Source: Paludibacter sp. (GTDB taxonomy: Bacteria; Bacteroidota; Bacteroidia; Bacteroidales; Paludibacteraceae). From it: a DNA stretch of 41,078 nt. Position 1 is the first letter of the stretch. Every line of letters starts with the position of its first letter. The stretch is from positions 1 to 41,078 of the forward strand of contig JAQUYE010000020.1 in NCBI GenBank assembly GCA_028691965.1, read 5' to 3'. The notes beneath the pieces were generated by a model that did not search any database, was not told the origin of the DNA, and was given only the letters and a program-made list of their open reading frames with translations. This document shows, one piece after another, positions 1 through 41,078 of this stretch. The translations under genes were made by a program, and so were the position numbers.

Positions 1-2294
1 GAGGCCTGTGTAATGGCAACATCCTTAAAGAGCAGATCTTCGGTACGCTTTTTATAGAAGTTGATGTCGAACAGGTAAGTATCATCTTTAAAACCAAGGT
101 CGATACCAAAGTTAAACGATTGTGTTGTTTCCCACTTAAGGTTATTCAATCGTAAGGAGGAAGGACGTACGGCTGTCATGTCGATATAGGAACCATACAA
201 ACTATAGCGGCTATAATGCAGGTATTCGTACTGGGGTTGGTTTCCACTGATCCCCCATGCCGGACGAAAGGCAACGGTACCGAGCCAATCTTTCGTATCT
301 TCCATCCAGGGCTCATCCGACATAATCCATTTGGCAGATATACCGGGGAAATTACCAAATTTGTTTCCTTGTCCGAACTTTGTACTACCATCGCGACGAA
401 TGGTACCATCAAGAATATAACGGCCTTTGTAAGCGTAGTGTCCGCGAAGCATGAAAGCAAGTGAACGCCAGGAGCTGTGAGCTGTTGATGCTCCTTTCAG
501 GTAACCAAAACCCGAAGCATCGATGGCTTCGCCGGAAGGCAGACTGTAACTAAGCATCGACTGAGCAGCCGAGTTACCAACGTTAATCTGGAACGACCCA
601 TACAGCAACAGATCATGATCCTTGTTGACAAACTTGGGTTGCCATGCTATATTTTGGTCGGAATAGATAGTAAGTGATTCACGGTCGGAGTTATCAGCAC
701 GATTCACCTGTTCTTCATACCACCTGAGGTTCGACACCTCCTGTGGTAAGAACATAGTTGTCTTACTATTATTAATGTCGAACGACACATACATCTCGTA
801 TTTTAAACGACCGTCTTCCGGTTTAATCAAATCATATTGCAAACGGAAGGTTGGCATAATACGGAATGATTTAAGTCGGTTGGTAGCTAAATGCGCTAGT
901 GCTACCGGGTTTTTAAGGTTCTTCTGACCATTATCAAGGGTAGATGAAAGAGGTATATTATAATAAGAGGATGTATTATTTCCTGCTGCATCCTGTGCGT
1001 AGATACTCACGTTCGGCATTTTACTATAAGCAATACCCAGGAGGTTCTCGTAATTTCGCTCGTTATCAGAATTGGTAAGTGAGAATTCAGAAATAAACTT
1101 TATACGGTCCGACACCGAATACTCCAGGTAGGCACGGGAGGAGATACGTGATAATTCCTGACCGATTACGGTACCCCGCTGATTGAAATAACCTCCGGAT
1201 ACACGGAAACGAGCACGTTCGCCACCACCGGAGATGGTAACGTAATGATCATTTACCGATCCCAGTTGAGTAACTGCGTCCACCCAATCGGTATTATTAT
1301 TATAATTCTCGAAATCGGGGAAGTTGCGGTCGTAGTTATACTCATCAATATCGGTAGCGTAATCATCCTGACGGGGATTGAGATAGGCCTGTTTCATTAA
1401 CATGGTAAAGTCATCACCGTTGAGCATATTCAAGCCCTTCGGCTGCTTGGTAAGCGTGTAACGGTACGAATACTCAACACGGGTGGGACCTGTCACACCT
1501 CGTTTGGTAGTGATCATCAATACTCCGTTGGCACCCTTCGACCCCCATATTGCAGCTGCAGCAGCATCCTTCAAAACCGAAATCTCAAGGATATCATCCG
1601 GATTAATACTCAACATATTTGCATATTGTTCCTGATTGGAGTTGGCAAAGTCGAAGTTAGGGTCGATCTGCACCTCGTATGGCACACCGTTTACTACAAT
1701 TAAAGGTTCGCTACTGCTGTTGATTGAAGTAACCCCACGTATACGCATGGAAGTACCACTACCGGGGTCACCTGAGTTGGCAACAATATCGAGACCAGCA
1801 ATACGACCTTGAAGAGCTTCGTCGATCGACGACACCTGAAGTCCTTCAAACTCTTTGGTATCAATTGTTTGAATAGCAGTACTCAATTCACGGGTAGGAA
1901 TCGAAAAACCGCCCTGACCGGTACGCCGTGTAGCAGTAATTTCGACCGTACGGATGGTCTGTACGTTTTCATCCAGCTGAACATTAATCATCCGGCGGTC
2001 GCCGATAGCCAGCACCTTGCGGTTATACCCAACGTAACTAATCTGCAAGCGATTGGATGTGCTACGTATGCGCATCACGAACTTCCCGTTAAAGTCGGTT
2101 GAAGTACCATTAACCACACGATTGTTGGCATCAATTTCAGTAACACTGGCTCCGATAATTTCAAGTTTATCAGAAGACGAAATAACCTGACCCTGAATAA
2201 TAACATTGTTTTCCTGAGCCTGAAGTGACGACAGCAGTCCGGGAAGCATCATCAGCACAAAGAGGATATAGGTAATTCTCATATTTGTTTTCAT
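1..2294 (-). CDS. SusC/RagA-type TonB-dependent outer-membrane receptor, C-terminus beyond window
   Basis: Imports glycan oligosaccharides across the outer membrane using TonB energy. My reading of the minus strand gives an open frame from the ATG at 2294 (a second ATG lies at 2282) to the window edge, about 764 codons. It has a Sec signal peptide ending near LSSLQAQ, a carboxypeptidase-regulatory-like domain at about residues 27-110 (VIIQGQVISSSDK, STDFNGKFVMRI), then the plug with SIDEALQGRIAGLDIV, MRIRGVTSIN and PLIVVNGVPYE, and the start of the barrel. SusC proteins are usually 1000 or more residues, so about a quarter is missing. It starts 13 bp after the FAS1 lipoprotein gene and is the last visible gene of the left operon. 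The usual partner SusD is not in view. Family assignment is secure; substrate is inferred from the GH128 neighbour. Confidence 0.93.
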   Translation of the reverse strand, partial: MKTNMRITYILFVLMMLPGLLSSLQAQENNVIIQGQVISSSDKLEIIGASVTEIDANNRVVNGTSTDFNGKFVMRIRSTSNRLQISYVGYNRKVLAIGDRRMINVQLDENVQTIRTVEITATRRTGQGGFSIPTRELSTAIQTIDTKEFEGLQVSSIDEALQGRIAGLDIVANSGDPGSGTSMRIRGVTSINSSSEPLIVVNGVPYEVQIDPNFDFANSNQEQYANMLSINPDDILEISVLKDAAAAAIWGSKGANGVLMITTKRGVTGPTRVEYSYRYTLTKQPKGLNMLNGDDFTMLMKQAYLNPRQDDYATDIDEYNYDRNFPDFENYNNNTDWVDAVTQLGSVNDHYVTISGGGERARFRVSGGYFNQRGTVIGQELSRISSRAYLEYSVSDRIKFISEFSLTNSDNERNYENLLGIAYSKMPNVSIYAQDAAGNNTSSYYNIPLSSTLDNGQKNLKNPVALAHLATNRLKSFRIMPTFRLQYDLIKPEDGRLKYEMYVSFDINNSKTTMFLPQEVSNLRWYEEQVNRADNSDRESLTIYSDQNIAWQPKFVNKDHDLLLYGSFQINVGNSAAQSMLSYSLPSGEAIDASGFGYLKGASTAHSSWRSLAFMLRGHYAYKGRYILDGTIRRDGSTKFGQGNKFGNFPGISAKWIMSDEPWMEDTKDWLGTVAFRPAWGISGNQPQYEYLHYSRYSLYGSYIDMTAVRPSSLRLNNLKWETTQSFNFGIDLGFKDDTYLFDINFYKKRTEDLLFKDVAITQA

Positions 2295-2307
2295 GCGTTG
2301 TTCTAAT

Positions 2308-4881
2308 TTAATCTTCAAAGGTCAGTATATTATTCACTTGGTGCACCACTATCGATGAAGAAGTAGAGATCAGAGATGTATTGAAGGCTGTACCACTAAC
2401 AGCACCGGTTCCGTCAACGTTTTTATAAGTTGTCGGAAGTTTGGCAAACAGATAATCCTTAGCAACAACATTATTCAGCGACGTTACCTGAACTTTCTCA
2501 TTCTTCTCGGTGGTCAGTTCCATCGAATTGGCAGTTCCGACTACACCTAGCTTGTAATACTTATTCTTAGCTGTTTTCCAGTGCGTTACTGCATCATTCA
2601 TTTTAATGGTAGCCGACTGGAACTGATCATTAATATTCTCTCCAAAGAAGACTGCATTATCCTGGAAGTGATACCTGAGGAAACGAACCATCTTTTCGAT
2701 TGCCTCGGTGCGGGCTGTGCCGGTTAAGGCATCAATCTCATCCCAGGTGCGTAGCCGGCCGCTATCGTATGCATCTCTGATAGCTGCATTTGTTGGTGCA
2801 TATACTGTATATCTGTAGGCATTAAAGAACTTAACAACCTGATCTACTCCCTGTATAGAAAATATCTGCATCGTATAATCAGCCGGCACATTGCTCAGCA
2901 GTTCAAAGAATGCTTCATATTCAGGATTTGAGCTCAGGGTTGTATACAAAGAGCGAAGTGCAGGCTGGATGGAGTTATCAATAAAATAGGTTTTTCCGTT
3001 CTGCTGTTCGAATATGCGTGTAACTCTTGAAGAAGTTCCCATGTGTAGGTTCCGTCCTCCGCTGACAGTCATATTCGATTCGTTACCATCGATACGAATG
3101 ATATCATTTGCCTTCGTTACATAATATTGTTTCTGAGAAGTTATATTCCCGATAACAATGTGTGAATCGAGCACATCCCACAAACGGTTTTTGATAAAGT
3201 TAGGGTAGTTTCTACTGGAGATACTATCAATTGGTTCCGCCTCTGCTATATCATTTTCTTTATCGTACTTATGTATATACGCCATAATGGAGTTTGTTTC
3301 CTCAACGTATTTGAACTTAAGTACGGCAGGTACGTCCTGACCATAGGCAATCGGATCGACATAGTGTTCGAAGTATTCGTCGGTAGGAATAAACACGCTG
3401 TAATTACTTACCAGCGAGTTCAGGTAGAGTTTATAAAACTCAAACAAGGTTCCGTCGACACTGGTTTCAGAGATACGGATGGCCCAGTTCATAATCTTTG
3501 TATTTTCACTCAACAGAATCGGACTATACACCGATATATAATCCCGCGGAGGATATACCTTGTTGGTATAAAATATTTGTCCGTTTACACCGGTGTAGCT
3601 GCCTGTAACATGTGACTTTTCGATAGGCACAGCATAGTTTTCATCGTCGACTATCTTACTGAAACGGCTGGGTACCGATTCGATAAGCGACGGACGCATA
3701 TGGCGGCGTAAAAGAGGAATAATAATATTGTCGGGCACACTGTCCCATGATCCAAACCGACCTTTCAGCAACTCTCCGACCCCACTGTTGAAGTACTCGT
3801 TCATGGCAGCATCGGTAGGAACAAACATAGTGGCCATATCGGCAGGAAGTGCTGCCTGACTACCGGTTGTAGAGTAGCTGTTCCATCCCGGACTAAAAGG
3901 CAGGAGAGTGGAAATGGCTACCAGGCCTGAAGGTAAAGCAGTAGCACCACCTTTAGACGAAAAATACAGTTTCTCGAAGATGGAGTCAGTAAAGTTTGGA
4001 TAGAGCTGACGATACTGAGAGTTGATAGCAGCGTCGTAATAGGGTGCCGCAAAACGTTCCAGTAATTTTGAAAAGATCTTTGTTTCAGGATTCATTTCAA
4101 TACGTACAGCCATATTAACCGGCGGAATAAGCACTTTTTCGAGCACGTGAACATACCCGTTCTTACACACTATATCGCGTTTAATAACTTTCGTATCGAA
4201 CACATGTACGTCTCCGTCTTCGCGGCTTTTCTTACCACTGAACACAGCCCCTGAAATATAATCCATGTCCTCGTTAGTGATTCCACTACGGGTCAGAAAC
4301 TTCTGGGTAAAATATACGGTAGGTGATACAGTAGCATCTTTCAGCAAATACATCCCCTGCTCTCTTCGGGAATCAAAATGCTTTCCAATCGATAGTTTAT
4401 CTCCCTGTTCGAAAGCGATACTATCGATGGCTGCCAGTGTAGTAGGCCGACGCATGGCAGTTCCTTCGTGATAGGTCGAACCATCGTAATAATTCGATAG
4501 CGTTTCGATAAGGTAAGCGTTGTTAATCAACGAAAAGTTTAGAATCAGCTTTTTCTGAGCAAGGCTAAAATCTTCGTACTTACGAACACCCCATTCGTTG
4601 TTTTTGTAAAACTCCGTAAAGGCTGAATCGCTGGCAACAAAAAGTGTTTTACTACCGGTCAGACTAAGCGTTTCGGTGTATTTAAGATCATCGATCATTC
4701 GGATGTAAGTTGTATACTTACCTTCCTCTTGCAGATAATCGTAAATACTTGCACCCAGCCACTCAGGGAGAGTATCGTCGTAGAAATAATCGTCCCGACA
4801 GGATGAAAACACGGTAAGCATGAGGGTAAGCATCATAAAAAGCCTGACCCGCATAGTGGTTCCTGTGTATTTTCGTTTCAT
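2308..4881 (-). CDS. Surface lipoprotein with about four fasciclin (FAS1) domains
   Basis: Multi-FAS1 lipoprotein of 857 residues. The N-terminus has a type II signal with lipobox VFSSC (Cys28), followed directly by RDDYFYDD; an acidic stretch after the lipid Cys resembles the lipoprotein export signal that sends proteins to the cell surface in this phylum. Four FAS1-like units can be traced: about residues 38-260 (TLFVASDSAF, GYVHVLEKVL), 265-465 (ATMFVPTDAAMNEYF), 470-655 (SVFIPTDEYFEHY) and 660-857 (YTVYAPTNAAIRDAY, ending VHQVNNILTF). FAS1 domains mediate adhesion or ligand binding. The gene begins 20 bp after the GH128 gene and ends 13 bp before SusC, so it probably works with the receptor at the surface, as glycan binder or scaffold; this role is inference. 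Met10 (4854) is an alternative start, which would still keep a lipoprotein signal. Confidence 0.88.
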   Translation of the reverse strand: MKRKYTGTTMRVRLFMMLTLMLTVFSSCRDDYFYDDTLPEWLGASIYDYLQEEGKYTTYIRMIDDLKYTETLSLTGSKTLFVASDSAFTEFYKNNEWGVRKYEDFSLAQKKLILNFSLINNAYLIETLSNYYDGSTYHEGTAMRRPTTLAAIDSIAFEQGDKLSIGKHFDSRREQGMYLLKDATVSPTVYFTQKFLTRSGITNEDMDYISGAVFSGKKSREDGDVHVFDTKVIKRDIVCKNGYVHVLEKVLIPPVNMAVRIEMNPETKIFSKLLERFAAPYYDAAINSQYRQLYPNFTDSIFEKLYFSSKGGATALPSGLVAISTLLPFSPGWNSYSTTGSQAALPADMATMFVPTDAAMNEYFNSGVGELLKGRFGSWDSVPDNIIIPLLRRHMRPSLIESVPSRFSKIVDDENYAVPIEKSHVTGSYTGVNGQIFYTNKVYPPRDYISVYSPILLSENTKIMNWAIRISETSVDGTLFEFYKLYLNSLVSNYSVFIPTDEYFEHYVDPIAYGQDVPAVLKFKYVEETNSIMAYIHKYDKENDIAEAEPIDSISSRNYPNFIKNRLWDVLDSHIVIGNITSQKQYYVTKANDIIRIDGNESNMTVSGGRNLHMGTSSRVTRIFEQQNGKTYFIDNSIQPALRSLYTTLSSNPEYEAFFELLSNVPADYTMQIFSIQGVDQVVKFFNAYRYTVYAPTNAAIRDAYDSGRLRTWDEIDALTGTARTEAIEKMVRFLRYHFQDNAVFFGENINDQFQSATIKMNDAVTHWKTAKNKYYKLGVVGTANSMELTTEKNEKVQVTSLNNVVAKDYLFAKLPTTYKNVDGTGAVSGTAFNTSLISTSSSIVVHQVNNILTFED

Positions 4882-4901
4882 AAGATGTTATAAAAGCGTA
4901 T

Positions 4902-7634
4902 CTAAAGTTTAACAAATTTCGTTGTTTCGTAATTTCCGGCACGAAGGATATAATATCCCGGTCGGAGGTGTGCCACTCCAATTGAATGATCCATCATCTC
5001 CTCCTGATGAACCAGGCTTCCCGACAAGTCGTAAATGGAAATCAGGGTTCCCGCTTCAGGAGCAGTAGAGAAAGATAGTAGATCTCCAACAGGATTAGGA
5101 GCGATAGTCAGTTTTGAGCTATAGGTCTGATCGGTTACATGAGTGGCTAAAGTTGGATTCATCACCAGCCATCCTACTGTTTCGGCAGCGGTTGAAGCCT
5201 GGCTCAGGGAGCGCTCACGTTGTTTTAATACGTAGGCAGCGGTTTCGCCAATGATAAAGGAGCGAAGTGTAGCCGTTGTATCATCGTTGCAGGTTTGCAT
5301 CTGAGCAAGGAAAAGCGGATTTTTAACTGTTTCGCCGTAGTTGATAACCTTAGTGGTGGTACCTACGTAGTTGGGTGATGTTTTAGCCACTTTAAATCGT
5401 CGGCCTTCCATAACACCAATGCCTTCGGTCATTGCCACATAGCTGATCGATTCGGTTCCGGGTTTGGAACTAACACCCGCTTCTTTAAATATGCGCACCT
5501 GAAAGCCGTTTACGGTGACATTACGTACGCGCAAGGTGGTGGCGTAGGTTGTACCCGGACTTCTTTGATTGGCAAACACAACAGGTACAGAACTAAAGGG
5601 TGTTGGAAAGGCAACATACGACCATTCCGACGAGGCAGTACCACTACCAGCTAAGGCGGTTACATCTCCGAGCTGATGAACACCCGACGACAACAACAGG
5701 TAGGGTATATTTTCATCGCGACTAAAAGAACTGACATTCTGATACGACCAGGGCACAGCCTGTATTTCAAAGCGGGATGTTATATTCACGAACTTTGCCC
5801 GCGGAGTCATCAGTACAGTTGTATTGTTATTGGACGGAGGACCAAGTACTATGGAGGGGAAAGTTGAGAAAGGTGTTGCAAAGAACACCGCATTCCAGCT
5901 TGTATTTGAAACTCCCGCCACACCAAACTGTGCAACAGGTCCACCCGATGCTGAACTTGAACTAACTTCGGGTGTATAGCCCGAGAAGCTGCCATCAGCC
6001 AGTTTAGTCCGTGCCCGGTATTTTACAGTCCCTGCCGATGCATCCAGCTGATCGGTATAAGTGTATACTTTAGGCTCATCGCTGTTTACTATAACTTCGT
6101 ACGAGCCATTTCCTTTCTTTCGTTCCAGAATAAAACCTCTGAAATAATCGCCGTTGTCATCCCTTACCGTGAGCGTGACCAATCCGCTTCCATAGGTAGC
6201 ACCAAGGGAAGGATTTCGTTTCATACTGTATACCGGTATCTTTTCGTTCTTACGGTTAAAGGCCATCTGCGACTTATTATTCATATAATAGTTACCAGCC
6301 TTGGTGAGGTTTCCGTTCAGAATCATAGCACGTGCATCCTGAACCCAGTTGTAAATGGAATACCGCTCTACAAAGCTTGTAGTATCAAGCACATTCAGGA
6401 TGGCTTTTATATCATTTAATTGTTTGTTTGCATTGGCATCCGAATAACTTTTGTCGGGAGTAGGCCACGACTCAGTAGTCCAGTTAGCTCCGTTATTCCA
6501 TTCGGTAATCCAGATGGGTAACCCTGTTTTGTCGTGAACATATTTGAGATCGTTGTACCATTGCTGAGGTGACTTAGCCCAGTAAGCATGAATCACAACA
6601 TAGTCGACCCTGTAGTTACGGGCTTTACAACTGTCCAGAAATTCGTATAACCAGGCTCCGTTACTACCGAAAGGATCGGAAGGTGCAGGAGACCCGAGAC
6701 GTAAACCCGACTTCATGTATTCGGGCCAAGCTGCCAGAGCTTGCGATACCGACATATTCGACTGGTCGGGACGGTTGGGTTCGTTATATCCCAGCAAATG
6801 ACTAACCCGTTGTTTGTTGTTTATCTGATCCCAGCCCGGCCAACCAAGGTTTTGCTTGATGGGTACGTATTCCTGATTTACCTTCGACTCCTGATCGGCA
6901 CTCCAGGAATACCACCAGGTACCTTTTACTTTTTCAGCATCATTACCACCACCGCTGCCGGTTCCGCACCATCCTTTTTTAGTAACATACTCCCAGTTAA
7001 AGACCCGGATAAATGAAACAGTTGCATCGAGCAGGTAGTTAAAGGAGGGTATCTCCAGATCTTCGGTATCGGCTATAAACACACGACTATAACCACGACC
7101 ATCGGCATTCGTAGCGAGTGTTGCCATGTAACCTTTCTTAAGACGAAACGACCGCATGCGATCGTCCATAGCCCCTAACTTATTATGATAGTTAAACAGA
7201 GAATAGGAAGCTGAGTCTCCTTTGAAATCAGTCTCGCTATATATGGTAAGAGGTTGAAAACTTGCCGGGTGTGCAACTACTGCAGTACCATGCTTGTAAA
7301 TCATTACCCGCACGTTCATACGATTCACAGCAGGATACTGATCGACAAACATAGCAGGTAACAGACTATCAATAACTGTGGTCGGACGAATATTGGGGAA
7401 ATAAAGCCATGCATCTACTCCGTTTAAGCGGATAATGCTGTTTACAAGAGCTGACTTAGCATAGGCAGCATTAATGGAAAGCGAAGATTTGCCTGTAAGA
7501 ACAATCTCTTTATCTACATAACCATTTATCGTGACAGTAGTTCCATCGATAGTAACAGTTGTTTGTGAGGTTTGCGCTACCAGGCTTAGTGTAATGCTGC
7601 AACTCACAAAAACGAATAAAATCAGTTTCCTCAT
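4902..7634 (-). CDS. Secreted multidomain GH128 endo-beta-1,3-glucanase-like enzyme with T9SS sorting domain
   Basis: Predicted to cleave beta-1,3-glucan outside the cell; 910 residues from the ATG at 7634. Order of domains: signal peptide (MRKLILFVFVSCSITLSLVA), an unassigned N-terminal region, a betagamma-crystallin-like domain at about 125-205 (LTIYSETDFKGDSASY, DDRMRSFRLKKGYMATL), a GH128-type barrel at about 205-465, an FN3-like domain (about 470-560), two repeats resembling H-type lectin domains (WNAVFFATPFSTFP and WSYVAFPTPFSSVP) at about 565-765, and a T9SS type A C-terminal domain (IAPNPVGDLLSF to TTKFVKL). Putative catalytic residues are Glu285 in LGYNEPNRPDQ and Glu378 in IWITEWNNG. 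The start is preferred over an in-frame ATG at 7694 because a TAnnTTTG promoter element lies between them. It is followed after 20 bp by the FAS1 lipoprotein gene. Confidence 0.87.
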   Translation of the reverse strand: MRKLILFVFVSCSITLSLVAQTSQTTVTIDGTTVTINGYVDKEIVLTGKSSLSINAAYAKSALVNSIIRLNGVDAWLYFPNIRPTTVIDSLLPAMFVDQYPAVNRMNVRVMIYKHGTAVVAHPASFQPLTIYSETDFKGDSASYSLFNYHNKLGAMDDRMRSFRLKKGYMATLATNADGRGYSRVFIADTEDLEIPSFNYLLDATVSFIRVFNWEYVTKKGWCGTGSGGGNDAEKVKGTWWYSWSADQESKVNQEYVPIKQNLGWPGWDQINNKQRVSHLLGYNEPNRPDQSNMSVSQALAAWPEYMKSGLRLGSPAPSDPFGSNGAWLYEFLDSCKARNYRVDYVVIHAYWAKSPQQWYNDLKYVHDKTGLPIWITEWNNGANWTTESWPTPDKSYSDANANKQLNDIKAILNVLDTTSFVERYSIYNWVQDARAMILNGNLTKAGNYYMNNKSQMAFNRKNEKIPVYSMKRNPSLGATYGSGLVTLTVRDDNGDYFRGFILERKKGNGSYEVIVNSDEPKVYTYTDQLDASAGTVKYRARTKLADGSFSGYTPEVSSSSASGGPVAQFGVAGVSNTSWNAVFFATPFSTFPSIVLGPPSNNNTTVLMTPRAKFVNITSRFEIQAVPWSYQNVSSFSRDENIPYLLLSSGVHQLGDVTALAGSGTASSEWSYVAFPTPFSSVPVVFANQRSPGTTYATTLRVRNVTVNGFQVRIFKEAGVSSKPGTESISYVAMTEGIGVMEGRRFKVAKTSPNYVGTTTKVINYGETVKNPLFLAQMQTCNDDTTATLRSFIIGETAAYVLKQRERSLSQASTAAETVGWLVMNPTLATHVTDQTYSSKLTIAPNPVGDLLSFSTAPEAGTLISIYDLSGSLVHQEEMMDHSIGVAHLRPGYYILRAGNYETTKFVKL

Positions 7635-7665
7635 GGGTATTAGTTCTAGTATCTGAATTCGTATG

Positions 7666-7673
7666 CAAAGATA
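7666..7673 (-). promoter_or_regulatory. Putative -7 promoter element (TATCTTTG) of the GH128 gene
   Basis: Read on the minus strand this is TATCTTTG, an exact match to the Bacteroidota -7 consensus TAnnTTTG. It lies 32 bp upstream of the ATG at 7634, giving a predicted leader of about 25 nt. No good -33 TTG at the usual 19-21 bp spacing was found. It would let GH128, the FAS1 lipoprotein and SusC be transcribed separately from the two genes upstream. Confidence 0.55.
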
Positions 7674-7743
7674 AAATCTTAGCAGAACGAACATGTGTAA
7701 TATTCGTTCAAATGGGTAGAATAAGATTTACATTAGGCTAAGG

Positions 7744-8790
7744 CTACCAGCTGGTCGGGAGTTTACAGTCATCAACCAACATTGCTTTTACAACACGGGC
7801 ATGATTTATCAGATCGGTCTTGTTTTTGACTTCCTCCCGCTGATTAATTCCGGTTGGCCAGTAATGCTGTGGGTTATTGTTGTTATCGCCCTTCAGGGTG
7901 GATCCGGTAAGTTGCTGACACAAGGCCTGTGCAACCAGCCCCTGCCAGATTCCGTTCGACAACTTGCTTTTCCATACATTAGTAGTACCCGACCCAAAGT
8001 AATGAGCCATCTCGTGCATAGCAGTCCCTACATACATATAGCGTTCGTTAGATCCAAACCCGATACTTCCGTGATACGATGCCTGAGCAGTTGGAATCCC
8101 TGAACTGTAGTAAACCCAAATATTTGCCCGGAAAGGAGTATAACGATTGTAGTAATACAACGCACTGTCCATTGCCTGCTTTATCATGGAATGCACCCTT
8201 GGTCCTGCATCAATAACACTCTGTGCAAGGGTATAAGTAACATAGCCCATCAGGGGCTGAAGTTTGGTAACCTCACTGTACGAAGTACCGGCACAGTTGG
8301 ACGCATAGGAGCGAATATAATAGGTATTATCTATACTAATCCCGTTAATGAACGAAATATACTGTCCAACAGTACTGCTTTGAGCTTTAAGAACAGTATC
8401 TTTAATCGTTGGATTGGGATGAGTTGCCCAACAAATACCTCGTTCGGTAATCTGACATCCGCCTCCGGTTTTTACGTTCACCTGACAGGTTGCACGCATC
8501 GCATCGTAGTTAAAAGTCACCTTCATCAACTCAACTACCGGCAACGAAAAAGTTCCCTCAGCAAACACCACACTATCAACAGAGTTAAGATCAACGTCAC
8601 TTAAGGTTCCGTCTTTCTTATGCACCTTCATTTGAGCAACATCCCTGGCGACAGTCAGGCTATCGATATTGGCAAGGACAAAGTTCTGCACCCTGCTATT
8701 GGTTTGGTGTACATTTAATACAGGATCGGCAGCAAACACCAGGATGGCAGCCGTAAGCACTATCAATAAACTATAAAACCTCTGCTTCAT
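7744..8790 (-). CDS. Secreted HExxH protein, putative zinc metallopeptidase-like, function unknown
   Basis: A 348-residue protein with a Sec signal (MKQRFYSLLIVLTAAILVFA). Residues about 25-90 form a short module (FVLANIDSLTV, MKVHKKDGTLSDVDL, VDSVVFAEG) that also occurs in the gene just upstream. An FN3-like domain follows at about 90-185 (MKVTFNYDAMRATCQV, RGICWATHPNPT, TYYIRSYASNCAG). The C-terminal part has HEMAH with His259, Glu260 and His263, matching the zinc-binding HExxH pattern, then NNPQHYWPTGINQREEV, whose His could be a third ligand. Known HExxH proteins are mostly zinc peptidases, but activity here is inference. No T9SS domain is present. Its ATG overlaps the upstream stop (ATGA), indicating translational coupling. 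It could bind or trim a glycoprotein or cell-wall target alongside the GH128 enzyme. Confidence 0.75.
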   Translation of the reverse strand: MKQRFYSLLIVLTAAILVFAADPVLNVHQTNSRVQNFVLANIDSLTVARDVAQMKVHKKDGTLSDVDLNSVDSVVFAEGTFSLPVVELMKVTFNYDAMRATCQVNVKTGGGCQITERGICWATHPNPTIKDTVLKAQSSTVGQYISFINGISIDNTYYIRSYASNCAGTSYSEVTKLQPLMGYVTYTLAQSVIDAGPRVHSMIKQAMDSALYYYNRYTPFRANIWVYYSSGIPTAQASYHGSIGFGSNERYMYVGTAMHEMAHYFGSGTTNVWKSKLSNGIWQGLVAQALCQQLTGSTLKGDNNNNPQHYWPTGINQREEVKNKTDLINHARVVKAMLVDDCKLPTSW

Positions 8791-9275
8791 TCCTTAACAA
8801 ATTTAAGAGCACGATTCCCGATTCTTACCACGTAAATACCTTTATTCAAGTGATTAATCTGAATCTGTACCTCTGAATTACTAATAAGTTGTTCGTGAAC
8901 TAATTGTCCGGATACCGAATATATTTTCACCTGATGAGAACCCTCATCGAGTGAGCTGAATGATATCCAATCAGCTGCGCGGGTAGGATAAACCGACCAG
9001 GAAGCTTCGTTAGCCACCATGGGATTAAGTCCTGTTTTACTATCAAAATTGAAATACCGGATATCTCCCATAGGTATTCCACTCACCTCTCCGGAGTTAA
9101 GGTGAATCTGCATGGTCGTTGCATCAAAGGTGATTTTTTGCAAATTATCAAGGGATATCCTGGTAACCGACTGATCACCCAGCAGAATGGCTAATTCTTT
9201 GTTTTGAGCTGAAAGCAAAACTGCGCCTAGCAGTAACAGCATTACCAGCGAACTTTTCAGGTGTTTCATTTGCAT
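8787..9275 (-). CDS. Small secreted protein with T9SS type A sorting domain
   Basis: About 162 residues, or 160 if the ATG at 9269 is used. The signal peptide is MKHLKSSLVMLLLLGAVLLS. Residues about 25-75 carry the beta-rich module also seen in the next gene (ISLDNLQKITF, MQIHLNSGEVSGIPM, DIRYFNFD). The rest is a T9SS C-terminal domain (WSVYPTRAADWISF, VKIYSVSGQLVHE, LNKGIYVVRIGNRALKFVKE), so the product should be exported and anchored at the surface. An in-frame ATG at 9308 is rejected because it lies inside the probable promoter. The stop overlaps the start of the HExxH gene by 4 bp. It has no catalytic domain and is too small for an enzyme of a known class here; it may be a surface adaptor. 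Confidence 0.78.
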   Translation of the reverse strand: MQMKHLKSSLVMLLLLGAVLLSAQNKELAILLGDQSVTRISLDNLQKITFDATTMQIHLNSGEVSGIPMGDIRYFNFDSKTGLNPMVANEASWSVYPTRAADWISFSSLDEGSHQVKIYSVSGQLVHEQLISNSEVQIQINHLNKGIYVVRIGNRALKFVKE

Positions 9276-9305
9276 AGCTTTAAAGAGTTTTTCTATTACC
9301 GGATG

Positions 9306-9313
9306 CAAAGTTA
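9306..9313 (-). promoter_or_regulatory. Putative -7 promoter element (TAACTTTG) for the left operon
   Basis: On the minus strand this reads TAACTTTG, matching TAnnTTTG. It is 30 bp upstream of the ATG at 9275, implying a leader of about 23 nt and excluding the ATG at 9308. A -33 TTG at normal spacing is not evident. Confidence 0.5.
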
Positions 9314-9428
9314 TATATAATGTAGTACATTATTAGTAAAATCTTCTCAAAAGGGGGGACAAGTAGCCATGAATTTATTTTTGCACTGTTTTGACCAAAA
9401 AGTTCACACTATATTACAGGCGATGTTC

Positions 9429-9436
9429 TATTTTTG
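9429..9436 (+). promoter_or_regulatory. Putative -7 promoter element (TATTTTTG) for the GH105-GH43-GH43 operon
   Basis: TATTTTTG matches TAnnTTTG and lies 31 bp before the ATG at 9468. A second identical octamer at 9376-9383 is a possible alternative. Neither has a clear -33 TTG. The 190 bp between 9275 and 9468 hold divergent promoters for the two glycan operons and no gene. Confidence 0.5.
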
Positions 9437-9467
9437 TGTCAATCAAATAATAACACACGACAGAATC

Positions 9468-12400
9468 ATGATCAGACCATTGAAGAGTGCCACTTTGCTA
9501 TCATTGATCAGCATAGCACTGACTATGCTGCTTTCTACTGAACAGTTACGTGCCGAATCATCATCCGACATTTTAAAAATCATTGAGAAAGTAAATACTT
9601 ACTGGCAACAGGAACGACCTGATCCGGGAAATGCTTTTTGGGACAATGCTGCTTACCACACCGGGAACATGGAGGCCTATAAATTGACTAAGAACCCGGT
9701 ATTTTTGAATTATTCGGAGAAATGGGCAGAAAAGAACCAGTGGAAAGGTGCGAAATCCGACGATCGTAGCAAGTGGCGTTATAGCTACGGAGAATCGGAT
9801 CAGTTTGTATTGTTTGGTGACTGGCAAATTTGTTTTCAAACTTATATCGACTTGTACCACATTAATCCGGATAGTATACGGATTAAAAGGGCATTAGAGG
9901 TTATGGAATACCAAATGTCGACACCTAAGAATGACTACTGGTGGTGGGTGGATGGCTTGTACATGGTAATGCCGGTTATGACTAAACTTTACCATCTTAC
10001 CAATAATGAATTATACCTCACAAAACTCTACGAATACTTTAGCTTTGCCCGGGATCTGATGTACGATTCCGAATCACACCTCTACTACAGGGATGCCAAG
10101 TATATTTATCCGAAACATAAAAGTGTAAACGGTAAAAAAGATTTCTGGTCACGGGGAAATGGCTGGTTGTTTGCCGGCTTAGCCAAAATACTTCCCGACT
10201 TACCTGATAACTGGAAACACAAGGCTGAATTTACTGTGTTATTTCAGAAAATGGCTGTTAGCTTAAAGGATGCCCAGCAAGAGGGCGGATACTGGACGCG
10301 TAGTCTGCTCGATCCTGACCACGCTCCCGGAGAGGAAACAAGCGGAACTGCCTTTTTTACCTATGGCTACTTTTGGGGAATTAATAACGGCTATCTGCGT
10401 AAATCCGACTACCTCCCTGTAGCCGAAAAAGGATGGAACTACCTAACCCAAAAAGCAATGCAAGCTGATGGAAGAATCGGATATGTACAACCAATCGGCG
10501 AAAAAGCAATTCCGGGACAGGTTGTTAACGAGAACTCAACTTCCAACTTTGGCGTCGGCGCTTTCTTATTGGCTGCTGCTGAACGCTATCGTTTTCTGGA
10601 GAAGAAGGAGCAAGTGCAGGCAGGCACTGCTAAGTCAACCAGCAATTACTCAGCTTACCTGTTCAGTTATTTTACCGGCAACCGCAAATCGGAAGAGCAA
10701 ATTCACTTTGCAATTAGTTACGACGGACTTAACTACAAGACCCTGAATTATAATCAACCTGTTATTTTATCGTCGTCTATCAGTCGTACCGGAGGTGTAC
10801 GCGACCCTCACATTCTGCGTGGTGCCGATGGTAAGACTTTTTACATGACGGTTACGGATATGGTTTCATCGAATGGCTGGAGTTCAAACAGGGGGTTGGT
10901 GTTGTTGAAATCAACCAACCTTACCGACTGGAGCTCGTCGGCTATCCAAATCCCAACAGCGTTTCCTGCTGAGTATGGCGATATTGACAGGGTGTGGGCA
11001 CCTCAAAGTATTTACGACCCGGAAGCAGGGAAATACATGGTTTATTTCTCGATGCGAAAGGGAGATTATGATGCTGATAAGATTTACTATGCCTATACAA
11101 ACAAGGAGTTTACTGCGTTCGAGTCGGCACCTAAACAGCTTTTCTTCCACCCCGAAGGAAAATCGTGTATTGACGGAGATATAATTTATCACGATGGTAT
11201 GTACCATATGTTCTTTAAAACGGAAGGTCATGGCAACGGACTTAAAAAGGCGGTTTCGTCAACACTCACTTCCGGATGGGTGATGCAGGACAAGTATCTA
11301 CAGCAAACCAATCATGCCGTTGAAGGCTCCGGCATTTTCAAACTGAATGGTACCAACGAATATATACTGATGTACGACGTATACATGAACGGTCGCTATG
11401 ATTTTACCCGCAGTTCGGATCTTGAGAATTTCACCCTGATCAACAAGGATCAAATAAGCATGAACTTTCATCCCCGTCATGGAACAGTAGTACCAATCAC
11501 TGCAAAAGAAGCAAAGGCTCTTGAAAAGAAATGGGGAGAAAAACCGGCAAAAGCAGTAAAAGGGAATAATCCGGCCTTAAAGGGGTTATACGCCGACCCG
11601 GATATTATCTACTCCAACAAAACCGGCAAGTACTACATCTACCCTACTTCTGATGGTTATACCGGATGGTCTGGAACGTATTTCAAAACATTTTCGTCGG
11701 ACGATTTAAAGCAGTGGAAAGACGAAGGGACTATTCTCACTCTTGGTAAAGATGTGAAATGGGCCGATCGGAATGCCTGGGCTCCCTGTATAATTGAACG
11801 TAAAGCAGGTGATTCGTATAAATATTATTATTACTTTACTGCTGCGCAAAAGATAGGGGTTGCTGTATCGGATCATCCGACCGGACCTTTCGTGGATTCA
11901 AGCAAACCGTTGTTAAGTAGCCGACCGGAAGGCATGAAACATGGCCAGGTGATTGATCCTGATGTATTTCATGACCCTGTAAGTGATAAATACTACCTCT
12001 ATTGGGGGAATGGTTTTTTGGCAGTAGCCGAACTAAACGATGATATGACTTCAATTAAGGAAGGAAGTACCAGGATAATAACTCCGCGGGGAGGTGAATT
12101 TCGTGAAGGGGCTCATGTCTTTTATCGTAAAGGCACCTACTATTTTATGTGGTCGGTGGACGACACCCGTAGTGCAGATTACAGGGTGAAATATGGCACT
12201 TCAACTTCGCCGACAGGCCCAATAACTCTGGCCGAAAACCCATTGATACTTCAGAAAGACCCTAAAGCAGGGATCTACGGAACAGGACACCACTCGACCA
12301 TCCGGGTGCCCGGTAAAGACGAGTGGTATATTGTTTATCATCGCTTTAATTATCCGAAAGGAATCACCATGGGCGATGAGGCCGGGTATAATCGTGAAGT

Positions 12401-12476
12401 ATGCATCGAGCGGATGAAATTCGACAGAAAAGGCAACATAAAGCCCGTAAAACCAACTCACAAAGGAGTGCGTTAA
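9468..12476 (+). CDS. Secreted trimodular GH105-GH43-GH43 enzyme
   Basis: A 1002-residue protein from the ATG at 9468, with signal peptide MIRPLKSATLLSLISIALTM. Residues about 25-380 are GH105, an unsaturated uronyl hydrolase fold: WWWVDGLYMVMPV with probable catalytic Asp162, DFWSRGNGWLFAGL, and GEETSGTAFF. Residues about 395-665 are a first GH43-type propeller with candidate acids Asp446 (VRDPHI), Asp571 (IDGDII) and Glu619 (EGSGIF). Residues about 690-1000 are a second GH43 propeller with Asp710 (ADPDII), Asp832 (IDPDVF) and Glu880 (REGAHVF). All three modules therefore keep plausible catalytic residues. GH105 removes unsaturated galacturonic or glucuronic acid left by lyases; GH43 enzymes usually act on arabinose, galactose or xylose linkages. 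The next gene starts after 11 bp. An upstream in-frame ATG at 9369 lacks a signal peptide in position and is rejected. Confidence 0.88.
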   Translation: MIRPLKSATLLSLISIALTMLLSTEQLRAESSSDILKIIEKVNTYWQQERPDPGNAFWDNAAYHTGNMEAYKLTKNPVFLNYSEKWAEKNQWKGAKSDDRSKWRYSYGESDQFVLFGDWQICFQTYIDLYHINPDSIRIKRALEVMEYQMSTPKNDYWWWVDGLYMVMPVMTKLYHLTNNELYLTKLYEYFSFARDLMYDSESHLYYRDAKYIYPKHKSVNGKKDFWSRGNGWLFAGLAKILPDLPDNWKHKAEFTVLFQKMAVSLKDAQQEGGYWTRSLLDPDHAPGEETSGTAFFTYGYFWGINNGYLRKSDYLPVAEKGWNYLTQKAMQADGRIGYVQPIGEKAIPGQVVNENSTSNFGVGAFLLAAAERYRFLEKKEQVQAGTAKSTSNYSAYLFSYFTGNRKSEEQIHFAISYDGLNYKTLNYNQPVILSSSISRTGGVRDPHILRGADGKTFYMTVTDMVSSNGWSSNRGLVLLKSTNLTDWSSSAIQIPTAFPAEYGDIDRVWAPQSIYDPEAGKYMVYFSMRKGDYDADKIYYAYTNKEFTAFESAPKQLFFHPEGKSCIDGDIIYHDGMYHMFFKTEGHGNGLKKAVSSTLTSGWVMQDKYLQQTNHAVEGSGIFKLNGTNEYILMYDVYMNGRYDFTRSSDLENFTLINKDQISMNFHPRHGTVVPITAKEAKALEKKWGEKPAKAVKGNNPALKGLYADPDIIYSNKTGKYYIYPTSDGYTGWSGTYFKTFSSDDLKQWKDEGTILTLGKDVKWADRNAWAPCIIERKAGDSYKYYYYFTAAQKIGVAVSDHPTGPFVDSSKPLLSSRPEGMKHGQVIDPDVFHDPVSDKYYLYWGNGFLAVAELNDDMTSIKEGSTRIITPRGGEFREGAHVFYRKGTYYFMWSVDDTRSADYRVKYGTSTSPTGPITLAENPLILQKDPKAGIYGTGHHSTIRVPGKDEWYIVYHRFNYPKGITMGDEAGYNREVCIERMKFDRKGNIKPVKPTHKGVR

Positions 12477-12487
12477 CTACTACTAAA

Positions 12488-13444
12488 ATGAAAAAACTAC
12501 TTATTGCTGCACTCGTACTTTTACAGTCGGGAATGGTGTTGGCAACCGGACTAATTAAAAACGGAGACAAGTTCTACGACACACGTGGAGAAGTTATCAA
12601 CGCTCACGGAGCCGGCTTTATTAAAGTCGGAGATTATTACTACTGGATTGGTGAAAACCGTAAACAAGGAGTTTTTGTGTCCTGCTACCGATCCACTGAT
12701 TTGGTAAACTGGGAATTCAGAGCTGACTTGCTCACTCGTGATTCAGACCCGGACTTAAGAAACGCCAATATTGAACGTCCGAAAGTAGTCTATAACGAAA
12801 AAACCGGGCAGTATGTGATGTGGATGCATTATGAATACCGACACGATTACTCTCAGGCCCGGGCTGCAGTTGCTTATTCCGACGATATAGAGAAGCCTTT
12901 TACCTATGTAAAGAGCTTTCGACCATTTGGGAATATGTCGCGCGACTGCACAGTATTCAAAGATACCGACGGAAAAGCATATTTCTTTTCAGCAGCGCGT
13001 GAGAACTACGACCTGGCAATGTATGAACTTACCGACGACTACCTGGATGTAAAGGAACATATCACCACACTGTGGCCGGGCGGTCATCGTGAAGCTCCAA
13101 CGCTGGTAAAACATGGTAAGTACTATTTCCTCTTCACCTCCGGATGTACGGGCTGGAATCCAAATCAGATGAAATACGCCTATGCAGAATCGATTCGGGG
13201 ACCCTGGTCAGAGTTAATCAATATTGGTGATGAAACAACTTTTCGTACTCAACCTACTTATATCATCACTGTTGAAGGAAAAGAATCCACGAGCTACCTG
13301 TATGTAGGAGATCGCTGGGATCCGAAACAGTACTTCAACTCAACGTACATTTTTCTTCCCCTTCGTTTTAAGGATGCTACTACCCCACTTTTTGAATGGC
13401 AGGATGAAGTAAGAATCGATGCAAAAAAAGGAATAGTTAACTAA
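12488..13444 (+). CDS. Secreted GH43 exo-beta-1,3-galactanase-like enzyme (probably subfamily 24)
   Basis: A 318-residue single-domain GH43 protein with signal peptide MKKLLIAALVLLQSGMVLA. The first blade has INAHGAGFIKVGDYYYWIGE, where most GH43 enzymes have an Asp as general base; this one has none. Instead Glu96 (IERPKVV), Asp153 (SRDCTVF), Glu202 (HREAPTL) and Gln255 (FRTQPTY) line up, with almost constant offset, with residues I recall for the fungal exo-beta-1,3-galactanase Pc1,3Gal43A (Glu102, Asp158, Glu208, Gln263), in which Gln acts as base. That predicts release of galactose from the beta-1,3-galactan backbone of arabinogalactan. It sits 11 bp after the trimodular enzyme gene and 24 bp before the beta-galactosidase gene. 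An ATG at 12401 inside the preceding gene is rejected. Confidence 0.87.
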   Translation: MKKLLIAALVLLQSGMVLATGLIKNGDKFYDTRGEVINAHGAGFIKVGDYYYWIGENRKQGVFVSCYRSTDLVNWEFRADLLTRDSDPDLRNANIERPKVVYNEKTGQYVMWMHYEYRHDYSQARAAVAYSDDIEKPFTYVKSFRPFGNMSRDCTVFKDTDGKAYFFSAARENYDLAMYELTDDYLDVKEHITTLWPGGHREAPTLVKHGKYYFLFTSGCTGWNPNQMKYAYAESIRGPWSELINIGDETTFRTQPTYIITVEGKESTSYLYVGDRWDPKQYFNSTYIFLPLRFKDATTPLFEWQDEVRIDAKKGIVN

Positions 13445-18230
<4,786 letters not shown>

Positions 18231-18253
18231 ACGTATATTCTCCTGTTAAGAAT

Positions 18254-21200
18254 TTAATTACTTACTTTTGCTTTTTCCCGCTGTGAGATTCCCGAAAGCC
18301 TGCTTTCGATGAGCTGTTGTATATCGTCCTGCTCTTTGTAGTTACGCTGCAGACTCAACAAATACTGTTTCGCCTGAAAATCATTTTTTTGAACAATGTA
18401 CACGTCGGCAAGTAATACAAAGCTACGTGCCAGCCAATACTGATGGGGAGTATTCTGTTTTGCAAACTCCTTTACTTCCTTTTCGGCCAACGCATAACTA
18501 CCCTGTTCGAAATACAGATTAGCCAGTAGGTACGAAGCCTCGGCCCCTTGAGAAGTGCGGGTTTCAGCAGATAGTAATTTTAAATCTTCCATTGCCAGAT
18601 TAGATTGACCGGACTGAATGTAAGCCTTAGCACGCAGGTACCGGGCTTCCGTTTTCATTTCGGAAGTAGATCGCACATCTGTAATCACTGCAGCTGCACC
18701 CTGGATAATCATTTGATAATCGTTCGTATAATAGGCAGAACGCATAATCCCTAATCGGGCTATATTCCGGTTTTCGGGCGACTGAGCCTGCTGTTCGAGC
18801 TGACGAAAATAGACAAGTGCATTTGCAAAGTCTTTCTTGTCGAACGAAATCTCGGCCGAACGTATCAGGGCATCTTCCATATGTTGATTTCCGGGGATGT
18901 TTAAGAGCATCCTGAATTCAGCAAGTGCCTTATCTGCCTCGTGCGTACGGTAATAACTTTCAGCAAGGAAGTAGCGGGCATTGGTACAGTACCTGCCACC
19001 CGGACAATAATTCTGCAAATAATTGTTGAATCCGGTAACAGCCTGAGCATAATTAGCATTCATATATTGCTTTTCAGCTGCTATATAACTAATAGAGTCC
19101 TGTCGGTCGGCACTCAATCCCGAAATATTCATATTCAACGATCGGGCATACGCCAGGTATGCCGGTACATCGTTTAGTTCTATATAGATATTTTCAAGAC
19201 GTTCCAGCGCGTTAAAAGCTTCCACAGAACCCGGATAGCCCGACACTACCGTTTTATAGGCAGTAATTGCGTCGGATAACTGGTTTTGATTGTGGTATAT
19301 CATACCGGTTTCAAGTGCAGCTTTCCGGGCTGATACAGTATTAGGGTGAAGTGACACCAGACCTTGATATACGCGTAATGCTTCACTGTTATTATTCAGC
19401 ATAATGTAAGCCCTGCCTGTTTCATACAGGGCTTCATCCACATATGCCGAACCGGGATAGCTTTCAACAAGGGTATTCATACGGGAAATTTTCGTACTGT
19501 ACTTTTTCTGTAGCCCGGCTACATATGCACTTTGAAACAATGCATATTCACCGGTATACCTGCTTAAATTGGCTGCACGCGAATAGGTAAGCTCGGCTCC
19601 TGCAAAATCACGATCGTAAAGCATACAATCTCCCACCCTGGTAAGAGCATCGGCATACACTTCAGATGTTTTATTGCGTTCCATATTCATATACAAATCA
19701 AAGTATCGCCTCGCTTCCCTGTAATTTTGATTTGAAAAATGGGCGTAGCCCATACTGTAATGTGCCGGTACAAAATTTTTGCTGTTGCGTGCCTGAGGAT
19801 TGGCAAGGAAAGAACGCAGGTCAGAAATGCTATTGGTTATCCTGCCCAGTCGATAACAACTTTCCGAACGCCAGTAAAGGCTTTCGGCTGTGTATAAATC
19901 GGAGGCACGTTCGTTGAGTGCAAGGTTAAAATATTCGACTGCTTTCTCAAAGTTATTGAGTGCAAAAGCCTCAGCTCCTAATTGGAACACTATAAATTGC
20001 TTCGCTTCCAGGATTTTCTCGTTGGGGTTTTTAATTCTTCGTATTGACTCATATGCCACAGCATAATTCTTCGATGCCATATATGCCGATGCCAGGTAGT
20101 TTTTAACTTTATAGGCCCCAACTGTATTCGGATATTCTTCCAGGTATTGTTCAAAAGCATGGATGGACTCTCCGAAGGCCGAGGTGGTTTCGTAGGTGGT
20201 GAGGGCGTAGTTTAACAACGCCTCCTCCCTTACCTTTTCATCAAAGCGTGTGCGTAATACTGATTCAAAAGCCATGCGGGCATTAACCTTATCGTTCTCT
20301 TTCACGAAACAATGTCCCAGGTGCAGGTAGGCATTCTCAGTTAAGGCATCAGCCTCGGTAGTAACCTGTTGCAAATAAGGAATTGCTGCAGCAGGGCGGT
20401 TGGTCTTCATGTACGACATACCCATTATATAAGAAGAATGGCGTAGAATTCTCGGAGTTAACGATTCGTATTTTTGAAGAAAATCAATTGCTGCAGGATA
20501 ATGTTGGGCGTTATATGCAATCTCGCCTCTGATACGATATACTTCTGAATTATTTGGATGATCCGGATAATTCTTAAGCAAATAATCAGCCTTTACAAGC
20601 AAAGAATCGGTTTGCCCGCTCTGATAGTACAATTGAAAAAGATAATAACTCACCTCCTTTTTATATTCAGGAAGGTGTTCAACCCGTTGAAATGCAGTTA
20701 ACGCTACGGGATAGTTTTTAAGGAAGTATTCGCTATATGCATAGTAATACATTGACGGCTCCCGGTAAGGTGAATCAAGTTCCTTCAGGTGATTAAAAAT
20801 AGCTGAGGCTCTTGCAAACTGATCAGTCTGCACAAAAGAATACGCCTGAGCAAAGTCGTACATATTCCTGTGACGCTGTCCGAAACGTTGCGGTTTCACG
20901 GTGTCGAAATAGAGCAAAGCTCTTGTATAGTTCTTATCATCAAAACTTAACATCCCTAACATAAACCGCAGGTTATCGGCATAGGGAGTGTAAGGATGTT
21001 GTTTTAAAAAGTCCAGCAGTAACACTTCGGCATTATCTTGCCTCAATTCAAACGCATTGGCAACAAGAAGATAACCTGCATCATGAATCTGGCCGGCTGT
21101 CAACTGCTTCTCCTGACTCAGGAATTCCTCAATTTTACGGAAGGAAGCTGAGAACTTTCCCTGGTGGTAAAGATCTTTGCCTTGTTCGAAGAGCTTATCG

Positions 21201-21286
21201 GAACTGGTGTAGACACTGCTATGCTGCGCCAGGGAACCACTTACGATGGTTGTAATAAGTAACAGGCTAATTACAAATTTTCTCAT
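18254..21286 (-). CDS. Large periplasmic TPR-repeat protein
   Basis: A 1010-residue protein with signal peptide MRKFVISLLLITTIVSGSLA, built almost entirely of TPR-type helical repeats from about residue 30 to 990. Recognisable units include QLTAGQIHDAGYLLVANAFE, DKNYTRALLYFDTV, GEIAYNAQHYPAAIDFLQKY, LGHCFVKENDKVNARMAFE, AEAFALNNFEKAVEYFNLAL, SMGYAHFSNQNYREARRYFD, and AYIMLNNNSEALRVYQGLV. TPR arrays bind partner proteins; several units resemble those of YbgF/BamD-type envelope factors. There is no lipobox. The start overlaps the Nudix gene stop by 4 bp, and the barrel-protein gene follows 23 bp after its stop. The likely role is a periplasmic scaffold for the barrel protein, which is inference from order alone. 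Confidence 0.88.
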   Translation of the reverse strand: MRKFVISLLLITTIVSGSLAQHSSVYTSSDKLFEQGKDLYHQGKFSASFRKIEEFLSQEKQLTAGQIHDAGYLLVANAFELRQDNAEVLLLDFLKQHPYTPYADNLRFMLGMLSFDDKNYTRALLYFDTVKPQRFGQRHRNMYDFAQAYSFVQTDQFARASAIFNHLKELDSPYREPSMYYYAYSEYFLKNYPVALTAFQRVEHLPEYKKEVSYYLFQLYYQSGQTDSLLVKADYLLKNYPDHPNNSEVYRIRGEIAYNAQHYPAAIDFLQKYESLTPRILRHSSYIMGMSYMKTNRPAAAIPYLQQVTTEADALTENAYLHLGHCFVKENDKVNARMAFESVLRTRFDEKVREEALLNYALTTYETTSAFGESIHAFEQYLEEYPNTVGAYKVKNYLASAYMASKNYAVAYESIRRIKNPNEKILEAKQFIVFQLGAEAFALNNFEKAVEYFNLALNERASDLYTAESLYWRSESCYRLGRITNSISDLRSFLANPQARNSKNFVPAHYSMGYAHFSNQNYREARRYFDLYMNMERNKTSEVYADALTRVGDCMLYDRDFAGAELTYSRAANLSRYTGEYALFQSAYVAGLQKKYSTKISRMNTLVESYPGSAYVDEALYETGRAYIMLNNNSEALRVYQGLVSLHPNTVSARKAALETGMIYHNQNQLSDAITAYKTVVSGYPGSVEAFNALERLENIYIELNDVPAYLAYARSLNMNISGLSADRQDSISYIAAEKQYMNANYAQAVTGFNNYLQNYCPGGRYCTNARYFLAESYYRTHEADKALAEFRMLLNIPGNQHMEDALIRSAEISFDKKDFANALVYFRQLEQQAQSPENRNIARLGIMRSAYYTNDYQMIIQGAAAVITDVRSTSEMKTEARYLRAKAYIQSGQSNLAMEDLKLLSAETRTSQGAEASYLLANLYFEQGSYALAEKEVKEFAKQNTPHQYWLARSFVLLADVYIVQKNDFQAKQYLLSLQRNYKEQDDIQQLIESRLSGISQREKAKVSN

Positions 21287-21816
21287 TTTATATCATTTTT
21301 GTAGGTTTTTAAAAAACGTTTCACTGCTTCTTTTATGGATAGAAGTCCGAACTGCTGAGGATCAACCCTATCGAGAGCAACAAAACTACAGGAAGCAACA
21401 TCATCGGCGGGAACAGGAACAATATTCGTACCGATTTTAACCAAATAGAATAAATCAAGTGTCGGTAATGTCCATCCACTATAGGTGTATTGATTGGGAA
21501 GCGAGAAAAGATAACTTATTTCATCAACATTTATTGTAAGCTCTTCCCGGAGTTCGCGTCGAAGTGCATCTTCGGAAGTTTCGTCGTCATCCACAAAGCC
21601 ACCGGGCAAATCAAGAGTTCCCTTTTCAGGATCTTTAGCCCTTACCCCTACGAGCAATTCATCTTTATCATTCAGGATAAAAGCCGCGACGGCAGCCGAG
21701 GGATTTACATACATTGAGAAGTCACAGCCGGCACACCGCATCGACTTTACATTCTGTTGATGAAATTCGGGACTACCGCAAACCGGACAAAAACGAAACA
21801 GTTTGTAAAACTTCAT
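21283..21816 (-). CDS. Nudix hydrolase with N-terminal zinc ribbon
   Basis: A 177-residue cytoplasmic protein from the ATG at 21816. A zinc ribbon is formed by Cys10 and Cys13 (CPVCGS) and Cys28 and Cys31 (CAGC). The Nudix box at residues 73-95 keeps the pattern G-x5-E-x7-R-E-x-x-E-E: Gly73, Glu79, Arg87, Glu88, Glu91 and Glu92. Such enzymes hydrolyse nucleoside diphosphates linked to another group; zinc-ribbon members include NADH pyrophosphatase (NudC), but this protein is shorter and its substrate is not evident. An in-frame ATG at 21837 overlaps the -7 promoter element at 21835-21842, so the internal ATG is preferred. The stop overlaps the TPR gene start (ATGA), which is odd for a housecleaning enzyme beside envelope proteins. 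Confidence 0.88.
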   Translation of the reverse strand: MKFYKLFRFCPVCGSPEFHQQNVKSMRCAGCDFSMYVNPSAAVAAFILNDKDELLVGVRAKDPEKGTLDLPGGFVDDDETSEDALRRELREELTINVDEISYLFSLPNQYTYSGWTLPTLDLFYLVKIGTNIVPVPADDVASCSFVALDRVDPQQFGLLSIKEAVKRFLKTYKNDIK

Positions 21817-21834
21817 GGATAGTATGTTTAGATG

Positions 21835-21842
21835 CAAAGATA
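21835..21842 (-). promoter_or_regulatory. Putative -7 promoter element (TATCTTTG) of the Nudix-TPR-barrel operon
   Basis: Minus-strand TATCTTTG matches TAnnTTTG and lies 18 bp upstream of the ATG at 21816. The predicted leader is only about 11 nt. It fixes the Nudix start, since the longer frame begins within this element. Confidence 0.55.
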
Positions 21843-21938
21843 AAGAATATATAACACACAGACACCCTGCTATTGTTTAAAAGAATCCTTGTTAATAACT
21901 TTTTAGCAAAAGAATTTATAGAATTGGGATTAATACTG

Positions 21939-21946
21939 TATTTTTG
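21939..21946 (+). promoter_or_regulatory. Putative -7 promoter element (TATTTTTG) of the TPR-DedA-AroE operon
   Basis: TATTTTTG followed by C matches the -7 consensus and lies 16 bp before the ATG at 21963, predicting a leader of about 10 nt or fewer. It argues against an in-frame ATG at 21873. The -33 region is weak. Confidence 0.5.
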
Positions 21947-21962
21947 CAGAAATTCAATGCTT

Positions 21963-23333
21963 ATGAACCGAAAATTGTCTTTTCTTCCGGAAGACGAACC
22001 GGATGAACTGATCCGACGTTACGAAGCATTTCTGAGCAACAAGAGCAGCTCCGGTTATTTTGATGTAGAGGAAATGGAGCATATTGTGGATTACTATCTT
22101 CGCAAAGGTAGAACCCGTGATGGTTCGAAAGCCCTCGAATTAGGTTTTCGGCTGCATCCCGGCAATCCGGGTCTGCTCACCAAACGGGCAAAAATTTACC
22201 TGGCCTCCGGTCATGCATCCAAAGCGTATCAGATTCTCGAAACAACTGCCAGTCCCTACGACTACGAAGTAAAATTGTTAAAGATTGATGCGCTGATACG
22301 ACTCGACAGACCCAAAGAGGCTACATTGATTGCTGAACGACTGATCGCAGAAGAGGAGCAAGAGAAAGACGTAGTATGTCTTGATATAGCTTTTATTTAT
22401 CTTGCTCATTTTGAAATGGACCAGGCATTTGTCTATCTTCAGATCGGTGAGCAGTTTAATCCCTCCAATATTGAACTATTATTTGAATTAGCTTTTTGTT
22501 ACGAACAACAAGCAGAAATTGATTCGGCTATTTCAATCTACAACCGTATCCTGAAGCTGGATCCTTATTCACCGGAAGCCTGGTTTAACCTTGGTCAGAT
22601 TTATTTCACAAGTCAGGATTTCACAAACGCATTGAATGCCTACGAATACGCTCTGGTAATCCGACCGGAAGATTCATTGACCGTTTTACAGAAAGCCCAT
22701 AGTCATTTTCAGCTTGCACATTATTTGGAAGCCATAGAGGAATACCTTAACTACTCCAACATGGCAGCAGAGCATTGGCAGACCTGGCTGTTCATTGGCG
22801 AATCGTACGAGCGGCTGGAACAGTTCAACGAAGCAATTATTTATTATAGTCGTTCGCTCAAAGAACAGCCTGATAATTACGAAGCATTAACCGGCATAGC
22901 TATTTGCCTGATGGAGCAGGAAAAATACCAGGACAGTCTGGTGTTTAGCCGACGTGCCATCGAAATCAGGGAAGAAGCTCCGGATGCATGGGTATATCTG
23001 GCAGAGGGACTGATTGGAGTTGACAAGGTTGATGAAGCGTTGCAAGCCTATATTAAGTCGGTTAGAATCGATCCTGATCAGCCCGAAACCTACATGGCTA
23101 TTGGCAATATATGCATGGACAAAGGTGATTTTACATTGGCACTTGAGTATTACAAGCAGGCAATGGAACTTAATAATGAGAACGAGCTGCAAAACATTAA
23201 TATCTTTATGGCTGTTGCATACTACAGAACCGGCCAACGCCAGGCAGCATTGCTGGCCCTGGATAAGGCTATCGATGAAAATCTTGATTCACTCAAGATA
23301 TTTCAGGAACTTTGTCCCGATGCCGATTTCTGA
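21963..23333 (+). CDS. Cytoplasmic TPR-repeat protein
   Basis: A 456-residue protein without signal peptide or membrane segment. The first 60 residues (MNRKLSFLPEDEPDELIRRY) are acidic and helical; from about residue 65 it is a series of TPR units, clearest in AFCYEQQAEIDSAISIYNRI, WFNLGQIYFTSQDFTNALNA, IGESYERLEQFNEAIIYYSR and AIGNICMDKGDFTLALEYYK, many with the family Gly-x-x-Tyr and Pro at unit ends. A protein-binding scaffold is likely; the partner is unknown. It begins a plus-strand series with DedA and AroE. The ATGs at 21957 and 21963 both follow the promoter element; the second is preferred only slightly. Confidence 0.85.
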   Translation: MNRKLSFLPEDEPDELIRRYEAFLSNKSSSGYFDVEEMEHIVDYYLRKGRTRDGSKALELGFRLHPGNPGLLTKRAKIYLASGHASKAYQILETTASPYDYEVKLLKIDALIRLDRPKEATLIAERLIAEEEQEKDVVCLDIAFIYLAHFEMDQAFVYLQIGEQFNPSNIELLFELAFCYEQQAEIDSAISIYNRILKLDPYSPEAWFNLGQIYFTSQDFTNALNAYEYALVIRPEDSLTVLQKAHSHFQLAHYLEAIEEYLNYSNMAAEHWQTWLFIGESYERLEQFNEAIIYYSRSLKEQPDNYEALTGIAICLMEQEKYQDSLVFSRRAIEIREEAPDAWVYLAEGLIGVDKVDEALQAYIKSVRIDPDQPETYMAIGNICMDKGDFTLALEYYKQAMELNNENELQNINIFMAVAYYRTGQRQAALLALDKAIDENLDSLKIFQELCPDADF

Positions 23334-23382
23334 TATACTTAGAAAATGTAAACCAATAGCAATATCTATCAAGTAGTGTAAC

Positions 23383-24093
23383 ATGAGAAAACTGATAATC
23401 TCTTTATGTCTTAGCTTCCTATTCCTTCCACTAATAGCAGAGCAAACTGCTGTACCTGAAAAAGAACCATCAATTATTCAAAAAGTAGAAGGATGGTACG
23501 AGAATAACATGAACTATGGAACGATCACCTTACTTATGACGATTGAAAGTTCGTTTATTCCGTTTCCTTCTGAAGTTGTTATTCCCCCGGCAGCATATAT
23601 AGCAAGTAAAGAAGATAGTCATCTTAACATATTTCTGGTGGTTCTTTTCGGAACGTTAGGAGCTTTGATTGGCGCCTATATCAATTATTTTCTGGCTTTC
23701 TACCTGGGCCGACCGCTGCTTCATAAATTTGCTGACAGCAAACCGGGGCATTTGTTACTGCTTAGTTCGGCCAAAATTCAGAAAGCGGAAGATTATTTCC
23801 AGACTCATGGCAAAACTTCTACGTTTATAGGCCGACTTATTCCCGGCATTCGTCAATTAATATCGGTACCTGCCGGGTTGGCAAAAATGAATCTGCTTCC
23901 GTTTACAATATTTACCTTACTCGGGGCAGGTATATGGAACATCATATTGGCATTACTGGGTTATCTTGCTCATGGGCAGGCAGATCTTATTAATGAATAC
24001 TCACACGAGATTGGCTATATAATAATGGCTGTAGTAGCTGTTGCTGGTTTATTCTATATTTTGAAGTACTTCCGAAAAAAGAAAACAACATGA
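23383..24093 (+). CDS. DedA-family membrane protein
   Basis: A 236-residue inner-membrane protein of the DedA/SNARE-associated (VTT domain) family, whose members act as lipid flippases or affect membrane homeostasis, for example undecaprenyl-phosphate recycling. The N-terminal hydrophobic segment (LIISLCLSFLFLPLIA) may be a cleaved signal or first helix. Family motifs are ESSFIPFPSEVVIPPAAYIA with the conserved Glu and Pro residues, GALIGAYINYFLAFYLGRPL, and FIGRLIPGIRQLISVPAGLA with the conserved Arg and Gly residues. The end overlaps AroE by 4 bp, indicating coupled translation. The exact lipid cannot be deduced. Confidence 0.92.
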   Translation: MRKLIISLCLSFLFLPLIAEQTAVPEKEPSIIQKVEGWYENNMNYGTITLLMTIESSFIPFPSEVVIPPAAYIASKEDSHLNIFLVVLFGTLGALIGAYINYFLAFYLGRPLLHKFADSKPGHLLLLSSAKIQKAEDYFQTHGKTSTFIGRLIPGIRQLISVPAGLAKMNLLPFTIFTLLGAGIWNIILALLGYLAHGQADLINEYSHEIGYIIMAVVAVAGLFYILKYFRKKKTT

Positions 24094-24827
24094 GACAATT
24101 CGGACTGATTGGATTTCCTGTCCTGCAATCCTTTTCAAAAGCATATTTCACTGAGAAATTCGAAAAGGAATCACTGGATGCAGTTTATGATTTGTATCCG
24201 TTGAAAGACATATCACAATTTACGGAACTGATACAGACCCATACATTCAGCGGTTTGAATGTAACAATCCCTCACAAACAGGCTGTGATGCCTTACCTGG
24301 ATGAATTGGATGCAACTGCAGCTGAAATCGGCGCTGTCAACGTTATTCGTTTTATTCGCAGGGATGGCCGTCTACTGTTGAAGGGCTATAATACGGATGC
24401 TATCGGATTTGAAAACTCTATCCTGCCCCACCTGAAGGAGCAACATAAAAAGGCATTAATTCTGGGTACCGGAGGAGCTTCCAGGGCAATTGACTATGCG
24501 CTTCGTAAAAACGGCCTGCAAACTACATTTGTATCACGAAGCAGTTCAGCCGGACAACTTAGTTACGAAGAACTTACAGCTGATAGCATACAGGAGTATA
24601 CGGTTATAGTCAATTGCACTCCCCTTGGAATGTATCCGGCTATAGATGGTTATCCCGATCTACCATACGAGGCCATTAGCAAGAAGTACTTGTGCTACGA
24701 TGTGGTATATAAACCCGAAGAAACCTTATTTCTGAAGAAATCGAAAGCAATGGGTGCAACTACTATCAACGGATTAGAAATGCTATGGGGCCAGGCAGCA
24801 GCTGCCTGGTTGATATGGAATAGTTAA
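24090..24827 (+). CDS. aroE: Shikimate dehydrogenase
   Basis: Reduces 3-dehydroshikimate to shikimate with NADPH, a step of aromatic amino acid synthesis. The 245-residue length is slightly short for AroE (about 270). Substrate-binding Ser14 and Ser16 (VLQSFSK), catalytic Lys63 (NVTIPHKQ) and catalytic Asp103 (YNTDAIGF) are present. The Rossmann loop is LILGTGGASRA near residue 127, and the C-terminal GLEMLWGQAAAAW motif is kept. All key residues are intact. It overlaps dedA by 4 bp and precedes the AI-2E-family gene by 24 bp. Confidence 0.96.
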   Translation: MRQFGLIGFPVLQSFSKAYFTEKFEKESLDAVYDLYPLKDISQFTELIQTHTFSGLNVTIPHKQAVMPYLDELDATAAEIGAVNVIRFIRRDGRLLLKGYNTDAIGFENSILPHLKEQHKKALILGTGGASRAIDYALRKNGLQTTFVSRSSSAGQLSYEELTADSIQEYTVIVNCTPLGMYPAIDGYPDLPYEAISKKYLCYDVVYKPEETLFLKKSKAMGATTINGLEMLWGQAAAAWLIWNS

Positions 24828-24851
24828 CACGTACCTTCAATAAAAATCGAC

Positions 24852-25982
24852 ATGATGGAATGGAAAACTCCCTACACCTTTGATAAGGTTGTCCGTATAG
24901 TAATCGGACTAACTGTTCTTGTCCTGTTGTTTTTACTGATTCGCCGGTTGGGCAGTGTTCTCACCCCCTTCTTTGTTGGTTGGCTTCTGGCTTATTTATT
25001 ACATCCCATCGTAAGCTTCTTTCAGTATAAACTAAAACTGAAAAGCAGAATTCTCTCTATTGTCATCACACTTTTACTTTCGTTTGGTTTAATAACAGGG
25101 GGTATTTTGTTATTGATTCCTATGATAGCCGGCGAGATGAAAAACATGTCGGTTCTGTTGCAGAATTTCACTGCCAACTTTACTTTCGATAGTTTTTTAC
25201 CCATTGCATGGCAACATGCACTGGTCAATTATATCAGCGACATAGACATCCTGGAATTACTGCGCAATCCGAACACGATTGATGTAATAAAAAAGGTCAC
25301 TCCTCAGCTTTGGAGCATTGTAGGTAGTTCCATGAGTTTTATAATCAGCACTGTTGCTTTAATAATCATTGTACTCTATCTTATCTTTATCCTGATGGAT
25401 TATGAAAAGATAAACAACGGCTGGCCATCCATAATCCCCCCGAAATACAGGGATATAATCATGGAGATTGTAGAGGACATTGAAGCAAACATGAACCGCT
25501 ATTTCAGGGGTCAGGCATTGATTGCCCTGATTGTAGGAACCCTTTTTACTATCGGATTTGTTATCATCGACCTACCTATGGCAATAGCTTTTGGAATCTT
25601 TGTAGGCATCCTCAACCTGGTACCCTATCTGCAGACCATTGCCATTGTTCCGGGCTTCTTTCTGATTCTTATTAAGGCCGCTGAACCGGGTGGCAGTCTG
25701 GGAGCAGCCATCCTCGGGGTAGTGATTGTATTTGTGATCATTCAGGGATTTCAGGACATGGTACTGGTACCAAAAATAATGGGAAAAGTAACAGGAATGC
25801 GCCCGGCAGTAATCCTGTTATCTTTATCGATCTGGGGAGCCTTGATGGGGATCATCGGGATGATTATCGCACTTCCACTTACCACACTTATTATGTCGTA
25901 TTACAACCGCTGGGTAATTCGGGAAGAAACACTCCCGATAACTGCCGACACCCCTGACGGGAAGGAAATTCAGCCCGAGTAG
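24852..25982 (+). CDS. AI-2E family transporter (PerM-like permease)
   Basis: A 376-residue inner-membrane protein with about eight hydrophobic segments. The start has a transmembrane pair (IVIGLTVLVLLFLLIRRLG, GWLLAYLLHPIV); the middle holds an extramembrane region (about 85-150), and the C-terminal half has the family core: FRGQALIALIVGTLFTIGF, IAFGIFVGILNLVPYLQTI, QGFQDMVLVPKIMGKVTGM and WGALMGIIGMIIALPLTTLI. Members export autoinducer-2 in E. coli (TqsA) but others serve as Na+/H+ antiporters or have unknown substrates; no LuxS is visible nearby, so the signalling role is not supported. Start ATGATG offers 24852 or 24855. Confidence 0.92.
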   Translation: MMEWKTPYTFDKVVRIVIGLTVLVLLFLLIRRLGSVLTPFFVGWLLAYLLHPIVSFFQYKLKLKSRILSIVITLLLSFGLITGGILLLIPMIAGEMKNMSVLLQNFTANFTFDSFLPIAWQHALVNYISDIDILELLRNPNTIDVIKKVTPQLWSIVGSSMSFIISTVALIIIVLYLIFILMDYEKINNGWPSIIPPKYRDIIMEIVEDIEANMNRYFRGQALIALIVGTLFTIGFVIIDLPMAIAFGIFVGILNLVPYLQTIAIVPGFFLILIKAAEPGGSLGAAILGVVIVFVIIQGFQDMVLVPKIMGKVTGMRPAVILLSLSIWGALMGIIGMIIALPLTTLIMSYYNRWVIREETLPITADTPDGKEIQPE

Positions 25983-26003
25983 TGCAACAATTCTTCACTA
26001 ATT

Positions 26004-26471
26004 ATGACACAACAAAAGATTTTATTTGTATGCCTGGGTAATATTTGTCGCTCACCCATGGCAGAAGGAATTTTTCGCGATTACGTAGAAAAAAACAGAG
26101 CAGAACGATCCTTCATCATTGACTCTGCAGGCACCTCCGGTTATCACCAGGGCGAACTGCCTGATGCCCGTATGCGCGTTCATGCCAGTCGACGGGGATA
26201 TCACCTCGCACATCGCTCACGCCGTTTTCAGCAGGAAGACTTTGAGCGATTTGATAAAATCATAGCCATGGATGATACTAATGTAGAACGACTTCATGGT
26301 ATGGCTTTCGGTGACGAGCAAAAAGCAAAAATCAGCAAAATGACCGACTACTGTCGGGTTTTCAAAGCAACAGAAATCCCCGATCCGTATTACGGCGGGG
26401 ATTCCGGTTTTGAGCATGTTATTGATCTGCTCGAAGATGCTTGTAAGGGGTTACTCGACGAACTTATTTAG
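26004..26471 (+). CDS. Low-molecular-weight protein-tyrosine phosphatase
   Basis: A 155-residue cytoplasmic phosphatase. The P-loop VCLGNICRSPMAEG gives Cys10 as nucleophile and Arg16 as phosphate binder in the C-x5-R motif, followed by Ser17. The general acid is Asp127 in IPDPYYGG. Length and motifs are normal for the family, which dephosphorylates tyrosine kinases such as those of polysaccharide export, or arginine or small phosphoesters. No kinase gene is near, so the target is unknown. It is the last gene of the operon and overlaps the convergent peptide transporter gene by 8 bp. Confidence 0.94.
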   Translation: MTQQKILFVCLGNICRSPMAEGIFRDYVEKNRAERSFIIDSAGTSGYHQGELPDARMRVHASRRGYHLAHRSRRFQQEDFERFDKIIAMDDTNVERLHGMAFGDEQKAKISKMTDYCRVFKATEIPDPYYGGDSGFEHVIDLLEDACKGLLDELI

Positions 26472-27966
26472 CTACTTTTTCAAGCCACTTCAACATAGCC
26501 AGCATTAACAGCATTGAAGCCACACAAACTGCGACGAATACTGTCCAGGTAATGGAGATGGAAATATTCTCGTACATCATAGCACCTAATATGAGGGAGA
26601 AGTTCCCCACTGCTGTAGCAGTCAACCAACCACCCTGCATTAATCCCTGCATATGCGGAGGAGCTACTTTCGAAACAAATGACAACCCCAGTGGAGAAAT
26701 AAACAACTCTGCCACAGTAAGAATGAAATAGGTAAAAAACAACAACCATGGTGTAACACGCATTTCATCGGGCATACCACCCTGAGCAGTTACGTCACTT
26801 AATAATGGTAAGCCTATTGATCCAACGGCCATTAACACAAAGGCCGATGCAGCGATACCCATCCCGATAGCAATCTTTTTAGGTGTGGAAGGCTCTTTGC
26901 CCCTTTTCGCTAAACGACCGAAGATACCGATTACAATGGGCGTTAAGAACACTACCAGGATTGGATTGATCGATTGGAACACTTCAACAGAGCTGAATAT
27001 CTTTCCACCCAGCAAGGTATAATCTTTCGCAAAATAAGTAAGCGTCAGGCCATTTTGATGGAAGGAGAACCAGAAAAAGATTACAACACCAAATACTGCC
27101 AACAGTGCATAAATCCGCTGACGAATCTCTTTGGCATTCTTTTGCAGTTCTTCAGGTGAAATATGAGTAGCTGCCTTTTCTTTAATTCGTGGAACCGGCA
27201 AGTGGCGTTTAGTGCTAAGGAAAATAATCAAAGAAATACCCATAGCTACAACCGCAGTAAGAAACGCATAATGAAAACCTGTATTAAAAGCATCCAGGTA
27301 GCTGGTTGCGAAAGTAGACAGATCAACAGGCATTACTCCGTTCGAAACAGTGGTGGCAAGTTCGCTAAAACGTCCACCTATCACCTCTTCACTCATCTTT
27401 CCATCGAGGTACTGGTGACAAAGTCCGGGAAGATCGGCATTGTAGGCATAACCCTGCATCTTTACAAAAGTATTACGCACCCATGCAGCAAGGAAAGGAG
27501 CAAACATTGCACCGATATTGATAAACATATAAAAAATCTGGAATCCGGAGTCTCTCTTATCACGGTACTGGTCGTTATCGTACATCTGACCAACGAGTGC
27601 CTGAAGATTACCCTTAAAAAGACCATTACCAAAAGCGATTACCAGCAAGGCCGCTAATGCAATGTACTTGGTGGTAATAAGAGCCGGCATCGACAACAGA
27701 ACATACCCAACCGACATTACAATAAGTCCTACGATGATAGTACCTTTGTAATTACGTAACCGGTCGGCAATAATTCCACCCACAAGGGCCAGAATATAAA
27801 TGGCACCGTAGAAAATGGAATACATTAAACCGGCTTCGGTTCCTGATAAGTTAAATTTGGACATCAGGAAGAGGGTCAGGATGGCCATCATGGTGTAAAA
27901 CCCGAAACGCTCGCCCATGTTGGCAAGTGCTGCCGGGATAAGTCCCTTAGGATGATTTTTTAGCAT
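26464..27966 (-). CDS. POT/PTR-family proton-coupled di- or tripeptide transporter
   Basis: A 500-residue MFS protein of the proton-dependent oligopeptide transporter family. The first helix has the ERFGFYTMMAILTLFL signature (family E-x-x-E-R-F-x-Y-Y type motif, here ANMGERFGFYTMM), and the helix 4-5 region has GNGLFKGNLQALVGQMY with RDSGFQIFYMFINIGAMFAP, both diagnostic. Twelve or more hydrophobic segments are seen, with a long loop near residues 175-220 (LDGKMSEEVIGG). It imports short peptides driven by protons. It is transcribed towards the phosphatase gene and their ends overlap. A -7-like element lies 53 bp upstream. Confidence 0.93.
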   Translation of the reverse strand: MLKNHPKGLIPAALANMGERFGFYTMMAILTLFLMSKFNLSGTEAGLMYSIFYGAIYILALVGGIIADRLRNYKGTIIVGLIVMSVGYVLLSMPALITTKYIALAALLVIAFGNGLFKGNLQALVGQMYDNDQYRDKRDSGFQIFYMFINIGAMFAPFLAAWVRNTFVKMQGYAYNADLPGLCHQYLDGKMSEEVIGGRFSELATTVSNGVMPVDLSTFATSYLDAFNTGFHYAFLTAVVAMGISLIIFLSTKRHLPVPRIKEKAATHISPEELQKNAKEIRQRIYALLAVFGVVIFFWFSFHQNGLTLTYFAKDYTLLGGKIFSSVEVFQSINPILVVFLTPIVIGIFGRLAKRGKEPSTPKKIAIGMGIAASAFVLMAVGSIGLPLLSDVTAQGGMPDEMRVTPWLLFFTYFILTVAELFISPLGLSFVSKVAPPHMQGLMQGGWLTATAVGNFSLILGAMMYENISISITWTVFVAVCVASMLLMLAMLKWLEKVAK

Positions 27967-28018
27967 AATGAATCGTTGTTTGGTATTTTAATAAACTTCT
28001 GTTTGTATTTTCAGCCGG

Positions 28019-28026
28019 CAAACTTA
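28019..28026 (-). promoter_or_regulatory. Putative -7 promoter element (TAAGTTTG) of the peptide transporter gene
   Basis: Read on the minus strand TAAGTTTG matches TAnnTTTG, with a leader of about 45 nt to the ATG at 27966. A TTTG at 28039-28042 is too close for a standard -33 element. Confidence 0.4.
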
Positions 28027-28094
28027 CATAATTTATTACAAATTATGTGCAGCCAAGTTATAAAAATACCTTAAAAATACAAGCCAACACAGGT

Positions 28095-28676
28095 TTAGGG
28101 ATTATTTACCTTACTGAAACAATCTCTGCAAATAGGTTCATATTCCTGCGTTTCACCCAATAGTACCCGTTTATCACTATCTACCAGACGATGGGATACA
28201 TAGGCAAGCGAACCGCAACGAACACAGATAGCATGTACTTTATAAACATCTTCGGCAATTGCACATAAAGCAGGCATGGGACCGAACGGAACTCCTTTGT
28301 AATCCATATCCAGTCCAGCAACTATCACTCTTATCCCCTGATCGGCGAGCTGATTACACACATCCGCCAGTCCTTCATCGAAAAACTGAGCTTCATCAAT
28401 ACCAATCACATCCACATCGTTCGACATCAACAGAATACTACCGGAGGAATCAACCGGAGTGGAACGGATAGAGTTACGATCGTGAGAAACCACTTCATCT
28501 TCAGAGTAGCGTGTATCAATTTTTGGTTTAAAGATTTCAACCGATTGTTTAGCAAACTGTGCCCTTTTCAATCTGCGAATCAATTCTTCTGTCTTACCTG
28601 AAAACATCGACCCACAAATTACCTCTATGCTACCTCTTTTCCGGTACGACAAACTGTTCTGCTCTGAATAGATCAT
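28095..28676 (-). CDS. tdk: Thymidine kinase (type II, zinc-binding)
   Basis: Phosphorylates thymidine to dTMP in the salvage pathway. The 193-residue protein has the P-loop [12 protein letters not shown] with Lys28, the switch [10 protein letters not shown] with catalytic Glu95, the [14 protein letters not shown] lasso region, and a zinc ribbon formed by Cys151, Cys154 (CVRC), Cys183 and Cys186 (CRDC). All match bacterial TK1-like enzymes. It is transcribed alone, between the peptide transporter and a divergent acidic hypothetical protein. Confidence 0.96.
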
Positions 28677-28728
28677 GATAATTCTTGAAATTTAGCTATT
28701 TTTTATTCTTTTATCAGTATGAAATCAG

Positions 28729-28736
28729 TAACTTTA
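28729..28736 (+). promoter_or_regulatory. Possible -7 promoter element (TAACTTTA) of the acidic protein-RsmI operon
   Basis: TAACTTTA differs from TAnnTTTG only in the last base. It lies 49 bp before the ATG at 28785. The mismatch is at a usually conserved position, so the call is tentative. Confidence 0.3.
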
Positions 28737-28766
28737 CACCGCCTTTAGTACACGATGTTTACCGTG

Positions 28767-28774
28767 CAAAAATA
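28767..28774 (-). promoter_or_regulatory. Possible -7 promoter element (TATTTTTG) for thymidine kinase
   Basis: On the minus strand TATTTTTG matches the consensus. It is 90 bp upstream of the tdk ATG and would overlap the leader of the divergent gene, so the two promoters may interfere. The base run is A/T-rich, so chance matches are likely. Confidence 0.3.
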
Positions 28775-28784
28775 TAAAAAAATA

Positions 28785-29636
28785 ATGGCGGATAACGAAA
28801 ATTCTAAAAAAGATATGAACAGAGAACTCATAGTTTCCCTTTTAAAAAAGAATATCGACGATCTTATCCTTTTAACAGAAGGATTTGAAGAAATGACCTC
28901 TTACCCGGACTCACTTATCCATCTGGCACAGTTAAAAACCAATGAAATAAAGCAATACCTGTCTGAATTAGGGGAACTAAAGTACACCAGCCCTATTGTT
29001 CCAGTCGCTGAAATAGTCGACATCAGCCAGTCGGAGGAACCTGAAGAAACTTTTATTCCAAAGGAATCAACCGAAGCAGTAGAACATGAACTTCAGGAAG
29101 ACTTACCAGTACCAGATGTGGAAGAAGATGAAGAACTTGTAGCCGGCGATTACCAATCAGTTAGTGAAGTCATCATAGAAGAAGAAGAAGAAGAGGATGA
29201 AATTGATGAGGACGAAAATGTTGAACCTGAAGAATTAATAATTGAAGAACAGGAACTACCTACCCCGGAAATTGAAAGATCATTTGCAGAAAGCATTCCT
29301 GAGCCAAAACCCATTACCTTAGGAGAGAAAATTAATTCAGGGAATACTTCACGATTTGATTTACTAACTAACGGAGACCCTGGTCGGGTTAACTCTTCAA
29401 TAAACAACAAGAAAATTGACGACATCCGTCAGGCAATCAGTCTGGGTGACCGGTTCCGTTTCCAACGCGAGTTATTCCGCAATAACGGCGAAGAAATGAA
29501 CAAAATGCTGAATTATATAAATCTTTTGGCAAGTTATACCGAAATTGAGACTTTTCTTCAAAAGAAGTATGGATGGGCGGCCGACAACGAAACTGCTCAA
29601 GATTTCTATTCACTGGTAAAACGTAAATTTATTTAA
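28785..29636 (+). CDS. Acidic hypothetical protein
   Basis: A 283-residue protein of no recognised function. The N-terminal 75 residues are helical (MNRELIVSLLKKNIDDLILL). Residues about 85-180 are low-complexity and very acidic, with runs of Glu and Asp broken by Pro and Val (IIEEEEEEDEIDEDE), likely disordered. The C-terminal 90 residues are a conserved-looking helical domain (IDDIRQAISLGDRFRFQREL, EMNKMLNYINLLASYTEIET). No signal or membrane segment is seen. An upstream in-frame ATG at 28755 would add ten residues. The rsmI gene begins 11 bp after the stop, so the two are probably co-transcribed; a link to ribosome or nucleic-acid work is only a guess. Confidence 0.8.
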   Translation: MADNENSKKDMNRELIVSLLKKNIDDLILLTEGFEEMTSYPDSLIHLAQLKTNEIKQYLSELGELKYTSPIVPVAEIVDISQSEEPEETFIPKESTEAVEHELQEDLPVPDVEEDEELVAGDYQSVSEVIIEEEEEEDEIDEDENVEPEELIIEEQELPTPEIERSFAESIPEPKPITLGEKINSGNTSRFDLLTNGDPGRVNSSINNKKIDDIRQAISLGDRFRFQRELFRNNGEEMNKMLNYINLLASYTEIETFLQKKYGWAADNETAQDFYSLVKRKFI

Positions 29637-29647
29637 TTAAGTCTGCG

Positions 29648-30316
29648 ATGAAACTTTTTGTTGTTCCAACACCTGTTGGAAATCTCGAAGATATGACATT
29701 CAGGGCAGTCAGAATTCTGAAAGAAGCTGATCTGATTCTTGCTGAAGATACCCGAACCAGCGGATACCTGCTGAAGCACTACGACATAGCAACTCCTATG
29801 CACTCTCACCACAAATTCAACGAACATAAAACCGTTGACTCGATCGTGCAACGCATAAAATCGGGACAAACGATTGCACTGATTTCAGATGCAGGTACTC
29901 CGGCGATCTCTGATCCGGGCTTTCTGGTAGTAAGAGCTTGCGTGGAAAACGACGTAGAAGTTGAATGTCTTCCGGGCGCAACTGCATTTGTACCTGCACT
30001 TGTAAGTTCAGGCTTACCAAACGACAGGTTTTGCTTTGAAGGTTTCCTGCCTCAAAAAAAAGGCCGGCAAACCAGACTCAGGAAGCTGGCAGAAGAAAGC
30101 CGCACTATGATTTTCTACGAATCACCGTATCGATTGGTCAAAACTCTAACACAGCTTGCCGAAACCCTGGGCATAGAACGTAAGGCATCTGTAGCCCGTG
30201 AACTATCAAAACTCCACGAAGAGGTAAAACGCGGGAGCCTCGGCGAATTAGCCGAATGGTATACCCTGCATCCTCCTAAAGGAGAAATAGTTTTAGTTGT
30301 TGCAGGATTAGAATAA
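29648..30316 (+). CDS. rsmI: 16S rRNA (cytidine-1402-2'-O)-methyltransferase
   Basis: Uses S-adenosylmethionine to methylate the ribose of C1402 in 16S rRNA, with RsmH methylating the base. It is a 222-residue tetrapyrrole-methylase-fold protein with the family motifs PTPVGNLEDMTFRAVRIL, LAEDTRTS, SHHKFNEH, LISDAGTPAISDPG and CLPGATAFVPALVSSGLP, plus the FYESPYRL element. It lacks the extra C-terminal domain of the E. coli protein (286 residues), as is common in shorter homologues. It follows the acidic hypothetical gene by 11 bp. Confidence 0.95.
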   Translation: MKLFVVPTPVGNLEDMTFRAVRILKEADLILAEDTRTSGYLLKHYDIATPMHSHHKFNEHKTVDSIVQRIKSGQTIALISDAGTPAISDPGFLVVRACVENDVEVECLPGATAFVPALVSSGLPNDRFCFEGFLPQKKGRQTRLRKLAEESRTMIFYESPYRLVKTLTQLAETLGIERKASVARELSKLHEEVKRGSLGELAEWYTLHPPKGEIVLVVAGLE

Positions 30317-30330
30317 TAAGAGTAATTTTG
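30300..30330 (+). promoter_or_regulatory. Bacteroidota-type promoter of the coiled-coil lipoprotein operon
   Basis: TTG at 30300-30302 and TAATTTTG at 30323-30330 are separated by 20 bp, the spacing expected for -33 and -7 elements. This is the best promoter match in the window. It starts inside the end of rsmI and predicts a leader of about 48 nt before the ATG at 30385. Confidence 0.6.
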
Positions 30331-30384
30331 CACTGATTCTGGTGAACTTTCTTTATTAACAAACAAAGCACCGCAACATAGTTT

Positions 30385-31257
30385 ATGAAGGCAACATTCT
30401 TTCTGTTACTAGCATTAATAATCTCAGCAGTTACAAGCTGCAATTCCAACCAGGGTGACTATCAGGAACTCCAGGCGGAGAGGGACTCATTGGCCCTTGT
30501 ACAGCAACGCATGCAGCAGGAAATAGAAAGTTATTTCGCCACGATGAATCAGATCGAACTGAACATCGAAAAGATTAAAAAGGCTGAAAACATTATTTCC
30601 ATGCAGTCGGTTACAGAGGATACCGACGTGGACACCCGTAACAAAATTACCGACGACCTGGCTTACATAAACGAAATGCTTCGGTCGAACCGGGAAGAAG
30701 TAGACCAGCTGAAGAAAAAACTGAAAAACAGTACGATCAAATCGGCTGAACTTGAACGTACCATTTCCCGACTTACCAGGGCCCTCGAAGAAGAGACCCA
30801 AAAGGTAAAAGAGCTGGAAACCAAACTGGAAGAAAAAGATGCACTCATCTACCAGTTAAGTGATGAAATAGAGACCATAAGCAGTAGTATTGAAGAGCTG
30901 AAGGAGGAAAATGTAGTTAAATCGACCACCATTAAGCAACAGGATGAAACCATTCATACTGCCTGGTATGTATTTGGTACCCGCAGTGAGTTAAAAGAAC
31001 AAAATATAATCACATCTGATGGATGGTTCCGTCCAAGCAGGGTGCTTGAAAGCGATTTCAACAAAAACTATTTCGTTCGGATAGATGCACGAAAGACTAA
31101 GTCGATTCCACTGTATTCTTCCAAAGCTAAAATTTTAAGTACTCATCCCCGATCATCGTATTCGCTGGAGAAAGAGAATAACAGCTTCACGCTGCTTATA
31201 ACTGATACAGAGGAATTCTGGAGTGTCAGCAAATACCTGGTCATCGAAGTCGATTAA
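30385..31257 (+). CDS. Coiled-coil lipoprotein of unknown function
   Basis: A 290-residue protein with lipoprotein signal MKATFFLLLALIISAVTSC (lipid Cys19). No acidic stretch follows the Cys, so it is more likely to face the periplasm than the surface. Residues about 28-195 form a long coiled coil with heptad repeats (LKKKLKNSTIKSAELERTI, EETQKVKELETKLEEKD, LSDEIETISSSIEELKEE). Residues about 200-290 form a compact C-terminal domain (HTAWYVFGTRSELKEQNI, GWFRPSRVLESDFNKNYFVR, STHPRSSYSL, EEFWSVSKYLVIEVD) seen by me in similar Bacteroidota lipoproteins, function not established. The HAD phosphatase gene starts 4 bp downstream, so they are co-transcribed. Confidence 0.85.
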   Translation: MKATFFLLLALIISAVTSCNSNQGDYQELQAERDSLALVQQRMQQEIESYFATMNQIELNIEKIKKAENIISMQSVTEDTDVDTRNKITDDLAYINEMLRSNREEVDQLKKKLKNSTIKSAELERTISRLTRALEEETQKVKELETKLEEKDALIYQLSDEIETISSSIEELKEENVVKSTTIKQQDETIHTAWYVFGTRSELKEQNIITSDGWFRPSRVLESDFNKNYFVRIDARKTKSIPLYSSKAKILSTHPRSSYSLEKENNSFTLLITDTEEFWSVSKYLVIEVD

Positions 31258-31261
31258 GCAG

Positions 31262-31957
31262 ATGAAGGAATACAGGTACATCTTCATCGATCTCGACGAC
31301 ACCCTGTGGGACTTTCATACGAATGCCCGTATCTCGCTGGAATTAATGTTCCATGATCGCAGGCTGGACCACTACTTCAAAGACTTTGATGAATTCTTCC
31401 GAATCTATGCAAAACGGAACATAGAACTGTGGGAAGCCTACGGAAAGGGTGAAATTACACAGGATTTCCTCAAAGCAGAACGTTTTCGTTATCCCTTATC
31501 AAAGATGGGAGTTAACGATGAAGAGCTGGCTGAAGAAATCGGCCATCAATACCTCGACATTCTTCCCACTCAAAAGGTTTTAATGCCTCAGGCTCTGGAA
31601 ATCCTTGAGTATCTATCAGCAAGATATCCTCTTACCCTTATTTCAAATGGCTTCAAAGAAACCCAACACCGGAAAATCAACAGTTCAGGTATTGCTGACT
31701 TCTTCAGCCATATTGTTTTGTCGGAAGAAGCTGGCGCCCTTAAACCGGATCCTAAAATTTTTCACTATGCCATGCAGTTGAACAACGCAAGTGCTGACGA
31801 ATGTATTATGATAGGTGACTCCTACGCTGCTGATATACAGGGCGCCATCAATGCAGGCATCGATCAGGTATACTACCCGCTTGACGGATTACAAAAAGAC
31901 AATCAACCGGCAACTTACTTCATTCGCAACCTCAGTGAGCTGAAGCAGTGGTTGTAA
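31262..31957 (+). CDS. HAD-superfamily hydrolase, YjjG-like pyrimidine nucleotidase
   Basis: A 231-residue cytoplasmic HAD phosphatase. Motif I is FIDLDDTLWDF with Asp10 as nucleophile and Asp12 as acid/base; motif II is LTLISNGFKETQ; motif III includes GALKPDPKIF; motif IV is MIGDSYAADIQGAINAGI. Together with the cap region this fits the YjjG/YfnB subgroup, which dephosphorylates non-canonical pyrimidine nucleotides. YjjG itself is recalled by overall pattern (DTLWDF, NGF..TQ), so the subfamily is less sure than the superfamily. An ATG at 31223 lies inside the preceding gene and is rejected. Confidence 0.9.
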   Translation: MKEYRYIFIDLDDTLWDFHTNARISLELMFHDRRLDHYFKDFDEFFRIYAKRNIELWEAYGKGEITQDFLKAERFRYPLSKMGVNDEELAEEIGHQYLDILPTQKVLMPQALEILEYLSARYPLTLISNGFKETQHRKINSSGIADFFSHIVLSEEAGALKPDPKIFHYAMQLNNASADECIMIGDSYAADIQGAINAGIDQVYYPLDGLQKDNQPATYFIRNLSELKQWL

Positions 31958-31969
31958 CGCTTTGTGCCC

Positions 31970-34885
31970 ATGAAACTCCCACCCCTTCATACCGATATAC
32001 TCCACCGGACGCTTTATGCGACGGATGCTTCTGCCTACCGGGAAATACCCGATGCTGTAAGCTACCCGCAATCGACCGACGAACTGAAAACCTTGATTAA
32101 GTATGCCCGCGAACAGGCTCTTTCACTTATTCCACGCACAGCCGGCACATCCCTGGCCGGTCAGGTTGTAGGCAAGGGAATTGTTGTCGATTTATCACGT
32201 CACTTTACAAATATTCTCGAACTAAACGTAGAAGAACAATGGGTAAAAGTTCAACCCGGCGTTATACTCGACGAACTTAATTCCTACCTGGCACCCCATG
32301 GTTTGTTTTTCGGACCCGAGACCTCTACCTCCAACCGCTGCATGATAGGCGGAATGGTAGGTAATAACTCCTGTGGTGCTCACTCCATCCTTTACGGCAG
32401 CACACGCGACCATCTTAAAAAGGTGAAAGCCTTGTTAAGTGATGGTAGCGAAGTTGACTTTGAGGCATTGACAACCGAAGAGTTTCTACTTAAATGCGAA
32501 GGCAATAACCTGGAAAATAAAATTTACAGGCAGTTGCATGAAATGCTTACCGACCCGGTCAACCAGCAACAACTTCGTTCTCAATTTCCGGACCCGCAAT
32601 TACATAGGCGCAACACCGGCTATGCCCTTGACCTGCTACTTGAAACGGATCCATTCAGTGCTAACGGACAATTATTTAATCTTTGCAAACTGATAGCGGG
32701 CTCGGAAGGCACACTGGCTTTGGTTACTGAAATAACGTTGAACCTGGTTGCCCTGCCACCTTCAGTAAAAGGAGTTGTAGCTATACATTTCGAACACCTG
32801 GAACAGGTATTCGAGGCAAATCTTATTGTGTTAAAGTACCAGCCCGGTGCCGTGGAGCTGATGGACCATACCATACTCGAGCTTACCAGGGGAAATTTGG
32901 AACAGCAAAAAAACAGATCCTTCATACAGGGAGATCCGGGCGCGTTGATGATCGTAGAGTTTGCAAGAGAGAGCAGGCAGGAAATTGAAGACTTAGCAAA
33001 TGCCATGGAAGCCGAGATGCGTGCTTTGAACTATGGTTACCACTTCCCACGCATTTTTGGAAAAGACATACAGAAGGTATGGAATTTACGTAAGTCGGGA
33101 CTTGGCATCCTGTCGAATATGCCGGGTGATGCCAAACCGGTTAGTCTGGTGGAAGATACAGCTGTTTCGGTCGACCGGCTTTCAGCCTACATGAAAGAGT
33201 TTCAGTCATTGATAGCTTCTCACGGACTGGAATGCGTTTACCATGCTCACATAGGATCAGGCGAACTGCATCTTCGTCCGGTGCTTAACCTCAAAGACCC
33301 TGTACAAGTGGAGTTGTTCCGTACTATCGGCCGCGAAGTAGCTCTGCTGGTAAAGAAATACAGGGGCTCACTCAGTGGAGAACATGGTGACGGAAGACTC
33401 AGGGGAGAATTTATTCCGCTTATGATTGGCGAGCATAATTACCAATTACTACAAGCCGTTAAGTCCTGCTGGGATCCTGAAGGAATCTTCAACCCCGGGA
33501 AAATAACGCATACACCCCCCATGAACAGCTCGCTGAGGTATGAACCCGGCAAGAAAGTCAGGGAACCTGAAACATGGTTTGATTTCAGCAGCGAACAGGG
33601 GATTGTGAGGGCTGCTGAAAAGTGTAATGGCTCCGGTGATTGTCGAAAGACAGAACTGACAGGCGGACTTATGTGTCCGAGTTACATGGCTACCCGTGAT
33701 GAGAAAGATACTACCCGCGCACGGGCGAACATTCTTCGTGAATACCTCACCCTCTCCACAAAAAAGAATCCATTCGACCACGAGGAAATTCGTCAGGTAA
33801 TGGACCTTTGCCTTTCGTGTAAAGGATGCCGGGCAGAGTGTCCGTCGAATGTCGACATGACCTGCCTGAAAGCTGAGTTCCTGCAACATTATTACGATGC
33901 CAACGGTATTCCCCTACGTACCCGAATGATCGGAGCAATTGCACAACTCTACCGCTTAGCTGCCCTGGTACCCTCCGTTTCCAACCTGTTGCTTCGTTTG
34001 CCTCTCACCAACAAACTGATAGGATTTGCAGCCGAACGTAAACTTCCGGAACTGAGTCGCCAGACCCTGGATAGATGGTACCGCAAGAATTATCTTGCGC
34101 TGGTAGCAGCACAACCGCAACGACCACACAGCTCTGTCTATCTGCTAAATGATGAGTTTACCAATTACACGGATGTAAACACCGGAATTGCAACCATCAC
34201 CCTGTTGGTTAAGCTTGGCTACAACGTGCTGATTCCCCGTCACATGGAAAGTGGACGTAGCTGGCTTTCGAAAGGCATGCTCCGTAAATCCCGTAGTATT
34301 GCCGAATACAACGTGAGTGCCTTAACTCCCCTGGTGTCGGAAGCCACCCCCCTGATTGGCATAGAACCCTCAGCGTTGTTAAGTATACGTGACGAATACC
34401 CGGCATTGGTAAGAGCCGCCCATAAACAAGAGGCTGAACACCTGGCCCGGCATGCACTGTTAATCGATGAGTTCATCGTTAGAGAATTCCGGGCAGGAAG
34501 AATTACATCCGGGAGTTTCACTTCCGAATCACGTACCATCCGACTGCATGGTCACTGTCACCAGAAAGCACTGGCCGGAAGTGCTACTACCCTTGAAATG
34601 CTTTCCATCCCCGTAAACTACACCGTGAGTGAGATACCTTCTGGATGTTGCGGCATGGCCGGATCGTTCGGGTATGAAAAAGAACATTACCAGCTATCCA
34701 TGAAAATCGGCGAACTAATTCTATTTAAAGAAGTTAGAAAAACCCCATCCACCACTCTGCTGGCAGCACCGGGCACCAGTTGCCGGCATCAGATTTTTGA
34801 TGGCACCGGACGTAAAGCAGTCCATCCGGTCGAACTACTCGCCGAAGCAGTAGTACCTTCCCACCAGATCCGACAACTTGAATAA
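31970..34885 (+). CDS. FAD-linked oxidase fused to 4Fe-4S and CCG domains (D-lactate/glycolate dehydrogenase-like)
   Basis: A 971-residue enzyme predicted to oxidise a 2-hydroxy acid such as D-lactate or D-2-hydroxyglutarate (YdiJ-like). Residues about 28-195 are an FAD-binding domain of the PCMH type (IPRTAGTSLAGQVVG, GPETSTSNRCMIGGMVGNNS), about 270-515 the FAD-oxidase C-terminal domain (HIGSGELHLRP, GSLSGEHGDGRLRGEF). Two 4Fe-4S sites follow: Cys552, Cys558 and Cys569 (GSGDC, MCPSYMATRDEKDTTRARA), and Cys614, 617, 620 and 624 (CLSCKGCRAEC). The C-terminal CCG-type domain has GHCHQKAL and SGCCGMAGSFG. A GTG at 31964 could start two codons earlier. It follows the HAD gene by 12 bp and seems co-transcribed. 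Confidence 0.93.
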   Translation: MKLPPLHTDILHRTLYATDASAYREIPDAVSYPQSTDELKTLIKYAREQALSLIPRTAGTSLAGQVVGKGIVVDLSRHFTNILELNVEEQWVKVQPGVILDELNSYLAPHGLFFGPETSTSNRCMIGGMVGNNSCGAHSILYGSTRDHLKKVKALLSDGSEVDFEALTTEEFLLKCEGNNLENKIYRQLHEMLTDPVNQQQLRSQFPDPQLHRRNTGYALDLLLETDPFSANGQLFNLCKLIAGSEGTLALVTEITLNLVALPPSVKGVVAIHFEHLEQVFEANLIVLKYQPGAVELMDHTILELTRGNLEQQKNRSFIQGDPGALMIVEFARESRQEIEDLANAMEAEMRALNYGYHFPRIFGKDIQKVWNLRKSGLGILSNMPGDAKPVSLVEDTAVSVDRLSAYMKEFQSLIASHGLECVYHAHIGSGELHLRPVLNLKDPVQVELFRTIGREVALLVKKYRGSLSGEHGDGRLRGEFIPLMIGEHNYQLLQAVKSCWDPEGIFNPGKITHTPPMNSSLRYEPGKKVREPETWFDFSSEQGIVRAAEKCNGSGDCRKTELTGGLMCPSYMATRDEKDTTRARANILREYLTLSTKKNPFDHEEIRQVMDLCLSCKGCRAECPSNVDMTCLKAEFLQHYYDANGIPLRTRMIGAIAQLYRLAALVPSVSNLLLRLPLTNKLIGFAAERKLPELSRQTLDRWYRKNYLALVAAQPQRPHSSVYLLNDEFTNYTDVNTGIATITLLVKLGYNVLIPRHMESGRSWLSKGMLRKSRSIAEYNVSALTPLVSEATPLIGIEPSALLSIRDEYPALVRAAHKQEAEHLARHALLIDEFIVREFRAGRITSGSFTSESRTIRLHGHCHQKALAGSATTLEMLSIPVNYTVSEIPSGCCGMAGSFGYEKEHYQLSMKIGELILFKEVRKTPSTTLLAAPGTSCRHQIFDGTGRKAVHPVELLAEAVVPSHQIRQLE

Positions 34886-34945
34886 ACAGCATGGAATATT
34901 GTTCATAGTAACAAAAATAACAGGGATTGATACAGAAATACATTT

Positions 34946-34972
34946 TTTGAACAGTTGTAAGCCCTACTTTTG
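34946..34972 (+). promoter_or_regulatory. Putative promoter of the GH2-PL11 operon
   Basis: TTTG at 34946-34949 and TACTTTTG at 34965-34972. The -7 element matches TAnnTTTG, but the 15 bp spacing is shorter than usual, so only the -7 is trusted. It lies 21 bp before the ATG at 34994 and separates the glycan genes from the core genes. Confidence 0.45.
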
Positions 34973-34993
34973 CAGGGTTAACTTATTAGATAG

Positions 34994-37990
34994 ATGCCCA
35001 TGAAAAAACTGGTAGTACTTCTGTGTATTTTGCTTCCTGCTTATAGTATTGCTGTTGCCAACGACGAAAATCCCCGTCAAACCTACAATTTCAATGCTGA
35101 ATGGAAGCTAATGATTGGCGATAACAAGGAAGCATCCCGGCCGGCTTTCAATGATGAAGAGTGGAAAACCATTACCCTCCCCCGGGCATTCAACGAAAAT
35201 GAAGCATTCCGGATATCGATTGAACAGCTGACCGACACCGTAGTTTGGTACCGCAAGCATTTCCGGCTCCCAACATCCGACAAGGGTAAAAAAGTATTTA
35301 TCGAATTTGAAGGAGTACGCTTTGGTGCTGATGTGTACCTGAACGGACACCACATGGGAAGTCATGAAAACGGTGTAATGGCATTCGGAATTGACTTAAC
35401 CTCTGCCATCCGCTACAACCAGGACAATATAATTGCAGTACGCGTCGACAACAGCTGGCAATACCGTGAAAAGGCTACCGGCAGCACCTGGCAATGGAAT
35501 AATAAAAACTTCAATGCCAATTACGGAGGTATCCCCAAAAATGTGTTCCTTCACGTAACAGGACCGGTCTATCAAACCCTGCCCCTCTACTCCAGTTTAA
35601 AAACAACCGGGACCTATATCTATGCACGTGAGTTCGATATCCCCAATCGCTCGGCAAGTATCCATGCTGAATCAGAAGTTAAGAATGAAAGCAATAAGGA
35701 ACAACAACTACGGCTGGAAGTTCTCGTTGTGAACGATGAAGGGACCGAAATAGCACGCTTCAGGGGGAATACTACCACCCTGCTCCCCGGCAGCTCAGCA
35801 ACACTGCTTGCCAGCGAAACAGTGAATAACCTTCATTTCTGGAGTTGGGGATACGGATACCTCTACGATGTGTATACAATATTATATAGTAAGGATAAAG
35901 TTCTTGATAAAATTAAAACACGAACCGGTTTCCGCAAGACCGAATTCAGGGATGGTATGGTGTACCTCAACGACAGGGTTATTCAACTGAAAGGATATGC
36001 ACAACGCACCAGCAACGAATGGCCGGGTGTAGGCATGTCGGTTGCTCCGCGCATTAGCGATTACAGCAATCGCCTGATTGTTGAAGGCAATGGAAACATG
36101 GTACGCTGGATGCATGTGGCGCCATGGAAACAGGATGTTGAGTCGTGCGACCGTGTAGGCCTGATGCAAATGTTCCCTGCAGGAGATGCTGAAAAGGATG
36201 CCAAAGGCCGGCAATGGGAACAACGCGTGGAACTAATGCGCGATGCCATTATCTACAACCGCAATAACCCGAGCATCGTACTTTGGGAATCCGGCAACGA
36301 ATCCATCAGCGAAGAACACATGGCTGAAATGAAAGCCATTCGCGACCGCTACGACCCTCACGGTGGAAGGGCTTCCGGTTCAAGGGAGATGCTCGACAGT
36401 AAAGAAGCTGAATACGGAGGAGAAATGCTGTATATAAACAAAAGCGCCCGCATCCCGATGATAGCCACCGAATACTCCCGTGATGAAGCTCTCCGTAAAT
36501 ACTGGGACGAGCTAACACCTCCCTATCATATCAATGGCGCCGGACCGCTCTACCGTAACGCGGATGCCAGTGCTTATAACCGCAACCAGGATTCCTTTGC
36601 CAAAGAAGCTGTCGTTCGCTGGCACGATTATTTCACCTGGCGTGCCGGTCGCGGAAAAAGAGTCAGCTCAGGAGGAATGAATATTATTTTCTCCGACACC
36701 AACACCCATTACCGGGGAGAAGAAAACTACCGTCGTAGTGGAGAAACCGATGCCATGCGCATCGCCAAAGATGCCTTTTTTGCACATCAGGTTATGTGGG
36801 ATGGATGGGTAGACATCGAAAACTACCGTACCCACATTGTAGGTCACTGGAACTATGCTCCAGGTGTGATAAAAGACATACTGGTAGTATCGCCCTCCGA
36901 CCATGTTGAGCTGGTCCTAAACGGTAAATCGCTGGGAGTTGGAAAAAAAAGCCATAGCTTCCTCCACACTTTTCCAGCTATAGAATACCAGCCCGGAACC
37001 TTAATAGCATTATCCTATGGAACCATGGATACTTCCTCTGACACCGGCCAGCAGGTAATAAGTTCCGATACCCTCACGACTACCGGCCAACCGGCAGCAC
37101 TAAAACTTTCGTTTGTAGGTAATACATCTGCCATTCGAGCCGATGGAGCCGATATGGTATTAGTTCAGGTTGAGGTAGTAGATGCAGAAGGTCGTCGCTG
37201 TCCGGATGTTCACCCACTGGTAAACTTCAGGCTGGAAGGTCCGGCTGAATGGCGCGGAGGCATTGGCCAGGGCAGGGATAATTATATTCTGAGTACAACA
37301 CTGCCTGCCGAAGCAGGGGTAAACAGGGCTCTCATCCGAAGCACTACCACTGCCGGTAAGGTTAAACTTACAGCAACGAGTGATGGCCTGAGAGGAGATC
37401 AACTGACATACACCACCCATCCTCACCCTGTTACAAGGGGCTTAAGCAAAGTCATACCGGGAGATGGACTTCCATCCAACCTAAGTCGGGGAGAAACACC
37501 TTCCACTCCCTCCTACAAACCGACCTTGCGGTCGGCTATCATTTCATCAGCCACTGCGCCCGTCAACCAGGATAAAGTTGGTTACTCCTACGATGACAAC
37601 GAACTCACCGAATGGGCCAACGATGGAAAGTTGTCGACCGGAACAATTACCTATCACTTCGACCGGACTATGCAACTTGCCAAAGCCAGCTTCAAACTAA
37701 CCGGCTGGCGATCACGAAGCTATGAAATCGAGTTACTGGCAGGTGACCAAGTGCTCTGGAGTGGAAACACCCCTCCAAGTCTGGGCTATATAAGCATGAA
37801 CTTCGAACCCGTACGCACCGACTCCGTTACAGTTCGACTTACCGGTGCCGGCTCCGGGAACGATGCATTCAGTGGAATCGTTGAACTGGCCGGCCACGTA
37901 GAACTGGATGGCTTCAGAGATCCGAAAGGAATGGACAATAAGGGAAATCTTCGAATTGTCGAAGCTGAGTTTTATGAACCTACTAACTGA
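34994..37990 (+). CDS. Secreted GH2 glycoside hydrolase with C-terminal discoidin-like domain
   Basis: A 998-residue GH2 protein with signal peptide MKKLVVLLCILLPAYSIAVA (the ATG at 35000 is equally likely). Domain order: sugar-binding jelly roll (about 25-185; RQTYNFNAEWKLMIGDN, GVRFGADVYLNGHHMGSHEN), Ig-like (190-310), TIM barrel (about 315-620), a GH2 C-terminal Ig-like region (to about 820), and a discoidin (F5/8)-like module at about 850-970 (WANDGKLSTGTITYHFDRT). Acid/base is Glu436 in ESGNESIS and nucleophile Glu493 in IATEYSRDE. It is divergent from the LacZ-type GH2 upstream and its activity could be beta-galactosidase or beta-glucuronidase; beta-galactosidase on pectin side chains is likely given the PL11 gene 55 bp downstream. 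Confidence 0.88.
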   Translation: MPMKKLVVLLCILLPAYSIAVANDENPRQTYNFNAEWKLMIGDNKEASRPAFNDEEWKTITLPRAFNENEAFRISIEQLTDTVVWYRKHFRLPTSDKGKKVFIEFEGVRFGADVYLNGHHMGSHENGVMAFGIDLTSAIRYNQDNIIAVRVDNSWQYREKATGSTWQWNNKNFNANYGGIPKNVFLHVTGPVYQTLPLYSSLKTTGTYIYAREFDIPNRSASIHAESEVKNESNKEQQLRLEVLVVNDEGTEIARFRGNTTTLLPGSSATLLASETVNNLHFWSWGYGYLYDVYTILYSKDKVLDKIKTRTGFRKTEFRDGMVYLNDRVIQLKGYAQRTSNEWPGVGMSVAPRISDYSNRLIVEGNGNMVRWMHVAPWKQDVESCDRVGLMQMFPAGDAEKDAKGRQWEQRVELMRDAIIYNRNNPSIVLWESGNESISEEHMAEMKAIRDRYDPHGGRASGSREMLDSKEAEYGGEMLYINKSARIPMIATEYSRDEALRKYWDELTPPYHINGAGPLYRNADASAYNRNQDSFAKEAVVRWHDYFTWRAGRGKRVSSGGMNIIFSDTNTHYRGEENYRRSGETDAMRIAKDAFFAHQVMWDGWVDIENYRTHIVGHWNYAPGVIKDILVVSPSDHVELVLNGKSLGVGKKSHSFLHTFPAIEYQPGTLIALSYGTMDTSSDTGQQVISSDTLTTTGQPAALKLSFVGNTSAIRADGADMVLVQVEVVDAEGRRCPDVHPLVNFRLEGPAEWRGGIGQGRDNYILSTTLPAEAGVNRALIRSTTTAGKVKLTATSDGLRGDQLTYTTHPHPVTRGLSKVIPGDGLPSNLSRGETPSTPSYKPTLRSAIISSATAPVNQDKVGYSYDDNELTEWANDGKLSTGTITYHFDRTMQLAKASFKLTGWRSRSYEIELLAGDQVLWSGNTPPSLGYISMNFEPVRTDSVTVRLTGAGSGNDAFSGIVELAGHVELDGFRDPKGMDNKGNLRIVEAEFYEPTN

Positions 37991-38045
37991 ATCCATATAA
38001 TTTTCACCCGATAAAAACGATAGTTACAGCTCAATTAATATTTAT

Positions 38046-41000
38046 ATGAAAATAAAAAACCTCCTTCGTTCTGGTAGCTTACTACTACTGCTGACACTCT
38101 TTTTTCAACCCACCAACGCTCAACGATTCATTGAAAACCTGGATCGCGGCGTAGTAGCCGTGCGCAACACATCCGGCGGGTTCTTTGTAAGCTGGCGCTA
38201 TTTTGCGACCGACAGGGAAGACGTCAGATTTAACCTTTACGCTAAAAAAGCAATTGCCGGCAGCTTCACAAAACTAAACGACGCTCCCCTTGTACAGACC
38301 AACTTTACGGCTGCAGCAGGAAGCATAGGCACTGGTACACAACTGTATGTTTGTCCTGTAATCAATGATACTGAAGGTGAACCGAGCGGCACCTTTACCG
38401 TATCTGCCCACGGCTTCACTCCCTACCGCAGCGCGTATCTTGATATAGCGTTTAATCCGGCAAACGACGGACTGGAACTTACTGCTTATAACACAAAATT
38501 TATCTGGCCTGCCGATCTTGATGGTGATGGTGAATACGATTTTGTAGTCGACCGCCTGTCCACTACCGGTCAATCGCATAAAATACAGGCCTACCTTCGG
38601 GATGGTACCTTGCTCTGGACAGTAGATATGGGTCCTAACGTAAAAATTTGCGAGGGACAGGACGATATGGTGATTGCATATGATATGGACCAGGACGGGA
38701 AAGCTGAAGTGGTTGTAAAAAGCAGTGACGGAACTCAATTCGCCGACGGAAAAGGAGTCTTTGGATCCGTTAGCCTGGATACCGACAACGATGGTATTAT
38801 CAACTATTTTACACAAAACGTAAAAAACTCACCTCAGTACATTACGGTTATTGACGGATTGACAGGAAAGGAAAAGAACAGTATAGAGATGGACTATCCT
38901 TCGGTGTATAACCGAAACAACAAGGCCGACTTTATGGGAGAGGAATATAATAATCTTAACGGGCACATGGCTATCATGTACCCCGACGGGAAAAAACCGG
39001 CCGTAGGATTTATCTACAAAGTACGTTCTACAAATGGCACACACTATTATTTCGCATCTGCATGGAGCTACAACGATGCCGGCCAATGGTCCAATTTATT
39101 TAACTGGGAACGGGGCGGACTTGATGCTGCTGAAGCACACAGTATTCGTGCTGCCGATGTAGACCGCGACGGTAAAGATGAATTGCTGAATATTGGCTTC
39201 GGACTAAGAGGCGATGGCTCACTGGCATTTAATGCGCATATTAGTCATGGCGACCGTTTCAGAGTCGGCGATATCGACCCTGAACGTCCGGGACTTGAAA
39301 CCTTTGCCATTCAGCAAAATGCTCCCAGTCTGCTGGGAATGCTTATTTACGATGCCGGTACAGGAGAGCACCTGAAAAAACTCCACCTTCCGGCTGTTGG
39401 AGATGTAGGGCGCGGAGAATGTATGGACATAGATCCCAACCGACTGGGATATGAGTTCTGGTCGACCATGCCCAATATGTACGATGCCAAAGGAAATGTA
39501 ATTCACGAAGGATCTGCGCCATGGCCTTACGAAGGGGTGTGGTGGGACGGAGAGCCCGATCGCGAACAACTCTCCTCCTCCGATGGCAATGGGTTTAATG
39601 CTGACATCCGTAAATTCGATCTATCCTCCCGATCGTTTGGCAACCGGTTAATTGAGTTTGCAAAGATGACCAACTGGCAATTGAATTCATCCTACGGTGT
39701 TCGTCCCGCCTTCTTTGGCGATATAGCCGGTGACTGGCGCGAAGAGGTAGTGCTCAAAAAACGAAGCTCGGTTGTTGTCGACGGAAAAACCCTTGAATCA
39801 GTAAATGGGATTGTAGGATTCTCGACCGACTATCCAACTAACCACCGCCTGTATTGCCTCATGCAAAATCCTGCTTACCGTATGCAGGCAACAACAAGAG
39901 GTTATTACCAGTCGCCTTTCCCCGACTTCTACCTGGGCTACGACATGCCGGCACCTCCGGTAGCACCGGTGCAACAAGCCAGACTTACCTGGAAAGCCGG
40001 AAGCACGCTCGACAAATCCACCTCTGCCTTTATTCTCAGGGATAAGAGTCAGGCGGCCTTTAGCGACGGAGATGATATAATGTTCGATATATCAGGAGAT
40101 AACAGTGGCGTTATTGCTCTGAACGATCAGCTATCCCCTTCTGTTGTTTGGGCCATGAATCCCTTAGGGCATGATTATGTGATCGCTGGTAACGGAACAT
40201 TTACAGGAACTATGGAGCTGGTAAAATCCATGGCCGGCACCTTTACCCTTAACGGAGATCATACCTACAGTGGTCTTACCCGTATATCGGAAGGCACACT
40301 CTGTGTCAACGGATCACTGGCCGGACCGGTACGTGTCGATGCACACGGAACCTTATCAGGGAATGTTCTTTTAGCGGATACCCTAGTGCTACAGCCCGGA
40401 TTGCATACCGAAGGAAGCCGACTGGCTCCCGGCAACGGACTTGCATCCGGCAAACTGGGTAAAATGACACTCAATCGATCGCTGGTACTCAACGGCAAGT
40501 CAACCCTACATTTTGACATACTCCCCGACGACAACTACAAAAACGACTCCCTGGTAATCAACGGCGACTTACGATTAAGTGGCATCAACACACTGGTTAT
40601 CAATACGGCTACCGAATCACTGGCTCCCGGGAGATACAGCTTGATAAGCTGGACAGGAAAGCTGGAAGGTGACCTGACAACTCTTTCGTTACAAGGTACA
40701 AGTGGCATTCCGGCCGTTCTCGAGCTCGAAGGCAATACACTGCAACTGGTAGTCAGTGAAACCCGCTCTGCCGGTGCAGTGGTGTGGACCGGTCAGGAAA
40801 GTGCCGTGTGGGACTTCACCTCCGATAATTTCAGTATAGCAGGATCACCCACTACCTTTGTAAGTGGTGATGAAGTTGCATTCAATGATCAGGCAGTTCA
40901 GAAAACCATTACACTTACCGATCAGTTTAAAATAGCGAAAGCTGTTTTCAATAACCAATCTGCTTATGTATTGAAAGGTAGCGGTGGAATTGTCGGAGAC

Positions 41001-41078
41001 GGAGATTTGGAGAAAAGCGGTGTTGGCTTACTGGATCTTCAAACCGTGAACAACTCCTATACAGGCAAAACACTGCTC
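38046..41078 (+). CDS. PL11 rhamnogalacturonan lyase fused to autotransporter-type beta-strand repeats, C-terminus beyond window
   Basis: My reading gives an open frame from the ATG at 38046 to the window edge, 1011 codons. Signal peptide MKIKNLLRSGSLLLLLTLFF is followed at about residues 25-640 by a PL11-type beta-propeller: RFIENLDRGVVAVRNTSGG, WPADLDGDGEYDFVVDRL, LNGHMAIMYPDGKKPAVGF, IRAADVDRDGKDELLNIGF and FFGDIAGDWREEVVLKK, with calcium-binding-like DxDxDG loops. PL11 cleaves rhamnogalacturonan I by beta-elimination. After about residue 640 the sequence changes: repeats resembling the passenger-associated transport repeat of autotransporters occur at about 730-770 (LNGDHTYSGLTRISEGTL) and again near 980-1011 (SGVGLLDLQTVNNSYTGKT). 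Typical PL11 enzymes are about 600-750 residues, so this is a fusion. Terminal anchor not seen. Confidence 0.9.
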   Translation, partial: MKIKNLLRSGSLLLLLTLFFQPTNAQRFIENLDRGVVAVRNTSGGFFVSWRYFATDREDVRFNLYAKKAIAGSFTKLNDAPLVQTNFTAAAGSIGTGTQLYVCPVINDTEGEPSGTFTVSAHGFTPYRSAYLDIAFNPANDGLELTAYNTKFIWPADLDGDGEYDFVVDRLSTTGQSHKIQAYLRDGTLLWTVDMGPNVKICEGQDDMVIAYDMDQDGKAEVVVKSSDGTQFADGKGVFGSVSLDTDNDGIINYFTQNVKNSPQYITVIDGLTGKEKNSIEMDYPSVYNRNNKADFMGEEYNNLNGHMAIMYPDGKKPAVGFIYKVRSTNGTHYYFASAWSYNDAGQWSNLFNWERGGLDAAEAHSIRAADVDRDGKDELLNIGFGLRGDGSLAFNAHISHGDRFRVGDIDPERPGLETFAIQQNAPSLLGMLIYDAGTGEHLKKLHLPAVGDVGRGECMDIDPNRLGYEFWSTMPNMYDAKGNVIHEGSAPWPYEGVWWDGEPDREQLSSSDGNGFNADIRKFDLSSRSFGNRLIEFAKMTNWQLNSSYGVRPAFFGDIAGDWREEVVLKKRSSVVVDGKTLESVNGIVGFSTDYPTNHRLYCLMQNPAYRMQATTRGYYQSPFPDFYLGYDMPAPPVAPVQQARLTWKAGSTLDKSTSAFILRDKSQAAFSDGDDIMFDISGDNSGVIALNDQLSPSVVWAMNPLGHDYVIAGNGTFTGTMELVKSMAGTFTLNGDHTYSGLTRISEGTLCVNGSLAGPVRVDAHGTLSGNVLLADTLVLQPGLHTEGSRLAPGNGLASGKLGKMTLNRSLVLNGKSTLHFDILPDDNYKNDSLVINGDLRLSGINTLVINTATESLAPGRYSLISWTGKLEGDLTTLSLQGTSGIPAVLELEGNTLQLVVSETRSAGAVVWTGQESAVWDFTSDNFSIAGSPTTFVSGDEVAFNDQAVQKTITLTDQFKIAKAVFNNQSAYVLKGSGGIVGDGDLEKSGVGLLDLQTVNNSYTGKTLL

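Follow-up and report, generated by a model that had tools for sequence, protein, structure and literature searches.

Does the FAS1 lipoprotein encoded directly upstream of a SusC transporter in Paludibacter sp. take the place of SusD, or does it work beside one? The stretch of DNA analysed here (the window; 41,078 nucleotides) is the entire contig C90 of a 3.04-Mb genome assembly of 167 contigs, and the question arises from the end at which its SusC gene is truncated. An earlier note on this DNA had listed a small T9SS protein, an HExxH protein, GH128, the FAS1 lipoprotein, and SusC in that order and on one strand; the same order was recovered on the minus strand, with gene starts refined by homologues or the first ATG:

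8787-9275, minus strand: small protein with a T9SS type A sorting tail (Por_Secre_tail, 39 bits)
7744-8790, minus strand: HExxH protein without a Pfam family, overlapping the small T9SS gene by 4 bp
4902-7634, minus strand: GH128-type glycoside hydrolase with a T9SS type A C-terminal tail (Pfam and PDB matches)
2308-4881, minus strand: FAS4, the four-FAS1 lipoprotein (Pfam Fasciclin, AlphaFold2, Foldseek)
3-2294, minus strand: SusC1, a SusC/RagA TonB-dependent transporter, N-terminal ~764 residues (TIGR04056, TIGR04057, Plug)

The genes are as tightly packed as had been described: neighbours overlap or lie 20 bp or less apart, with the exception of the 109 bp between the HExxH gene and GH128. 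FAS4 follows GH128 after 20 bp, and SusC1 starts (at ~2294) 13 bp after the FAS4 stop. The open frame of SusC1 exits at base 1 after 772 codons. Its product scores 498 bits against the curated profile TIGR04056 (cut-off 368) and 53 bits against TIGR04057, contains a Plug domain, and is 87% identical to the complete SusC1 of a Paludibacter relative, G033. Two elements of a SusCD-type polysaccharide utilization locus (PUL) are hence found in the window itself: the SusC/RagA transporter, by TIGR04056, and a linked carbohydrate-active enzyme, the GH128-type gene next to FAS4. This enzyme matches Pfam Glyco_hydro_cc (PF11790; 118 bits, E 5e-34) and aligns to PDB 6uaq (E 6e-24), both of which we take to be GH128. 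It has the TIM-barrel core and the glutamate pair of characterised GH128 members; E305 (in NEP) and E398 (in TEW), numbered on the 930-codon frame, are both kept and are presumably the expected catalytic pair.

FAS4 belongs to the FAS1 family by its Pfam Fasciclin match (E 1e-17; 65 bits against a cut-off of 22), and FAS1 is the only domain type seen in it. Pfam alone finds two Fasciclin stretches, and therefore the count of four domains given in the earlier note rests on an AlphaFold2 model (mean pLDDT 90.8) and its Foldseek alignment to periostin and TGFBIp, which uphold it; the alignment spans 851 columns, nearly the full length, at E 4e-24. FAS4 shares four tandem FAS1 domains with these two proteins, but at 12%–13% identity and a whole-chain rmsd of ~15 Å the like domains are arranged differently, and FAS4 is a bacterial lipoprotein in a nutrient-import operon. 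The confident PDB hits for this model are all FAS1 proteins, with no CBM among them. The description of FAS4 as a lipoprotein with an acidic tail after the lipid cysteine is borne out by its relatives: Cys28 is kept in 70 of 70 aligned sequences, and two mostly acidic columns soon after it are acidic in 55 and 52 of the 70. These columns are similar in character to lipoprotein export signals given in the part of PMC5080379 covered here, namely C-X-K-(D/E)2 in C. canimorsus, SDDDD in B. fragilis, and SDDFE in F. johnsoniae. The acidic residues make a surface location of FAS4 likely.

No SusD gene is visible in the window because the window is a whole contig and SusC1 is cut by its edge. The minus strand of another contig of the same genome, C96 (8157 bp), opens with the C-terminal 223 residues of a SusC; 15 bp further on lies a SusD gene at 5850-7469 (Pfam SusD_RagB 88 bits, E 9e-25, above the cut-off), and then come two FAS1 lipoproteins of 644 aa and 532 aa and a second SusC, truncated where the contig stops. 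With G033 as the yardstick, C90 ends at query base 2288 and C96 restarts at 2623, leaving ~334 bp missing. C96 was compared with two of the six G033 copies of the locus, on its contigs C8 and C34. Identity to the C8 copy, the orthologue of the window, is 88% for the SusC1 end, 77% for SusD1, 78% for Lp640 (the first of the two further FAS1 lipoproteins), 68% for Lp525 (the second), and 63% over 161 residues for SusC2; the respective values for the C34 copy are 70%, 49%, 47%, 39%, and 43%. The window's genome holds a second split copy, in which C114 and C123 share a 280-bp overlap (99% identical) and of which the small contig C152, with Lp525 and SusC2, is probably the continuation, and a third copy that is whole, on C112. 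Because C96 is closer to the C8 copy than to the C34 copy, and because C114 pairs with C123, C96 is assigned to C90; it very likely continues the window, by comparison rather than by a read-through.

The earlier note had held that a SusD gene immediately after SusC would mark an ordinary locus with an extra binding protein. Such a gene is found on C96, in G033 (79% identical; SusD 15 bp after SusC), and in 70 of 70 mapped relatives whose sequence extends far enough downstream. A SusD-family lipoprotein thus adjoins SusC in all of these, with C96 placed after C90 by the comparison above, and an ordinary SusD would belong to the window's locus, very likely just beyond the contig end. Of the two readings offered earlier, this gene order supports the one in which the FAS1 protein and a SusD past base 1 act together, the former as an additional component at the surface or for binding a partner.

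The relatives place FAS4 in a larger unit. Three FAS1 lipoproteins and two SusC-SusD pairs form one cassette in the order FAS4, SusC1, SusD1, Lp640, Lp525, SusC2, SusD2. The mapped set comprises the best 79 loci of at least 516 confirmed relatives in a bacterial genome collection; they were found with FAS4 as the query, so all counts are conditioned on FAS4, and several come from genomes that are also in the G set of genomes. Counts take the last FAS4 of each locus and include only loci with room for the next gene. Within these best 79 loci, SusC1 is the next gene in 77 of 77, all from Bacteroidales, or in 76 of 77 when counted from the matched FAS4; the exception is L115, where a 1457-aa ORF and a second FAS4 separate the matched FAS4 (9950-12436) from SusC1. 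The gap or overlap between FAS4 and SusC1 is at most 50 bp in 71 of the 77. SusD1, accepted within the next three same-strand genes, follows SusC1 in 70 of 70 loci, and none of the mapped loci with room showed a FAS1-SusC pair lacking SusD; the SusC1 of L116 is split over two ORFs. Lp640 lies downstream in 59 of 68 loci (and upstream of FAS4 in four of the other nine), Lp525 in 64 of 65, and SusC2 in 59 of 62, with genes called by a greedy longest-ORF script in which opposite-strand ORFs may mask a few, such as Lp640 in L148. Wherever the fetched stretch reaches past SusC2, the next gene is SusD-like; this SusD2 is confirmed by Pfam in both copies scanned (L055 and L064) and elsewhere assigned from its position and a weak similarity. 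FAS4 precedes SusC far more often than chance would give, and the FAS1-built double-SusCD cassette is widespread and nearly fixed in order.

The association also holds from the transporter's side. FAS4 searches gave matches in 17 of 60 nearer genomes, the window's own included. The complete SusC1 of G033, used as a query with at most 21 candidates scored per genome, matched 27 times in 35 genomes at a threshold of E 1e-150. In 24 of the 27, a FAS4 match lies just upstream on the same strand by position, and some of these 24 were mapped gene by gene. One further match (G004:C20) has another FAS1-type lipoprotein upstream (712 aa), and contig ends truncate the last two (G000:C123 and G020:C241). 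All 20 Pfam Fasciclin matches of G033, a 99% complete genome, fall within its six cassettes, two of them on C8 and one each on C15 (followed up to Lp525), C17, C31, and C34; the 11 Fasciclin matches of the window's genome, on C90, C96, C112, C123, and C152, all occur with cassette genes.

Carriers, by record title, include Paludibacter, Prolixibacteraceae, Marinilabiliaceae, Dysgonomonas, Paraprevotella, Prevotella, and Bacteroides, among others. Cultured carriers are Alkalitalea saponilacus (L092) and Natronoflexus pectinivorans (L094), both with GH128 linked to the cassette, and Paraprevotella xylaniphila (L114), whose cassette is of another kind. Seven loci in six genomes of other orders of the class keep the same cassette order, with SusC2 included in six and the seventh cut before SusC2. 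The reach over the whole phylum is modest: in a phylum sample searched at E 1e-20, with at most three candidates scored per genome, FAS4 matches occur in 7 of 296 genomes, the window's own included.

The enzymes beside the cassette are far less constant. GH128 acts on beta-1,3-glucan, and, through this family activity, beta-1,3-glucan is the likely substrate of the window's copy. Among 68 loci with enough upstream sequence, the nearest upstream same-strand gene is GH128 in 14, which rules out a simple beta-glucan locus as the general meaning of the FAS1 protein. When 10 of the 33 other upstream neighbours were scanned, GH43, GH67, and GH98 proteins were among them, together with LamG proteins, one BACON protein, and two proteins without a match; in one locus, the upstream neighbour is an unrelated tRNA synthetase. 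For the distribution of GH128 over the FAS4 tree (FastTree; 21 of 90 inner branches open), 83 of 93 rows were labelled by the two nearest upstream genes on either strand, 22 of them as GH128. The labels need 7 changes, against 14–22 in 200 label shuffles, and are thus clustered; no labelled row in the Prevotella/Dysgonomonas half of the tree has GH128. GH128 occurs as cargo in only one half of the FAS4 tree, and hence the cassette is not tied to beta-1,3-glucan. The label "beta-glucan-type locus" in the earlier note therefore fits the window's copy, by its GH128, and fails as a rule for the cassette, which has GH43, GH67, and GH98 elsewhere. As the neighbouring enzyme varies while the cassette stays constant, FAS4 appears tied to the transporters rather than to the enzyme.

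We consider it probable, though by no means assured, that FAS4 is a third conserved component beside an ordinary SusC-SusD pair in a seven-gene import cassette, an accessory and not a SusD substitute; its most likely role is that of a surface accessory subunit of SusC1D1. A bolder form of this reading, which we put forward tentatively, would make FAS4 an obligate extra subunit of a distinct SusCD class, with the cassette as a two-transporter "FAS1 utilisome" found through Bacteroidales and neighbouring orders and into which enzymes are swapped.

The strongest competitor holds that FAS4 is itself the main surface glycan-binding protein (SGBP), equivalent to SGBP-B. Extra Sus-like surface lipoproteins are often SGBPs, according to the covered part of PMC7618045, and that of PMC6032426 describes binding of matrix carbohydrates by mammalian FAS1 proteins. 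Within the cassette, however, it is another lipoprotein that has a CBM-like domain. Lp640 has two FAS1 domains and a C-terminal CBM6/35-like beta-sandwich (model pLDDT 89.3); its Foldseek matches comprise FAS1 proteins, a xanthan-binding module (7ehg), CBM35 (2w1w), CBM6 (8j3x), and multidomain glycan enzymes. These CBM6/35-like matches make Lp640 the best SGBP candidate of the cassette and, on the strength of its model, most likely an SGBP. Of 42 Lp525 members, 39 contain a FAS1 domain; the C-terminal region of Lp525 is unclassified, and a Pfam CBM search there found nothing consistent across the 42. The profiles of all three FAS1 lipoproteins are related in their N-terminal FAS1 part, and PDB profile searches with them returned FAS1 entries only, by name eukaryotic, algal, cyanobacterial, or single-domain bacterial, and none labelled as SusCD-associated. 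Given the CBM-like domain of Lp640, the FAS1-only matches of the FAS4 model, and the way in which FAS4 stays with the transporter while neighbouring enzymes change, FAS4 as the main SGBP is unlikely.

Less probable again is a role in cell adhesion, in which FAS4 would have only the operon in common with the importer and would attach cells to plant or fungal walls, keeping the substrate near. Adhesion is a frequent assumption for FAS1 proteins, and the nearest folds to FAS4 are periostin and TGFBIp; the covered sections of PMC6032426, which record this assumption, also warn that the term may mislead for bacteria. The near-fixed and tightly spaced position before SusC1 in several orders suggests a transporter role instead, and the confinement of all Pfam-detected FAS1 genes of G033 to cassettes likewise speaks against adhesion.

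A further proposal, that FAS4 bridges SusC1D1 and SusC2D2 into one assembly, draws on the presence of both pairs and three FAS1 lipoproteins in one cassette, and on four domains that would offer several possible docking faces. Distances between FAS4 and SusC2 (by its first 300 residues) nevertheless correlate worst (0.62, partial -0.33); direct contact with SusC2 is not favoured, and we regard the bridge as very improbable. Partial r for FAS4 over 51 loci favours Lp640 (0.45) and SusC1 (0.31) but not SusD1 (-0.03); the correlation with SusD1 vanishes once the other genes are accounted for and lends no support to contact there. As proof of contact, distance correlation over these 51 loci is not decisive: all genes of the cassette share the history of their locus, and such correlations mostly reflect common descent. 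In the same way, the synteny of the cassette shows joint inheritance, not contact.

That FAS4 stands in for SusD as lid or binding lipoprotein on SusC, as "in place of" had suggested from a FAS4 gene directly upstream of a truncated SusC that is last before base 1 with no SusD beside it, can be set aside with near certainty, given the 88-bit SusD after the SusC end on C96, the SusD of G033, and that after SusC in all 70 relatives with room.

With FAS4 as an accessory subunit, the division of labour that we infer would run as follows. The window would contain the upstream end of an outer-membrane glycan-import operon, whose GH128, exported by the T9SS, would cut beta-1,3-glucan outside the cell, as its family suggests. 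Lp640, and perhaps Lp525, would hold the glucan chain as SGBPs, with their FAS1 domains as a membrane-proximal spacer or docking part, like the Ig-like domains of SusE/F and DUF1735 proteins. FAS4 would sit on SusC1D1, and possibly on the other FAS1 lipoproteins, as an accessory subunit that holds the complex together, and SusC1D1 and SusC2D2 may import products that differ in size or branching.

SusCD loci with extra lipoproteins are already well known. The starch Sus and PULs with SusE/SusF share with the cassette a SusC, a SusD right after it, extra lipoproteins, and a linked glycoside hydrolase; the cassette differs in that its extra lipoproteins are FAS1-built, one of them lies upstream of SusC, and there is a second SusC-SusD pair. 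In the levan and dextran utilisomes of B. theta, an SGBP and a hydrolase sit on SusCD (PMC7618045, covered in part). SusCD with additional surface lipoproteins is common to both systems, and the utilisome SGBP, with its C-terminal glycan-binding domain, resembles Lp640 in plan; the utilisomes have four outer-membrane components, with no FAS1 protein in the text of that paper covered here, whereas the cassette has up to seven surface or outer-membrane genes and two SusCD pairs. Lp640 is also built like the DUF1735, BACON, and SusE/F lipoproteins in the covered part of PMC11216935, in which an N-terminal lipidated spacer is followed by varying binding domains. Their spacers are Ig-like beta-sandwiches, in contrast to the FAS1 fold of the cassette lipoproteins, and FAS4, unlike DUF1735-type lipoproteins, has no terminal binding domain. 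A description of the FAS1-built double-SusCD cassette was not seen in the open-access literature linking fasciclin or FAS1 with SusC, SusD, PUL, Bacteroides, Prevotella, or Bacteroidetes. What comes nearest is a Gramella PUL figure whose key lists a FAS1 gene (PMC4891872) and a mussel symbiont with SusCD pairs that has a highly transcribed FAS1 gene (PMC10199937).

Should FAS4 and its two FAS1 partners prove to be true subunits, this class of Bacteroidota importers would have unrecognised parts beside SusCD, and FAS1 lipoproteins would offer a surface scaffold other than the Ig-like one of SusE/F. The cassette would then also allow experiments on what a second SusCD pair does within one operon. 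For such loci, the nearly fixed order of the seven genes beside changing neighbour enzymes is a marker.

The two genes at the head of the series in the window, for the HExxH protein and the small T9SS protein, lie outside the conserved cassette. Residues 98-190 of the HExxH protein match part of an arabinosidase model; homologues are present in loci L092, L094, and L099, and in five other genomes of the genus the protein is 51%–65% identical over approximately residues 74-348. The T9SS tails of GH128 and of the small protein score above the curated cut-offs, and the window's genome has matches to SprA_N, SprA being, as we take it, part of the T9SS.

The four-FAS1 lipoprotein FAS4, encoded directly before SusC1 in the cassette, varies in length among its relatives, being 987-1051 aa long (compared with 857 aa) in four loci without a detected copy of the further FAS1 lipoprotein Lp640 (L122, L127, L128, and L149). 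It is as if part of the Lp640 role had shifted into FAS4 in these loci; however, a FAS4 of around 955 aa also occurs in some loci that do carry Lp640 (L140 and L152). The position of Lp640 is likewise variable, with the gene located upstream of FAS4, rather than after SusD1, in L079, L090, L109, and L135. L090 possesses three copies, two of them upstream of FAS4 on its own strand and the remaining one in the opposite orientation. Among the 77 loci with room for the next gene after FAS4, the sole FAS4 not immediately before SusC is found in L115, where two FAS4 copies are separated by a 1457-aa ORF; this stretch (L115:9950-19599) directly follows the SusD2 of another cassette.

Two features of the window lie beyond FAS4 and its SusC:

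7744-8790, minus strand: HExxH protein, without a Pfam family
9369-16576, plus strand: divergent glycan-enzyme cluster comprising a GH88-GH43 fusion (1035 aa), a GH43-type protein, and a GH2 beta-galactosidase

Alkalitalea (L092), Natronoflexus (L094), and Geofilum (L099) have homologues of the HExxH protein within their GH128-FAS4 loci; a further homologue, 51% identical, is encoded at G005:C63:67846, on a contig that also holds two FAS4 cassettes. Neither a HExxH protein homologue nor a separate small T9SS gene was found when looked for at the cassette (L029 and L062) of the Paludibacter relative G033. This cassette is flanked by long ORFs similar in size and strand to those of the window's enzyme cluster. 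In a relative (G019:C80), residues ~80-190 of the HExxH protein have many tandem matches within two long open frames, one of 3066 aa and one of 2206 aa.

Elsewhere in the window's own genome (G000), a SusC frame is broken close to the tip of contig C123. The ends of C114 and C123 overlap by 280 bp at 99.3% identity with a one-base length difference, and thus the broken SusC probably reflects an assembly split rather than a real pseudogene.
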